64,000 bases of DNA, from assembly GCA_000310025.1 (NCBI GenBank), contig FN649748.1, forward strand, positions 2,886,319 through 2,950,318, written 5' to 3'. A model generated the notes under the pieces. It ran no database searches, was not told where the DNA came from, and worked only from the letters and a program-made list of their open reading frames with translations. The DNA comes from Ectocarpus siliculosus. Its lineage: Eukaryota; Sar; Phaeophyceae; Ectocarpales; Ectocarpaceae. The translations under genes and the position numbers were made by a program. This document shows positions 1 to 64,000 of this stretch, in pieces. Positions within the stretch are counted from its first letter, which is position 1. Each line of letters begins with the position of its first letter.

Positions 1-9
1 CGGAACACG

Positions 10-1204
10 TTGACAGGTGCAGGAGCTGAAGGCCGAGGAGCAGCAGCTATGTGCAGAGATTTTGCGCGAAGCTACGCACTTGGAAGAGTTGCAGCGTCGA
101 CTAGAAAAACTTACACGGGGGCTTGGAACATGTGGATAAAGTGGAGGGAACGAGTGCAGAAGAGCCCATGGATTGCGAAGGGGTCGGAGGAAGGGGAGAT
201 AGTGGAGGAGCTGGCGGAGTACATGGCTTACTGTCGTGCGTTCCTAGGAAATAGGGATTCGACGATAATGGGGAAGCTCGTGGTGGTAAATTTCTATCAT
301 CAACAGTTTCAGAACATGTCTTTGCCGTTGAGTAACCCGTGCATCAAAGGGGTAGCGCAAGGTATTAAGAGAGGGCACGTGGAGAAAGGTACACAAGCAA
401 GAGTGAGGAGACCTCTGACATGGGGAATGTTGAGTGCAATGCAGCAGAGTGTTGGCGGTGAAGGTGCAGGGGGAAGAGTGCTTTGGATCGGATTGGCCTT
501 GACATATCTGCTGATGTTGAGGGCGTCAGAGATGTTTGCGGAAAAGGATGGAAAAATCCACGAAGTGTACTGCCTGTGCAGGGGGGACGTGGCATTCTTC
601 GAGGGCGATAAGCAGTTGGAAGGACCGAGAGAGGTTAAGGGCAGATAAGATAGAAGTGCAGATGGGAGGCTCGGAGGGAGACCAAGGGAGGAAAGGAGCG
701 GTGATGGTCAGGGAGAGGGGGAGGGCGAATGGAGCGGTGGAATTGATGCTGGAACTATTCGGGATTTATGGAAGTGAAGGATTAAGTGCAACGGCACGTT
801 TGATGGTACACAGAAGTAAAGGGAAGTGGGAGGTATGGCAGAGAGGGAAGGCGACAGAACAAATGAGGAAGGGGATAAGAGCGGTATCAAAGATGTGGTC
901 GAAGGAAGGGAAAGGGGCAGGGACGAAGCTAAAACCGGAAGAGTTTGCGTTACATTCGGGAAGGATAGGTGGGGCGACGAGGCTGGCCGCGAAAGGGGTA
1001 CCGGATGCTGTGATAAAGAAGGAAGGGAGGTGGTCGCCGAACGCTTTCATGGCATACGTGAGGGCGAATACGCAAGACCCAGCATGGGTGTCGGCGGTGT
1101 TGGAAGAAGGGGAAGGGGTATTGGAGAGACAGCAGGGGCAAGGGACGGAACGGGGAAGAAATCGGGAAGAGGGATCCAGAAGTAAGAAGAACAAGACTTC
1201 GTGA
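10..1204 (+). mobile_element. Tyrosine-recombinase region of a Crypton- or DIRS/Ngaro-type element (fossil)
   Basis: The region encodes a tyrosine recombinase (site-specific DNA strand exchange). An N-terminal helical core-binding part is followed by a catalytic part that carries the family signature: an arginine in LRASE, the HxxR box as HSGR, a following tryptophan in GRWSP and a candidate nucleophilic tyrosine in FMAYVR. The coding sequence is spread over two frames, so this copy looks broken about once, unless a small intron is present. The window starts inside or just upstream of the element, so reverse transcriptase parts that would decide between a DIRS/Ngaro retroelement and a Crypton cannot be seen. 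It is purine-rich on the plus strand, unlike the flanking DNA. The family call is firm; the subtype is open. Confidence 0.75.
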
Positions 1205-1207
1205 TGG

Positions 1208-2103
1208 GGAGGTTTGTGTCCAAGCTGGGCGACCAGCGGAATGTGGTCAGCCTGGTTCTTATTACTTAAAGCGTGTGGATTCCTTATTAGGCTCAAGGGC
1301 CGGGAGGGAGGGGGAGAGTTCCACCTCCAAGACCCGGCCTTTGCGCGGCGACACAATAATTAAAATGTCATTTTTCGGGAAGTGAGAGACAAAAGTGGAA
1401 GGTTGTGTTGACAATCTGGTGTTTTGTCAGAACGGTCAGAAAGATCAAAGGGGGCACCGTAGGTAAGAGATAATTGATAAGTACGTATGTAGACTATAAC
1501 GAAAAGAAAAGAAAAAGAAAGAGATGCACCTTGCTCACAGCAGAAGAAACATCTGAACGAAAGAGCAAGACAACAAGCAAACAAGAGGATGAGTAGGAGA
1601 GAGACAGAGGAGGAAGAAGAAGGAAGCGAGTGTACGGAAGGGAGGAGACAGACAGAGAAAGAGAGCAAGAGCATCGTCGGTTCGTTTGTTTGTTTTTTGA
1701 AGCCGAGGTAGGCGTGTCTCGGGCGGGAGCTAGACATGATGGGTAGCGTGTTCTAGGCTGAAGCAGGGCATGGGAAGACAAATGATGGGGTCAAGGTAAG
1801 CGTGTCTCTGGCTGCTGAGCAGCAGGGCACGGAACGACCGGTTAAGCCGAGGTAATCATGTTGTTGGCGAGAGCGAGACATGGAAAGACCAAAAGGTTGA
1901 GGAAGCATGTTCTAGGCTTGAGCAGGTCATGGAAAGGGCTGAATACTGCGAGGAATATATGGTCAAGGTAAGCGTGCCTCTGGCCAAAGGGCAGGACATG
2001 GAACGACCGTTAAGCCGAGGTAGGCGTGCTCGGGCGAAAGCGAAGGCTTGAGCAGAGCATGGAAAGGCATGGAGGTTTGAGGTGGAGGTTTGTGTCCAAG
2101 CTG
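1208..2103. repeat. Short direct repeats and degenerate tandem repeats downstream of the recombinase
   Basis: An exact 20-bp sequence occurs at 1208-1227, four bases after the recombinase stop, and again at 2084-2103. Between them, 1700-2080 holds degenerate long-period repeats: the 12-mer TAAGCCGAGGTA or a close form recurs near 1700, 1843 and 2012, and blocks containing GTTCTAGGCT and GGTCAAGGTAAGCGTG recur once each. No gene is supported here. The arrangement could be terminal or split repeats of the recombinase element, or an unrelated minisatellite. Confidence 0.6.
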
Positions 2104-2600
2104 TGTCCTGTGGCAAATCTGCAAAATGGAAACGAATCTCTGCAGTCCACCGCGAACAACCCGAGAGGTCCGCCGCCTTGCCTGCCGACTGCCAGGTTGC
2201 TGTTGTGACGTACTGTTATGACGTGGCCACACCACATGGGGAGGTATCGCTCTCGAGAAGCACACACCAACGCGTACATGGCCTCTGTGCGGTACTGACA
2301 CGATGTCTATGCATGTGATACTTTGAATTGAGCCTCGTCCGCGACGGACGGAAAGCCACCAAATTGTCTGTGCATTTGAGGTTCGACAACCCACGGGAGA
2401 TTGCCCCACAGACCAACACATCCCACACACGTTTGTTTCGGCAAAAGTCACGTGCAACAAAGATGCCCAGTAACCCTCCTTGGGGGTTGGCTCTTTTTGC
2501 TCTCTCTCTCCTCTGTGCTCGGCGGTGGATGGAGTTCGTGTGGATGGGGCTAGGTGGGCACGCGCCGTGCACGCGAGTAGACCGTGGTCCCGCAACTATG

Positions 2601-2915
2601 TTTTTTTTTTTTTTTTGTTCTTCACTTCAAATCAGCGCTCACAGCACTAGTGCCGTTTATTCCAACCCGTGGTCACACAGAAGAGCCTCTCTCTATCCTC
2701 CCCTCCTGCGGTACTTTGCCTTCGATTTTTAATGCGAGAAGAGTTCAGCACTCTCTTCCCTCTGTGTACACACGAACTTGCGCTATCCACTTGGCCAGGA
2801 GCGGAAGCGAGAGAAAAACTCACTTTACAAGAAAAGCTCGCCTACGCCGGGATTCGAACCCCTGACCTGACCTCTAGAAGGTTACGAGGCTACCAACTAG
2901 ACCACCGGGGCGACC
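2601..2915 (-). mobile_element. tRNA-derived SINE, copy 1
   Basis: On the minus strand the element starts with a tRNA-like head. Its A box TGGTCTAGTTGG and B box GGTTCGAATCC match the RNA polymerase III internal promoter consensus exactly. A body of about 240 bp follows, ending in a poly(A) tail (the T run at 2601-2616 on the plus strand). The first bases of the head are duplicated in tandem just outside the 5' end (about 2916-2941). No clear target-site duplication was found. Two further copies lie at 3687-4247 and 9951-10265. Open frames reported across it are by-products of the repeat. Confidence 0.9.
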
Positions 2916-2941
2916 GGTTCCTGACCACCGGGGCGACCGGT

Positions 2942-3686
2942 TCCGGTTCACCCAATCGGGATCCGATAAAATCATTTCACCTTTTTTCAAATCCCGATTT
3001 GGATTTGGGTCGTCCTGTTTTACGTCCTAAAGATTGGACGGGTTCCATAAATTTTTAGCCAATCAATCAACAAGAGAGTTCTTTGAATCTTCCGGTCTTT
3101 AACTAAATCTGAATGTGATTTCGTGATCTGATTTCTTCGTTTACCCTTTTACCCTAAAAACGCTCAAACAAACTGGCCCCGAGGGATCCGCAAGAAAATA
3201 GAAATCAACGACAGATATTCTGGAGTCCTCCGCTCCCTCTGCGTGCGCTATGCGAGGTAACAACTGAGACTAGGAGTCAGCATCACGGGCCAGAGAGAAA
3301 GAGGTATACCCCCTTGGTTCAATCTTGGTGCTTCACACGCAAGCAGTGCAGCCGATCAGGTCTAGGGTCCTCATCCCTATATATGCATACATACAAAATT
3401 GGAAAAGTTTCTTCTCGTATCATCAATGGATCTGCCGCACAGCTGCTGTACCTGAGACGGCAGAATATATATGTACTACATACATCACACCGGCACCATC
3501 GACGTGTAGATATTATATCGTCCTGGTTGCGGCTGGTGGAATCAATTGTGGTAGCCTAAATAAAGTGCCAACACAGCAATGCATGCTTTTCTCTCGGGCC
3601 ACGATATTCCTACAAGTAATACCCCGGTGCAGACCGTCATTTTTCTTGGACCGTTCAACTTCATATTGTTGATCTACGATGACCAA
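2942..3686. other. Intergenic, no gene seen
   Basis: AT-richer DNA between two SINE copies. Short open frames on the plus strand have no recognisable motif or convincing splice context. Confidence 0.4.
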
Positions 3687-4247
3687 GGTCGCCCCGGTGG
3701 TCTACCGTATATGACACAAGATAACACACCCCCTTGGCCGATTTTCAAAGCTCGATTTCTCAACAGCAGGAAGAGTCACAGCGCCGAAAACGGCGGCGTT
3801 GGAACCGTCTCGTCGAGAGCTGTTCGAAAACGTATTGTTTCATTTATGCATCCTCTTCGTGGAGTAATCGAGCTTTGAAAATCGGTCCAGGGGGTGTTTT
3901 ATCTTGTGTCATATACGGTAGTTGGTAGCCTCGTAACCTTCTAGAGGTCAGGTCAGGGGTTCGAATCCCGGCGTAGGCGAGCTTTTCTTGCAAAGTGAGT
4001 TTTTCTCTCGCTTCCGCTCCTGGCCAGGTGGATAGCGCTAGTTCGTGTGTACACAGAGGGAAGAGAGTGCTGGTACACAGAGGGAAGAGAGTGCTGAACT
4101 CTTCTCGCATTAAAAATTGAAGGCGAAGTACCGCAGGAGGGGAGGGCAGAGAGGGGCTCTTCTGTGTGACCACGGGTTGGAATAAACGGCACTAGTGCTG
4201 TGAGCGCTGATTTGAAGTGAAGAACAAAAAAAAAAAAAAAAAAAAAA
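3687..4247 (+). mobile_element. tRNA-derived SINE, copy 2, interrupted by a MITE
   Basis: Same family as the copy at 2601-2915, opposite orientation, ending in a 22-base A run (4226-4247). The head is split within the A box by a 214-bp MITE at 3705-3918. Removing the MITE and one TA restores TGGTCTAGTTGG, so the SINE was inserted first. The body carries a private tandem duplication of about 24 bp near 4050-4100. This copy cannot use its internal promoter while the A box is split. Confidence 0.93.
3705..3918. mobile_element. MITE with about 52-bp terminal inverted repeats and TA target duplication
   Basis: Left end CCGTATATGACACAAGATAA and right end are inverted repeats of each other over about 52 bp with only a few mismatches. 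The flanks are TA at 3703-3704 and TA at 3919-3920, and the undisturbed SINE sequence has a single TA there. TA duplication with such ends fits Tc1/mariner-IS630 type transposition. There is no coding capacity, so it is a non-autonomous copy moved by a transposase elsewhere. A diverged relative lies at about 26316-26544. Confidence 0.92.
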
Positions 4248-4392
4248 TGTATCATACATTTACCGTTTCAATTTCAACTCAGTCATTTATGTATAGCAAT
4301 CGATTTTATTCTTCCGCTTTTGCAAGCGGAACTGCCTTTTATTAGTCGGCCCCAAACGCAGCGAGGAGACACATAGACACACGCCTCACACA

Positions 4393-4527
4393 ATGGCTGA
4401 GCGTACCGCTCCAGGAGCCCATAACGTTCTGTACACTTCAGCAGACTACCCTACTGGTCTGTACTCTGGTGACAGCAAGCGGCAACCAAACGGGGTACTT
4501 CGTATGTATTTATTTGTTTATGTGTGA
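4393..4527 (+). CDS. Small ORF, possible first exon, unknown protein
   Basis: A 44-codon frame starts MAERTAPGAHNVLY and has ordinary amino-acid composition until a strong donor-like GTATGT at about 4503, after which it reads into AT-rich intron-like sequence and stops. It may therefore be a first exon of about 37 codons. No following exon was identified with confidence; a candidate acceptor lies near 4618. No family is recognised. Confidence 0.25.
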   Translation: MAERTAPGAHNVLYTSADYPTGLYSGDSKRQPNGVLRMYLFVYV

Positions 4528-6218
4528 AAATGCGAAGATACACATACATCGAGGAGACGGATTCTGTGCAAATGCACTTGGGATTCGCTTGCTCCCTTCT
4601 GTCCGATGACAACAAGCAGAGGCTACAAGCAGAGGCTGCCAAGCGAGTAAGAGGGGCTGGGGTTTACACGTCATACATTGCATGTATTATGCATTAGTCC
4701 ACTTGCTGCATGGGCATAGATCGATAGGTTGCACGGCAAAACATAACGAACGTTGGACCTGCAGTAGGGACTCACTCACCTACCTACTGCTGTAGAGGCT
4801 GATCACGGCGCTTTATAGTCTTCACAATAGTCCATATGTCCATATTACTACTGCTGTTCTTCGTGAAAAAAGCCCGTCGTATGTAGAGTTTTTGTCAACC
4901 TAGCCATACACAAACATGAAGCAGGGGGCGTGAACCTCGCTGGACGCCAACTCCAACTATAGGCAGATCTACCTTCAGCATCTCTCGCATAGCCACGCAC
5001 CTTGCATGGCGGTTTCTTTCCGCCGGAAACACGGAGACACGAAGAAGGTCGAAGCCCGCGGCTGGAGAAGATGATGCAGCAGGCAGCAGCTCTGCCTCTT
5101 CCAGATTCCGAACAGAGAGACCGAGCGAGGGACAGAAAACCCTGACGATCGTCAGAAAAAGAAACCCTGACGGGGATCCCGCGCTGAATATGACAAGGCC
5201 ACCACGGTGGCAAAGCTTGGTGGATGATAGCCCTGAGAGCACCTACTACCTCAGGACCCCTGTCGTGCAATGTGACGGGCAGCGTTTTTGTTGCAGTTCG
5301 AGATTTGATTGGTTTTGCATTGGTTGAACAGGTACGAAAAAATAAAAAAATGATTGATGAGTGATTATGTGTACGATTTCCCAGACAGCATACATATAGG
5401 GACATCTCCCCTTGCGGATAACAGGCTCAACAAAACCTATGGTAGCTTTTAATTTTTTCCATTTCGTGCCCACGTGTGTCTTGTGATCCACAGTAACGGC
5501 GAATATGACAAGCATATTCGTACAACAATCATAACAACAATCAAACATCATCATGGATACCATACATATATGTAGCCGCCGATCAGTATTTATTTACAGT
5601 GAGCGCCGAGTCAAAGACCATTCATTTGGGTTTCGCCTCTCTTTTGATCGATAACTCTTGCCTCCCCCACGACATGATGCTTTCCGGCTTTCAACCATCA
5701 AGGTAAGTATATTATTTGTAGAAATGTCATGGCAGGACGCACTACTAGAAAATAGTGAAGAATTTTTTCTACACATAATATCTTCAGTGATTTTTAAAAA
5801 TTTTGAACCTGCTGTATCCGTGTACAAAACGAAGTTTCTGCGTTAGCACTACTGTAATACGGTTGGCACACGAGAAACACAGCATCCCACTGATGTACAG
5901 CAGTCTTCCGACCTCCCATCGATATGCAATTGCACTCCATGGCCTAAGTTCGCGAAGGAAATAAATGTAGGCGCTAGCGTGTGATACGCTCAACAATCAC
6001 AACGGCCATCAACACTTGGAAGTACATCCAACCCGTAAGTGTTCGATGGCGAGCAAAGGTCGTCTTCCATCAACTTCCATGGAAGCTGGCCAAGAATATA
6101 TTGCCTCATGGAACAAAAGGCAAATATAAAAAGTCGCCAGACGCGCATGCCACACTGCCGTCATGAAGGATGAAGGGGCACGCAGAGGAGACAATAATAC
6201 ACGTATGTTTGCCGACAG
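4528..6218. other. Mostly non-coding, no gene firmly supported
   Basis: A 185-codon minus frame at 4848-5405 is rich in Cys, Ser and Arg and has no family motif; it is probably chance. Donor-like GTAAGT sites occur at about 5703 and 6032, so short upstream exons of the 6219-7606 candidate could lie here. One TTCCATGGAA palindrome occurs near 6076, matching the unit of the cluster at 20397-20919. Confidence 0.35.
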
Positions 6219-7606
6219 GAAATGTGCCAGAAATGGCCGATGGTGACAACAGCAAACGTCGACAACAAGATGAAGGAGCACTTCAGCCCCGACCTCTTCA
6301 GCCCCTTGGACATCACGGATGACCGCCGTCTGCTCAGGAAGCTGCTGCATGATTGCAAGTGAGTGCCCCGATTATGCTGTGACCGTTTGTCTTACCGGCT
6401 GCAAACCCTAAACCTTTGTAGTCCCACCCGGGAACCCCAGTCTCGTCGGCCACGTATAGCACTAACTTTATTTATCGCAGTGGCTGCCCCATTGCATCGG
6501 CCGGCACCCACGCAGGGAGTGCTTGCGATTTGGCTATTGCTATCCCCCCCATGCACCCTTGCGTGTGCTGTGTCGGATGATGACGTCGACGGTTCGGCGG
6601 TGCCGAGACCCTGCTTAACTTTGGTACAGTAGTCTCGATGAATATATCCCAAACAGAAGGATCGACCGACTGTCGGCGGGACTCGCCAAGAGGGTAGGGT
6701 GTTGTTGGGGTTCCTACAGGCTACGCCTGGTTGCACCGCCCTGCACAAGATGTAGACACAATATCTGCACTGTTCGGAGTTGATAGGGTGGGTAGGGCGT
6801 GCGGTGCGGTCAATGTTCTCGAGGCGTGAACGACCACCGTCCGTAGGTGTAGGTTTTGGATACTCCGGCGTGGAGCGGACGAACCAGTCTTGAGACCGCG
6901 GAGATCTCGAGTATTCCGGAGACGCATGTACTCCGTAGTATGCCTAGGAATTGCAAGTGTATCGTCTTGTGAGTTGTTGCCTGGATTCAGCGTGTCGCGC
7001 GACAGGTTGGAGGGAGGGCCATGAAAGGCCATGGCTGGTATAGAAGGAGCTTTGGGTTGCGATGTATAGGGTGAAGGCGTGGTGAATGCCGTCCGTAGCG
7101 ATCGATTTCCGCGATTAAGTATATTGTCACTAGAACGCGTACAGCCCAAATCATACAAAAAGCACCGTGCAGAATTATGCCACGTAACCGTTCACAGTGT
7201 AATCGGCGTACATCGTCACAAGCACCGCCTTCCTCCACCCACGGCCGTGCGGAGAGGTTGGCAACATGAGTGTCTACACACACAGGATACCCGATGACAC
7301 TCCCGTGTTCTACCCGACGAGGGGCTTTCCCCTACCCCAATACGCCGCCCAGTTATACGGCGATGCCATCGGGAATTACCCATTAGACCCAGCCTCCTGT
7401 TGCAGTCTCATCCTCGACCCCCCCCCCCCACTGGTGATTCTGTTCGCTAACGGCCTTGGTCAACCCGAATTGATGCAGGGTCCGCTACGAGCGCGAGGTA
7501 GAACAACAGCAAGCCAACAACATGGACCCAACGGTGGAGTCTCAAGACCCCACCAGCAGCACCCCAGACGTGGAGGTGGTGGAGGATCCACCAACTATGT
7601 CGTCCG
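6219..7606 (+). CDS. Candidate two-exon gene, unknown function
   Basis: Exon A (6219-6358) follows an acceptor CCGACAG, contains the stretch EHFSPDLFSPLDITDDRRLL and ends at GTGAGT. Exon B (7479-7606) follows GATGCAG, begins VRYEREVEQQQANNMDPTVE and ends at GTGAGG. The phases agree: two bases from exon A and one from exon B make the joining lysine codon. Exon B is acidic and polar (PDVEVVEDPP). Neither a start codon nor a terminal exon is certain; exon A has in-frame ATGs at 6222, 6240 and 6270. A competing frame begins with an ATG at 7266 (MSVYTHRIPDD). No family is recognised. Confidence 0.35.
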
Positions 7607-8667
7607 GTGAGGTGTCCGACGCCCGGTGCTCCCGATCAGCACGGATGTGTGGCACGTCCTCGTCTATCGTGGTGTGCCTGCGATGTAGCTACGGTAGCGT
7701 CGTGAATAACAATGGTTCACGCGATTTTAGGACGGTTGGACTCTGTCCGATAAACAACTACCACGACGAGCCTTGGCGTTACAGGCCAGCGATCTGCTTC
7801 GTTGTGTGTCGTTGCACGTGCAGTTAACAGACAAGAGTGCTCCGCTACTATCACACCAACCTCGCACTCATCGACTTCCGTCCTGCGCTGTCCGACTTCG
7901 ATTCCGGTCCCAAACAGAAGTGTCAGTAATGGGAGCTTACGAGAGGAGCGCAAAGGCTACACAACGATCGCAATGACTACAGAATACCATCAACAGCGGC
8001 GCAAGGACGGTTATGGATCATGGGCAACACCACGACTGCGACCTTACGACGGATTTCTAATCTGAAGACAACAATCCGCTTGAATCCACGTGGACGTGCG
8101 TGACAGCTTTAGACACGAGTAGACGTTCACGTTTCCACCTTTCAGAGTCCTAGCCATGAGTCACGTGGAACACAAACATTCTTCTCGATAATTTATGGTT
8201 CGAGAAGGACAAACTTACTTGGCACGATCCATATGGGATGAGGCACTGCACCCGAACCCATCGACTAGCCTGCGGCAGCGGCGTGCCGTAATACGGGCGA
8301 CAGGGTTTTTCTGTGCCTCGCTTGCGGTGTCCGATTTTTCGAACAGATACGACTACTACGAAGGGATAGCGTGGACACTCAACCTCGGGTGTCAGTTATC
8401 ACCTTGCATAGCGAAAGCCCTTTGACCCATGAGGTCCCTTGGCTATTATATGTTACCCAACAGCTGCAATGCCTACCACGGGGTCCGTATACAGACTGGC
8501 GATTAGCCCTTGAGGCGGGATCGCTCGAAAGAACAATGACACCTACATACACAGCGGTCATGGCGTTGGCGAAGGCCCATGGCGGTGTCTATTGGTGGCC
8601 ACGGTGTGCCGTGGGGTTTCATGAGGAGCAACAGACACCGCGAGCCTATATACTATGCAAGGAGGTG

Positions 8668-10430
8668 CCATCAGGTATAATGAGGTCTCATGGAGTGTCA
8701 TTAGGCGGCATGAGGTGTCGTAAGGTCTCATGAGGTGTGTCATGAGCGTTAATGAGCGCTCATGAGCACTAATAAGCTGTGATGAACGCTCACGAGCGAT
8801 CATGAGTGGTGATGAGCGGAGATGAGCCGTCATGAGCGCTCACGACCACTGGCGAGCGCAAGCGGTCATGAGCGGTCATGACAGCTCATGAGCGCCCATG
8901 AGCTGTGACGAGCTGCCATGAGCGGTCATGAGCGGTAATGAGACGTGATGAGCGGGCATGAGCGCTCATGGGCGCTCGTGAGTGCTCATGAGCTGTCATG
9001 AGCGCTGCTGAGCACTTGGGAGCGGTCATGGGTGGTTATGAGTTGTGGTGAGCTGTCATGAGCGTTGATGAACGCTCGTGAGCACTTATCAGCTCATATG
9101 AGCGTTTCTGAGCGCTTGTGAGCGCTCATAAGCTGGTATGGGTGGTGATGAACGCTCACGACCTGTGATAAGCGGTCACGAGCGGTCATGAGCAGTAATG
9201 AGCGCTCATGAGCGGTCATGAACGGTCATGGGTGGTTATGAGCCGTGGTGAGCTGTCATTAGCGGTAATGAGCGGTCGCATGAGTTAGTATGACCGTTGA
9301 TGAGCGCTCATGACTTGTGATAAGCGGTGATGAGCGTTTTTGAGCGGTCATGGGCGGTGATGAGCGCTTATGACCTGTGATAAGCGGTCACGAGCGGCCA
9401 TGAGTGCTCAATAGCGTGTCTGAGCGCTCATGAGCGGTCATGGGCGGTTATGAGTCAGGGTGAGCTGTCATGAGCGGCAGTGAGCGCTCGCGAGCTGGTA
9501 TGAGCGCTCATGGGCGCTCATGAGCGCTCGTGAGAGTCAGGGTGAGCTGTCATGAGCGGCAGTGAGCGCTCGCGAGCTGGTATGAGCGGTAATGAGCGCT
9601 CGTGAGCTGTCACGAGCGCTCATGAGCGGTCATGAGCGCTCGCGATCTGTCATGAGTGCCCATAAGCGGTCGTGAGGGGTGGTCAGCTGTCATGAGTGCC
9701 CATGATCGGTCATGGGCGCTCGTGAGCTGTAATGAGTACCCGTGAGCGCCCACGAGCGGTCACAAGCTGTCATGACCGCGAATGAGCTGTTATGGGCGGT
9801 CATGAGCGGCCATGAGTTGTCATGACCGTTCATGAACGGTCATGACAATGTGAGCTGTCATGAGCGGTCATGAGTTGTCATGACCGTTTATGAGCCGTGA
9901 TGAGCGCTCATGACCGGTGATGAGCAGTCATGAGCGTTCGTGGGAAACCATTTTTTTTTTTTTTTGGTTCTTCACTTCAAATCAGCGCTCACAGCACTAG
10001 TGCCGTTTATTCCAACCCGTGGTCACACAGAAGAGCCTCTCTCTACCCTCCCCTCCTGCGGTACTTCGCCTTCAATTTTTAATGCGAGAAGAGTTCAGCA
10101 CTATCTTCCCTCTGTGTACACACGAACTAGCGCTATCCACTTGGCCAGGAGCGGAAGCGAGAGAAAAACTCACTTTGCAAGAAAAGCTCGCCTACGCCGG
10201 GATTCGAACCCCTGACCTGACCTCTAGAAGGTTACGAGGCTACCAACTAGACCACCGGGGCGACCATGAGCGGTGTTGAGTTGTCGTGAGCGGTCATGAG
10301 TTGTCATGAGCGCCCATCAGCGCTCAGGGGCCGTGATGAGTTGTCCTGAACGCCCATGAGTGTGATGATGAAGTGTGGTGAGCGTTCATTAGCGCCCATG
10401 AGCGATGTTGAGCTGTCATGAGGTTAGGGC
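8668..10430. repeat. Decamer minisatellite (consensus GAGCGGTCAT), with SINE insertion
   Basis: About 1.4 kb of degenerate 10-bp units (GAGCGGTCAT, GAGCGCTCAT, GAGCTGTCAT and similar) run on both sides of a SINE at 9951-10265. Many unit junctions form the perfect 12-bp palindrome ATGAGCGCTCAT. Units vary mostly at positions 5-6 and by single substitutions, while the 10-bp spacing is largely kept. A local duplicate of about 60 bp sits near 9460-9600. No gene lies in it; the preceding 7830-8667 also shows none. Confidence 0.92.
9951..10265 (-). mobile_element. tRNA-derived SINE, copy 3, inside the decamer array
   Basis: Full-length copy of the same SINE family with intact A box (10243-10254, reverse complement) and B box (10200-10210, reverse complement), and a 15-base tail (T run at 9951-9965). 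Array units resume directly on both sides, so it inserted into an existing minisatellite. It is close in sequence to the copy at 2601-2915, which suggests fairly recent activity of the family. Confidence 0.93.
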
Positions 10431-10885
10431 ATATACCCATCCATATATCCCCGGGATTTCTGCCGTTGCCTCGGTGCCTTGGCGTCTCGATCTCGCATGG
10501 TGTGCATCACCACTAGCGCTGCTGGCGCTGTGAATTAGTGGAGAGCCCTGAGAGATGGCATGACACCCCGGTCATCTTAGCAATCTTAGGGTTAGAAACC
10601 CCACGGAGCCGCAACAATAGGCCGCCAGTCGCCCGTGTGGCCTATTGGTCCAGCCAAACGTAACCCTACAACAAAAAGAAGACCAAGGCTACGGGTAGAT
10701 TATTTGCGACACTATGTTCCCTGTTGTGCAGTGCTATGTAGAGGAGGCGGCAACGGCAAGTTTGCAAGGCAGGTGTGGTTCAATGTGAAAGCTGGTCAAT
10801 GACATGTTCCAACCGAATTTGACGAATACTACTACTACTACTACTACTACTACTATATGTAGACTATATTCCCCAATTCCCCAAT
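10431..10885. repeat. Non-coding stretch with a TAC microsatellite
   Basis: No gene is visible between the decamer array and the direct-repeat pair. An uninterrupted TAC/ACT trinucleotide run of about nine copies lies at 10827-10855. Confidence 0.6.
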
Positions 10886-12433
10886 TGTCAAATTGGGGTT
10901 TCTGTCAGGGCTATTCTCGAAAGCACTAAAATTTTTTGTGACAAATTCGTATGGCATTGTAACGAAGGATTTTGTGCTTTTTTATGGCATTACTTGTATA
11001 ACGAAGGATTTGTGACAACTTCGTATGGCATTATAACGAAGGATTTTGTGACAAATTCGTATGGCATTATAACGAAGGATTTTGGGGTTACTTTGTATGG
11101 CATCATAACGAAGGATTTTGTGATTCTTGTTTGGGACGCGCTACACGACACCACCACAACGATATCTCGAAAATCAGGCCACCTATCGTCACTTGGAATG
11201 TGTGCTCCGTCGTGCTGTCGCCGGGCGTGGCGGTCGTGTGGGTCACTGGCGTTGTGTGCGACGAGAGCGTACGGCGGACAAATACCTGCTGAGATCTCGC
11301 GGAAGCGTCTCTATCTCGTCTCGCAGTCGAGGGACACGCGTACAGCAGTATCGCGCCGCTTATAGCGAACCGGCACGAAACACGCCGCGTTGTGAACCAA
11401 ATTACTGCTGAAGATCTCGTTGCACACAATCAATCGCTCTGGACAGCACACGGCCGTGTGTAGATATATAAAGTAAGTGGGGTGGGGTGGAGCACCGCGT
11501 GCCCCCCGGATGAGAAGAATCAGGAGCCAATGAGCCCACTTCTGCGATTTCAACAACAAATAGAGCAAGAGGATGTCCCCGCCTTTCCTGTACATGGTGC
11601 GACACTACTATCTACCGCTGTGCAGTGCGGTGTGCGCGCCCCTCGGTACCTAACATCCTCCGTTTCTCAGAAATTTTGCGAGCCGCGCTGTGCATACGTA
11701 TGTACGTCTGTCTCCAGTGATGAAGTGATGGGATCTCTTCTCGCTAATTTACTTCATCAATCCGCTTCGGGGTTACGACTGACTCCATCTTTTCCTCAGC
11801 CCCTTCACCACTCATCACGGCATAACTCCCTTACATGCATCTAGCGTGCACGCTGGACTAAAAAGCAAATGGGGAAGCAGTCGTGGCGAAGCCCACGACA
11901 ATCTTTTGTCAAATTGGGGTTTCTGTCAGGGCTATTCGCGAAAGCGCTAAAAATATTTGTGATATATTCGTATGGCGTTATAACGGGATGTTGTGATTTT
12001 TTTGTATGGCATTATAACGAAGGATTTTGGGATATTTTGTCTTGATCGTAGTACAGAAAAAACGCGGCTTCATTTCGTGACACACCACACGACACCACCA
12101 CAACGATATCTCGAAAATCAGGCCACCTATCGTCACCGGACCACTTGGAATGTGTGCTCCGTCGGGCTGTCGCCGGGCGTGGCGGTCGTGTGGGTCACTG
12201 GCGTTGTGTGCGACGAGAGCGCACGGCGGACAAATATTTGTTGGCGCTAGCTCCTCGCGGAAGCGTCTCCATCTCTGTCTCTCTGTCGAGGGACACGCGT
12301 ACAGCAGTATCGCGCCGCTGATAGCGAACCGGAACGAAACACGCCGCGTTACGCACCAAACTAAGTACTGCTGAAGATCTCGCGACTACAAGACTGGTTG
12401 CACACAGTCAATCGCTCTGGACAGCACACGGCC
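10886..12433. mobile_element. Pair of ~550-bp direct repeats, LTR-like (fossil) or large duplication
   Basis: Two similar copies, 10886-11455 and 11907-12433, both begin TGTCAAATTGGGG and share an end GACAGCACACGGCC. They flank about 450 bp with no coding sequence. The first carries about five copies of a ~37-bp unit (TATGGCATTATAACGAAGG core), the second about two. Size, TG start and spacing resemble the LTRs of a short non-autonomous element, but no primer-binding site, polypurine tract or target duplication was identified. The copies differ by substitutions and indels, so they are not very recent. Confidence 0.6.
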
Positions 12434-12451
12434 CCTGCTGATCAGCAGGGG
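12432..12451. repeat. Perfect 20-bp palindrome
   Basis: CCCCTGCTGATCAGCAGGGG equals its own reverse complement. It lies directly at the end of the second long direct repeat and about 40 bp before a small ORF. Confidence 0.85.
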
Positions 12452-12493
12452 CTGGCGCTGTGAGCAGGGGCTGTCGCTGGGAGTGGAACCGCC

Positions 12494-12580
12494 ATGCCTC
12501 CAAAGAAGAACAAGTCGGCGACAACGGGCAAGGGGGAAAAGCGAAAGGATAGGTCATCATCTAACAGGCGATCCTCATGA
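12494..12580 (+). CDS. Small basic ORF, possible gene start
   Basis: Twenty-eight codons beginning MPPKKNKSATTGKGEKRK, very rich in Lys, Arg and Ser, with a favourable CCGCCATGC start context. It resembles the basic N-terminus of a nuclear protein rather than a complete protein. No splice donor continuing it was recognised. From 12581 to 13078 no gene is visible. Confidence 0.25.
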   Translation: MPPKKNKSATTGKGEKRKDRSSSNRRSS

Positions 12581-13078
12581 TTGAGAAAAAATCTTTTATT
12601 GAGAATTTTTTTTTTGTCGAACCAAAAATGACCGAAACATTATTTCGACGCGAGCATAGAAAAGCTTAGGACCCTAACAAAAAATTGTTCACACGCCTCC
12701 TTGCCCAAGTACATATTATCTAGCCGGAAGGCCGGGATAGACTCTTCTTTTGGTAGAAGACCACGTGTATGCGGCGATCAATAGAGACAGTCCACTGTTC
12801 ACAGCATGTTGAAGGCGTTGTGAACTATTTATTGGATCGCCGATGAAACAGGTCGACGCGCCAAACAATGGCGACGGACGGAGGCCGTTGTCGATACGAC
12901 CGAACACATATGTACATACATGCCCTATGGCAATGAATGAAGGCGGAAGGCCCCACGATCCAACCCGCTATCACACCACACTGCACTATCCGCCGGGTCA
13001 GGCTACCTACAAGATCACAAGGGAAGAAGAAGAGTTGATCTGCCACCCCACGCCCATTCATCGAGTTGATGGGAGAGT

Positions 13079-16000
13079 CTAGTCGTAGTCTTCTTCGCCT
13101 TCGTCGGCGGACCATTCATCCTCGTCTGACTCTTGTTCTTCCTCCGAGGGGTTCGCCGAATCGGAGTCTCCGTCGGCGCCCTCCTCGCTCTCGGACGACG
13201 AGGAAACAGAGGGACGGCATGTCGACGTCAACACTTTCTGCACTTTGACAGGGATGCTGCTGGTTGTCGTTAGTCGACGGCAGCATGCGATGATGCTCGT
13301 GATCGGCTCGTCCCCTACATCTGGCGTAGCCCTCTTGCCCCCCACCCGGATAAAGTCCTTGCTGAAACGCGCCCGTACATACGCTGCCACGGTTGTTCGT
13401 CCCGCCTCAGACCGGACCTTCGGGCTAACAGGACCATACCAGTGGACCTTGACTGTTCCAGGTGGTGGGCTGCCGGCGATATGGACAACCTCTCCCAAGA
13501 CGAAGGGAGCGGCGGCGGCGTTGAAGAAGACGATCTCGCCGACGGCAGGCGTAGTGGGTGTGGGTGAAGAACGAGTTCTTCTGATCCTCCGTTTGCCAGG
13601 CGACAACGCCGGGGGCGCTTGTGGCAATGGGCGGGAAAGGCCAGCTCTGGCCGCGACCGGGGGGACCAGAGGGGCCTGCGCCTGTGCGGGCGGGAGAGAA
13701 TCTTTAAGCCATTGCGTTGGGAGATCAAACGGCTTCACCGATCCACCAGTCCGCAGCAAGTCCAGCGACCTCTTCTGCTCGTCCAAAACCGCCTCCACTG
13801 TCCCTTGGGGCGCTGCGGTAGGGTAGTACGAAAAACGTATCGATGGGCCCAAACGTCAACCGGGGTATTCGAGGCTTCTTCGTGTCGAGGAAAGTGCTAG
13901 TCTGCGCACGGAAAGTCGCCTGTCTTTGCTGTGTAATGCATGGGCTTAGACGGTCTGTCGTATTACTAAAAGTGCGGTTATGATAGTGAGAGCAACCACT
14001 TCCAAGGTATTCTCCAATCACTACTCGCACAAAGGTGGCATGATTGTACACAGGGCATGGACACATACACGAAAGAATCGGCGTGTGCTGTGCGTCTGCA
14101 GATGCTGATATGGTTCGGATAATGCCGCACAGAAAATCACGTCACCGCTATCCTGAATATCGACGGTGGGGACACGGAAGCCTATTGGCGCATGTCTCCC
14201 AGGTGCCCGAACTTTCAATAAGGATACGCTCTTCTACCTTCCTTACCTAGAGCGAAGGTTTACCCTAGACGGTCTCGGGTCGCTTCGTTGCGCTTTTTGA
14301 TCATAGCGATGACGGTGCTGTCGACCCGCTTCAGTTGAAAGGGAGGAATGTCGTCGAAAGTAGGTGCTGCGAGAGCGAACATCATGTGCGGTTCTCCGTC
14401 CATGTGAGAAAGACCGCTCAAAGTCAAACCATGCCACGAATCGCTGTGAATGTACTGCTTGAACCTCACGGCCACCTGGCCGTCTTGCTTCTCGATCCGA
14501 AAGGCGCGGAACCTGGTGACGTTCTTGATTTTCCTCAGGTTGAGCTTGTGCTTGACGAAGAACAAGTCCTTGAAGGTGCCGAGGTTGCGGAGAGTGGCGT
14601 AGTAGACGGGGGGATCCTTGTAGGACTCGGTGAATAGGCGACCAAGTTGAGTTCGCGTGAAGATGCTCCTACCGCGGGTTCCGACCGAAACCCTACAGCC
14701 ATCGTTCAGCGGTCACGAAGAAGCACACGATTGGCGGCAAGATGTCGTTGTCGTAGGGTTTTAGAGGCGACGAATGGAGCACTTTGGTTCTGTAACGCTC
14801 TGTGTATCCGGTAAGACATGGGTTTAGATCTTGTCCGTGATCCATGTAAGTACACCACGGAGTTATGTGCAAGACGAAGTCCTCTGAGACCTCTCCCCTC
14901 GCGGTTCTGTATTTACCGCGCAATGAAGGGCAAGATACAACCATATCCAACATTGCCGAAAGGCAAGTGAACGAATGCCCATCTACGGGCGAACAAATAT
15001 TGAACAAGACGTACTCGGGGGGCGTTCGGCGGGCGTGTTTCAAGTTTTGTCTCGTTTGCCAGTTTGTTTTTCCTATTTTTAGGCAGTCTGTGTAGGCGGT
15101 TAGAACTCGCAAGTGCCCTCGTGAGCACGCCACCCTACGCCTGGCTGACAAGTGTATCACGAGGAAAAAAACGCCGGGCGGGATTGGGCGCTTCGCTGGA
15201 ACGCCTACCAACGCCCGCTACGGAAGGGGAGACACCTCGTATATTTTCGTAGGCTACCTTGTACAAATTAGTATTATAGTTTTTTTTTTGTTCTGCCAAT
15301 TCGGAGGGTTACACACTTAATGCCACCCCATTTCGCCAAATTGTGGTGCGACAAATCCAACCCGAAACAAAGCGAACCAAGGACACCACCACTCATGTTC
15401 GGCACCTGGGCGGCAACCTCATCTCTAAGTCAACGCAGCGAGACAAAAATGTGTAGAACTAAAGGTGTACCGGCCGATGTACTTCGACAGATCTCCTACG
15501 GTTGTCTTTGGAGTTGGCGGTGGTACGGCGGTAAAGCCATGATTCAAACAAACTTTGACTGCAAATCATCGGGGCGTGGAGACGCAAGAAATACCTGGTA
15601 CGAATTGTCGCGGGAAAGGGCTCACCGAGAAAACACTTGATCGATCTTGATGTGCGTGTGCCCGACCATCAAGAAGTGCACCTCTACCGCAACGATCACG
15701 CCCGCCGCGATGAAACCACTCAGGAAGGCCATCACGACGTTGTTCTTGTTTTCCCCGACGCAGTTGTCGACTTACAAATGGAGAAGCTCGATGTAAAACC
15801 TCTTGCCGCGCGTTCTCCACAACTTGGACAACCGTTTGAGGGCTAGCCAGATGGCCGTACACACGAGGTTGCTTCCTGAAACATAGAACAAATGCAACCG
15901 AAATTTCAACGGCGTTCTTGAAATAAGGAAGGGTGAAGACGAACCCGCAGGATCAAGTGTTGTTTCGTTGTCCCACGGTATCTACACTGTAGTAACTGTT

Positions 16001-18070
16001 CGTGGTTGGAACTGGCTAAAGTATATTGACGCTAAAATTCGTTCCAATCTATTCAGAGTTAATCCGAGCTACATGTGCTTGTCCCACCGGGGCCCACCGA
16101 CGTGGTCATACAGTACGTACCGAGTACAGAATCAACTGAAGCGATACAGCAGTGGTGAGACTACTGTAGTAGGAACACGGGGTATTTGTTTTTTTACTTT
16201 GAATTTATCACGCCTGTGAAGAAGTTCCGAATGCACCAAGCTTCGTGCTGCTCTGGGCTCTCGTTTGCTGTTCCTGGTACGTACTGCTTTCCACCATTAT
16301 TGATCGCAAACCGATCTGGCGGTTTTTTGCAGGGTAATCTTGTTAACACAGGTTTATTGTTCCCTAAGCACAGCTGGCTCGGGGAAGGCGAGGTAGGAAC
16401 GGAAATGACAGCGTGTTTTCTTGGCTTCCCTCCGCCTGTGGCAAATGGCGCGAAGTGCACGTCCACGAAGGCCCCTTCCACCATCACCGTCATCACCTTC
16501 GTGCGTTCGGAGAAGCCGCTGCAGGTATCGGAGGGGCATCATTCAGAGCGTAGCGTAAGGCGAGTGGGTGTGCTGACTACACCTACCGACAAGCTCCAGC
16601 ATTGACTCTTAAAAGGTCAAGATAAACACGTGCAGAAGAAACAGTGTTGATAGATTTTGCCGAACGTAACCTTAAGACCCTGTTCAGCGGTGTTTCGTCA
16701 TTGTGTATAAGGTGAACCCCAAATACGTCATATTTGTTGCCCTATAAGCAGTGCCGATTAACTTATGTGTGACACTGGGCAGGTGCTGGCCCTCGTGACG
16801 TCAAGGAATTGCCAACCCTTGCAACGTCGGTTTGGTCATATGTCCGTCTGGTACACGAATATTCAACCCTCGACATGAGGGCCCCTCGTCGTCTTGCGAT
16901 CAGGGGTACGGAAAACAAACCCGCTGACGCAAATAGAGCAGTTTACCCAGCAGTGTGCATACCTTTGAGTAGCGATAAACTTAGCCCAACGCAAGGAGGC
17001 CACCGAAATAGAGGAACGACGACGAAGAAGGGCACAGCATCAAAAACGTAGGAGTTCGACCCACTGTTATCTCCCTTTAATGTAGATTCAGGAAGAAAAT
17101 TTAGACTATAGCTGATAAAGTTGGGATTGTCGGCGGCCGTCTGATACACAACCGCATATCGCAAACACTCGCCTTTCCGCCAAGTGACAGTGAGGATAGA
17201 CACACGGGAAGTTGTAGCGTGTTTGACAGGCGGCGTCGACCGTCATCACGACCACGGCGGTAGGGCTTCCGTTCGCCTGCTCTCGTTTGGCCGCCTCCAT
17301 GCGGGACGTGAGGACTTGTCTATCCTTGGACACCATCTGCACACCAAACGCACGAACGCCATTAGACTATTTTCCAGTGAGGCTTGAGGAACGAGGATCG
17401 TCGAAGGTAAGAGATACGAGTATATCAGCTTCTATGCGATCATCATGAAGCACTTGTGCGAAAATCTCGGGATCTGCGTCGTAGCCAAGTCTAGCACGAT
17501 AATCGCTTGCCAGATAAAAATCCTTGTTCAGATCGGACTCCACGTGGCGGGGGGCTTCTCGTCTGAGTAGCTCTCTGGTCTGTCAGTTGAAGATAAATGA
17601 CGCCAACTGAAACAGAATGCGCAATATTTTGCGCTCCAGCCCGTCCAAAAGGGTATCAGCCAGCTAAGGTCGGATATTGCTGTTGTTATGTTGTACGTAT
17701 ACAATAATGGGTAGCGTCTCAACCCTGTCGAGCCCTCAAAACGTCTATTCCACCCCGTCTAGCCCAAAATGTGATGGACCGGCATTGCTAGATTGGTGCA
17801 CCTCGTGGTGAGCCTGTTGTCTTCGGATGAGGTTAGCACGTCTGTGGCTGTCCTGAACGGGTCGGACACCTGGGGCGCCGTGTAGTTTCTCGTTCAGCTC
17901 CGTGCACTCGGTACACTTCATGAAGTCTCCAAACTTCGTAACTTTGACGAGTGGCCACGCCTTCTTCCACGTCTTGTTGAAGTACGACGCGCTGAATGGA
18001 CGGTAATCCTGTCCACGGACACGCTGCTCGTTCTCGACGAAACGCTGGAAGAGCTCCTTCGATACATGGG
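13079..18070 (-). pseudogene. Decayed multi-exon gene of DUF7869 type (DDE/RNase-H-like protein)
   Basis: Six exons on the minus strand join with matching phases: 18070-17802, 17336-17206, 16518-16436, 15875-15626, 14692-14264 and 13901-13079. The first carries a FMKCTECTEL (CxxC) segment after SYFNKTWKKAWP. The second reads HHE/MVSKDRQVL across its junction, then MTVDAAC. The fourth holds the hallmark VDNCVGENKN followed by FLMVGHTHIKIDQVFSR, whose Asp, His and Asp fit a DDE/RNase-H-like core. The last holds VKVHWYGPV and an acidic Ser/Glu/Asp tail. Proteins of this plan are widespread and often transposon-derived; the role is unknown. The frame is interrupted about twice, and the third exon appears to use a GC donor, so this copy is probably dead. 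The 5' end is not resolved. Confidence 0.72.
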
Positions 18071-20396
18071 CAGGGGCAAATGCGGAGGTGGCGTTTTAAT
18101 CTTGGCCACGGGCGGGCACATAGCAGAACTATCACACGAGGAAACCGCTCTCCTCTTGAATATCCATAATTTCGAGGGGAAAATACGCCTTGAACGAGTA
18201 GGACCCATGGGATTAGCGGCGACCTCAAACACACAAATTGCGAGGATACGATTTCAGTCGCTGGACGCCGTAAATGGTCGAAGGTTCATGAGTTGAGACT
18301 CGAAACCCATGTCAATACTCCTGCAAGTTCTGCAACAACATCTTCGTAGAGAGGGTTGCCAAAACATGCACCCATTAGGGCTATACGTTCCAGACGGAAT
18401 TCACCTACAGGACTCAGACGTTCAAAGGGCTGACCATTTCCTTCCACAGGTAATGTGATCCCGGTGGCCGCGCACGACAACGCTGATACCGCAATGAGAT
18501 AAAAAATGCAGAGGTGGGTGCTCACAAAGAAAGACCGTGGTGCAAAGCAGTTCGAAGACCATTTCGCCAATATGGAGGCACCCCCATGTAGAGCTAAGGG
18601 GGGCTACCGCGTACGTAGGGATCTACTGGAATTCCTAGCAACAAGTCTGCTTGATTTGGAGAATACGGCAACCTCTATGTATTGCGAGCCCCCGTGCCAT
18701 AACCACGAAGAAACTGTTGCGTATCATATAGCACCGCGCAAAGGAGTGTGATAAACGTCGTTACAAAATGCCGCAGAACAACAAAAAAAAAACATCTGCG
18801 GCTTGGTTGATGCATATACGCGTGCTGGCTCCTGTTATGACATGCAGAGGGGGGGCGGGTTTAGTGCAGGGGTGTGTCCAGAGATTTTACATGCACTAGC
18901 GGGCACCTGCACTACTGAGAAGAGTGCCTCAATAGTGCAGGACCTGTACTATTGAGGGCGCTGGTCCAGATATTGTACCTGCACTTACCGGGCACCTGCA
19001 CTATTCAACCTGCACTTTACCGCCCCCCCCTCTGTACTACACTTCTCCCTGTTGTCTTCTCCCTGTTGTATTTATTGACGCTTTACTTCTTATGTCTATC
19101 GTCGTCGGCGCGGTCGTTTTGTCCACGTGAAACACATTAATTAAGCATTTAGTCGCATAAACCCCGGACCGAATGTAGACGGTCGACTCCTCCACGACCA
19201 AGAGGATGACAGAATCAGATGATGGGTGAATTATTCCCGAAACCTCTCGACAGGAGCACTGTTCCAACGCCACAATTTTCGGCACCGCTGTTATTGCTAC
19301 AGACTATGATGATACAGTTTGTGCATGAATATAAGGTTCGGTCCAGGTGTGCGTGGTATCTTAAGTCACCGGTAAATGTAAGTCAACAACAGTTCTACCG
19401 CAGTACCGTCGACGGGCCGTGTCCGGCGGACCACGGTGGTACCGTTGTATACGGGCCATTTTAAGTCCGGTGGAACTTGGCGGAACACGAAAAAATGAAA
19501 GAAATATCAAAACAATTAAGGAATAATTTATAAATGAAAGACACAAACAAGCAGGGGAGAGAGGGTGTGCCACGGTGCACAGAGAAAAAATGCAGTAGGA
19601 CGACGATGCTCGAACGTTCATCAAGCGATGTCTACATGTGTTTCTGTGTACTACGGGTTGAAGGGCTTTGCTTCACGGTCTGCTTGTTGGGCAGGACAGG
19701 TGCAGAAGTGTTGGGACCATCGTGGTCATCCGAGCGGAGTATCTTGCTGATGGTTATAATTAATTACAGTATGCTATGCATGCATGCATGTGGATACGCA
19801 CACAGCAATGGTATATAACTGCGGAGATGGGGAATGCGGGACCTACGGCCCTCGGTTCCCTCTCTCCTTGTTGGGTGTCGCTCTCTTTTTCTCTCTCTGC
19901 CGACACCTCCTCCTTGCCAAGTCTCAAACGAAGACGTTCCCAGCCCCCCCGTATTTGGTCAATACTACATACCACGACCTTGGTCTCCTTCCAAGGAGGG
20001 AGTCCTGTGTCCAGAATGCTTACCACGAGACTCTCAACGGGTTCTTGTAGGTTATAGGCTGCAGTTCCCAACAAGGTCACCTTGTGCCCAAGATATTCTG
20101 CTCACGTCCATCCACGAAGCACACTAGTAATGGACAGCAGTAGTAGATCGCTACGGGGACTAGCACCTAAACTACAGTAGTAGTTACATTGCCATCGATA
20201 GACTATTATACACATAGCATTTATTTGACTACAACAATGTGAAGACAACAACAACTGCAGTACGTGCGCGCCTATCATGATCGATAGGTGCCGACACTTT
20301 TCAACCCGAACTATGTACGAATATGAAACTACACCTTCGCAACACTTTTCAACCCTCACTATATACTTCCACGGAAGTTCGAATAATGGCTTCGGA
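18071..20396. other. Intergenic with short degenerate repeats, no gene supported
   Basis: Around 18860-19030 the motif CCTGCACTA and near matches recur several times on the plus strand. The frame at 18286-18570 (minus) has one hydrophobic stretch but no family motif or clear exon borders. The other open frames are short and unlike known proteins. Confidence 0.4.
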
Positions 20397-20919
20397 ATTC
20401 CATGGAAGTCGCTGAATTCCACGGAAGGAAGTTGACCTCTGGCAGATTCAATGACTTCCATGGAAGTGCAACCAATCAATGTCTTCCATGGAAGTTGACA
20501 AGGTTCCATGGAAGTTGCGTGGGAATCGAGACGAACGCTTCCATGGAAGTGAGTTCCATGGAAGTTGGTTCTCTTCCATGGAAGTCGCTACCCAATCGTT
20601 CTGTTTACTTCCAACTTCCATGGAAGTAAATGTGCTTCCGTAAGTCCGACCGGACTTCCGTGGAAGTTTCAGGCGAGACTTCCATGGAAGCGACCACCGC
20701 TGATTCCATGGAAGCTCCATCGACTTCCATGGAAGTACAAGTAGCGTGGAAGTATGGTGGCGGATTCGCACGACCACTTACTTCCATGCGGCTTCCATGG
20801 AAGTTAGTAACTTCCATGGAAGTAGATGGAGCTTCCATGGAATCTTCCCCCGCTCACATGGGCTTCCATGGAAGTAACAATACACTTCCATGGAAGTAGA
20901 AATCCACTTCCATGGAAGC
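20397..20919. repeat. Cluster of 17 TTCCATGGAA palindromes with unlike spacers
   Basis: Seventeen exact copies of the 10-bp palindrome TTCCATGGAA, most extended to ACTTCCATGGAAGT or close to it, plus variants such as TTCCACGGAA and TTCCGTGGAA, some just upstream from about 20365. Centre-to-centre spacing ranges from about 15 to 70 bp and the spacers do not match each other, so this is not a plain tandem repeat. Open frames on both strands here are created by the ATG within the palindrome and are not genes. Confidence 0.93.
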
Positions 20920-21864
20920 GTGTACCATATGGACAATAACCATGTTATATATATACTCACAGGATGGTCGTCGTGACGTGATACATTTCTTGTTATATAA
21001 TATTAGTATGGAAAAAAATAAAAAAAGATGGCTCGATTTTTGTATTTCTACAGCAGCAGCAGTATGGACCAGACGCCGACTGTACATGGAAGTCGTACGA
21101 GTATCGACTCAGTTGTGCTGTCACAGCATCTTCCACGCACTTCTGCCAGTGCTGGTTTGTCGATTAGAGTCTTATAGGTCGAGATACAGCAGTGGGATTC
21201 TCGGGTTGTGGAGGCAAAAGTGAACCAGCGCAAAAATTTTCATGCATACATAGCTCGATTACTGCTGCTGTGCTTTTGCAACAGCAGTATGGACTAGACG
21301 CCGAACGACGTCCGCGTAATACCGCAACGACCTAACTTGATGGGATACTTCCTGCCACGGCGAACCATGGTATAGTGCGATGCAAACATCCGTTCGTGTG
21401 TCACGCGGCTGCCACATGTGTCGACGACAGGTACACGTAGAGTCTCGCCATGTTGTCGTTACCGCGCAGGAGGACCCCTCGGAGATCTTCCACATGGTGC
21501 TACAACGACGACAGCAGTACTACTGTACATAGATAGATGTCGTAGGAGAGTGGAGTTGTGCTGTCACGGCATCTTCCACGCACTCTCCTACCGGTGCTTG
21601 CGTCGATTGGAGTCTTATAGGCCGAAATACAAGAGTGGGTTGGGTTCCGGGTTGTGGAAGCAAACCTGCCTGCAACAACAGAGAAGGCGGTGTTCTATTT
21701 TTTCTAGACTAGAGTGTCCCGCTCACCTTTTTTTTTTTGCGACATGTGGTTGCATATATATTTCTTTGCCACTGCCGAAAAAGACCGCTGGATCTTTACG
21801 CAGTCCACCTTTCGCATTTATTTATCATTTTACACCGAACGACGCAGGACGGGTCGACCTTCAT

Positions 21865-21865
<1 letters not shown>
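20920..21865. other. Non-coding stretch with an internal duplication
   Basis: Two related blocks of about 150 bp recur (around 21048-21225 and 21275-21665). Both contain CAGCAGTATGGAC(C/T)AGACGCCG and a block with GTGCTGTCAC(A/G)GCATCTTCC. This looks like a diverged repeat; no gene is seen. Confidence 0.5.

Positions 21866-21945
<80 letters not shown>
21866..21945. repeat. (TTG)n microsatellite
   Basis: About 26 uninterrupted TTG/GTT units. Long Cys, Val or Leu runs in the frames across it come from the repeat only. From 21946 to 22683 a 325-codon frame crosses the repeat but shows no domain. Confidence 0.95.
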
Positions 21946-22683
21946 CTTCACATGAAAAACCGTTCCGATCTCTCTCTACCCAGTAGCTTCAGATGTCTGC
22001 TTTTAATAATACTACCTTCAAAGTTATGCATGCAAAATTTCCACCCACCAGTTGTGGGTGCCCAACAATCAGCAATGCACCTCGAGCGAGTATCAACTCT
22101 AGACACCCAACAGCCAAGAGGAAACAAAAGAAAAAGCATGGCGAAAACATTATGTGCGAAAATCAAACGCTTGCCAAACAAACTTGAACACGACATCACC
22201 TCTATTCATCACACGCACAACCAAGTGGTCGGACATGAAATCAAGCACACCTTGCCATTACGTATTACAAGTCCCAAAACCAAGTTCACACAGCATAAAT
22301 TGTCCGCAGGAGGTATGGCCTCTGTTCGCACTAATGTAGTAGCTCTAATGCTGAAACTGCGGGAAACGCCAAACCTACGTAAGGAGGCAAGCTGACTCTA
22401 ATAACGTGGATGACTGCTACTCATTCGGCAGAGGCAGCGCTATCGTCGGCGACAAAGCCGAATTCTTGAAGGCTCATGTTGCACACCGATGTGGATCTCA
22501 GGAGCTGAGACACAGGCGCTGTTGGTGTGGTGTGTGGCTGGCAGGGACTGGTGTGTGTGTGGTGTGTGGTTGTGATGGCAGTGGGGGGCGACAGGAGTAG
22601 GCGCGTAGGCGCCGGAGCGAAAAAAGGGGGTACAGTAGACAGCTGGGAAACTGACCCCCCACCCTGTAAAAAGGGGGCCAAAA

Positions 22684-22813
22684 TATCGAATATCGAACAC
22701 CGATATCGATACCGATACCTATTCGTATCGACAAATATCGGCGTGGAAACCGGCAATACCGATACTGCGTATCGTCGATATATATACATCAGTCTTGTAT
22801 CGATATTCGATAC
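22684..22813. repeat. Cluster of CGATA/TATCG palindromic units
   Basis: Dense, irregular repeats of ATCGATA, CGATATCG and TATCGA, many self-complementary (for example CCGATATCGATACCGATACC). The period is irregular and spacers are very short. No gene. Confidence 0.8.
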
Positions 22814-23711
22814 CCAATATCCAACACTGGAATGAATATTCGTATGCGCTCAGCAGTCGAATTTGGAAAGTACATAATTAGTTCAATTGTTGAAGAAGCT
22901 GTATTCTGCGGTTTGTCGTACGTCAGTGCAAGTAATCACTTGTGCGTGCAAGTACAATACTTGATGTGCATACGTGGCACAAGTTCGAGAGCATGGTGTT
23001 CAAGTCATCTTTCCAGAAACAAACGTATCGCAGCTTACCAGTACTACCGTATTCTGAACACGTGTGATTGGTCGACGTTGTCGGATAGGTGTGATTCCAT
23101 GATTTCGAGGATGAGCGCGTACTCGCCCCATCCTCTCACTCTGCTTCTTTGGGGGTTCTCCAACCCTCTGCCTATTTGGGGTTTCTCAACTTCTCTACTT
23201 CTCCGGGGTTCACTACCCCTCTGTTTCTCTACATTCTTTCTGGTCTCCACTGATCAAGTAACTACATTTCCACCAAACCATCTTCTCTTCTCCTTCGGAC
23301 CTTCCTGCGTACGTACTCAGAGCCAAGCCTTTCGTACTAAAGGGTCCAGCGGCACAACAAGTAGTGAGTTGGCACGTCGCGCTGCAGCCGTACAGGACAC
23401 GTACAGGCTTACACGCAGCACTTGAGTTTTGCCTTTGACCTGTGACTATCAGATTGCACAATTGGGTGCTCTGCTGATGTACATCAGTGGTCATTGCTGC
23501 ATACGCACGTTCTACTTGCGCGACACACTGCGGAGAGAGCACGCACCAACTCAAGAGTAAATTAGGACTACCCTTTTTGACGACAACCAACAACACCTCT
23601 TCGAGAGCCGATACGGGTCGTCAACACCCACAAGCCTACATCCCCAAGAGGCCTCGGGGGCGTGACCAGGGATGATGACCTGATTCGAGGACCATGCCGA
23701 ACAAAATCCGC
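22814..23711. other. No gene recognised
   Basis: A 197-codon plus frame (22832-23425) has mixed composition with no motif or exon signals that I can support. A local GGGGTTTCTC/TTCTCC repetition lies around 23145-23215. Confidence 0.35.
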
Positions 23712-23860
23712 GCCTCCCTCTGTCTCATGTCTCATGTCTCATGTCTACAAAATAATGTCTTATGTCTCATGTCCCTATACGATGATGACTGGCCTCCCTC
23801 TGTCTCATGTCTCATGTCTACATAATAATGTCTTATGTCTCATGTCCCTACACGATGAAC
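23712..23860. repeat. Two tandem copies of a ~75-bp unit built from TCTCATG repeats
   Basis: The segment CTCCCTCTGTCTCATGTCTC through TGTCCCTATACGATGA recurs almost unchanged, each copy containing four to five TGTCTCA heptamers. From 23861 to 24245 no gene is recognised. Confidence 0.85.
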
Positions 23861-24245
23861 AGCAGCCATCGCTTTGCTTATTTTCTCTTCTGCTGCAAGC
23901 TGCAAGACGGGGCAAACGTTACCACCCCATGAACAAGGAAGGGTGCTTCGCACGCCCCCCTTGGGGAGTGCGGGCAGCGCGCAAGACCCGCAGAGTGAAA
24001 AACAGATTGAGGCGCAAGGCGTTTTATTGTGTCAGTATCGACACTGGACGGCAAGTAACGGAGGCGTTTAGCACGACGAGTGTTTTGAGGCCCATGTGGA
24101 ATGGCACCCATTTACGCATTGCATTTATTTGTGTTACTTTATTATTGGGGGAAAAAAAGAATAAGGGGCAGAAGGTTACGCTATGTGCCGCTTCTCTATC
24201 TAGCGGCACGCTCCGGAACCCCCCCCCTTTTCTTGTTCGTTCGTG

Positions 24246-24606
24246 TTAAGGAGGTCCCGATTCGCAGGGTATCCGTCGATTGACTTTTACGAGAATCGGT
24301 ACACCTTCTTCGCATATGGCGTCAGCGGCCGGATACTGGTTCGAATCTCCTTGGTTGGGTGCACACTTTTTCTCCTGACTTGGATATTTTCCCATGGACA
24401 CAATGTGCGTCAGTCCTGAGAACACCTCTTGGAATCGATCCTCCTATACTATAAAGAACCTTGTGACACTTCCTTCCATCGAATTACCCATCCTGGCCAC
24501 AAGAGGTTCCCAGTTGAGGGTACATTCTGTGGGTGGAGAGTATTAAGGAGGCCCCGATTCGCAGGGTATCCGTCGATTGACTTTTACCAGAATCTGTACA
24601 CCTTCG
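24246..24606. repeat. ~60-bp direct repeat separated by ~297 bp
   Basis: TTAAGGAGG(T/C)CCCGATTC and the following 45 bp, through ATCCGTCGATTGACTTTTAC, occur near 24246 and again near 24543 with few differences. The function is unknown; it could be the ends of a small duplication. Confidence 0.8.
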
Positions 24607-24860
24607 CATTCGACATTATGTACAGCAGCCGGTATACCTAGTCATCCCCCCTCCTTCTCTGCCGTATGTTTACTTGGCTTTGCTGCACTATTATTTAACG
24701 CTTCCGGGAAGGCGAGGTGCTTGCTCATGGTACAGTAGGGGTACGCTGTGCGGGTGTTTTAGCAACGGGTGTGGCTCCCTGTGCGTGTGCTGTCAGCTGT
24801 GTCTGCTGTGTGCGCAGCCTTGCGTGCACTTTGGGGGCGCCGTGTATCGAAAAGGCCAGA

Positions 24861-25005
24861 TACCCGGGTGACCCGGGTGCCCGGGTACCCGGGTATTAGA
24901 TTGCCGACAATACCCCGGGTATCAAAATCTGTACCCGGAACCGACCGGGTATTTTTGATACCCGGGTACCCGGTCCGGATACCCGGGTATTAGATTGACC
25001 GGGTG
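24861..25005. repeat. Cluster of TACCCGGGTA palindromic units
   Basis: At least six ACCCGGGT sites, several inside TACCCGGGTA, are separated by short unlike spacers; the 9-mer TATTAGATT recurs twice. Same design as the TTCCATGGAA and CGATATCG clusters but with a different core. Confidence 0.85.
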
Positions 25006-25478
25006 ACAACCCTACATACAGGTCGCAGGCGATCAGGTCCTCCACTTGTCGACCAAATACCCAAAAAACAATGGATAGTTAATTAAAAACAAAGAAAAGG
25101 TCACCGCAGTTTTCTGATTGGCCAATTTTTTTGAAAGGAAATTTCCTGTGGACGAAAATTCCATGGTCGACCGATGACGTCAACCACGGTTGTGAGGTCG
25201 CCTTTTCGGGGAAACTCGAAAAAATCAAATTCCCCGTGATTGACCGATTGGTCTGATTGATGATAAGATTCACTCGCCGGAATCGCCGAACACACGTGTG
25301 CTCCGGACGAACGCATTTACTGCTGGCTGCACCGATCCCCTGGGCTGGATGTTGAACCCACCATCCCCTTCTCCTCTTCTTGTGAGATAATCGCATCCAC
25401 ACGACGGACGGACGGTCTTTGAAAAAAAAAAGGAGAGCTGCGACAAATCTTGACGGGAAACAATCGTCTCCAGGAAAC

Positions 25479-25778
25479 ACCCACACGCTCACAACTACAT
25501 CCTTCGCTCACAGGAGAAGAGACATTTTCTACAATACAATCGCGTCTTCACCACACGGAGTAATCGAGAGACAGATATTTTCAATCATATACACTATCGT
25601 TATTCGTGCCCATGGGTACCCATGGGCATGCCCATGGGTACCCATGGGCACGAATAACGATAGTGTATATGAGTGAAAATATCTGTCTCTCGATTACTCC
25701 GTGTGGTGAAGACGCGATTGTATTGTAGAAAATGTCTCTTCTCCTGTGAGCGAAGGATGTAGTTGTGAGCGTGTGGGT
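25479..25778. repeat. 300-bp near-perfect palindrome ending at an assembly gap
   Basis: Two arms of 150 bp are reverse complements with one mismatch noticed, centred between 25628 and 25629 in GGGCATGCCC. The centre is itself made of CCCATGGG/GGTACC units. The right arm runs straight into the N gap, so its true end is unknown. The near identity points to a very young inverted duplication, or to an assembly artefact in which one arm was joined to its own complement. Confidence 0.9.
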
Positions 25779-25878
25779 NNNNNNNNNNNNNNNNNNNNNN
25801 NNNNNNNNNNNNNNNNNNNNNNNNNNNNNNNNNNNNNNNNNNNNNNNNNNNNNNNNNNNNNNNNNNNNNNNNNNNNNN
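25779..25878. other. Assembly gap (100 N)
   Basis: Exactly 100 unknown bases, the usual placeholder for a gap of unknown size. It lies next to palindromic sequence that is hard to assemble. Confidence 0.99.
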
Positions 25879-25950
25879 GCCGTGGGTACCCATGGGTACC
25901 CACGCCCCATGGGTACCCATGGGTACCCACGGCCACCCACGGCCCACGGG
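25879..25950. repeat. GGGTACCCATGGGTACCC palindromic repeats after the gap
   Basis: Several overlapping ACCCATGGGT and GGTACC units continue the cluster that forms the centre of the 25479-25778 palindrome. The gap therefore probably lies inside one larger array. Confidence 0.8.
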
Positions 25951-26315
25951 GGACCGTAATGGCTTTCACCACCACGGGGATCACAACGGGTACCAAGATT
26001 AAGCGTACTCTATAACATCGATTAAGCGGGATCGACGAAGGCGCGGCCGCAGCGAGGTGGTACACCCAAGGTTCCGTGGGAGGCTCACAGCACAGCAGTT
26101 AGTGAGTCCAGCATTATTCCAGCTCGGCGCAAGAATGTAAAGAAAGAAAGGAAGGTATCTAAAGCTTGGTGTGGGCGTGGAGGAAAGCGCGTCAGTGTGG
26201 CCTCACCCAGATCCACGGCGCTAGGCTCACCCAGATCCACGGCGCGACGCTGAGGGCGTTGTCGCATCTCCCGTGTTTCGTACAGTGCACACGCACGCCG
26301 ATCGTCACGGAACCG

Positions 26316-26544
26316 CAATAACGTTGGTTGCGCATGGTACCACACCTCCTTGCAGTGGTTTTCGAAGCACGATTACTCTCCAGCAATAGCACTCTGTGAC
26401 GGTGCCGATTATGGCGGCGTTGGAGCGTTCTTGTCTAGGGCTATCCGAAAATGCGATCCTTGATCTCGGGATCCTCTTTCAGTCGTGAGGAAATCGAGCT
26501 CTGAGAATCGGTGGAATGGGGTGTGGTATATTGCGTCACCTACG
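26316..26544. mobile_element. Diverged copy of the 3705-3918 MITE family
   Basis: The right end (ATCGAGCTCTGAGAATCGGT through GCGTCACCTACG) and an internal block around GGCGGCGTTGGA align with the MITE at 3705-3918 in the same order. The left end is recognisable but strongly diverged, and no TA pair could be fixed. This is an older insertion of the same family. Confidence 0.65.
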
Positions 26545-27068
26545 AGTATACTCACCCGGAGGCGATGGCAGGAAACGCACGAGGCCGTCCCAGAGAAACA
26601 CCCTGGCGACTTGAAGGCTTTCAAATCCTTCACTGATCTCTTTGTGTGTTTCGACGTATTGGCTCTCCAGCTCTCCCGCATACAAACAAACCTTGACCAA
26701 AGATGGTAAACCGTTGCGGTTGCAAGAGCTGTTGCTCTCGCACCTCTGCCCCACCAGCCGGGAGGGAACCACTATCCTGGCCGGCGTAAGACTTCCGGCA
26801 AGACAAAAAGACCCAACCCCCAATACACACCCATCTCCAGCCTCAACACCTCTTCCCCTCTCTCGGTTCCTCTCGATTGCCTTACCCCTCCCACACACCA
26901 TCTAGTCTATCCGTCCATCGCCTATGTTGCTCACCCGGCCGAATTCGTCGTGGGGCAAGGTCTTGTGGAACTCTCCGGCCCGATCTGCCTCCCCGTTGTT
27001 CGCGTGGCACGCAGCCGGTGGTGCCTCCGCTTCTCCCCGTCGCCCCCTCTGCCGCTCTCTCAACGCCA
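26530..27068 (-). CDS. Candidate gene fragment, unknown protein
   Basis: A likely first exon (27068 to about 26939) reads MALRERQRGRRGEAEAPP and ends FHKTLPHDEFGR at a GTGAGC donor. Downstream on the same strand are protein-like stretches, SYAGQDSGSLPAGGAEVREQ and later HKEISEGFESLQVARVFL, the latter ending at a GGTGAGT donor near 26551, at the edge of the old MITE. These lie in different frames and the splicing between them is not resolved. No family is recognised. Confidence 0.3.
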
Positions 27069-27930
27069 TGTCCTTTCTGGCTCTGTAGACTTGCCGCCGT
27101 CTCGCGCTAGGCTGTTGTTTACGAAGCGTAAGCGGGGGAGTGGCGGGGGGTGTTGTCCGCTGGCGGCTCGACAACATTGCGTGGTGTGCATATGTGGGTG
27201 TACCGAGCGAGGGGGGAGGCGAAACCATAAAGCGGATGGTTCTGCACTTGACCTATATCCTTTGCTTTGACATGTCCACCGTTTCAAAGCTTCAAGAACT
27301 CTCCAGTTGGTTCCAAACCAACAGCCGCGACGTACATGCCAATAGCCGAAATTGCGACCAGTCCCGAAATTACAAAAAAGAATGCACACACCTTGGTGGG
27401 GTCCAATGCATCATCCCATTGGCATGCGGCGTCTTCATCAACTCCCGCATGCTGCTGCTGCTGCCGTCCTCGCTATCGGTCCTTCTTCGCCTTGTGACCT
27501 GGAACGGCACTTCCTCCTGTCGGGGATCAAAGCTTCTGTCTTCTCTTACATCGTGCAAGAATGCCAATGGTCTCTGCAGCGTGGTTTTTCGGTCTCGAAA
27601 ACATCTGCCTGTGACACACGTCCTGACCCTGGTGCCTTTGAATTACTCCTGTTCTTCAGACGTTTTCACTCCCCCCGCGATGACTTACCGCCTGTCACGT
27701 GCCAAAGCAGCGGTTCTCCTTCAACCGTAACAAATGGAACTGCCAACGGGGAACGAGGAGAGGAGCGACCGAGCGATGCGCGCGCTCCAGGTAGCGGTCG
27801 TTGCCGCCTTCATCAACGACGAGGACTGTCGGAGTGCGCAGGCGTCGGGCCTCCAGGTCTGCAACACTTGTCGCGAGGCTGTTCACGCGCCATGCATAAG
27901 GGTTGGCCCTGAGGCTCCCTCACCCTGTTG

Positions 27931-28945
27931 GCGATGGTTTTCCCGGACCCAAGCGCTTTTGTTGCTCCCAGCACATCTTCACCCTCGAGGGTCGAGGCTC
28001 ACCGACGGGTTTGGAAGGTGGAGTTGACGTATCCGGACACCCCATCGCCTCGGGGAACAGGGTCGGGTGCCGGCGGAGAGGAAGAGGTTGAGAAGGACGG
28101 AGAAATTGAACAGGACTCCGGCCCTCCAACTACCGCCGCCGACATCATGAACCGTGGCGACGCCATCTGCGCAGTCCATTGGCCTTCCGGCACCACGGAG
28201 ATATGCCTGCGGTTCTTCGACCGTTCAATCGAACGTGCCCTGTGCCCAGATGGCCTGGAACGGCTGTCGTTCGGCCAGGTTCCGACTGGGTCTCCGGCTG
28301 AGCGTCGTTCTCGTCCCTTGACCCCTGACGTGGAGTGGGTTGGAGGCACGTTCAACCAACCACTAGACGGCGCCGGATTCTCCCCTGGCATGCAAGAAAT
28401 GTATCTCGGGAGTTGCTTCAACCAGCCCATTGACAGTGTCGAGTGGCCCGCAGCCCTGGTTCTGCTCTCCCTACCCCGCTTCAACCACTCGATTCAGGGC
28501 GTAGGGTGGCCGGAGCGCCTGAAAACGCTCGAGTTCATGCCCAAACATGAGATCCTTCGCCGGCAAGACGAAAGCACCTGCCTGAGCGACATGGTAACCG
28601 AGGAGCTCGGGTTCAATCAACCTATTGGCACAGGTCTTTCCGCCGAGTGTCGAGACTCTGTGGTTTTCGGACGCTTGCTGTCAGCTCCTTACGAACGTGA
28701 CGTGGCCGAGCGGGCTTTCCACCATCGGGGTCGGAGAAGGTTTTCCCATGGCGCAGTGCGTGTGGCCGGAAAGCCTTCGCCAGCTGCACTTAGTGTACGA
28801 ACCACTTTGGGACGACGACTCCGTCCCAGACGGATGTAAACTGAACGTGGTCGAGTGGGAGCCAATCGACTGGAGAAAATTCATGAGCGCCGTGGAGGAT
28901 CTTGCCCGTGTGCCCTTCGACATGTTGGACGTGTTGATGCGTTAG
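27931..28945 (+). CDS. FNIP-like leucine-rich repeat protein, frame disrupted once
   Basis: The protein carries about six to seven repeats of roughly 23 residues with the pattern WPxxLxxLxF...FNQPI, seen as TFNQPLDGAGF, CFNQPIDSVEWPAAL, RFNHSIQGVGWPERL, GFNQPI, VTWPSGL and VWPESLRQLHL. Such FNIP-like repeats form solenoids for protein binding. The frame opens at the ATG at 27931 and runs to about 28620; the repeats then continue in another frame (FPPSVETLWFSD) to the stop at 28945. A one-base indel or sequencing error near 28615-28630 explains this. A different upstream frame from an ATG at 27734 (MELPTGNEERSDRAMRALQ) could be the true N-terminus if another shift or intron lies near 27920. 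Confidence 0.7.
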
Positions 28946-31900
28946 AAAACGCCAAAGGAGGCGTGTGCTGCGGGCGCTTTTCCTCGAGGCGAACAACCTT
29001 CGGAGCAGAAGTGGTACATGTATGACTTTGGCCAAGTACAACATATTCAGCAGTTTACGTGGTTAGACATCCGCTGGGGGAGGGTTATTTGAAAATTGAA
29101 GTGGCGGGATCCGCTGAGTCTCTCTCGTTGTTGGGGCCGATATTGAACTACAGCGGGGTGGGGATATTTTTCTTCTGGGAAATATTTTTTACGACGTTTA
29201 CCCATACCCACTTGCAAGTAGCGATAGGCATCCCGAGAGGATGTCGAGAGGCTGTCGAGAGGCTGTCGATGAATTGCTGGCCATTATCGGCAACATCGCG
29301 TGGGTACATTGTACGTGTGGTGGCCTGGCAGAGCGGTCCCTGGGAGCTTAGTCTAGATGGCGCGCTTTGCAAGTGCCTGTGGAGAAAGGTGCTTGTTGAG
29401 AAAGACAATGCGGAGTCTGCTAGTGGTTGTTTGGAGAGGTCGGCTATTTCAAGGGGTATGGACGTTATGTAAGACTCGAGAGCATTGATGTAGTCTCAAG
29501 TACATAAAGTTAGACTACTGTGGCAAGTCACTTTTCGTTATCATAAATTGCCTTCTTGTTGCGTGAGTGGGAAAAATCCCTTTCATTGACATTGATTGCC
29601 GCCTGCTTCAGAATTTAGGCTTGTGAAAGAGCTGCTTGGTGCCGCCCATGTCCCACTTGAGAGAGAAGCAGAGAAAGCATCGGGGAAACCTCCCGCTCTG
29701 TGCACGACACGGTGCAGTCAGACATCTCGTCCGTCGAAAACTCCTGGGGGGCTAAGAATAGAAGCGATATATATATAAACGTTTTGTTGGGATATCCGAA
29801 GAATTCCTATTCGTTCGGGAAAGAGCACGCTTGTCCACGGCCGGGGATCGAATTGAGCTTCGAAACGTTGATACCTACTTTCCGCCCGCAGTTTACTGCG
29901 CTCTCTGTCGGGATCATCAACCTCGAGGGAAAGCCCCACCTACAGTAGAGCCGACGCGTTTTGGGTGACAACTGAAGAACAACCGGGCAGTGCCAATGAA
30001 TCTCGGACCGTTTGAACGAGTATCGCATGCTTGCCACTGGCCCCGAAAATCATGACCGATCCGTCCAACTCTGTCTGTTAAGGGTGCGCGCCGCCTTTTT
30101 CGGCGGCGTGTGGTCGCCCAGTTGTGCAAGACTTGTGCGGCGGGGACCTCGTTATCATCCTGCCGATGGTTTCTTGCTGAAGGCAGCTGTTCGTAACATG
30201 TAAGTCAACTCCACGCAATCCCGTTCACATGAATAGTGTTGGGGTATTTCTTCGTGTCCCACTGCAAAGTCACCAAACTGTTTTTTTTCAACGAGAGATT
30301 CCTCCATTGGCAACATTTTGTCCGTAGGTGCTGTGGAAATTTGGTACCAAGAGAGCCAAGAGAGGAAGAGACGGAGTAGTATCCTTGTGGGTGGTCTGTG
30401 GTGCTGTCGTCAGTGGGTTTCATGGCGTGTATGGCCCCGGTTTTCCCCTAGAGGCTCCAAGATCTCTGTTGTGAGAATTCCATTCTGCCGGCCGTAACGT
30501 TAGTGAAAACTCTTTAAAACGAACGGTCGGCCGCCCCCCACCTGATCAAGATCTCGTAGCGATGACAATTGAATCACTTTCACATTGGTCGGGGTACCGC
30601 GGTGGAGAGTGGCGTCGAGACATGCCCCACATACGCCCAACACGTTGTTATACAAAACCTAAGGTAAAGTGGGGAGAAACACAAGTTCGTTGCGAACACC
30701 CGTTACCTCCAATTCACACGCTGAACCTCATGCAGATACCGCACAGAGGTATCGGACAAAAACAGCTTCCGAGGCGTTTCGGAGTTCGCAGTCCTTGCAT
30801 GTACCCGTGGGTTTCAGCCACCTGCGAAAAGCTACAAGGATCGTACGGCGCACTGCCATAAAATGTAGCTGACAAAGTTTATGGGATTGTGCTTTTGGTC
30901 ATGGGGCATATTTGTTGTTGTGAACGATGTCTCAACACTTAACTGCGTTGGAAGCTGAACCTGCGCTGAGAACGCCAGAACAAAATTGTTCGCCGCGAAG
31001 CAATGTGAACGAACGACCTTGATGCGCGTATACACATTTATTAGACGCAAATCGTGATGGTGATGTGGGACTCCCTCGATAATCCACATCGTGGTGCCGA
31101 TGTATTGGTCGCCAATATATGAATGGTGGCAACACGCAGGTCCGCTCACCCAGGCATCATCTGGGGTGCTTATGTCCGGCACCACTCCTCTGTTCTGCAG
31201 GAATGCTCATGCGCATAGGACCTTTTACGCCCAATCGTCTTAAGGAGCGTTGGATGTCCAACGAACGAAGAAGCCTCTCGGCCTCATTCACTCTCGAGGA
31301 TCAATAAAAATCCGTAGACTCTATTTTGCAGACAGGACTTTTTCCTGCTCGTGATGTGTGGCTCTGGCCACAGACGCAGACTGTTTACATCTGTTTGCGT
31401 CTAGTGTGCCTTCTTGTTTTCATTTTCCGATCTAATGCATCGTAGACTGTTGTAGTCTACCGCTGTACCAATATTGTGGCGGTTTTTCCACACCTCGCCG
31501 TTGGTTGCCCCTCAGTGATGAAAAGTAGGGCAAACACTCATCCATGATTCATGTGTTGGGTGCAAAGTGATTGCTGTGACGAATAGCTGAGATGTACGTG
31601 ATATTGCACCCGTAACAGGCTGATAGATTTCATACTAATATTCATTTCCTCAGCACACCGCGCCGCTGCTGAATGTAGGAATACCCTGGACCGATCAGAA
31701 ACGAATGAGTTGGTTTCGTCATCAACACAAAATCGATTTGGCGACAATGGCATCAATGATTTGCCATTATTGCTTCCATACTGAATATCACATGATGAAT
31801 GAATGTGAACATCTGTAAATTCCAAAGGGTCTATAGAGTATTAACATACAAAATTTTGGTGGTATGGATTGCCACGCGTCCCGTCAATATATTCACGGAA

Positions 31901-33727
31901 CACATCAGGATGAGGTCCGCACACGTAGCAATCCCTGAAGACCCTGATGATGACCCACACGTAGTAGTTTCTTGTTCGCTCGATTATCTCTTGACACAGC
32001 ACGTTCGCGCGCGGGCCTCTCGTAGGGCTTTGCAGTCCCAGATCAATTTTTCTCGCCTAGAACTACGTTCAGATCTATCTTATATATAGTCAATGGTGGC
32101 ATTATTGCCACTATATCGGGAAAAAAAGCTTTGATGCTTCCGCTACGGACAGTTGTTCCTGGATCTTCACTCGTGTGAATGCGTTATACATTTAGGGTCC
32201 GCCCTCTTTGGTTGCGTGCACTGGTCCAGTATCCGCGTGAAACCAAACGCAGGCGTCTGCCCATCACGTGTGCGTTTACACTTGATCGTCTTGTGACAAC
32301 GAGGCCTTTGGCGATCGCACCCTACCTTTGCCTTTGTGTGCAGGCAGACTGCACAAAGTGCCACTATCTTGTTTTGTTTTGTCTGGCCATCCATGATGGG
32401 GTTCAACGCAAGCAAAACACGCATCCATGTTGAAGCATCAATGTACGTACGCGAAACCAACTGGAGCAACCTAGTTCAACACGCCGAACACTCCCTCCTC
32501 CGGCGCATCAATCCCAACCGCCACGATGCTTTTGCACCTGTAGGCGTCAACCGACCAATCAATACCACTACACTATGGCCAACCGCGTGACGGTCTAGCG
32601 GCGCGTGCTGCGAAGAATGCCATTTTTGCCTTACGGAGGAAATGCCTGGCCTCGCCAATGTCACACGACTCCGCGTACTCTTCTAGAGGACCAAAAATCC
32701 CAGACAGTTGCGCGAACCATGGCGGCGCCTTAATCCCTCCACCTCTCTCACTCTAAGAATCTTCGGTGTTGTCTAGCTCTACCTCGTTGTCACAAAATGT
32801 GTCCTCTTTGACGTACATGTTGCCAACGTTATAAAACAAATCTCCCTTGCGTCTTTGGACAGAGCTTTGTTGTGAAAAACAGGGAGGCTCCGGCGGTTTG
32901 AATTGCCACTATTGGGGGGGTGAGATGCCCAAAATGCCACTTTTGAAGGCCCCGTCCTCAATACCACTATATCGGGTTGAGATTGTGACAAGAGATTTTG
33001 ATGCCACTATTGAGGGCATTTCACTATTCAGGGTGCCACTATATCGGGACCACTACTGTACCCCATAGCACTAGCCCACCCTGGAGGTTGTATATGCACA
33101 TACGTCAAACCCCGGCTATAACTAAGTCTTGGCACAGCAGCAGCAGGTGCGTGGCGCGACCAAAACGTATCTCATTCACTCCGCGGGTGTGAGTTGAAAC
33201 CGTCAGCACAAGAAGACAGTAGATGCACATCATTGAAGAGGGTGACGAATGGTGTTGCTGCCGCATACGTTGCTCGTTCATGCGAATGGTACATAGTAAT
33301 TCCTGCTGCAAGGAACGATAAAAAGGCGTGCTCGGGTTTCATAGTAGAAGCAGGCTTTTCGTGTTGGGTCGGTGCGTTGTGCTGCATATCAAATCTATGA
33401 AATCGAAAATGAATTCGAATCTTCGCATTGCTTTCTTGGGGAAAACAAGAGATTTGGCAGACGCGGTGTCCAAACCGCCACGACTGAGGAGACATGAACC
33501 CAATCGATAAAGAGCACGCTCTACCTGGCACGCACTTTGCACAAGTCTCAATCAATGTAGTGACCCCAAGGCTGCGGTATTGTGTGAAATTGGACAAAGC
33601 GAGCGTGGAGGGGGTACGCGGCTGTACTTCTTCGGTGGTGTGGGGGGGTGACAAAACCACAACACATTAACCCACCGCACAGCAGCCAACAGCACTTAGC
33701 AGTGCATATACACCGCAGCGGAGATCG
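28946..33727. other. Long stretch without a supported gene
   Basis: Only short open frames without motifs are present. Degenerate repeats containing CCACTATATCGGG occur near 32110 and in 32961-33060. Neither strand shows a chain of exons with matching phases. The frame at 33172-33660 (minus) is long but has no family features. Confidence 0.45.
32961..33060. repeat. Dispersed repeat, second copy near 63518
   Basis: GTTGAGATTGTGACAAGAG followed by (A/C)TTTTGATGCCA occurs at 32976-33005 and again at 63518-63548. Around the first copy, CCACTATATCGGG occurs twice and a related site lies near 32110. This is a low-copy family of unknown type, perhaps remnants of a MITE. Confidence 0.6.
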
Positions 33728-33869
33728 ATGCGAGGGGCAGAGTACTTCGTTCTTATACTAGCACTCCTACTATCTCCGCAGCAAGGGCAGTGCTTTCGAA
33801 TCCCAAGCAGCCTCAGGCGCCGAGAATGCACTTGGAAACGCAGGAGCAGCGAGGATGTTCATGATCAAG
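33728..33869 (+). CDS. Candidate leader exon: signal peptide with plastid-type junction
   Basis: An ATG opens MRGAEYFVLILALLLSPQQ then GQCFRIPSSLRRR: a hydrophobic signal peptide, a small residue, a Phe and a basic Ser/Arg-rich stretch. That order (ER signal, then Phe at the cleavage site, then transit peptide) is the known bipartite plastid signal of algae with complex plastids. A donor AAG/GTGCCA ends it in phase 1. It lies 765 bp upstream of the phosphatase frame on the same strand and is a natural candidate for its first exon, but an intermediate exon with matching phase was not found. Confidence 0.45.
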
Positions 33870-34492
33870 GTGCCACTGCGTACATACATCCCACGTGTAT
33901 CTCGTGCACAGCAACTGACTGACGGTAGTAATTCGTTAAGCAGCCCGCCGCGCACTCTTGTGTGTTGACGACCTTTAAACAGTTGGCAAGAGGAGCTGTG
34001 ATATGGCCTTCTAGTCACCACCGATCGCTTTCAGCGTGGAAGTACATGCCTCGTTTGAGGGCGCGGCGTTTGTGGTTTTTGAATTGAAGGCCGCTCTGCG
34101 CACTGCGATCGCACCCTGGACGCACAGCCGCTGTATGTAGCGGTAATTATGTTGCAGGCGTGTCCATAAGGCGGCGTTTGCTTGCACAGCACACACGGAT
34201 AAGCGTGCACATCATTTCGTCTGAAACCTCACTGCCTGAAGGTAGAGAATGGATAGCGGCTGGGTCACTGCTGAAGGCCTCGTTACGCAGTATAACACCC
34301 CCCCCGCGCGCATCCGTCATGAACCTCCGCTCGCTCCGAGCGAACACTTTTATAGTCAAGTCACAACCCCGGGTGGCACCATCTTTCGTGTATGGGACAA
34401 TGACCAAGCCAAGACATTGGAGGGGCTTGTACTTCATCGACTGCCTTTTGATGGCTGGTCGCGATGATTTCAACTCAGCCTGAGCAGTCCGA

Positions 34493-37400
34493 ATGTGCTG
34501 GGGTTTCACGAGATACCAGAGTTGTGCCACCGCTATCACCGATGATGCATGCCTCGGAAAGAATACCGTCCGTGGTTTATGCTCAATTTTTTCGAACGCA
34601 GAACAAAAACACAGACCACCACGATCCCGTTGCCCGCCGCCTGCCCCCCGCTACCTCGAACGCCGAAAAGGATCTTCGCCGCCGCCTCCTCCTCCTCCTC
34701 GTGGCCGACACAAACAGCCGCAACCCGTTCCGCGTCGTACAGACAATTCCCAAGACCTAGTTTCATCGCAGGCGTCGCCCGCGACAAGGCGAGAGCTAGT
34801 GTCTAGAGCCCGGCTGCTGGGAGCGGTCGGCGTCGGAGCAACTCTTGCTCGACCACTGCAAGCGGCCGTCGGAGCACCACCACCACAATCACCACCGGCT
34901 GCGCCGGGATTCTCGAGCGTTCTAGTCCGAGATGACGCTCACGCGCGATTAGAAGACGATGGGGTGGGACACATCAGCACTCCTAGCGGTGGTTCAGGGT
35001 TGGTGCTTCCCGCTGTCGCCGCGAGCACGAAACGGATCTTCCTGGCCAGACACGGACAGGTGCGATCCCCTACGCCAGCCGCCACGGCTACCTGAACGGG
35101 TGTGGAGGTGGGTGGCACGTTTTGGCTCCGTGCCTCGCAACGCCGTGTTGGTCGAATGGTGAAGGGGCTCCTCGAGGTCGGGCCGCACGCGCATGTTGTC
35201 TACGGGCCTCGGACGTGAGGATGTGGGTCCACAAACAAACCCTGGGTCAAAACAGAATGTAGGACAATCCCGCCGCCCTTCATGTAACTGCACTCTTTTC
35301 GACCGACTGCTGGTAGTTTGTGTGCAGTGGTTGAAGAGTCTTTCGTGCACTGATCCGTAAAGACCTTCATCGCCCAGAGCAAGTCCCGCAGCTTGCCTGC
35401 ATTGATATTTTGCCTTGTTTTCCCTCTTGGCTTGTATTCCAAAGAACGAAGACCTCGCCAAGCAAGCGTTGCTGCGCCTCTGTGTGACTCCAAAGGATGG
35501 AGACAATATTGAGGAGCTGTAATTTGGATTAGCAAGGCGTCCGAAGTACTTCTGATCCGGACATGTGTCTTAAACAGGGTGGTTTACTGAAGTGTACCCC
35601 GTGCTCCTGGTGAAATTCCACGCGTGATACGTGCAGACAGACCTAAACAAGCTGGGAGTGTGCCAGGGACGGAAGCTGAACCCTCCGCTAAACGAAAACG
35701 GACGGCGTCAAGCGCGAACCCTGCTGATCGATGTAGAGCTGGATGCTATTCTGTGTAGCCCGCTCCGCCGCGCGAGAGAGACGGCCGGGATAGTACGAGA
35801 GAGGTATGAGCGTGAGACTTGTTGCGGGTCTATTTGCCTCTGTTCACCTTGGTACCTCGTGATCAAGTATTTGGGTGTCATTACTGCTGTAAGATACGTT
35901 GAGCCTAGCAACAATGCCGTTGTCCGTGTGGCATCTGTTCCAGAACGTACCTAGATTGTCCCTGACGCGGGCTGTACCGTTGAGCACAGCGACGGTCTCC
36001 CATTTCCGAAGTCTTCCTGCGTACGAAGAACTCCTTTGATCGATATTTGCGTATTTCCGATGCAGACGTCCTTGGCAAGCGCAAGTCAAGTACCCTTGTG
36101 AAGCCTGCTTCCTTCCCTAGATACTCTCCACTCCCCGCACCACCACCCTGTCCTTCCCGTCGCGCCCAAACCATTCTCCACCCCACACTCTCCTGGCCCA
36201 TTCGCTTGGGACCCCTGCGTGGCGTGACGCGGCACAAACGTGATGCGGCGTAAACCCACCAACGTCAAATCAACCCTCAACCATCACCACCCCCACTCAC
36301 CACACCACGACCACCACCACCGTCACTGACACCCCGACACGAAATACAGCCACCCCCTCGCCACCAGTTTTGCGGTGTCGGAGGATCTCAACGAGGTCGA
36401 CTTCGGGGGGGCAGAGGGGCTCCCGCAGATGGCATCCGCCGCCATCCTCGCACCGTCCTACTTGGCGTGGTCCCATGGCAGGCTCGACAAGCGGGCCGGG
36501 GTTCTCGGGGAGAGCGGGGTGATGCTGAGGCGGAGGGGGGAGGCGGCGGCGGGGACGCTACTCGCATCGTGCAAGGAGGGCAGGCAGGTGGGGGGGCGTG
36601 TGGGTGTTCGGGTGTGAATGTTGAATTCGCCGGCATAGACTGCATTTTTTCGGATGGGTGTGAGTGTTGTTGTCTCTGTTGGATCGATCGCGTAAACCAG
36701 CTGACCAGTTGACACGCACCGTTGTTGGCACAGAACACCAAGTTGAACGTGATTTTTGGTCCTCGCTCCCCAGCGAGAGGGGGTCTGCTGAAGACGTTGG
36801 AAAGGATCCAAGCACTTGCTTGTAGAGAAACCCTACCTCACTGCGCAGCAACCTCAACTGCGAAGAAATTCCATCTGTGTTATGATAATATGGCCTGGTT
36901 GCACTGCCACTGGTTAATCTCTGTCCGACTTGTCTTTGCTCCAGAAATCTCCCGTGTTTCTTGGTGCATTTGTTTTCGGTCAGCGTCGATCGCGCCAACC
37001 GATCGACTGATCAAAGGATCTTTCAGTCTCAGCAGAGCAGAAACGAATATCCTCCCTCATCGAGCTAAAGAGACCGAGGAGAGCGGGCGAATGGTCCCGC
37101 CTCCAACTCCGAGCGTAGGCAGCACAACAATACATTTACAGTCCACAGGGGCGTACGCATATAACCTGGGACACCTTCTGCTGGGATACGCTTCCTTTCA
37201 TGTCAAGTGCGCCAGCCATTGTGCCGGGTAGCTGTGCTTATTTCCAGTTTTGGTGTATGTATGCTCGTGTTTCGGTTGTTCCAGTGCTCCTTGACGATCT
37301 GTATGCAACCATGGTCCGTTGGTCTCCAGGTGTCGTTTTCATCGCCATTTGGGCTTGTGCTGCGGGCTGTAGCGTCCCCCAGCATGTCGCCGCCAAATGT

Positions 37401-38003
37401 TCGGCCATTGTCACAAACAAGCTTGCCAAAAGTCCCGCAACATGTAGCTTGAGTGAAGGGTATGGCGTTGTTTTGTACGAGCACGCCCTCTGTGCCTTTT
37501 GGATGGAAAATCAGACTCGAGAACAGGGAAACCGAGGGGCAGGAAGATGGTCGACGATACCTGCGTGGTATCGGGAGGCATCGCGTCGACAGCCACTTGA
37601 AAATTTCTTTGGCCTCTTCATATTTTGTCTCACACCTCGGTTTGGGAAAGCAAGGGCGGGTCCCCCTTTCCAAACGTGAGATGCGTTTCAAAAAGGGGGC
37701 TGACTGCGGTTCTTCATCGTGAGAAACATAACGCCAAAGTAACGGAGAACTTGTGTTTTTTCTTTCCCGACAACCCCCAATCAGGTGTTGGGGGTCTCAC
37801 ACTCCTCCATGATCAAGTTCACGTTGGCGGCGCTACTCGACGTGCCCCTGAGCACCATCCGAGCCCTGGGCCAAGACAACTGCGCCGTCAACGCCCTAGA
37901 CTTCGACACAGCATCCGGCGTGTTTGAGGCGGTGGCAATAAACGGCCGTCCCGTTCGAGGAAGGGCCGAAAGCTTCGGCCGCGTTGGCCCTGAAACGTGC
38001 TGA
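34493..38003 (+). CDS. Histidine phosphatase family protein (phosphoglycerate mutase-like), four exons
   Basis: Branch-1 histidine phosphatases remove or transfer phosphate through a phosphohistidine. Exons 34493-35059, 35637-35803, 36368-36587 and 37785-38003 join in perfect phase to 390 codons. The RHGQ/TDLN motif spans the first junction with the catalytic His; SPLRRARETA gives the second Arg, DLNEVDFG the acidic residue and VLGVSHSS the second His. The family usually has VSHG there. Before the domain, a twin-Arg start RRELVSRAR with LLGAVGVGATLARPLQAAVG resembles a thylakoid Tat-type signal ending in AxA-like residues, so a plastid or thylakoid location is likely. The true start is uncertain: the region before about 34769 is Pro/Arg-rich and may be intronic, with CATCGCAG a possible acceptor, and 33728 may be the real first exon. 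The substrate cannot be told. Confidence 0.85.
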
Positions 38004-40918
38004 CGGCACAAGGATCCATCCACGACTTCGTCCATCTTTCCCTCCGATGTTCCTGGTGCGTGGAAGCGATATGCTCGAGAAACGACCCACTGACCGATAT
38101 CGTCACCTCATTAAACCATGGGCTGGGTCTTGCCTGTCTTTCGTGAAAACACGTGTGGTACATACGGTGCACAAGAGACGAGCGCCCGTGTAGTGGTGGG
38201 AGAACGCGGAAAGCTGAAATACCGCGGATTGAATTTTGTCAGACACCGCTGAAAGAAGTGAGAAGCAGTAGGACTTCCACGGATTTGTGCGGAAATCCTC
38301 GAATATTCCGGAAAACCATGCAATGCCATGAAGCACTCTATGGCTCCCCAAGAGGGAACCCCAGCAAATTTTGCGTGCCCCTTGTTTGGGCGACCTTGAG
38401 GGCGAGTGTTAGGCTGAGGGGTAAGTTCGGGTTGAGTCGGGTCACCGTGTGTCCAAGATAGGTGGTAGCTGTTTTGAATAGGTGGTTCCACTGTTGTGGA
38501 CAGACTGTGACGGGGTATGGGTATCGTGGATGATGCAACAGGGGCTTGGGGAGGCACCCGGCCACCAGCTCAAGAGTTTCGTGTTTCACTCGCTCGTTTT
38601 AGCATGCCAGGTTGGAATTGCGTTTGGTGCGACGCATGCACGAAAGAAATAGTGGAGCAAGTATATATTCAATCTACAGCACACAATCGTCTTCTTTTGC
38701 TGTCAACCGGTAAGAACATGGTATCCACCACATATACAGCACTGCTGTGCACAACAAGGAGGAAGAGCACTTCAGCTTCTCAGACCAATCTCCGTGGAAT
38801 TTTCATTCAACTCCCCCACCCCTCCCCCACCCCTTGCCCGACCCGGCCCGAAATACTGATCTCGAGCCAAAATGCAAATCTCGCGGAGTCTCGAGTATGG
38901 TTCGATGGGGAATCGCAGATCATCACCCCTCTCCGAGTGCAAGGAGCTTCCGCCTCCTGTGGTCGACAAAGTCGGCCTAATCTGTGCCGCACCCCGAACG
39001 GGGCGGTTGAAGAGACGAAGAGGGTCCGTCCGGGTGCATTACAATTGTTTTGTTTTGTTTTTCGTGCGAGTGAGCGGGGCTTTCCATCTTTGCCACCTTG
39101 ATGGTTTGTATCCCTCAGGCTGCTGTTTTCATGCACCACAGCGGGCATCTCGGACGTATGCGGTCTCTCTGCCAGTTAGTGTTGGACACCCTTACGCGTC
39201 ACTCATTGCCTAAAACGTGCACGGACAGCAACAATCAATCATGGTTGCTCTCGTTCATTCGCATGTAGTTCGGAATAATGTTGTTGCCCCGCTCTTAATC
39301 ACGGCTCCAAGTCTAGTACAGCATAGTCTAAGGGGGAAACGCCTACCCGTTCGGTTTTCCACCGAGTAATCTCGTCGCCTTCCCGCCCACAGCTTCTCAC
39401 AACGCTGATCTCACCTCTCTGATCCCCTTTGACGTGCCCAGAGAACAGGAACGAGGATTTACCTGTCGCGTTTCCAATCCACCACGTCAAACACGTCTAC
39501 CACTCGGTTCTTCGCGCCCGTTCACGCTAAACCCCAGTAGATATCGGTCGAAGGATCCAACACATGGTCGGGGCTCCCCAGCCCCATGTGCTTGTTGATG
39601 CCGCTTCCCAAGCCAGGAAGCCGACGCCTCGGGGTTCATATGTCCCGACATGTAAGATTTTGGATGCTTGGCTTCGACGGGAGAGCCAGTGCTCGAGCGG
39701 TGAAGAAGGTGCGTCAAAAGTCAAGTCCAACGAAGAGACTTGATACGACTTACGTCCCGCCTGGGGCACGTCGTTGCTTTGGCACGAGTTTTTGAGTGAC
39801 ATGGAGAGGTATAGGGAGACCGAAACGATGTTGACAAGGCCGGATTGATGTGGCACTCACACCGAACGCGTGCCTGTAACCACGGCAATTGACGACGTCA
39901 AGTGGTAGATCAGCACGGGGAGGTACTGGGCAGAGCGCATTGCGGTTTATATTGTGAAGTTGCGAAGACAGCAACAACCAACCACAACCTTAACGAAGGA
40001 TGCTAGGCACAGCAAGGAACGGGCGAGTTCTTGGCCCACCTCGCGCACATAGGGGTCCAACACAAAATCATTAAATTCGCAGGAAGAGCGAAAAAGAACG
40101 ACCAGAGAGACAGAGGGAGACAAAGGCATAGATATGTAGATGGGGATGGAGCGAGAGGCCACACCACTGCCACTGCACACGCTCACACCTCACCCAAAAC
40201 CACCAGTCAGCCGGTTACTGGCAGCGCCTGGAAATAACTGACGTCTGGGCCGTTCTCTCAGTAAACTCTTGGCTGTATATCTCGCCACCCACGACGCTGA
40301 TTCACAAGCGGGTCGCTGCAGTGAATGAGTGCTCCCCTGCCGGCGCTGTTCGAGAGGATGTCAACATCATCATCCAATCATACGCCTAGAAAGAAGGGGT
40401 ACTTCGAGCAACCAACATGTAGAGAGAGGGGAAGCGGTAAACGAGACCAGGGAATCCCATTTAAAAAACGTGACAAGAGGTGGTGCTGCCTAGAGGCCGG
40501 CGCCTGTGATGATGTATGCAGTGAAAGATCCCGCCTACTGCTGCTGCCGCTGTGTGCTACTGCTGGTGCATGATGAATTCTCAACGGCAAATAGAGCATC
40601 AATCTCTGATCTGTCTGATCTCTGTGTTCCCCATGTCGTTCCGCACTACACTACCATACACAGCAACAGCAGCAGATGCAAGAGTGAAGTGTAGTTAGTG
40701 CCAGCGCGTCAGTGTGTCAACCTCTGTTGTTGTTGTGCCTCGCTTGGTTGGTCTTGGTTGGTCCGCCTCCGAGAGATCATCAGTCCAGCCAGACCCAAGA
40801 AATGAGAGAAGGCATGTTTCTTTCTGCCCCCCCCTTTTTTTGTGCAGCTGGCTCGCTGGCTCGCTGCCCTCTCCCATTTGCCCCTTTTCCCCACAGCTCA
40901 GGCGAGACGGAACTTTAC
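38004..40918. other. No gene firmly supported
   Basis: On the minus strand a short exon-like piece ends AKNRVVDVFDVVDWKRDR at a GTAAAT donor near 39470 and may belong with the minus-strand candidate at 40919-41330. Other frames on both strands lack motifs. No repeats stand out. Confidence 0.35.
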
Positions 40919-41330
40919 CAGGGCAGCTCATCCGAAGAGCACATCCTCCAGAAGGCAGAACCTTGGCATTCACGTGGTTTGATTGGCGCACCGATCGTGG
41001 TTCCACCAGCGCATGAGCGTCACTATCCCAACCAATCAACACGTTCCACGACTTGGTCCCTTGTAGCGTGGTGATCTCCAGCGGGTCGAGGAGACGAGCA
41101 GCCGGGATCACCCCCACGGCCGTATCTTCCTGTCCCCCTTGGTGAGAGGCGGTCCTGTGTAATGTCCGGGTCTGGTTGAATCAGAGTTAGGCTCGTTTTT
41201 TCATTTGTTGACAAGGAGAGTGGTGTCCGACCCGGGACGGTTGTTCCAGGATTGTGAAAAGTGTCCCAAAAATCATGGAACTGTTCTGGAAAACTCAGTT
41301 TGTGATCAGCGTGCATAGGCATGCGGTAGA
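40919..41330 (-). CDS. Candidate exon(s) of an unrecognised protein
   Basis: On the minus strand a protein-like stretch (PMHADHKLSFPEQFHDFW, later SLTLIQPDPDITQDRL) is followed in another frame by TAVGVIPAARLLDPLEITTL and NVLIGWDSDAHALVEPRSV, ending at a GTAAAG donor at 40918. Composition is ordinary and codon use looks coding. The frame change near 41130 needs a short intron or an indel. The family is unknown. Confidence 0.3.
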
Positions 41331-42207
41331 CATCGGCGGTGATGAAACCCTTGTAGCACTGGAAAGTTCACTACCCTCATAATGCGTTATTGTCTGGAAC
41401 TGTTCGTCGAATCAAGCATTCCTCCCAGTGCAGCACGGTAAGCCTGCTTAGAGCGGGGCAAGCCCTTGACGCACGTCTCAAGTACGCATGGGACCACCTG
41501 ATTCTTCTTGGCGAAATGTCTGTACCCTGTGTTTGCTCCTGCGCATGCATGCGTTCCTACGGATACGTGCAGCACGGGTTTGGAATGTTTACTAAGTGTA
41601 GTTTCCCATTGTCTGGAGGGCCAACATGCTTCACTTTGAGAATACCAGACGGCTTGGAATCTCCCGAGCGCACTCAGCTGCTAGTGCCCAACGTGGAAGG
41701 ACACGTGCCATTTGCCGAGCCGCGTGCACAGATGGGTTTGAGGTTTTCATGTTCCCTGGTTGGTTGCATCAAGGCACCCTGAGAGAACAAAGACCCAACA
41801 TTGGGTGCACCTCTTCTCGGCAGCACTAGGCGAGCGGAGTTTTATACTGACCGACAGCTGAGTTCCACAAAGCCGATGTTGGTCGTATGCCGGTCGCACC
41901 ATTGCGCACGAAACTCTCCACCATGTTCTTGTGTAGTTTCGACATACTATACCGCGCGAGAACCCAAGGCGAAAGCAGGTAGGCGACAGCAGACGTAATT
42001 TGGAGCCACTTTCTAGGGCTCTTTCTCCCCACACACCAATCGCGGTTGTGGTGGCCCCCGTTTCACGGAGGCTTTTTCCCTTGAAGAGCCTAATCGTCTG
42101 GTCTGTTTTGGGGGCTGCTCAATGTAGTCAGAAGCAATGGATATGTCCCTCTTCTCCCCTCCCTTGCATCCCCGCCGTCGCCGTCGCTACAGGCAGGCCG
42201 ACGCGAT

Positions 42208-42618
42208 ATGGCGGCGGCAAGAGAACGGTTGACAGACACTTCGGAGAAGCTTAGGGTCGCGTTCGCCAGCCTTCATGCCGTCGATGAAGAGGTCGTGGCT
42301 CGTACGACTGGTGTTGGCGTTCTCCCCCTATCCCAAGCTACTACGAGGGTATCTCAAGCAGCCGGCACGGCGAAGACCGTGGCACTCACTGTCTTGAAGG
42401 CGGCGGAAGCAGCAGAGGAAGCGGCCACCACAGCGGCGGCGGCGGCGGTATCGGCGGCCCAAACAGTCAAAGCAATAGCTGCTGCTAAATCGGAAGCGGC
42501 GAAGGCGGCGGGCGAAACAGCAGAAGCCGCCAAAGCTGCAGCAGAATCCACCAAAGCTGCAGCAACGGTAGCCTTGAAATCAGAAATTGACCCTCCGATC
42601 TTGAGGGACAGGTATTGA
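42208..42618 (+). CDS. Alanine-rich helical protein, LEA-like, or first exon
   Basis: The 136-codon frame starts MAAARERLTDTSEKLRVAF. From about residue 65 it becomes a long Ala/Lys/Glu helix with KAAEAAEEAAT, KSEAAKAAGETAEAAKAAAE and similar. Such Ala-rich, Lys/Glu-spaced repeats resemble group-3 LEA or coiled-coil linkers, but the similarity may be compositional only. No signal peptide is evident. A donor-like CAG/GTATTG at 42611 lies six bases before the stop, so this may instead be an exon of a longer gene. Confidence 0.45.
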   Translation: MAAARERLTDTSEKLRVAFASLHAVDEEVVARTTGVGVLPLSQATTRVSQAAGTAKTVALTVLKAAEAAEEAATTAAAAAVSAAQTVKAIAAAKSEAAKAAGETAEAAKAAAESTKAAATVALKSEIDPPILRDRY

Positions 42619-43108
42619 CATGAATGGCTTGTTTTCTCAGCAATTTTTGTACCTTCGTCCTGTGCTGCTTGTTTGTCTGCCCAATCTATGCTGAGCCCTT
42701 TTTTATTCACATCCTTGTTTTGTTTATGGTGTCTACGGGCAAGACGCTAATTCACATGCGTCGGCTTGTCCGTCGAATAGTATATGAGAGGTTTCTGCGA
42801 GAGTCCAATGCGCTACCCTGTGACTGACCCTGTACCACCTGACTGTTCGGGCTGTTTCGAACACCTCTTTCTGGAGAAGGCCGAGTGGCGACAACAGTGG
42901 CAGCAACGGCGCATGTGAGAATAGGGACGGGAGTATACACACGAGCGGGTAGCGAGGGCGTCATTTGGCCCTGGTGCTGAATTTCAGTTCGTGCTCTATG
43001 AGTTCAGCTGGTTCCGCCGTGTCACCCAAGTTTCGTCTCTGCGATTCCTCCACCACCTTTGACACCACGTTGCCTTGTTTGTTGCAATACATGTCATGTT
43101 GCCCACAG

Positions 43109-45295
43109 GCTCGATGTCGGCTGCTGGTATGAAATTCGAGACTGGCGATATTTCTGTGGCAATCAAGGTGCGTCTTGCGTGCCACATCGAATGATGTACT
43201 GTGTGACTGCGTTTATGTCGGAAAATCAGCTTTCTCCCCGCACCTGCTACGTACGCATGATGAGAAATCAGAATATACAGATCGAATATCGCCACTAACC
43301 TGCTGCTACGAACATCGTCTTGTTCTGGTGTGAATCACGTTCACGCCTGTCGGATTTCCGTCGAGCAGCATGGCGAGTCAGACATGCCAGAAAGTGAAGA
43401 GCAGCGATGCGTCTCACCACACGACGCCGAAGATGGAGAAGAGGAGCACGAGTCATTATACGACGGCGACGTGGCTTCCGAGGTTGGAAACGCCGATTTT
43501 GGAAGCGCCGATCAGGAGAGGCAGGAGGAAGCCGAGGTGGGTGTTCCAGGGTGTCTAGCTGTTTTGTTTGGGTTCGGGATATTATTGAGGTGATTGCCTC
43601 GACGACCCGCGGGCGTGCTCAACGTCTTCACGAAGTCGCTTGGAAATCGCGAAGCTGCTCACTCACAAGTCCGCCCATTCCGGTTTGGCAGAGGATATGC
43701 TACCACCCACACAAATCAGAAGGTCCAAACTGTGCTCGATATAGGCCGTTGCAGCTCTCCGTCACGATTTCGCCACTCTTCTTGTCATGGCAAAGGGGCT
43801 ACTGATCCGAGCCGCCCGTGTTTGGCCAGCCTAGGCTGATGAGAGGCTTCGCGGAGGCGGAGAAGCGCTCTTTAACCGGACGGGCTTTCGAGACTCTCGA
43901 GCTTGTGAATAAGCTTCCCTCGCACTGCCAGCCTGCAGATTTATTGTTGTAGCGCCTTGTAGCTAAGGATCACTCTAAGGGACACGAGAAATTGGTCCGG
44001 CGGATTTTTTCCGTCCGTGGATTCGACAAAAGACGTATCTCTCACCACATCACCGCAGCGTGCTCCCTCGGTGACGGTCAGATCGCCACGAAACCTTGAA
44101 GGCTGTACGCACCTCACCTGTAGGCGTCTTTGGCGCTTGTGGTGACTGCTGTGGGGTCTGTGTGTGCCGAGAGATGTTTATCCATGTGAGCAAAAGCAAG
44201 AATTCGTATGGAGATTTCGCCCATGGAAGTTACCCCTATTTCCTGTGTAGAATCGTGGACGGAATCCCCACACGGATTCTTGCTGTTACTCACATGGATT
44301 AACATCTCTCGGCACACACAGATTTCACAGCAGTCACCACAAGCGAAGTCAAAGACGCCTTCAGGTGTGGTACGTACAGCCGTCAAGATTTCGTGGCGAT
44401 CCGACCATCACCAAGGGAGCAACTCTGCAGTGATGTGGTGAAAGTTCGGTCTCTAGGTCAATCTGAGCCCCATCCGTGTGTGGCGGGTATGCCAGTCCAA
44501 AGTAATCCGCTGGCGCAATTTGTCTTGTCTCACAAGAGTGAGCCTAGCTCATCATGCGGTGACCGTGTTTTGTTGGATACCATCTGCAGGGCGCCCTCGG
44601 GATCGATGGTGGAAAAGAGATGGAAGTGGAGGAGGAGAACGGCGAGAGGGAGGAGCAACCGGAGGAGGAGGAGGAGGAGGAGGAGGAGGAGGGGGACGAC
44701 GAGGAGCACGGCCAAAACGTAGGCAGCTTGCGTTCATGTATACGTGCAGAGTTGACGTTTTTGATGCTTGTCGCACCACACTGCTAGCCTGTGGAGAGAG
44801 CGTGCATCTTGCTCATCTGCTGGCATCTTGCATCATCGTCGGAAAAAACTGCGTTGGGAATGATCGTTTTTCTCGATTCGATTTAGGGCTACACCTTTGT
44901 GCACCGGGATAGATCCATCACGTTCTGGCCAGTACTTGTCGTAGCAAAGACTCATTTTGTGTTCTGTCTGAGGATTGTCTTCGTACCTAGATCCGTGTCT
45001 TCTATGTCCGCTCCCTATCAAGAACCGGTGTTGTGATACATAACCACCTTTGGGTAGCAAGACCGTGGATGACTGAACGGTATATGATTCTCTGGTGGAT
45101 CTGACATTTTCGTGTAGTTCCAGAGTCATGTTTTGAACATGGTTTCTGCGGCGTCAACGAGACCCATCATTTGCTGTTGTCGAATGACTTTCTGCAGGCA
45201 AGGCGAGGCAAACGCAAGCTCGGGGGTACAGCCAAGGCCCCCCGCCGGTACAGCCTACGGACTGCTGGCAGTCGGCGACCCAACTACGCTGAAAG
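43109..45295 (+). CDS. Candidate four-exon gene: acidic then basic protein of unknown function
   Basis: Exons 43109-43167, 43369-43536, 44590-44718 and 45198-45295 each lie between AG and GT and join in phase. In order they read SMSAAGMKFETGDISVAIK, then a Glu/Asp-rich part starting HGESDMPESEEQ, then a Glu run ending GDDEEHGQN (made from a GAG repeat), then a basic ARRGKRKLGGTAKAPRR followed by RPNYAE. An acidic region next to a basic tail suggests a nuclear or chromatin protein, but no domain is recognised. Both ends are open: the first exon needs an upstream exon in phase 1 and the last ends in phase 2. Other frames of the middle exons are also open, so the model is tentative. A foldback element sits in the second intron. 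Confidence 0.35.
44050..44432. mobile_element. Long-arm foldback (hairpin) element
   Basis: Arms of about 185 bp, roughly 44050-44235 and 44247-44432, are inverted repeats with perhaps 85% identity, best conserved around GTGGTGACTGCTGTG and TGTGTGTGCCGAGAGATGTT. The central loop is only some 10 bp. Both strands consequently show the same CREM(F/L)IHVS-like frame, which is not a gene. No target duplication could be defined. It resembles a foldback MITE or an old inverted duplication. Confidence 0.85.
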
Positions 45296-45445
45296 GTGAA
45301 CAGGAGTGCGAGACAAAGGTGTTCGAGTATGGAGTCCGCACTAGGGTGAGGGGGTGGACAGCGGGAAGTTACGATTGTTCAGGGTTTATTGTTAAGTCTC
45401 GATGATACATGGTATATATCCCACTTCAACCCCTCCCTTTGGCGC

Positions 45446-45795
45446 TCATCGGTCGGACACAAGAGGTGCGTCTGCCGACTGATGATGGAAGTTCGCCTTG
45501 AGAGGAGAGCTCCATGAACCCTGACGTAACGGAAGCATCTTCTCGGTGAAAGGACCGTTCGTACGAACTCTATCGCCGGCGACTAGCAACTGTTGTCCGT
45601 TCACCACACCTGCTAGATCTTGGTTTGTCGACATACGCCAAATCCCGGACAAAACGAGCTGCACTGTTGTTGAGCCTTTCATCACCAATTCATCCCCTGT
45701 TGTTTCCATGAACTCGTTCGGACGGACGCTGGGTGGCAAGATAGCGGCCGCGAGCACGAAGGTGAGAGTAGGGTCGGGAGAGGACAGTGAGGTCT
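45446..45795 (-). CDS. Candidate terminal exon, unknown protein
   Basis: After a CCCAG acceptor near 45796 the minus strand reads FVLAAAILPPSVRPNEF, later VQLVLSGIWRMSTNQDLAGV and VVNGQQLLVAGDRVRTNGPF, to a stop at 45446. The composition is protein-like, with a short hydrophobic start. The family is not recognised and upstream exons were not found. The plus strand is also open here, which lowers confidence. Confidence 0.3.
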
Positions 45796-46510
45796 GGGAT
45801 GATGGACGTAGGAGTGAACGTCGTTGTTGCGGTCTTTACTTTTCCAGTTTCTGCTCAGTCCCCTCTAGCATATTTTTTTGTCGTCGGCTGAGGCGGACGC
45901 CTGGCGTGGTCCGAGGCACTCTACCGACAACGGGTACCATGTGTATCATGAAAAATCAAACAACCACACGAAGACCCAGAAATATCAACAAAACTGTACA
46001 GTATTCCAAGCCGGAAGGAGGCCCCTAATCGGTAAGGCTTCGCAGCGAGTGACATACCGGACAAAGGCGATGAAAACTGATGTATTGATCCGACTGTTGC
46101 CATCGACATGCGAGACTGAGGACAGAACAACCTACATCACCCAAATGTCTCCAATGGCGACCAATAATCTCGCACGATTGTATACTTGCCACGCCACTAG
46201 GCCGGCGTGTATTCACCGCCGTGTTTTGCACCTGGCACTGGCCATGCGACTTGCCGACACATACCTGCCAACATGTGTTGTAGGAGCTTCGACACCAAGG
46301 GACACGCGATACGTGCCCACTGGAACACCGAACGAGCAAGACCTATTGTACTCCACAAAATAGGCTAGGCACGTGTGCGACATACTTCGCTATTGAAGCT
46401 GCAAGGAGGGTCGATGTTCTCGGTATTATTGCATGCATGATCCCATGCCGAAGTCTGAACAACCTTTGAACCGATGTTGCTATTCACCTTTGATGCCATT
46501 CTGCACACAG

Positions 46511-47434
46511 ACGCCATGCTATCCTCTACTTCAGACGTCGAACATGGTGATGTTCCTGTGGCAGTCGAGGTGAGCCTTTCATGACGTTGGATGCTACGCG
46601 CGTTTCGACCTTGCTTGGTGGAGGAAAGTTTGAATTGTATCCCAACGTACGGATGAGAGCGCCACCGCAAGACGTGGTAATCCTTCAAAAATTCGCTTCC
46701 CGAGTACGATGAACTAGGCCCGGTTCCTCCTTTCACCGCCGGTGAAAAGGTCAGGATACATAATTCTCTCCCTTCGTTGTTCTCCCCCCCCCGCCCCCCC
46801 GAATCGGGGTTGGGTTTTGGTCGCTTGGCAACGACGTTGTAAACCAAGCCGGTCACTTCGTGAGCTCGGCAACAAGGGTACCGTTTGTTTTTGCCTTTGT
46901 ATTTATTTTGCCTTACCCATAATGGTTGGTCGAGTAGATGATGTGGTGCAGGATCGAGAGCACTCACTCCGCGCAAAGGAGATTATTGCACCGTGTTGTG
47001 TTAAATTGGTCCAAGCACACTCGAGGCAGTTACACAGTGCTTACAACTGTCTCTGGAAGTGAAAGCACAATAAAATATAGTCATTCGCAGCTGTCGTTCG
47101 TACGCAACGAAGTAAGCACCCTATGCCGAACACCCTTAGCAGGATGCAGCGCACCCTCGCCGCGACTCGCCGAATACCCCACCGTGCTTCGCGCTTGGTG
47201 TTGTGGGAGCCTGGTCCGGTGAGAACCCGGCGTGCTCCCTCCCGGCTTTGTAGGAATGAGTGGTCAATGGTCTAACGACTACGGCATGCACTACTATGAG
47301 TGCCCCCCTCCCCCCCCCCTCGTTGTTCCGCCTGGTACTGCGTCCTCGTTCTGCTCGACGTCGTCGAAAGCCCATCCGCGAGAGAGACGATGCAGAGGTG
47401 GGGGGGGGGGAGGAGGATGAGGAGGGCGAGGAGG
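46511..47434 (+). CDS. Second set of exons related to the 43109-45295 candidate
   Basis: Exon-like 46511-46569 is 59 nt long, exactly as 43109-43167, with the same phase and GT-AG borders. It reads MLSSTSDVEHGDVPVAVE against SAAGMKFETGDISVAIK. Downstream, about 47371-47434 reads PIRERDDAEVGGGEEDEEG and ends at GTAGGC, like the acidic exon ending at 44718. A run of about 11 G in it may hide a length error. This suggests a diverged tandem copy of the same gene; connecting exons were not resolved. Confidence 0.3.
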
Positions 47435-50400
47435 TAGGCCGACAATGGTTAGTGATGTGCTCGCCCTCTTTCTAGGGTCGACAAGTTTGACTACAGAGCG
47501 TGTGTACTACCTTCAGCAAGTGGCATTTATTTGATGTAGGGTTGACCATTGGTTAGGTCTGGACCGAAACAAACCGTTCGCTCTCATTCAAGATTGGCCA
47601 ATCCCCTGTTAATATGGATGAATCAGGGCAAAACACACCGCCTCGAAGCTATTACTGGTTCAGGTTCTCGAGCACTTTGGGAATGATGTCTGAGAGCTGT
47701 TTGGCCAATTTTCCTCAAGCTTGCATCTCCTTTACCTCATCCTTACCGATGCGATTCACCTATCACGCGTTCTTGTTGAGGTATTGCGTGTGAAGGGTGG
47801 TGTTCATGCCGATTCCGGCGTAGACCACGCGCCGTTCAATTAACGACGTCGATAAGGCTGCCAACTGCTCGATGATCGGACACGATGTTCTCTTCAGTGG
47901 TGGCCACTGGACCCGATGTGGGAATCACCCGCTTGCAATTCTGACCATTGGGAGGTGTCAGCGCCCCCTTGGTCCTCATTTCAAACCAAAGCAGCCTATA
48001 TTTCTTCTACCAAATTTGTGCTACCCTGCTTGTCCTACGAGTTCCAAGAGGTCCGATGGCCATGCATCTAATACAGGACTGACTGCCGACGCCAGCGCAA
48101 CTATCGTTCTGGACATTTACCCAGAGTAGTAAGAAACCTAGTTTGTTGCTCAGTCGGCAACAAGTTGTCAACATCTCTGAACACACACCAGCTTGTGTGA
48201 GCTTGTCGGTCCACGCCACTGCTACACCGAGTCGGCAGCCCTCCCTGGGTGCCACCGCGAGCACTCACAAACAGTGATATTCTTGAAAAGAACGGTTTCA
48301 GGATCCAACAGGCGAACCGATTGGAACACATGCACTGGCGCTTTCATGTAGAGCCTCAACAGCTATGACTCACATGGACGGTCGCATGTACGCGGGGGAT
48401 GCGGCTGTTTTTACCGTGTTAGCGTTGACTCGGTAGCTGCGACGCATGCCCCTCGCAAGGATACCCCCCAAAACAATGGCATTTCACAACGAGTGGCGAG
48501 AGCAGACCGAAAACACCACTTTATTTCGTGAAGTCTTCCGATTCGTGAACACAGGCATGAATCCCACGCTGGTACATGAATCGGTTGTCAGCTAGTACCC
48601 CACCCGTGCATACCTCCTTTGGGTACCGGATTCATTTTCTAGGGCTCGCTCGGCTTTGAACGACATTTTGTAACTATGTGTCGCTCTCCCACTCGCACGT
48701 GCGCCCTGAGTGGAGCCCTCAGATTCGAAAGTATGTGTTTGGGTGCGGTAGCTCGTCAGAGGCCGAAAGAGAGAGAAGGCTGACTCAAGACCTTGGGTGC
48801 TTAGAGAGTGAGACACATGCGGTAGGCCACACCATCGCCATCCAGCATGTCCGTCAACACGTACCATCCGCGTATCCCCCGGAGGCCCCGTAGACGCTAT
48901 ACTCTGCCGAGTACCCAAAACAGTATGCCAGCGTTTTCCCCGCAATACTGAGGTCTAGTTCTTGATCATGCAGTATGCGCGGTCGATACGTTGCCTCCGA
49001 CGCCCGGCACGATACTTTCTATTTCTTCATTGTTTCTATTTTCCCGTGTAGAGAGAACCCATTGATACCCCTTGTTGATCGAAGTTCGATTGGAAATCTC
49101 AATCGAAACACCCCCTGGGCGTTCTCTCTAGCTTTGTTCCCTCTGTAACGTTTTGTACGTATGTCGTGGTGGCCGGTACCCCTCTTACGAGTGCAGTACA
49201 CCATAGCTGGACCACACTCGTTTCATCCACGGACAGTCCGTGTGCATTTTTTGGAGTGAGGAGAATGGAAGGGTGACACGGTACAATCTCCGAACCCAGG
49301 GTTTTCTAGCTTGGTATCGCTTTTGCCACCGGCTGCCGTTTCATCCCCCTCATGTTTTTTATTGCCCTCGCTTGGGTAAAACTCGTATGCGGTGGTCAGC
49401 CTCACACAAGAAGAGCCGTCCAACCGCCAACGGACGGCCTCCGAGCCGGGAAGACGAGAGCAAAGCGGGGGCAGTGAGGCGACCGCAGCACCGCAAACGG
49501 TAAGTTCCGCTGAAACGTTGTCGTTGTTGTAGTCTCTCCCCACGTCAACATTATGATGGTACAGTTTTCGTGTGCATACCGTGCTTTGTTTGTGTAGCGC
49601 CACTTGCACAGGACGTTGAATGATGACAAATGTTGTAAAGTCCGGCGCTAGGCTCGGCAGGGTAGCGGCTGGAAAGCACGTCAGCAATACACGGCTGGCG
49701 GCATCGACCCAACGGCGTTGAGAGTATATCGACCACGGTTGAAACTCTAGTGAATCCATGCCAGTGTTTATTGGCGTTGTTTTAGGCGGCCACACAACTC
49801 GTTTTGAACCATCGGGGTTTGGGTGTGCTAGGCGAAACCCCGAGGTGGATACATGCATTTTTGGTGAATTTTTATTGACTATTTGTAGCGGCCAAGTCAC
49901 TCACAAATGCAGTGGCCTCGCAACTTTCGCATTGCTGAATGTGGGCAGCAAAATTGTGAGGACCGTCTTTCATTCATGAACCTTGGTCCCGATGGTGAGC
50001 GTGCTCCTTGACCCTACACGAAAACGTGGGTGAAGATACCGCGAACTGACCCGTCCGAGGTAGACAGCAGTGATCGGTCTACCTGATGCCGGACTCGTGG
50101 CCGTGTCTCGTGTCGCACAGCCATGTTGGTTCCATTCGGATTTCCCATAGGTGTATTGGCGCGAACCAAAAGCCATGCATGGTGCGATTGTATTGGAGAA
50201 GGGGGGCAGGGTCTCGCATAACCCGATGAAACCTGTTTTCTCGGCAACACATGACGTGCGCTGGGACGCGGTGGTCCGAAATTGTTGATCAGCACCTTTC
50301 AGGGAAGGTGCCATCGAGGAGTCGACTTCAAGACAGATGGAAAACAACAACAGACAGCCAAACGTTTCGTCATTGTCGCTCTCCTGTGAGAAGCAAGAAC

Positions 50401-50644
50401 AAAATTAAACGTCCACCCGCGAGCTCGGCGGACGGAAAGTGTTGAAGTGACAAAAAAACGCAGTGCATACGACAGAATCGGGAAGGACAAGTCTGAACAA
50501 GCTAGAAATACGGCAGGAAAGCATACACTGTACCACGACATACTGCTTATATTTCCTGCTTCTGCCCAATGTAGCTCACCTAAGAATTCCTGCGTCCGAC
50601 ACCTGTTTGGTCGGCCGTGTCAACACTTTCCGCAGTCAACGCCT
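47435..50644. other. Mostly no gene recognised
   Basis: One exon-like piece ends near 49500 at a strong GTAAGT donor (frame ...QRTASEPGRREQSGG...). The 225-codon minus frame 49223-49900 overlaps it without motifs. No repeats of note. Confidence 0.3.
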
Positions 50645-51154
50645 ATGATCGCCAGACGTCATGGACAGCAGTGGCGACCGTGTTGTAAGGAACACGGCTG
50701 CACGAAATGGCCGTCGTACGGCGGCGCCGGCAGCAAGAAGGTGGAGTTCTGCGCTCAGCACGCGAAGAAAGGAATGGTTAACCTCCGTAGCAGAAGATGC
50801 GACCACCCGGGATGCATGAAGCAGCCGTCTTATGGTAGAACCGGCAGCAACAAGGTGGAGTTCTTCTCTCAGCACGCGAAGAAAGGAATGGTTGACCTCC
50901 GTAGCAGAAGATGCGACCACCCGGGATGCATGAAGCAGCCGTCTTATGGTAGAGCCGGCGGCAAAAAGCGCGAGTTCTGTTCTCTGCACGCGGAGGAGGG
51001 GATGGTTCGCCCTGATAGAAAATGCGGGCATCCGGGATGCATTAAGCAACCGTCGTATGGTAAAGTCGGCAGCATTCTTCGTGAGTTCTTCTCTCCGCAC
51101 GCGAAGAAAGGGATGGTTAGCCTCCGTAACGGGAGATGCGGGCACCCGGGATGA
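50645..51154 (+). CDS. EsV-1-7 domain protein (tandem Cys/His zinc motifs)
   Basis: The protein consists of tandem repeats of 36-38 residues with the EsV-1-7 pattern C-x4-C-x16-C-x2-H: CKEHGC...FCAQH, CDHPGC...FFSQH, CDHPGC...FCSLH and CGHPGC...FFSPH. The second and fourth repeats have Phe in place of the third Cys, so only two of four are canonical. The family is known from brown algae, where the developmental regulator IMMEDIATE UPRIGHT belongs to it, and from virus EsV-1; a role in binding metal and nucleic acid or protein is inferred. The frame stops as a fifth repeat begins, and remains of that repeat continue to about 51256, so the C-terminus is probably truncated. The ATG at 50645 is the first in frame; an open frame without ATG extends upstream to 50447, so an earlier exon is possible. 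The repeats are also near-identical DNA repeats of about 114 bp. Confidence 0.9.
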   Translation: MIARRHGQQWRPCCKEHGCTKWPSYGGAGSKKVEFCAQHAKKGMVNLRSRRCDHPGCMKQPSYGRTGSNKVEFFSQHAKKGMVDLRSRRCDHPGCMKQPSYGRAGGKKREFCSLHAEEGMVRPDRKCGHPGCIKQPSYGKVGSILREFFSPHAKKGMVSLRNGRCGHPG

Positions 51155-51256
51155 ATGGAGCAGTCGTCTTTTGGTAGAGCCGGCAGCAAGAAGCGCGAGT
51201 TCTGTTCTCGCACGCGAAGCAGGGGATGGTCCATTTTCGATTCAACAAGCGCCTAG

Positions 51257-54136
51257 AAACAGGAGTCATAGTTTGAGGCATAGCCACGTGCTGTCTGCAA
51301 GGTTTTTGGTTCCTGTTGAACGATGTGGGTGCACTACTGGTAACCGCTACAGGTTCACGTGCTGGTCTCGGTTTTCTTGGCACCCAGCGTAATATCGAGA
51401 ACAATAGCGTTGGTCAATCTGCACGTGGGTGTGAGGGGCCGCCCACGGCAAGGCGGGACGTCCACCAATTGCGTAGAATCGTGGAAGAATATTCCTTGAA
51501 AACATCAGATTGGCCCATGTTTTTATGGGGGCGACGATATGAAGGCGATTGTCATCTAGGCAAAATATCGAATGGAACGCAAACATTTTCCATGGACGGT
51601 GTGCACGGACAAAACGTACAGGCGCAAGAGAGTATAGCGGGTCGGTATGCCAGCATTGCCACCATACGTGAGATTGTCGTTTGACTTGAATTCAAGGCAC
51701 GTTTCATGGGAGAAAAACAGACATGATTTCATCGGCGCGACAGAAATGCCTGGGTTTGAGAATGCATTCTTCGGAAAGACATGGTTGTAGCAGTAATAGT
51801 CTATTTGTTCGGACATGGTCGACAGCGTTTAGGAGTGCATTTGACGGACATGGTTAACAGCGTTTCAGAACGGACATATTTTTTGCCAGCAGAACCCCTA
51901 CGTTGCAATTGGGGAAAGTTTCTTCCAGTTACTGCCAATATTATTTGATCGTTGTGTACGGCACCTCGACAAGTATCGTCGCGTTGCCTGTCTGAAGCTT
52001 TCGATTTTTGCAGCTGGTAACAATCAAGGTAGACACCAAGACGACGCTCGATGAGCACACAGGAACCGGAACCGGGGGACCCCAAAAAACACGGATATCG
52101 AACGATGAGACTGAAGCTATTGTAAAGCTTCAGAATTCCATGCAGTTCCTCCCTGTTGTCCACAAACCTGTTACCTATCTAACTCAACCGCTCCAGATCA
52201 ATGTACACAGAGTAAAGACCTCTGCGAAGGGCCCGGGTAGTTAGCCCCTCTCTCCGTGTGTAAGCACTACTGTAAGTAGTCAAGGAGATGACTTGTGAAC
52301 ACTGCTCGTCTCACAGCACGAACAGCCTCGCGTTCTACAACACTTCGGCCGAGAACACCAAGGTACGTCGTAACTCCAGTAACCTCTCAGCTCTCGTCCG
52401 TAACCGCCTATTGCATCGAAGCTTGTGTCTGACAGTACCTCTTTTCTTCTGGGCGTTTCATAGCAGCGCAACAGGGGGCGCTCAACGACTCGCCAGCCGC
52501 AAGGAGCTCCTCGTGTATCGCCCACCTCCCAAATTCTAGAACGTCATGGAGCGCTCTTCCGATTATAGCTCTCTACTACAGTAGGTGGTTCTGTATATTG
52601 TTTCGTGACGAGCGCCGGCTGGAAAGATTTTACATGGAAGAACATCCAACGAAGTTCCTCCCAGCTCGTATCACATACGCGTCAAATTCGACATTACACA
52701 GGACAGTGGTGGATATTTCAATCTAGCAAAACGAAACACAGCAGTCATTGCACTCAAGCAAACGACCACGCCAAACCACTGCCACACGAAGCGATGCGGC
52801 TGCTGTCGCGACTGTACAAACCGACAGGGAGCGAATAAGCTCACCACTAGCAAAGCCGCTTCAAGACTACCAGCCGAGGTCTGTTGATGCCCTCTCAATT
52901 CAAACAGACCAATCAATCGAGACACGGACCAACGGCCAGCCCAAGGCAGTGCATTAAAACGTAAAACGAATGCCGCCTCTTGTTTGCTGGCAACGTTCCT
53001 ATTCGTCGGCCCCCTCGCGTGTGCTCGAAGGCCGAACGAACATCAAGCGCAGAGCATCCAAGCGAAACAAAGGATGGACAACAGTCTACGGGTAGACAAA
53101 TACACACTGTATGCACGAATGAGTGCCGGCTGGATGCCGCCCTGTCAACGTGAACAACAAAACTAGCAACGGAATGGGAATGCATGGCAGTATGTTTGCC
53201 GACTGGAGCCTACAGTGCAACTCGCACGGGTGAACTACGCTTCTTTCCTATCAAACCTGCGACACAGAACCCTGTGCGGAGAAAATATGGATCATGTCGG
53301 GTACATCAAGCGCAACAGATATGTTTACATGTGACAGCGTGTTCGGAGGGCACCAGCTGAATTCCCGAACTAATACACGCCCAAAGCAAGGGTGCCTCAC
53401 GTGCTTCTGATGACTGCACGGAGCGCGGAAGAGGTGGGACCATGGTATCGACTTCTTCGGGCTGTAAACTTCCGCCCTTAACGAGAAAAACAAAAAGGCG
53501 TGCTTCCCTTCACCCCCCTCACGTGAAACTACCTCACTCCAACCAGAGTCGTTCGGAGAGACACAGGCCTGCTGCTCCTCGTTCTGCCAAGCCGCGACCT
53601 GATCGCCATCCTCGGCGTGCGGTGCTACGTACTCATTAACAAACCCGCAAAACAGCCTGGAGCTCACGAGTCTAGACCTCGGAGGGGGGGGCGTTTCGTC
53701 GGCAACAAGTCCCAGAGGGGGGTACGCCACCGAAACACTTCCAGAGCCGAAAATTATTGCAGCGGGTGTTGTTCACAGTACAGCGACGGCTCACCGGTGC
53801 CCGAAGCAAACCGGCAAAAGTCCCAACATATCGATGATTGCTGCTGCCTAACAGCACGCACCGCCGCGCGTGCACGCCTGACAAGCAGCGGGAGAGTGAC
53901 TGGTAGGACTCATATCATCTAAGCGGTGGTGCATACGTACGGTTATCGGCTCTCGGCGGCTGCCAAGATTCGCGTACTTGTAGAGGCCTCTGCTGTTGGA
54001 CTGGCGCCACGGTCAGCGGTAGCGCCTGCGGCCGTCGACTCTTTCGACAGCTCCAACGCGGACGACAGGAAGTTTCCCGTGGCCTGAACGGGAAGACGGG
54101 CGGACACGACCAAACGAAAGGGCGCCAGGAGAGCAA
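51257..54136. other. No gene supported
   Basis: Short frames only, none with a motif or an exon chain. The stretch 53250-53730 is open on the minus strand without recognisable features. Confidence 0.4.
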
Positions 54137-54760
54137 GGGGCGGGCGGGGGGGGGGGGGGGGGGGGGGGGGTTAAGGGGCCCCCCCCGGCCCCGGGGTTTC
54201 CCCGCCCACTTGCCCAAAACCCGGGGGGGTTTAAACTTTCCCATTTTTTACGCGCCCCCCCCCTTTGCCCGGCCGCCCCTTTGGCCCCCCCCCAAGGTTT
54301 CCCCCCCCCCCCTTTGTGGCCCCCCCGGGCCCCCCCGTTTTTTTTTTTTCCCCCTTAACCCCCCCCCCCCCCCGAGCCCGGGGGGGTAACCCTGGGCCTT
54401 ATCGTTTTCTTTTCCGGGTTCCCCCAACCCCCCGGGGGCCCCCCCCCGGCCCCTCAAACCCCCCCCGGGGGCCCCCGGGCCCCCGGGGGGGAAACCAAAA
54501 CCCCTCCTCTTTTNNNNNNNNNNNNNNNNNNNNNNNNNNNNNNNNNNNNNNNNNNNNNNNNNNNNNNNNNNNNNNNNNNNNNNNNNNNNNNNNNNNNNNN
54601 NNNNNNNNNNNNNGGGAAGCCCGAGCACCCCGACCATGGAAAACGACCGCGACGCAGGAGAAAGGGAGCCTCGCGGACAACCGCCCGGAAGACGGGGCCC
54701 CCAGAAAAACAGGAACGAATCCGAGGAAAGCAAGGAGGGGGGGGGGGGGGGGGGGGGGGG
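54137..54760. other. Low-quality sequence with homopolymer runs around a 100-N gap
   Basis: Runs of up to about 22 G or 14 C, and almost pure GC in 54137-54513, stop at an N gap (54514-54613). A further run of about 23 G lies near 54738-54760. The pattern is that of unreliable read ends. The Gly/Pro-rich open frames here are artefacts. The gap falls just past the last visible exon of the alpha/beta hydrolase gene. Confidence 0.85.
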
Positions 54761-55002
54761 GTAGGGTTCAGGTGCCTACCAGCGTCTCGGGGTTCTCACG
54801 TCACATTGCCCAAACACCGTGCTGGTTCAACATTCCTCAGTCTCTACCGCCCCACCCATCTGCCTCGCCGCACCTTTGCTCCCCCTCCGATGTTTCCGCT
54901 CCCCCTTCTTGTTGCTACGCCTGTCCCACGCTGTCTTGTTGTCTCGCCTCTACGCACCTCCTCTCCCCGAGCCTCGTCTGTCTACCTCTGTCCTTACTCG
55001 TT

Positions 55003-58000
55003 TCATTCTCTGCTTACCCGATCCAGCCAGGAGCCAGCACCGAGCCCATCGAACCAGCCGCAGTGGCCCCCGTGCTCCGTGATGGCGACCACGATGCCGT
55101 CGCTCTTAGCGGCCGCTTCGAGCGCACCCACCCAGGCGTGCGGGGGGCAGAGCGGGTCGTCTTTCGCGAGGAGGCACAGCGTCGGCACGGTCACCTTTAC
55201 GAACAAGTTGAAACGGTGATGGGCGGGGATGGCGCGGGCACAAAAACACTGTCACAACGCACACTGTCACAACATCTTCTTGCGTGTCTAATTCTGTCCG
55301 AAGTCTCTCTCGCGTCAGACTTCTCGCGTAAGACTTCTTCATGATCCCCCATCTGTTCCGTGATACGGCGTTCAATGTTATCTTCTCACTGTTCCGAGGT
55401 GCTGATTCAACGCCGGTCAAAGGTCTAACGGCGGTGTCAACAACGTGGCGACAATATCCTTCGCGGCGGGCGCCTCCATGCCTCCCGTTAGTCAATCCAT
55501 CAAGCACCCTCGTCGTGTTTGCCAGCTCATGACATCTACGTGCTGTCTCTCTGCAAGCTGCGTGTTCCGTTGCGAGGGCGGCGTTTCTGCTCTCTCCCCA
55601 CCCCCCGTAGAGTGGTTCGCCACGGCTTGTTTTCTCTCGTACCACATCTTTGGTTGGGATTTCTCGTCCACCACATTTGCCAACCTATCCGTCTGCACCC
55701 GCACTGCTCCCCCACTTACCGAAGACACACCCTGGCCCATAACCCGCCCGATTCGTTGAAAGTACGCGTCCACGCTCGAGTCCCCCGTGAACGGTAGCGT
55801 CAGCGCCTCGTGAAAAGCGCTCGGGTCCTTCATCGCCGCCATTTCCTTCGCCGTCACCAACCCCGACGTAGCACCTGCCCCCGGCCCCGCCCCCGCCGGC
55901 ATACCTACCTCCCTTCCCTTCCCATGGCCGGAGTCAAGCAACGAAGCCGTGTGGAACACCTCGTCTCCGCGCCGCGAAGCGACTGCCTCTGCCGTCGCCG
56001 TGCCTTGCGTCGTCTCTCCATCGACGAGCCCTCCACTAGCTCCGCCGGCAGCTGAGAGGGAGGGGCGTGCGGCCGGCGACGCTATGGCGGAGGCGCTGGA
56101 CGGAGCTTGGCTCGCGGCGCAAGAACCCGCTGCCACCGTTGCCGCAGCCCCCCCCGCCGCCGCCGCCGCCGACGCCGCCGACGCCGGGCGCAACTTCTTT
56201 CTCGTTCGCATCGGCCCTGTCGACGGCCGCAAGGGCTCCTCTGCCGTTGCCGACGAGGACGACGGCCCGACGCCCATCCCCTCGTCGTCACTAGAGCAGA
56301 AGCTGCTGTTGCGGATCGGGCCGCTGCTTCGACCGCCGGGAACGGAAACATCAGCCTCCGCAGTCAGGGTTTCCAACACCTTGAACTTGCGGTAGTTCTT
56401 CACAGTTACCTGGGGATCGGGGCCGTCAACGCAGCAATGCAGTCCGTGAGGCGTGTAGAGTTGTAATGGGCCTTAAGTCTTCCGGCACGGAAGGGGGAGA
56501 GACCGTAACGCTGACCCCACATGTAGTCCGGAGAATAATGAGCAAAACAATTTGACCACCATCGCCGGCTCCAGGATGGTCCCTGCACCAACAGCAGCAG
56601 CCAAACAGCTATGCCAAGCCTGCAAGGACTCGGCCACCGAGAAAACCGCTGCAGTCCGTATACCGCAAGTGCGCGATTGTTCGCACACCTCCTGGACCCA
56701 AGCTCAGAGCTCCACTCCTCCACAAGCACGAGATGTTCGCAAGCCGACGGACGGATGCGTGCAGGGCAATCTCCCGAGGAGGTCTTGCCAAACTCAACGC
56801 GTTTCCGTGGACCAGTCGGTCTACAAAATAGGGAGCGTGCGATCACTGTCGCACTTTCGTAACTCTACGGAAATATTCCCACCTTGCACGTTTTCCGACG
56901 CATCGAGCCCCTTCCCATCACTCACCTTCGTGTTGGCGAAGCCGTACGGGTAGGCGTACTGCTCGGCGATGTGCTTCATCATGGCCGGCATGTCGAAGAG
57001 CCCGGAGATGCTCACCAGCCCGCACAGCCCGTGCTCCTCCTGCGGCGCCGTGCCTGCGATGGCCGTCAGCACGCAGCCGCCGAAGCTGAACCCAACACCT
57101 AGGACGGGGACGTGCTCCCCGACCGTCCGTCTCAGGTGCTTGATCGCGTCTCTGCAGTCCGAAAGGGCGGCGTGGTCCCACGTCTCCGGTCTTCCGCAAC
57201 AAGGACAAAACGAGAAAACCCAAGAAAAGTGAAAAGACAAGCCTCGTAGACAAGAGCAGATGAAAGACAACAATCTGGGGTGCTCCCCATAGAGAGAGCG
57301 GCGGGTTACCATCAAACGCAACAGAGAAAACCGCCTTGGTGGCAAATACCATTCCACAAGACGCACGCATTCCTGTTCAGCAGACAGCCCACCGTGCTGG
57401 GTGCCCTGTCTCGGCAATGGAACGCAGGCTCGTCTCGGCGTTCTTTTGCAGCGCAGCAACACGCGCTTGGTTGAGAAAAAATCAGGCGAAGAATTGTTGT
57501 ACGCGTACGTTCACAGAAATACCCACATCGCGGTAAGAGATTGGCCAGAGGCAATGGGTTCTCGCACCTTCTTGTAGACAATTCCAACCCGATTCCCCTC
57601 CAGTTCTTGGTGACCACTCGGTAGCCGTACTTGGTGGATAGGTGGGCCGCAAGGTGCCGGATGTAAACCTGTCCATCGTCAAGTCAAATCGAACAGGAGA
57701 CAAGTCGACCGAGGCACGCAACGGTCGGTCCGACGGACCCTAAAGCGGTGATGGATCCTTCAGAAATAAAAAAAAACTGAAAACGACACGCAACCCGCCA
57801 AACGAGCGAACGGAGGCGGAAAGTAAAGTGGAAGCAACACAACCACAGCTGAAGCCAGAACCTTAGCACCGACATCGTTCGAGTCGCGAAGTAACACCAG
57901 CAACCGAAGCCACCTCACACAGAAGCAACTTCTGAACCGACGTCGACCACAGCAGCAAAATCTCGACCGACAGCAGGATCAAAAAACGACAAAGACCCCT

Positions 58001-61000
58001 TCAGCGGCTGCAACGGCGGCGCTCACGTTAGTGCCTTGGCCCACGACCCCGGGGAGGACAAAGACGACTGGGGCGTCCGCAGGCAACGGGGTCTCGCGGA
58101 GGTCAAACCTACCCAGTACGGCACACCGGAGGAAACGCACGACCAAAACGAGAGAAAACGTGAGGTTTCAACGTGGGCTTTGCATCACGAGAAAAGCAGA
58201 AGTAAGGGACGAGGGCAAGGGCAGCATCTACGTGAGGAGCTAGATTCTGCCCTTCAGCAGTGATTAGTCCCGACGCCACACCCTTCAATGTGGAGAACCT
58301 CCTTGCCCAGTACGTTCAACCCGACCTCCCCCCAGGGGACCAGTCAAGCCTCAAGATTCAATACGAGGGCGATGCAGAACACCCTGCAAAAACGAACATC
58401 CTCACATTTATGAACGTCACGCGGTCGTGTGCTACACTAGCAACTCGCGCGTGGAACGGAGGACAGTTCAGTACGACGAAGGAGCAGCAGTTCCCACGGT
58501 TTGCCACCAGATCTCACAATCCACAGATGCAGAGCGCCGTTGCTGGGGTTTGCCAGACTGGACTATCATCATGAAGTATAAAAGACAGGTAGGGGCTACG
58601 TAGACCTGAACCATAAGCCCCTAGATTCCACCACTTCCATACATTATCCAATATGTTTGCTTACAGAAACTGTGGAGGCTACTGGCCAGACCGGCCTGGT
58701 GGGTCACCCACCAATCCATGCGAAACACGCCGCCGTCGAAGGAAGACTCCACCCGGTCTTGTCGGCTAACCAGACGGCTCACCATCGCCCGGTCACCGGG
58801 CGGGCACCAGGTGGCAAACATGAAGCTCTGCATGTGGCCACCGAGCTGTTCGGTATAAGTACGCACGTGCATAGAGCAAGAGCGGGAGTTGGTTTACGCG
58901 GTCAAAAAACAATAAAAAACAAGATATTGTGAACGGAATCCACAACGACACGGGGGAAACGCGCACTAGTGAATGGATGCTACGTACGCATCGTTCTTGA
59001 ACAGGTATGCTCACGTGTCGTTGGTTGATCGCGTAAGTTGACATGCGATGTGCAAATTTATTCAGTTGAAAACGTTCTGAACTCTAACCCAATACTTGTA
59101 TCCCCTTCCGTGCTCTCGACGGCAGACAAGAAAATCAATCCCGTAGTCACAACCTCTTGAACCCTGCTGAACGAAAGACTCGTCGAAAGTCCCCACTCGC
59201 CAAAACAAGAAAATAGCTGCTGAAAAAAACTGCCCTGAAAGACAAGAGCCGATGTGTAATGCACTACACAAGTTGGAAGGCTACTCCACACAGCATACAA
59301 TCATGCAACGGTAGCCATTTGGAATTTGAGGGTGTTGAGATGGTGGTGGGGGCGGAATTGCGTAGGCCCCAAACCGCAGCATTGGTCACCAGGCAAACCA
59401 ATCGCATCCAGCCTCGCTTCCTGACGTTCAGCTCTTGCTCGGCCAGCAATCCTTGCCTTGAATAGGCGTAGAGTCTGGCGGGGAAACTTTCTGGGTATCC
59501 CGCCGGTCGGCGCTTTTCGAGTGAGAACGGTCGAAAATGCGGCGGAAACACTCGGGGTTCATTTCTTCGGCTCATTTACGTTGGGCAACACCACCGAGAG
59601 CTGCTGTCCAAATCCACGACACCGGCGGCACGGCGGTTGGCCCGCCCTGTTCTATTTGCTTCAAGCAGCAGCGGTTGCCGAAATTGCTGATCGGGCCGGG
59701 GCTTAGTCGTTCGCCACGCACGCTATTTACTTTCCCCAGAAACACGATAATAGAGGCGAATCTTTGACGAGAGTTCTCGGCCAAAATCAAACAACCGCCA
59801 TCCTTTCCGCCGAACCGAGAAAAGTGAAAACAAACATGCCGCCAGCTTCAGATAGGGACAAAGTGGAGAGCCGCCGCCCATCGAAAATAGGTCCAACACA
59901 CGGCGAACGCCTTCAAGCGCGACAAGGACAAGTTTGGCTTGCAGGCAGGTACCTTACCAATTCGGAAATAGACAAAAAAAAGTGGGTATACCCACCCCTT
60001 TCTCGGACGAAAGTGGGCACTCGGAAATCCAGCTCGCACGCACTTCATGTGTACGCATCTGAGTAGTGTTGTAATCCTTGTGTTCACGTGTTCGCTTACC
60101 TCGCCGAATAAGGAACGAGGTGCCTCAAGAATGGTATCGGGAAGGAGCTGGTGACATGGCCTGCTGGATAATGCCAAGGTTTGGCGCCTTGAGGTGCCGA
60201 ATGCACCCCCAAAAAAAGTTTGTGATGACGCAAAAAAGTTAACGGCCGACCGAGCGGTTTGCTCAAGCAGGCAAAGCAAAAAAAAGTGTGGTGCTTTAGA
60301 CTGCAACGGGCTTGGTTTTCCAGCCATAAATTTTCCAAGGAGAAAGCAGCAGCAATAGGAATGCCACCCCGCAGGAGTTAGCTCTACTGTGCATCTTCCT
60401 CGTTCAAGGTTTGATGCCTTGGGTTATCGAGTGAGGGCCGAGAAAAATATTGTAGCTTGCCTCTCTCGCACGGAACAGCCCGAAAAGCCGCGTCGGTGAG
60501 GCACAGCGAGATGGTTAGGAGAACAGCGGCACAGAGAGATCACACGGGTCGCGGTGCTTAGGTGTGGGCCAAGCTCACGCGTCGTGGGTTTCTTCATACT
60601 GCCGTGTTGCACAGAGTTTGTCGTGTCGTTGGTGGAGTTGCTCATCCTCTTGGCGTGTGTATATATATGGCTGTGCTTTGAAGGGAGTGGAGTGTTGTGT
60701 GCGAAAGCTGTCTGGGGTGGCGCTCTCTCTGCTGCTGCTGTCTGCGACCGAAAGTTCTGCCGCGGGAATTTCTGCACATGGGGCTCGAAAGCACCATGCT
60801 AAAACAAGCGGGAATTGACTCTTTACGCACGAAGGACGACGGGAATCCCGATTCGCAAAACGAACGGCCCGACTGCCCTTTCAAACTCAAAAAGGCGTGA
60901 AATCCCGTGTTTTTCTGGATTTTCACGGATAACAAAGCATGCGGGAAGCGGGAATCGGAGTTTGAAAGATGTCCAGCGAGCTGCTTGCCGGATATCTTCC

Positions 61001-62696
61001 CGTGCCATGTGGTTGCCGTTGGATACCGAAGGGGTCTGACATGCTTTGACATGTTCCCCCGCGGTCGGGTCCGCAGTCGGTATTTTTGCTTGCCAAAGAT
61101 GCCATGGATACCGTGTTGCCGAGTTCTGAGAGGTTCCGAGGTTGTTCGATGTTCTGTCGTGCGGTGATGTGGAGGTCGAGTGTTCGATGTCCTGGAGTGG
61201 ACTATAATGCATACAATTCGGACAAGTTGGGTAAAAAAATAGACAGAAGTGGGCACATGGAAAAAATAGTATAGGCCGGTGGGTATACCCAACCATGTCG
61301 GACAAAAGTGGGTACTGTGTTGAGGCCTTGCGCGCCGTGGTGGATATTCGGGCCAAAGGTGTGCCTGAAAGTCGGGAAAAAAGGATCCCGTGCTGTGTAT
61401 TTCTCCCTGGCTACGATGAAGTACAGTATGTTGTTCAGATATCGGATTTGGGTGTCAAGGCGTTTGGGGCTCTCGCCTATGAAGCGCGCGAGAGATGGAT
61501 TTCCGAGTACCTACTTTCGTTCGAGAAAGGGGGGTATATGTACACATGCACCCACTTTTGTCTATTTCCCCTACCAATTCGAATTTTCTAGCAGGACCGC
61601 CAGTAGGAACAAAGATGAGAAAATACACCGCCACCAATGCATATGTATGTACGTACGTACCGATGAAATGGCAGGATGCCTGCACACACCCTTTTGAACC
61701 CGCGAGAGGGGCTGATCAACCAACTGCTGCGTCTGTACAACAACTCGAGTATGCGCGTAAGGGCACAACAATCTGGTCTCAGACAAGACTTTGTGGGGCA
61801 TGTAAACAGCTCCTTCAAAGTGTGTTGTACTGCTGTACTGGTACGAAGTACTTGTATCAAACAGCACCAGAGCACCAAGTCCCGCTACGGACAGGTCCGA
61901 AACTACGACGCGTAGAAGACCACCGTATGCACGCGTTTTCCCGCATGCTTACAGGCGCAACGCTGTCGGTCGGCCCTTGCCTGCGGCGGCAGAAGGATAT
62001 GCAGCAGTGTGCGGATGCCCACGGCGCAAGATCCAACTGAAAAAAACGGTCCATTGATTTCATATCTTCTAGTGTTTCATCGGCTCTATTTGTACAAATA
62101 TCGCAGCAGTATCCTCCGAGGCGCCGAGGGCCGCGTTTCCTTCGATTTTCGAAAAAAGGCCCGAGAGCCACCCCAAAACCCAATACTTTCCGCGTACCTC
62201 CGGTAAAACGACAACAACTTCAGCGTAGACAAAGGAGGGTCAATCAACACACACAGACAAGGCCTTTCCGGGTGTGGGTTTGTACGTGCCCTGCCTGTGT
62301 CCAACTCACCCTATGTCCAAGCCATGGGCTCGGGACGTACGGCTGTCTCAGGACGCTAGCCTCCGACAGCAGGCGCCGATTGAAAGCGGTCTTCTTGTAT
62401 CGGAGCTGCGGAGGGGCTGGCTCCCTCTTGCCGCCAACGCCCGCCGCGCCCAGGTCGCTCTTGCTCTTCCCGGCCAGGAACGAACGGGCCCTGGCCCACG
62501 GGCGGCCACGCCGGAACCACTGTAGCACGAACCAACCGCACGCGAAGAGCAGGAGATAGTAGGCGGCGATAGACAGCAAGAGCAGGGGACCGCTCTGCTC
62601 GTACCCAGGGACATCCAACCACAGCAGGAGGGGGTGCTGCTGCCCTGACGAGAGCTTTCCTCCTACGCCTCCACCCGAAGGAAGAAACCTCGCCAT
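55003..62696 (-). CDS. Alpha/beta hydrolase, EMB8 / ABHD1-3 (YheT-like) family, at least seven exons
   Basis: Membrane-anchored ester or lipid hydrolases form this family. Exons: 62696-62310 (ATG, MARFLPSGGG; one membrane segment LLLLSIAAYYLLLFACGW; ends PYVPSPWLGHR), 58827-58665 (RLVSRQDRVESSFDGGVFRM), 58108-58027 (PVVFVLPGVVGQGTN), 57668-57568 (VYIRHLAAHL, VVTKNWRGIGLEL), 57190-56926 (RPETWDHAALSDCRDAI and nucleophile motif GVGFSFGG), 56409-55720 and 55194 to about 55015 (TLCLLAKDDPLCPPHAW with the acid, TEHGGHCGWF with the His). Nearly all phases agree; the junction between the second and third exons is off by one, so that border or a missing small exon is unresolved. The sixth exon adds an Ala/Ser/Gly-rich insert of some 150 residues between conserved ends. 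The last exon reads to a stop at 55003, but a GTAAGC donor at about 55014 suggests a further exon at or beyond the gap near 54514. The substrate is unknown. Confidence 0.85.
59958..61600. repeat. Three related repeats in the first hydrolase intron (GGGTATACCC core)
   Basis: A block with AATAGACAAAA, GTGGGTATACCCAC and CTCGGACGAAAGTGGGCACT lies at about 59958-60045. A shorter relative lies at 61213-61315, and an inverted copy at about 61475-61590. The ends (CAATTCGGAAATAGACA; GGATTTCCGAGT) recur in both orientations, as in a short mobile repeat. No coding sequence of their own. Confidence 0.65.
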
Positions 62697-63095
62697 GACT
62701 ATCCCCTGAGTTGAGGGTGCTCTCCTGTGCTGGGCTGAACGGAGCCGGGGTGTTCTGTGTGCCGGACAGTTCGAGTTGGTTGGGAAAGGAACAAGGACCG
62801 GCGGCGACGCGAAATAAGTTAGGGGAACTGCGGGGGGGTGCATTTCCACGGAACCTGGGGACCGGTGACCGGACAACCAATCAACCAATCAACGGCCTCT
62901 GTGTTTTCATTGGTCGAATCATATGATATTCTGCAATCTTCGCATGCATACGTATGCATGTTGCGTATGCATGTTGGATGTTGCAGATATGGCGTATATT
63001 GCATTAGCGGGCGCGTTGACAGTTAAGCTTGATGACAATGTGCTTACGTCAAGCAAGAGCAGAGAGTCGAAGTACTACGCAAAACGGCCTCGAGA

Positions 63096-63151
63096 ATGCG
63101 CTTGTAAGCGCTGTTCACATGCTATGCGCTTGTATGCGTTGTTCACATGCT
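63096..63151. repeat. 28-bp unit, two tandem copies
   Basis: ATGCGCTTGTAAGCGCTG and the following TTCACATGCT are repeated once immediately downstream with two differences. Confidence 0.85.
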
Positions 63152-63838
63152 CACTACATGTTCATTCCCACCTACCTTCGGATGCAGCCATCACAGCAGT
63201 GTAGCAGTATATGCATACTCAGCTTCCCATCAGATACATCCAGTGCCCGATTTCACGACTTCATTGCTTCTTCGAGGTGGCAGCGTTGGCATCCTTGCCG
63301 TGCATACACAAGTCAATCTTGCTTGGGTTGAGAGCGTGCTTTCTCTCGTGCTCTCTCCTTCTCGACAAGGTGGAAATAAATACAGCGACAGCATGCCAAG
63401 GTCCATGGAACGAAACATTCGGTAAAGTATTGTAAGCAGCCCAGAAAAGTGGAAAGAGGAGAATATGTCACTCTTAAAAGGCAGTGCCACTTTTTGAAAG
63501 ATCGGGTTCACGTACACGTTGAGATTGTGACAAGAGCTTTTGATGCCATTATAATTGTCGGGCTGCTTACTGCATGAGGTGGAATTACAGCCTGCAATAA
63601 TCCGAGTTCCATGCTAACCGTGGCAGGCCCACGGTGTTAGGGACGGCGGGAAAATACATGGTGTGTTCACCGATCACAGCGATGGACACATCTCAAGGAA
63701 GGATGTAAACGAATTCTCCCACCGCTGCATCGTGCATTCCTTCTACTTCGCAACTTCGAAATATGTCGCTTTCGGACCGGACCACAAGGAACACGAAACA
63801 CGAACTACTGTACATTTCGTCACGCGCCCTCGTGTGAA

Positions 63839-63859
63839 GGCAACAACAGCAGCAGCAGC

Positions 63860-63891
<32 letters not shown>

Positions 63892-63892
63892 C
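63839..63892. repeat. (CAA)n microsatellite with CAG units
   Basis: About 18 trinucleotide units, mostly CAA with a short CAG block near the start. Confidence 0.92.
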
Positions 63893-64000
63893 CCTAGCCC
63901 ACAATAGTGCGAAGGGGATTTCTTTAAGAGCATCGCCAACCAAGAACGAGTCTAGCCATTGTCCCTGCCATGGTCTGTCCCGTCCGAGCCCTACGTGTTT

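Follow-up and report, generated by a model that had tools for sequence, protein, structure and literature searches.

Palindrome array in the Ectocarpus siliculosus genome as the probable decayed end of a DNA transposon tentatively placed among KDZ relatives

Structure of the array and its surroundings

The window, the 64-kb stretch of Ectocarpus siliculosus DNA analysed here, carries an array of short palindromes at 20365..20939 on the plus strand. By homology to other arrays in the genome, it corresponds to the subterminal palindrome array of a DNA transposon at the end here named B, with the outer end to the right. The exact palindrome TTCCATGGAA occurs 17 times at 20398..20917 and 18 times in the full 64 kb, in agreement with the preliminary description, which had reported 17 copies in about 520 bp; with up to two mismatches to CTTCCATGGAAG, 20 sites lie in 20365-20939. 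Comparison of the count with chance, which that description had set as a check, indicated a clear excess: TTCCATGGAA appeared 0.05 times on average and at most once in 100 dinucleotide shuffles of the window, and 1815 times genome-wide (189.5 Mb, 492 contigs) vs 82 times for the reversed word. The genome also gave at least 150 matches to the EsV-1-7 domain (150 of 880 candidates scored), those listed all exceeding the cut-off and 14 control genomes contributing none; this fits a brown alga, since PMC12477816 describes a proliferation of the domain in that group. The spacers had been described as unrelated, and this holds inside the window array, for which Tandem Repeats Finder reported no more than 2.5-2.6 copies of units of 19 and 22 bp, but not across loci, where the spacers are common to other arrays at 70-86% identity. 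The imperfect forms of the palindrome had been thought to be often still symmetric. However, TTCCGTGGAA and TTCCACGGAA are asymmetric and are reverse complements of each other. Furthermore, 24 array stretches or loci contain 605 sites with up to two mismatches to CTTCCATGGAAG; 111 of the sites carry two mismatches and only two of these are symmetric, where about 3 in 100 are expected if both changes are random; symmetric co-change of half-sites was thus not found in these arrays.

Homology to the other arrays begins at 20365 and ends at 20939. The near-terminal motif of the B end, CCATATGGACAATAA, is retained at 20925..20939 (plus strand), and the terminal 12 bp, which read TGTATATTACCC in five other copies, are missing. 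The terminus is replaced by an unrelated multicopy repeat starting at 20941 (20941..21420, plus strand), of which 14 fetched copies begin within 9 bases of one another and 11 of the 14 match to 21420, the end compared, with 86.5-91.4% identity. The element interior that adjoins the inner border of the B array lies far to the left, at 6037..6200 (plus strand), now in the opposite orientation and with 92.7% identity to positions 3713-3876 of the C76 element. This piece holds the palindrome at 6075-6084 that had been noted as a single far copy near 6076; the copy is present, but it is not independent, as the fragment around it comes from a transposon of the same kind. A further interior fragment of this kind, likewise inverted, at 10419..10842 (plus strand) is 95.5% identical to L057 3585-4002 over 10419-10835 and 87% identical to the C76 element at 6450-6836 over its full length. 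The breakpoints at 6037 and 20364 both lie at the edge of one palindrome, and C76 reads through both of them with a 4-bp overlap at the palindrome edge. This arrangement reflects either an apparent inversion of 14.3 kb or a local fold-back of the assembly; the only runs of N in the window are at 25779-25878 and 54514-54613. No A end, the opposite end of the element, with an array was seen in the 64-kb window; an A-type start with one mismatch at 22416 (minus strand) has no adjoining palindromes. With its terminus lost, no A end seen and its interior inverted, the window copy is very probably a dead, decayed fragment that would be immobile.

Other repeats were also noted in the window. At 25479-25778, a 150-nt arm is followed directly by its 99% inverted copy beside the 100-N gap at 25779-25878. 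This probably represents an assembly fold-back where a second element with palindrome arrays ends, one that carries CCCATGGG and GGGTACCC. The sequence at 25880-26301 is 92% like the end of a giant element nested in C12, and the repeat at 48736-48923 is 89% like sequence adjoining the giant element in C73 (L061 2349-2536).

Element ends, target duplications and conservation of the palindromes

When window 20300-21020 was compared with the genome, ten other array loci were found at 70-86% identity. Two of them, C76 (80%) and C12:2110282 (75%), are homologous to the full span of 20365-20939, and the other eight (C117, C94, C1, C11, C12:1762447, C268, C42 and C7) to part of it (70-86%). In several copies, two arrays face each other just inside both ends of an element. 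Read inward, the outer ends are CAGTCCTCTACATTACTGTCCATATG at the A end and GGGTAATATACATTATTGTCCATATGG at the B end; with up to three mismatches, these words occur at seven and six places in the genome, respectively, and their reversed words at none, in a search that misses ends with indels such as the A ends of C1, C76 and C16. The two termini have TACATTAYTGTCCATATG in common, in inverted orientation, and differ in the outermost 8 bp, forming imperfect inverted terminal repeats.

Flanking repeats of at least 8 bp (8-9 bp) were found in 8 of 11 elements of 0.9-24.8 kb, whose borders were set by visual inspection without masking the flanks, and in 1 of 110 mismatched flank pairs used as a control, that one being of 10 bp. 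Exactly at the borders lie the 8-mers GACCAAAT of the 24.8-kb C12 element, ACACAGCA of the 6.8-kb C76 element, TCAATGGC of L067 and CCTTGGCG of L071; the 8-mer GAGTGAAA lies at the borders of the 1.8-kb C12 element (L053), whose B end lacks 8 bp of the usual length. The 9-bp repeats are at the border in L007, shifted by 1 bp in L069 and shifted by 3 bp in L066, and no flanking duplication was found for L018, L063 and L064. The 9-bp word of L007 also occurs beside L064. The better preserved relatives thus show short imperfect terminal repeats, 8-bp target site duplications and arrays just inside each end; two defined ends with imperfect inverted repeats, together with a target duplication, characterize Class II DNA transposons. 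The 24.8-kb C12 element has a 4-base N gap inside and contains, as visual inspection of its frames suggests, a second giant element and one resembling Copia. At L057 (~1170-1230, minus strand), Pfam gave a short match to the Mago-binding domain (E 1.5e-9); it may stem from a piece of a host gene lying within the C16 element or next to it.

The palindromes are better conserved between copies than the sequence that separates them. Nine of 12 B-end loci had enough coverage to be aligned over the outer ~300 bp; deviations from the majority numbered 25 in 871 positions of the 10-bp cores (2.9%) and 247 in 1750 spacer positions (14.1%). Across nine aligned A ends (12 rows, three of them, L054, L020 and the window, dropped as B ends), the corresponding values were 13 of 518 (2.5%) and 76 of 1100 (6.9%). 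When the core mask was shifted circularly, only the true position gave a value as low, among 299 shifts for the B ends and 186 for the A ends. The rows of these alignments are not all independent, since C42 and C268 look closely related. Conservation reaches beyond the core to about RCTTCCATGGAAGY, the consensus to which about 18-40 palindromes and near-palindromes per end conform with up to two mismatches. The ladder of site spacings (e.g. 21, 39, 18, 20, 24 and 35) also recurs between copies; the dominant spacings, looked at for helical phasing, were 20-22, 24-25, 15 and 35 bp among copies that are related. Because spacers and spacing ladder are common to arrays at different loci, the arrays travel as blocks. 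The lower divergence of the palindromes, which change 2.8 times (A end) to 4.9 times (B end) less than the spacers, implies that they are under selection while the spacers drift, in line with the earlier suggestion of selection on a site for a symmetric, dimeric protein. Gene conversion among the palindromes could in principle also lead to such conservation.

Link to KDZ-like genes and alternative readings

Pfam scans of the interiors of the window's own family, each in six frames (C76 at L052 3800-7001 and L056 100-2501, L057 1-3302 and L005 3700-6530), detected no transposase, and the C76, L057 and L005 copies are treated here as non-autonomous. A KDZ-like gene in the C12 element was considered as the transposase of this family and set aside, as it appears to belong to the nested second giant element: the C73 copy of that element is 99% identical over 5.5 kb, and no TTCC(AT/AC/GT)GGAA occurs in the 8 kb fetched around it. 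On C9 (L062), 14 exact palindromes, the terminus TACACTATTTGACAAAT and a KDZ-like gene 3 kb inward were found together. One frame of the L062 gene and the KDZ-like frame carried by the nested giant element share 44% identity. The best Pfam match of its 403-aa N-terminal frame is CxC5, defined in Pfam as a 'cysteine cluster associated with KDZ transposases', at E 0.0027, below the curated cut-off; the sole match of the nested element's gene (C73 copy, L061) is CxC6 at E 0.022, also below cut-off. Since the unrelated families Dak1 (E 0.014) and Rieske (E 0.07) gave chance matches in the same kind of scan of interiors without recognizable genes, the CxC6 match by itself is at chance level and the CxC5 match is modest. 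That the top matches of both genes are KDZ-linked clusters is the stronger point than either E-value. Both genes also contain the motif YDxAC, which we take to be typical of KDZ transposases. The KDZ domain PF18758 itself had no match in the genome, in 14 control genomes or in the scanned frames of the KDZ-like genes.

The association of arrays with KDZ-like frames recurs at other loci. Of 14 array loci of the L062 type (the top of a longer match list, 73-100% identity, with two C25 rows resembling one split array counted once), five have a convergent KDZ-like frame on the opposite strand, 3.1-4.7 kb further in, where chance would give 0.03; 75 of 81 matches to KDZ-like frames were used, six second pieces being left out, and C361, C404 and C400 may represent repeated assembly of a single locus. 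At the other nine loci, some of them near contig ends, no KDZ-like frame in this convergent arrangement lies within 10 kb; C59 does carry a frame of the other subfamily, 9 kb inward but on the same strand. Ten short loci (~1 kb) that have palindromes in each half were fetched: six show exact (T/C)ACACTATTTGAC on at least one side, three have one or a few terminal changes, and L072 contains only the inner part. A terminus of the (T/C)ACACTATTTGAC type is also found on L062 and the C74 copy, and in a changed form on C455. The B terminus of the window family agrees with the terminus of these short elements at 14 of 18 bases. Considering these similarities, the window element is placed among KDZ relatives tentatively and with reserve.

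The same evidence may be read in other ways. The termini CAGTCCTC.../...TATTACCC could belong to hAT or another superfamily with 8-bp duplications, the KDZ-like genes then coming from a different family with a similar palindrome. An 8-bp duplication is not specific to KDZ elements, as hAT elements also have 8 bp, and the CAG start of the A end fits hAT as well. Furthermore, the scanned interiors of the window's own family hold no KDZ gene, and the CxC matches of the KDZ-like genes are weak. However, no hAT domain was detected in the frames scanned (C76, the first 3.3 kb of L057, and L005), arrays of the same palindrome stand in one arrangement with KDZ-like frames at five loci, and the terminus TACACTATTTGAC is common to a KDZ-linked copy and the ~1-kb elements. 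An assignment to hAT or a similar superfamily is thus unlikely, even though subterminal repeats are present in Tol2, a hAT element, as passages of PMC8151067 describe.

Readings that dispense with a transposon fare far worse. A symmetric site, dense clustering and site conservation would suit a host regulatory cluster, in which a dimeric host factor controls a nearby gene, but homologous arrays occur at ten other loci, several of them in elements with termini and target duplications, and another repeat adjoins the window copy. Heat-shock elements, moreover, follow TTCnnGAA, which differs from TTCnnnnGAA here. This reading is highly improbable and largely refuted. Least probable of all is the self-spread of a 10-bp palindromic unit, which the preliminary description had offered as its alternative to selection, or a plain satellite expansion. 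In at least one sister array (C12), tandem duplication has openly enlarged the array in units of 55 and 70 bp, so that the earlier exclusion of slippage and unequal crossing-over fails in part. For the window array, nevertheless, self-spread and satellite expansion are refuted by the homologous spacers, as comparison between loci points to an array inherited with its spacers and site ladder as a block, in a transposon with defined ends.

Proposed role of the palindromes and comparison with known systems

Considering these results, we propose, with a probability of roughly three in four, that the array is the decayed end of a non-autonomous DNA transposon, tentatively of the KDZ kind, with palindromes serving as protein docking sites. 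In this view, the palindromes would be bound by dimers of a protein that the element encodes, for which a KDZ-type transposase with a cysteine-cluster domain or an accessory protein is a candidate. Such a dimeric protein would coat both ends and pair them, and the paired ends may then undergo cut-and-paste excision and 8-bp staggered insertion. Copies lacking a transposase would be moved in trans. Repeated sites may raise affinity and tolerate the loss of single sites, which fits the arrays with several decayed sites. The arrays are thus a candidate recognition site for KDZ transposases, with the ~1-kb copies as natural minimal substrates, and transposon ends and their debris, rather than host regulation, would explain at least part of the 22-fold genome-wide excess of TTCCATGGAA.

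Palindrome arrays of other sequence were found in two further families. In the second giant element, the end (c12 22300-23325) contains 20 copies of CCCATGGG and 13 of GGGTACCC, and 36 palindromic 8-mers vs a mean of 4.3 in mononucleotide shuffles. The third family, with the terminus CAGTCATCTACGTT, is located at L007:3099-4907 and L001:1423 and has arrays of other CATG-centred palindromes; L007 contains 18 copies of TCCATGGA and 11 of TTCATGAA, and 53 palindromic 8-mers vs a mean of 7.4. Each family seems to have its own palindrome, though no rule can be drawn from three families. It is conceivable, though on balance doubtful, that KDZ-type transposons mark both ends with arrays of perfect palindromes built on family-specific CATG-centred words, as a co-changing recognition code. 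If so, the dimeric element protein and its palindrome would change together, keeping families from moving each other. The nested giant element also contains a tyrosine-recombinase-like frame recognized by eye (L059:4680-5951, minus strand), which matches the N-terminal part of Cre weakly (E 0.03), and a frame with FNIP repeats (L059:4036-4599, minus strand; Pfam E 4.5e-21).

In En/Spm (TnpA sites) and Ac (AAACGG sites), subterminal motifs are bound by a protein of the element, and these plant motifs are directional. In contrast, each unit here is a palindrome, with about 18-40 sites per end at up to two mismatches. Repeated motifs inside the ends are a likeness to both elements and to Tol2, for the latter according to PMC8151067. 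Palindrome arrays at KDZ-type ends, and the way in which KDZ transposases find their ends, are undescribed in the literature searched: no paper joining KDZ, transposon and subterminal was found in the open literature, Zisupton and subterminal co-occurred only as single mentions, judged by title, and among the matches listed for the word TTCCATGGAA none concerned transposons by title. For brown alga, KDZ and transposon, only PMC12477816 was found, the main text of which contains neither 'palindrom' nor 'subterminal'; the palindrome families may already be catalogued in its figures or supplements, as KDZ or DNA/Unknown. The 8-bp target duplication found in the elements here is the value given for Zisupton, and likewise for Dileera, both of the KDZ group, in PMC12730594; in contrast to these, the transposase similarity found here is confined to the cysteine clusters that accompany KDZ transposases and stays below cut-off. 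For Ectocarpus, giant DNA transposons of the KDZ kind (among them KDZ-1_Ec32) have already been published; as PMC12477816 describes them, they are generally >10 kb and up to 30.3 kb long, comparable with the 24.8 kb of the C12 element, and show nested insertions and many copies presumed to have moved in trans, as the elements described here appear to do.
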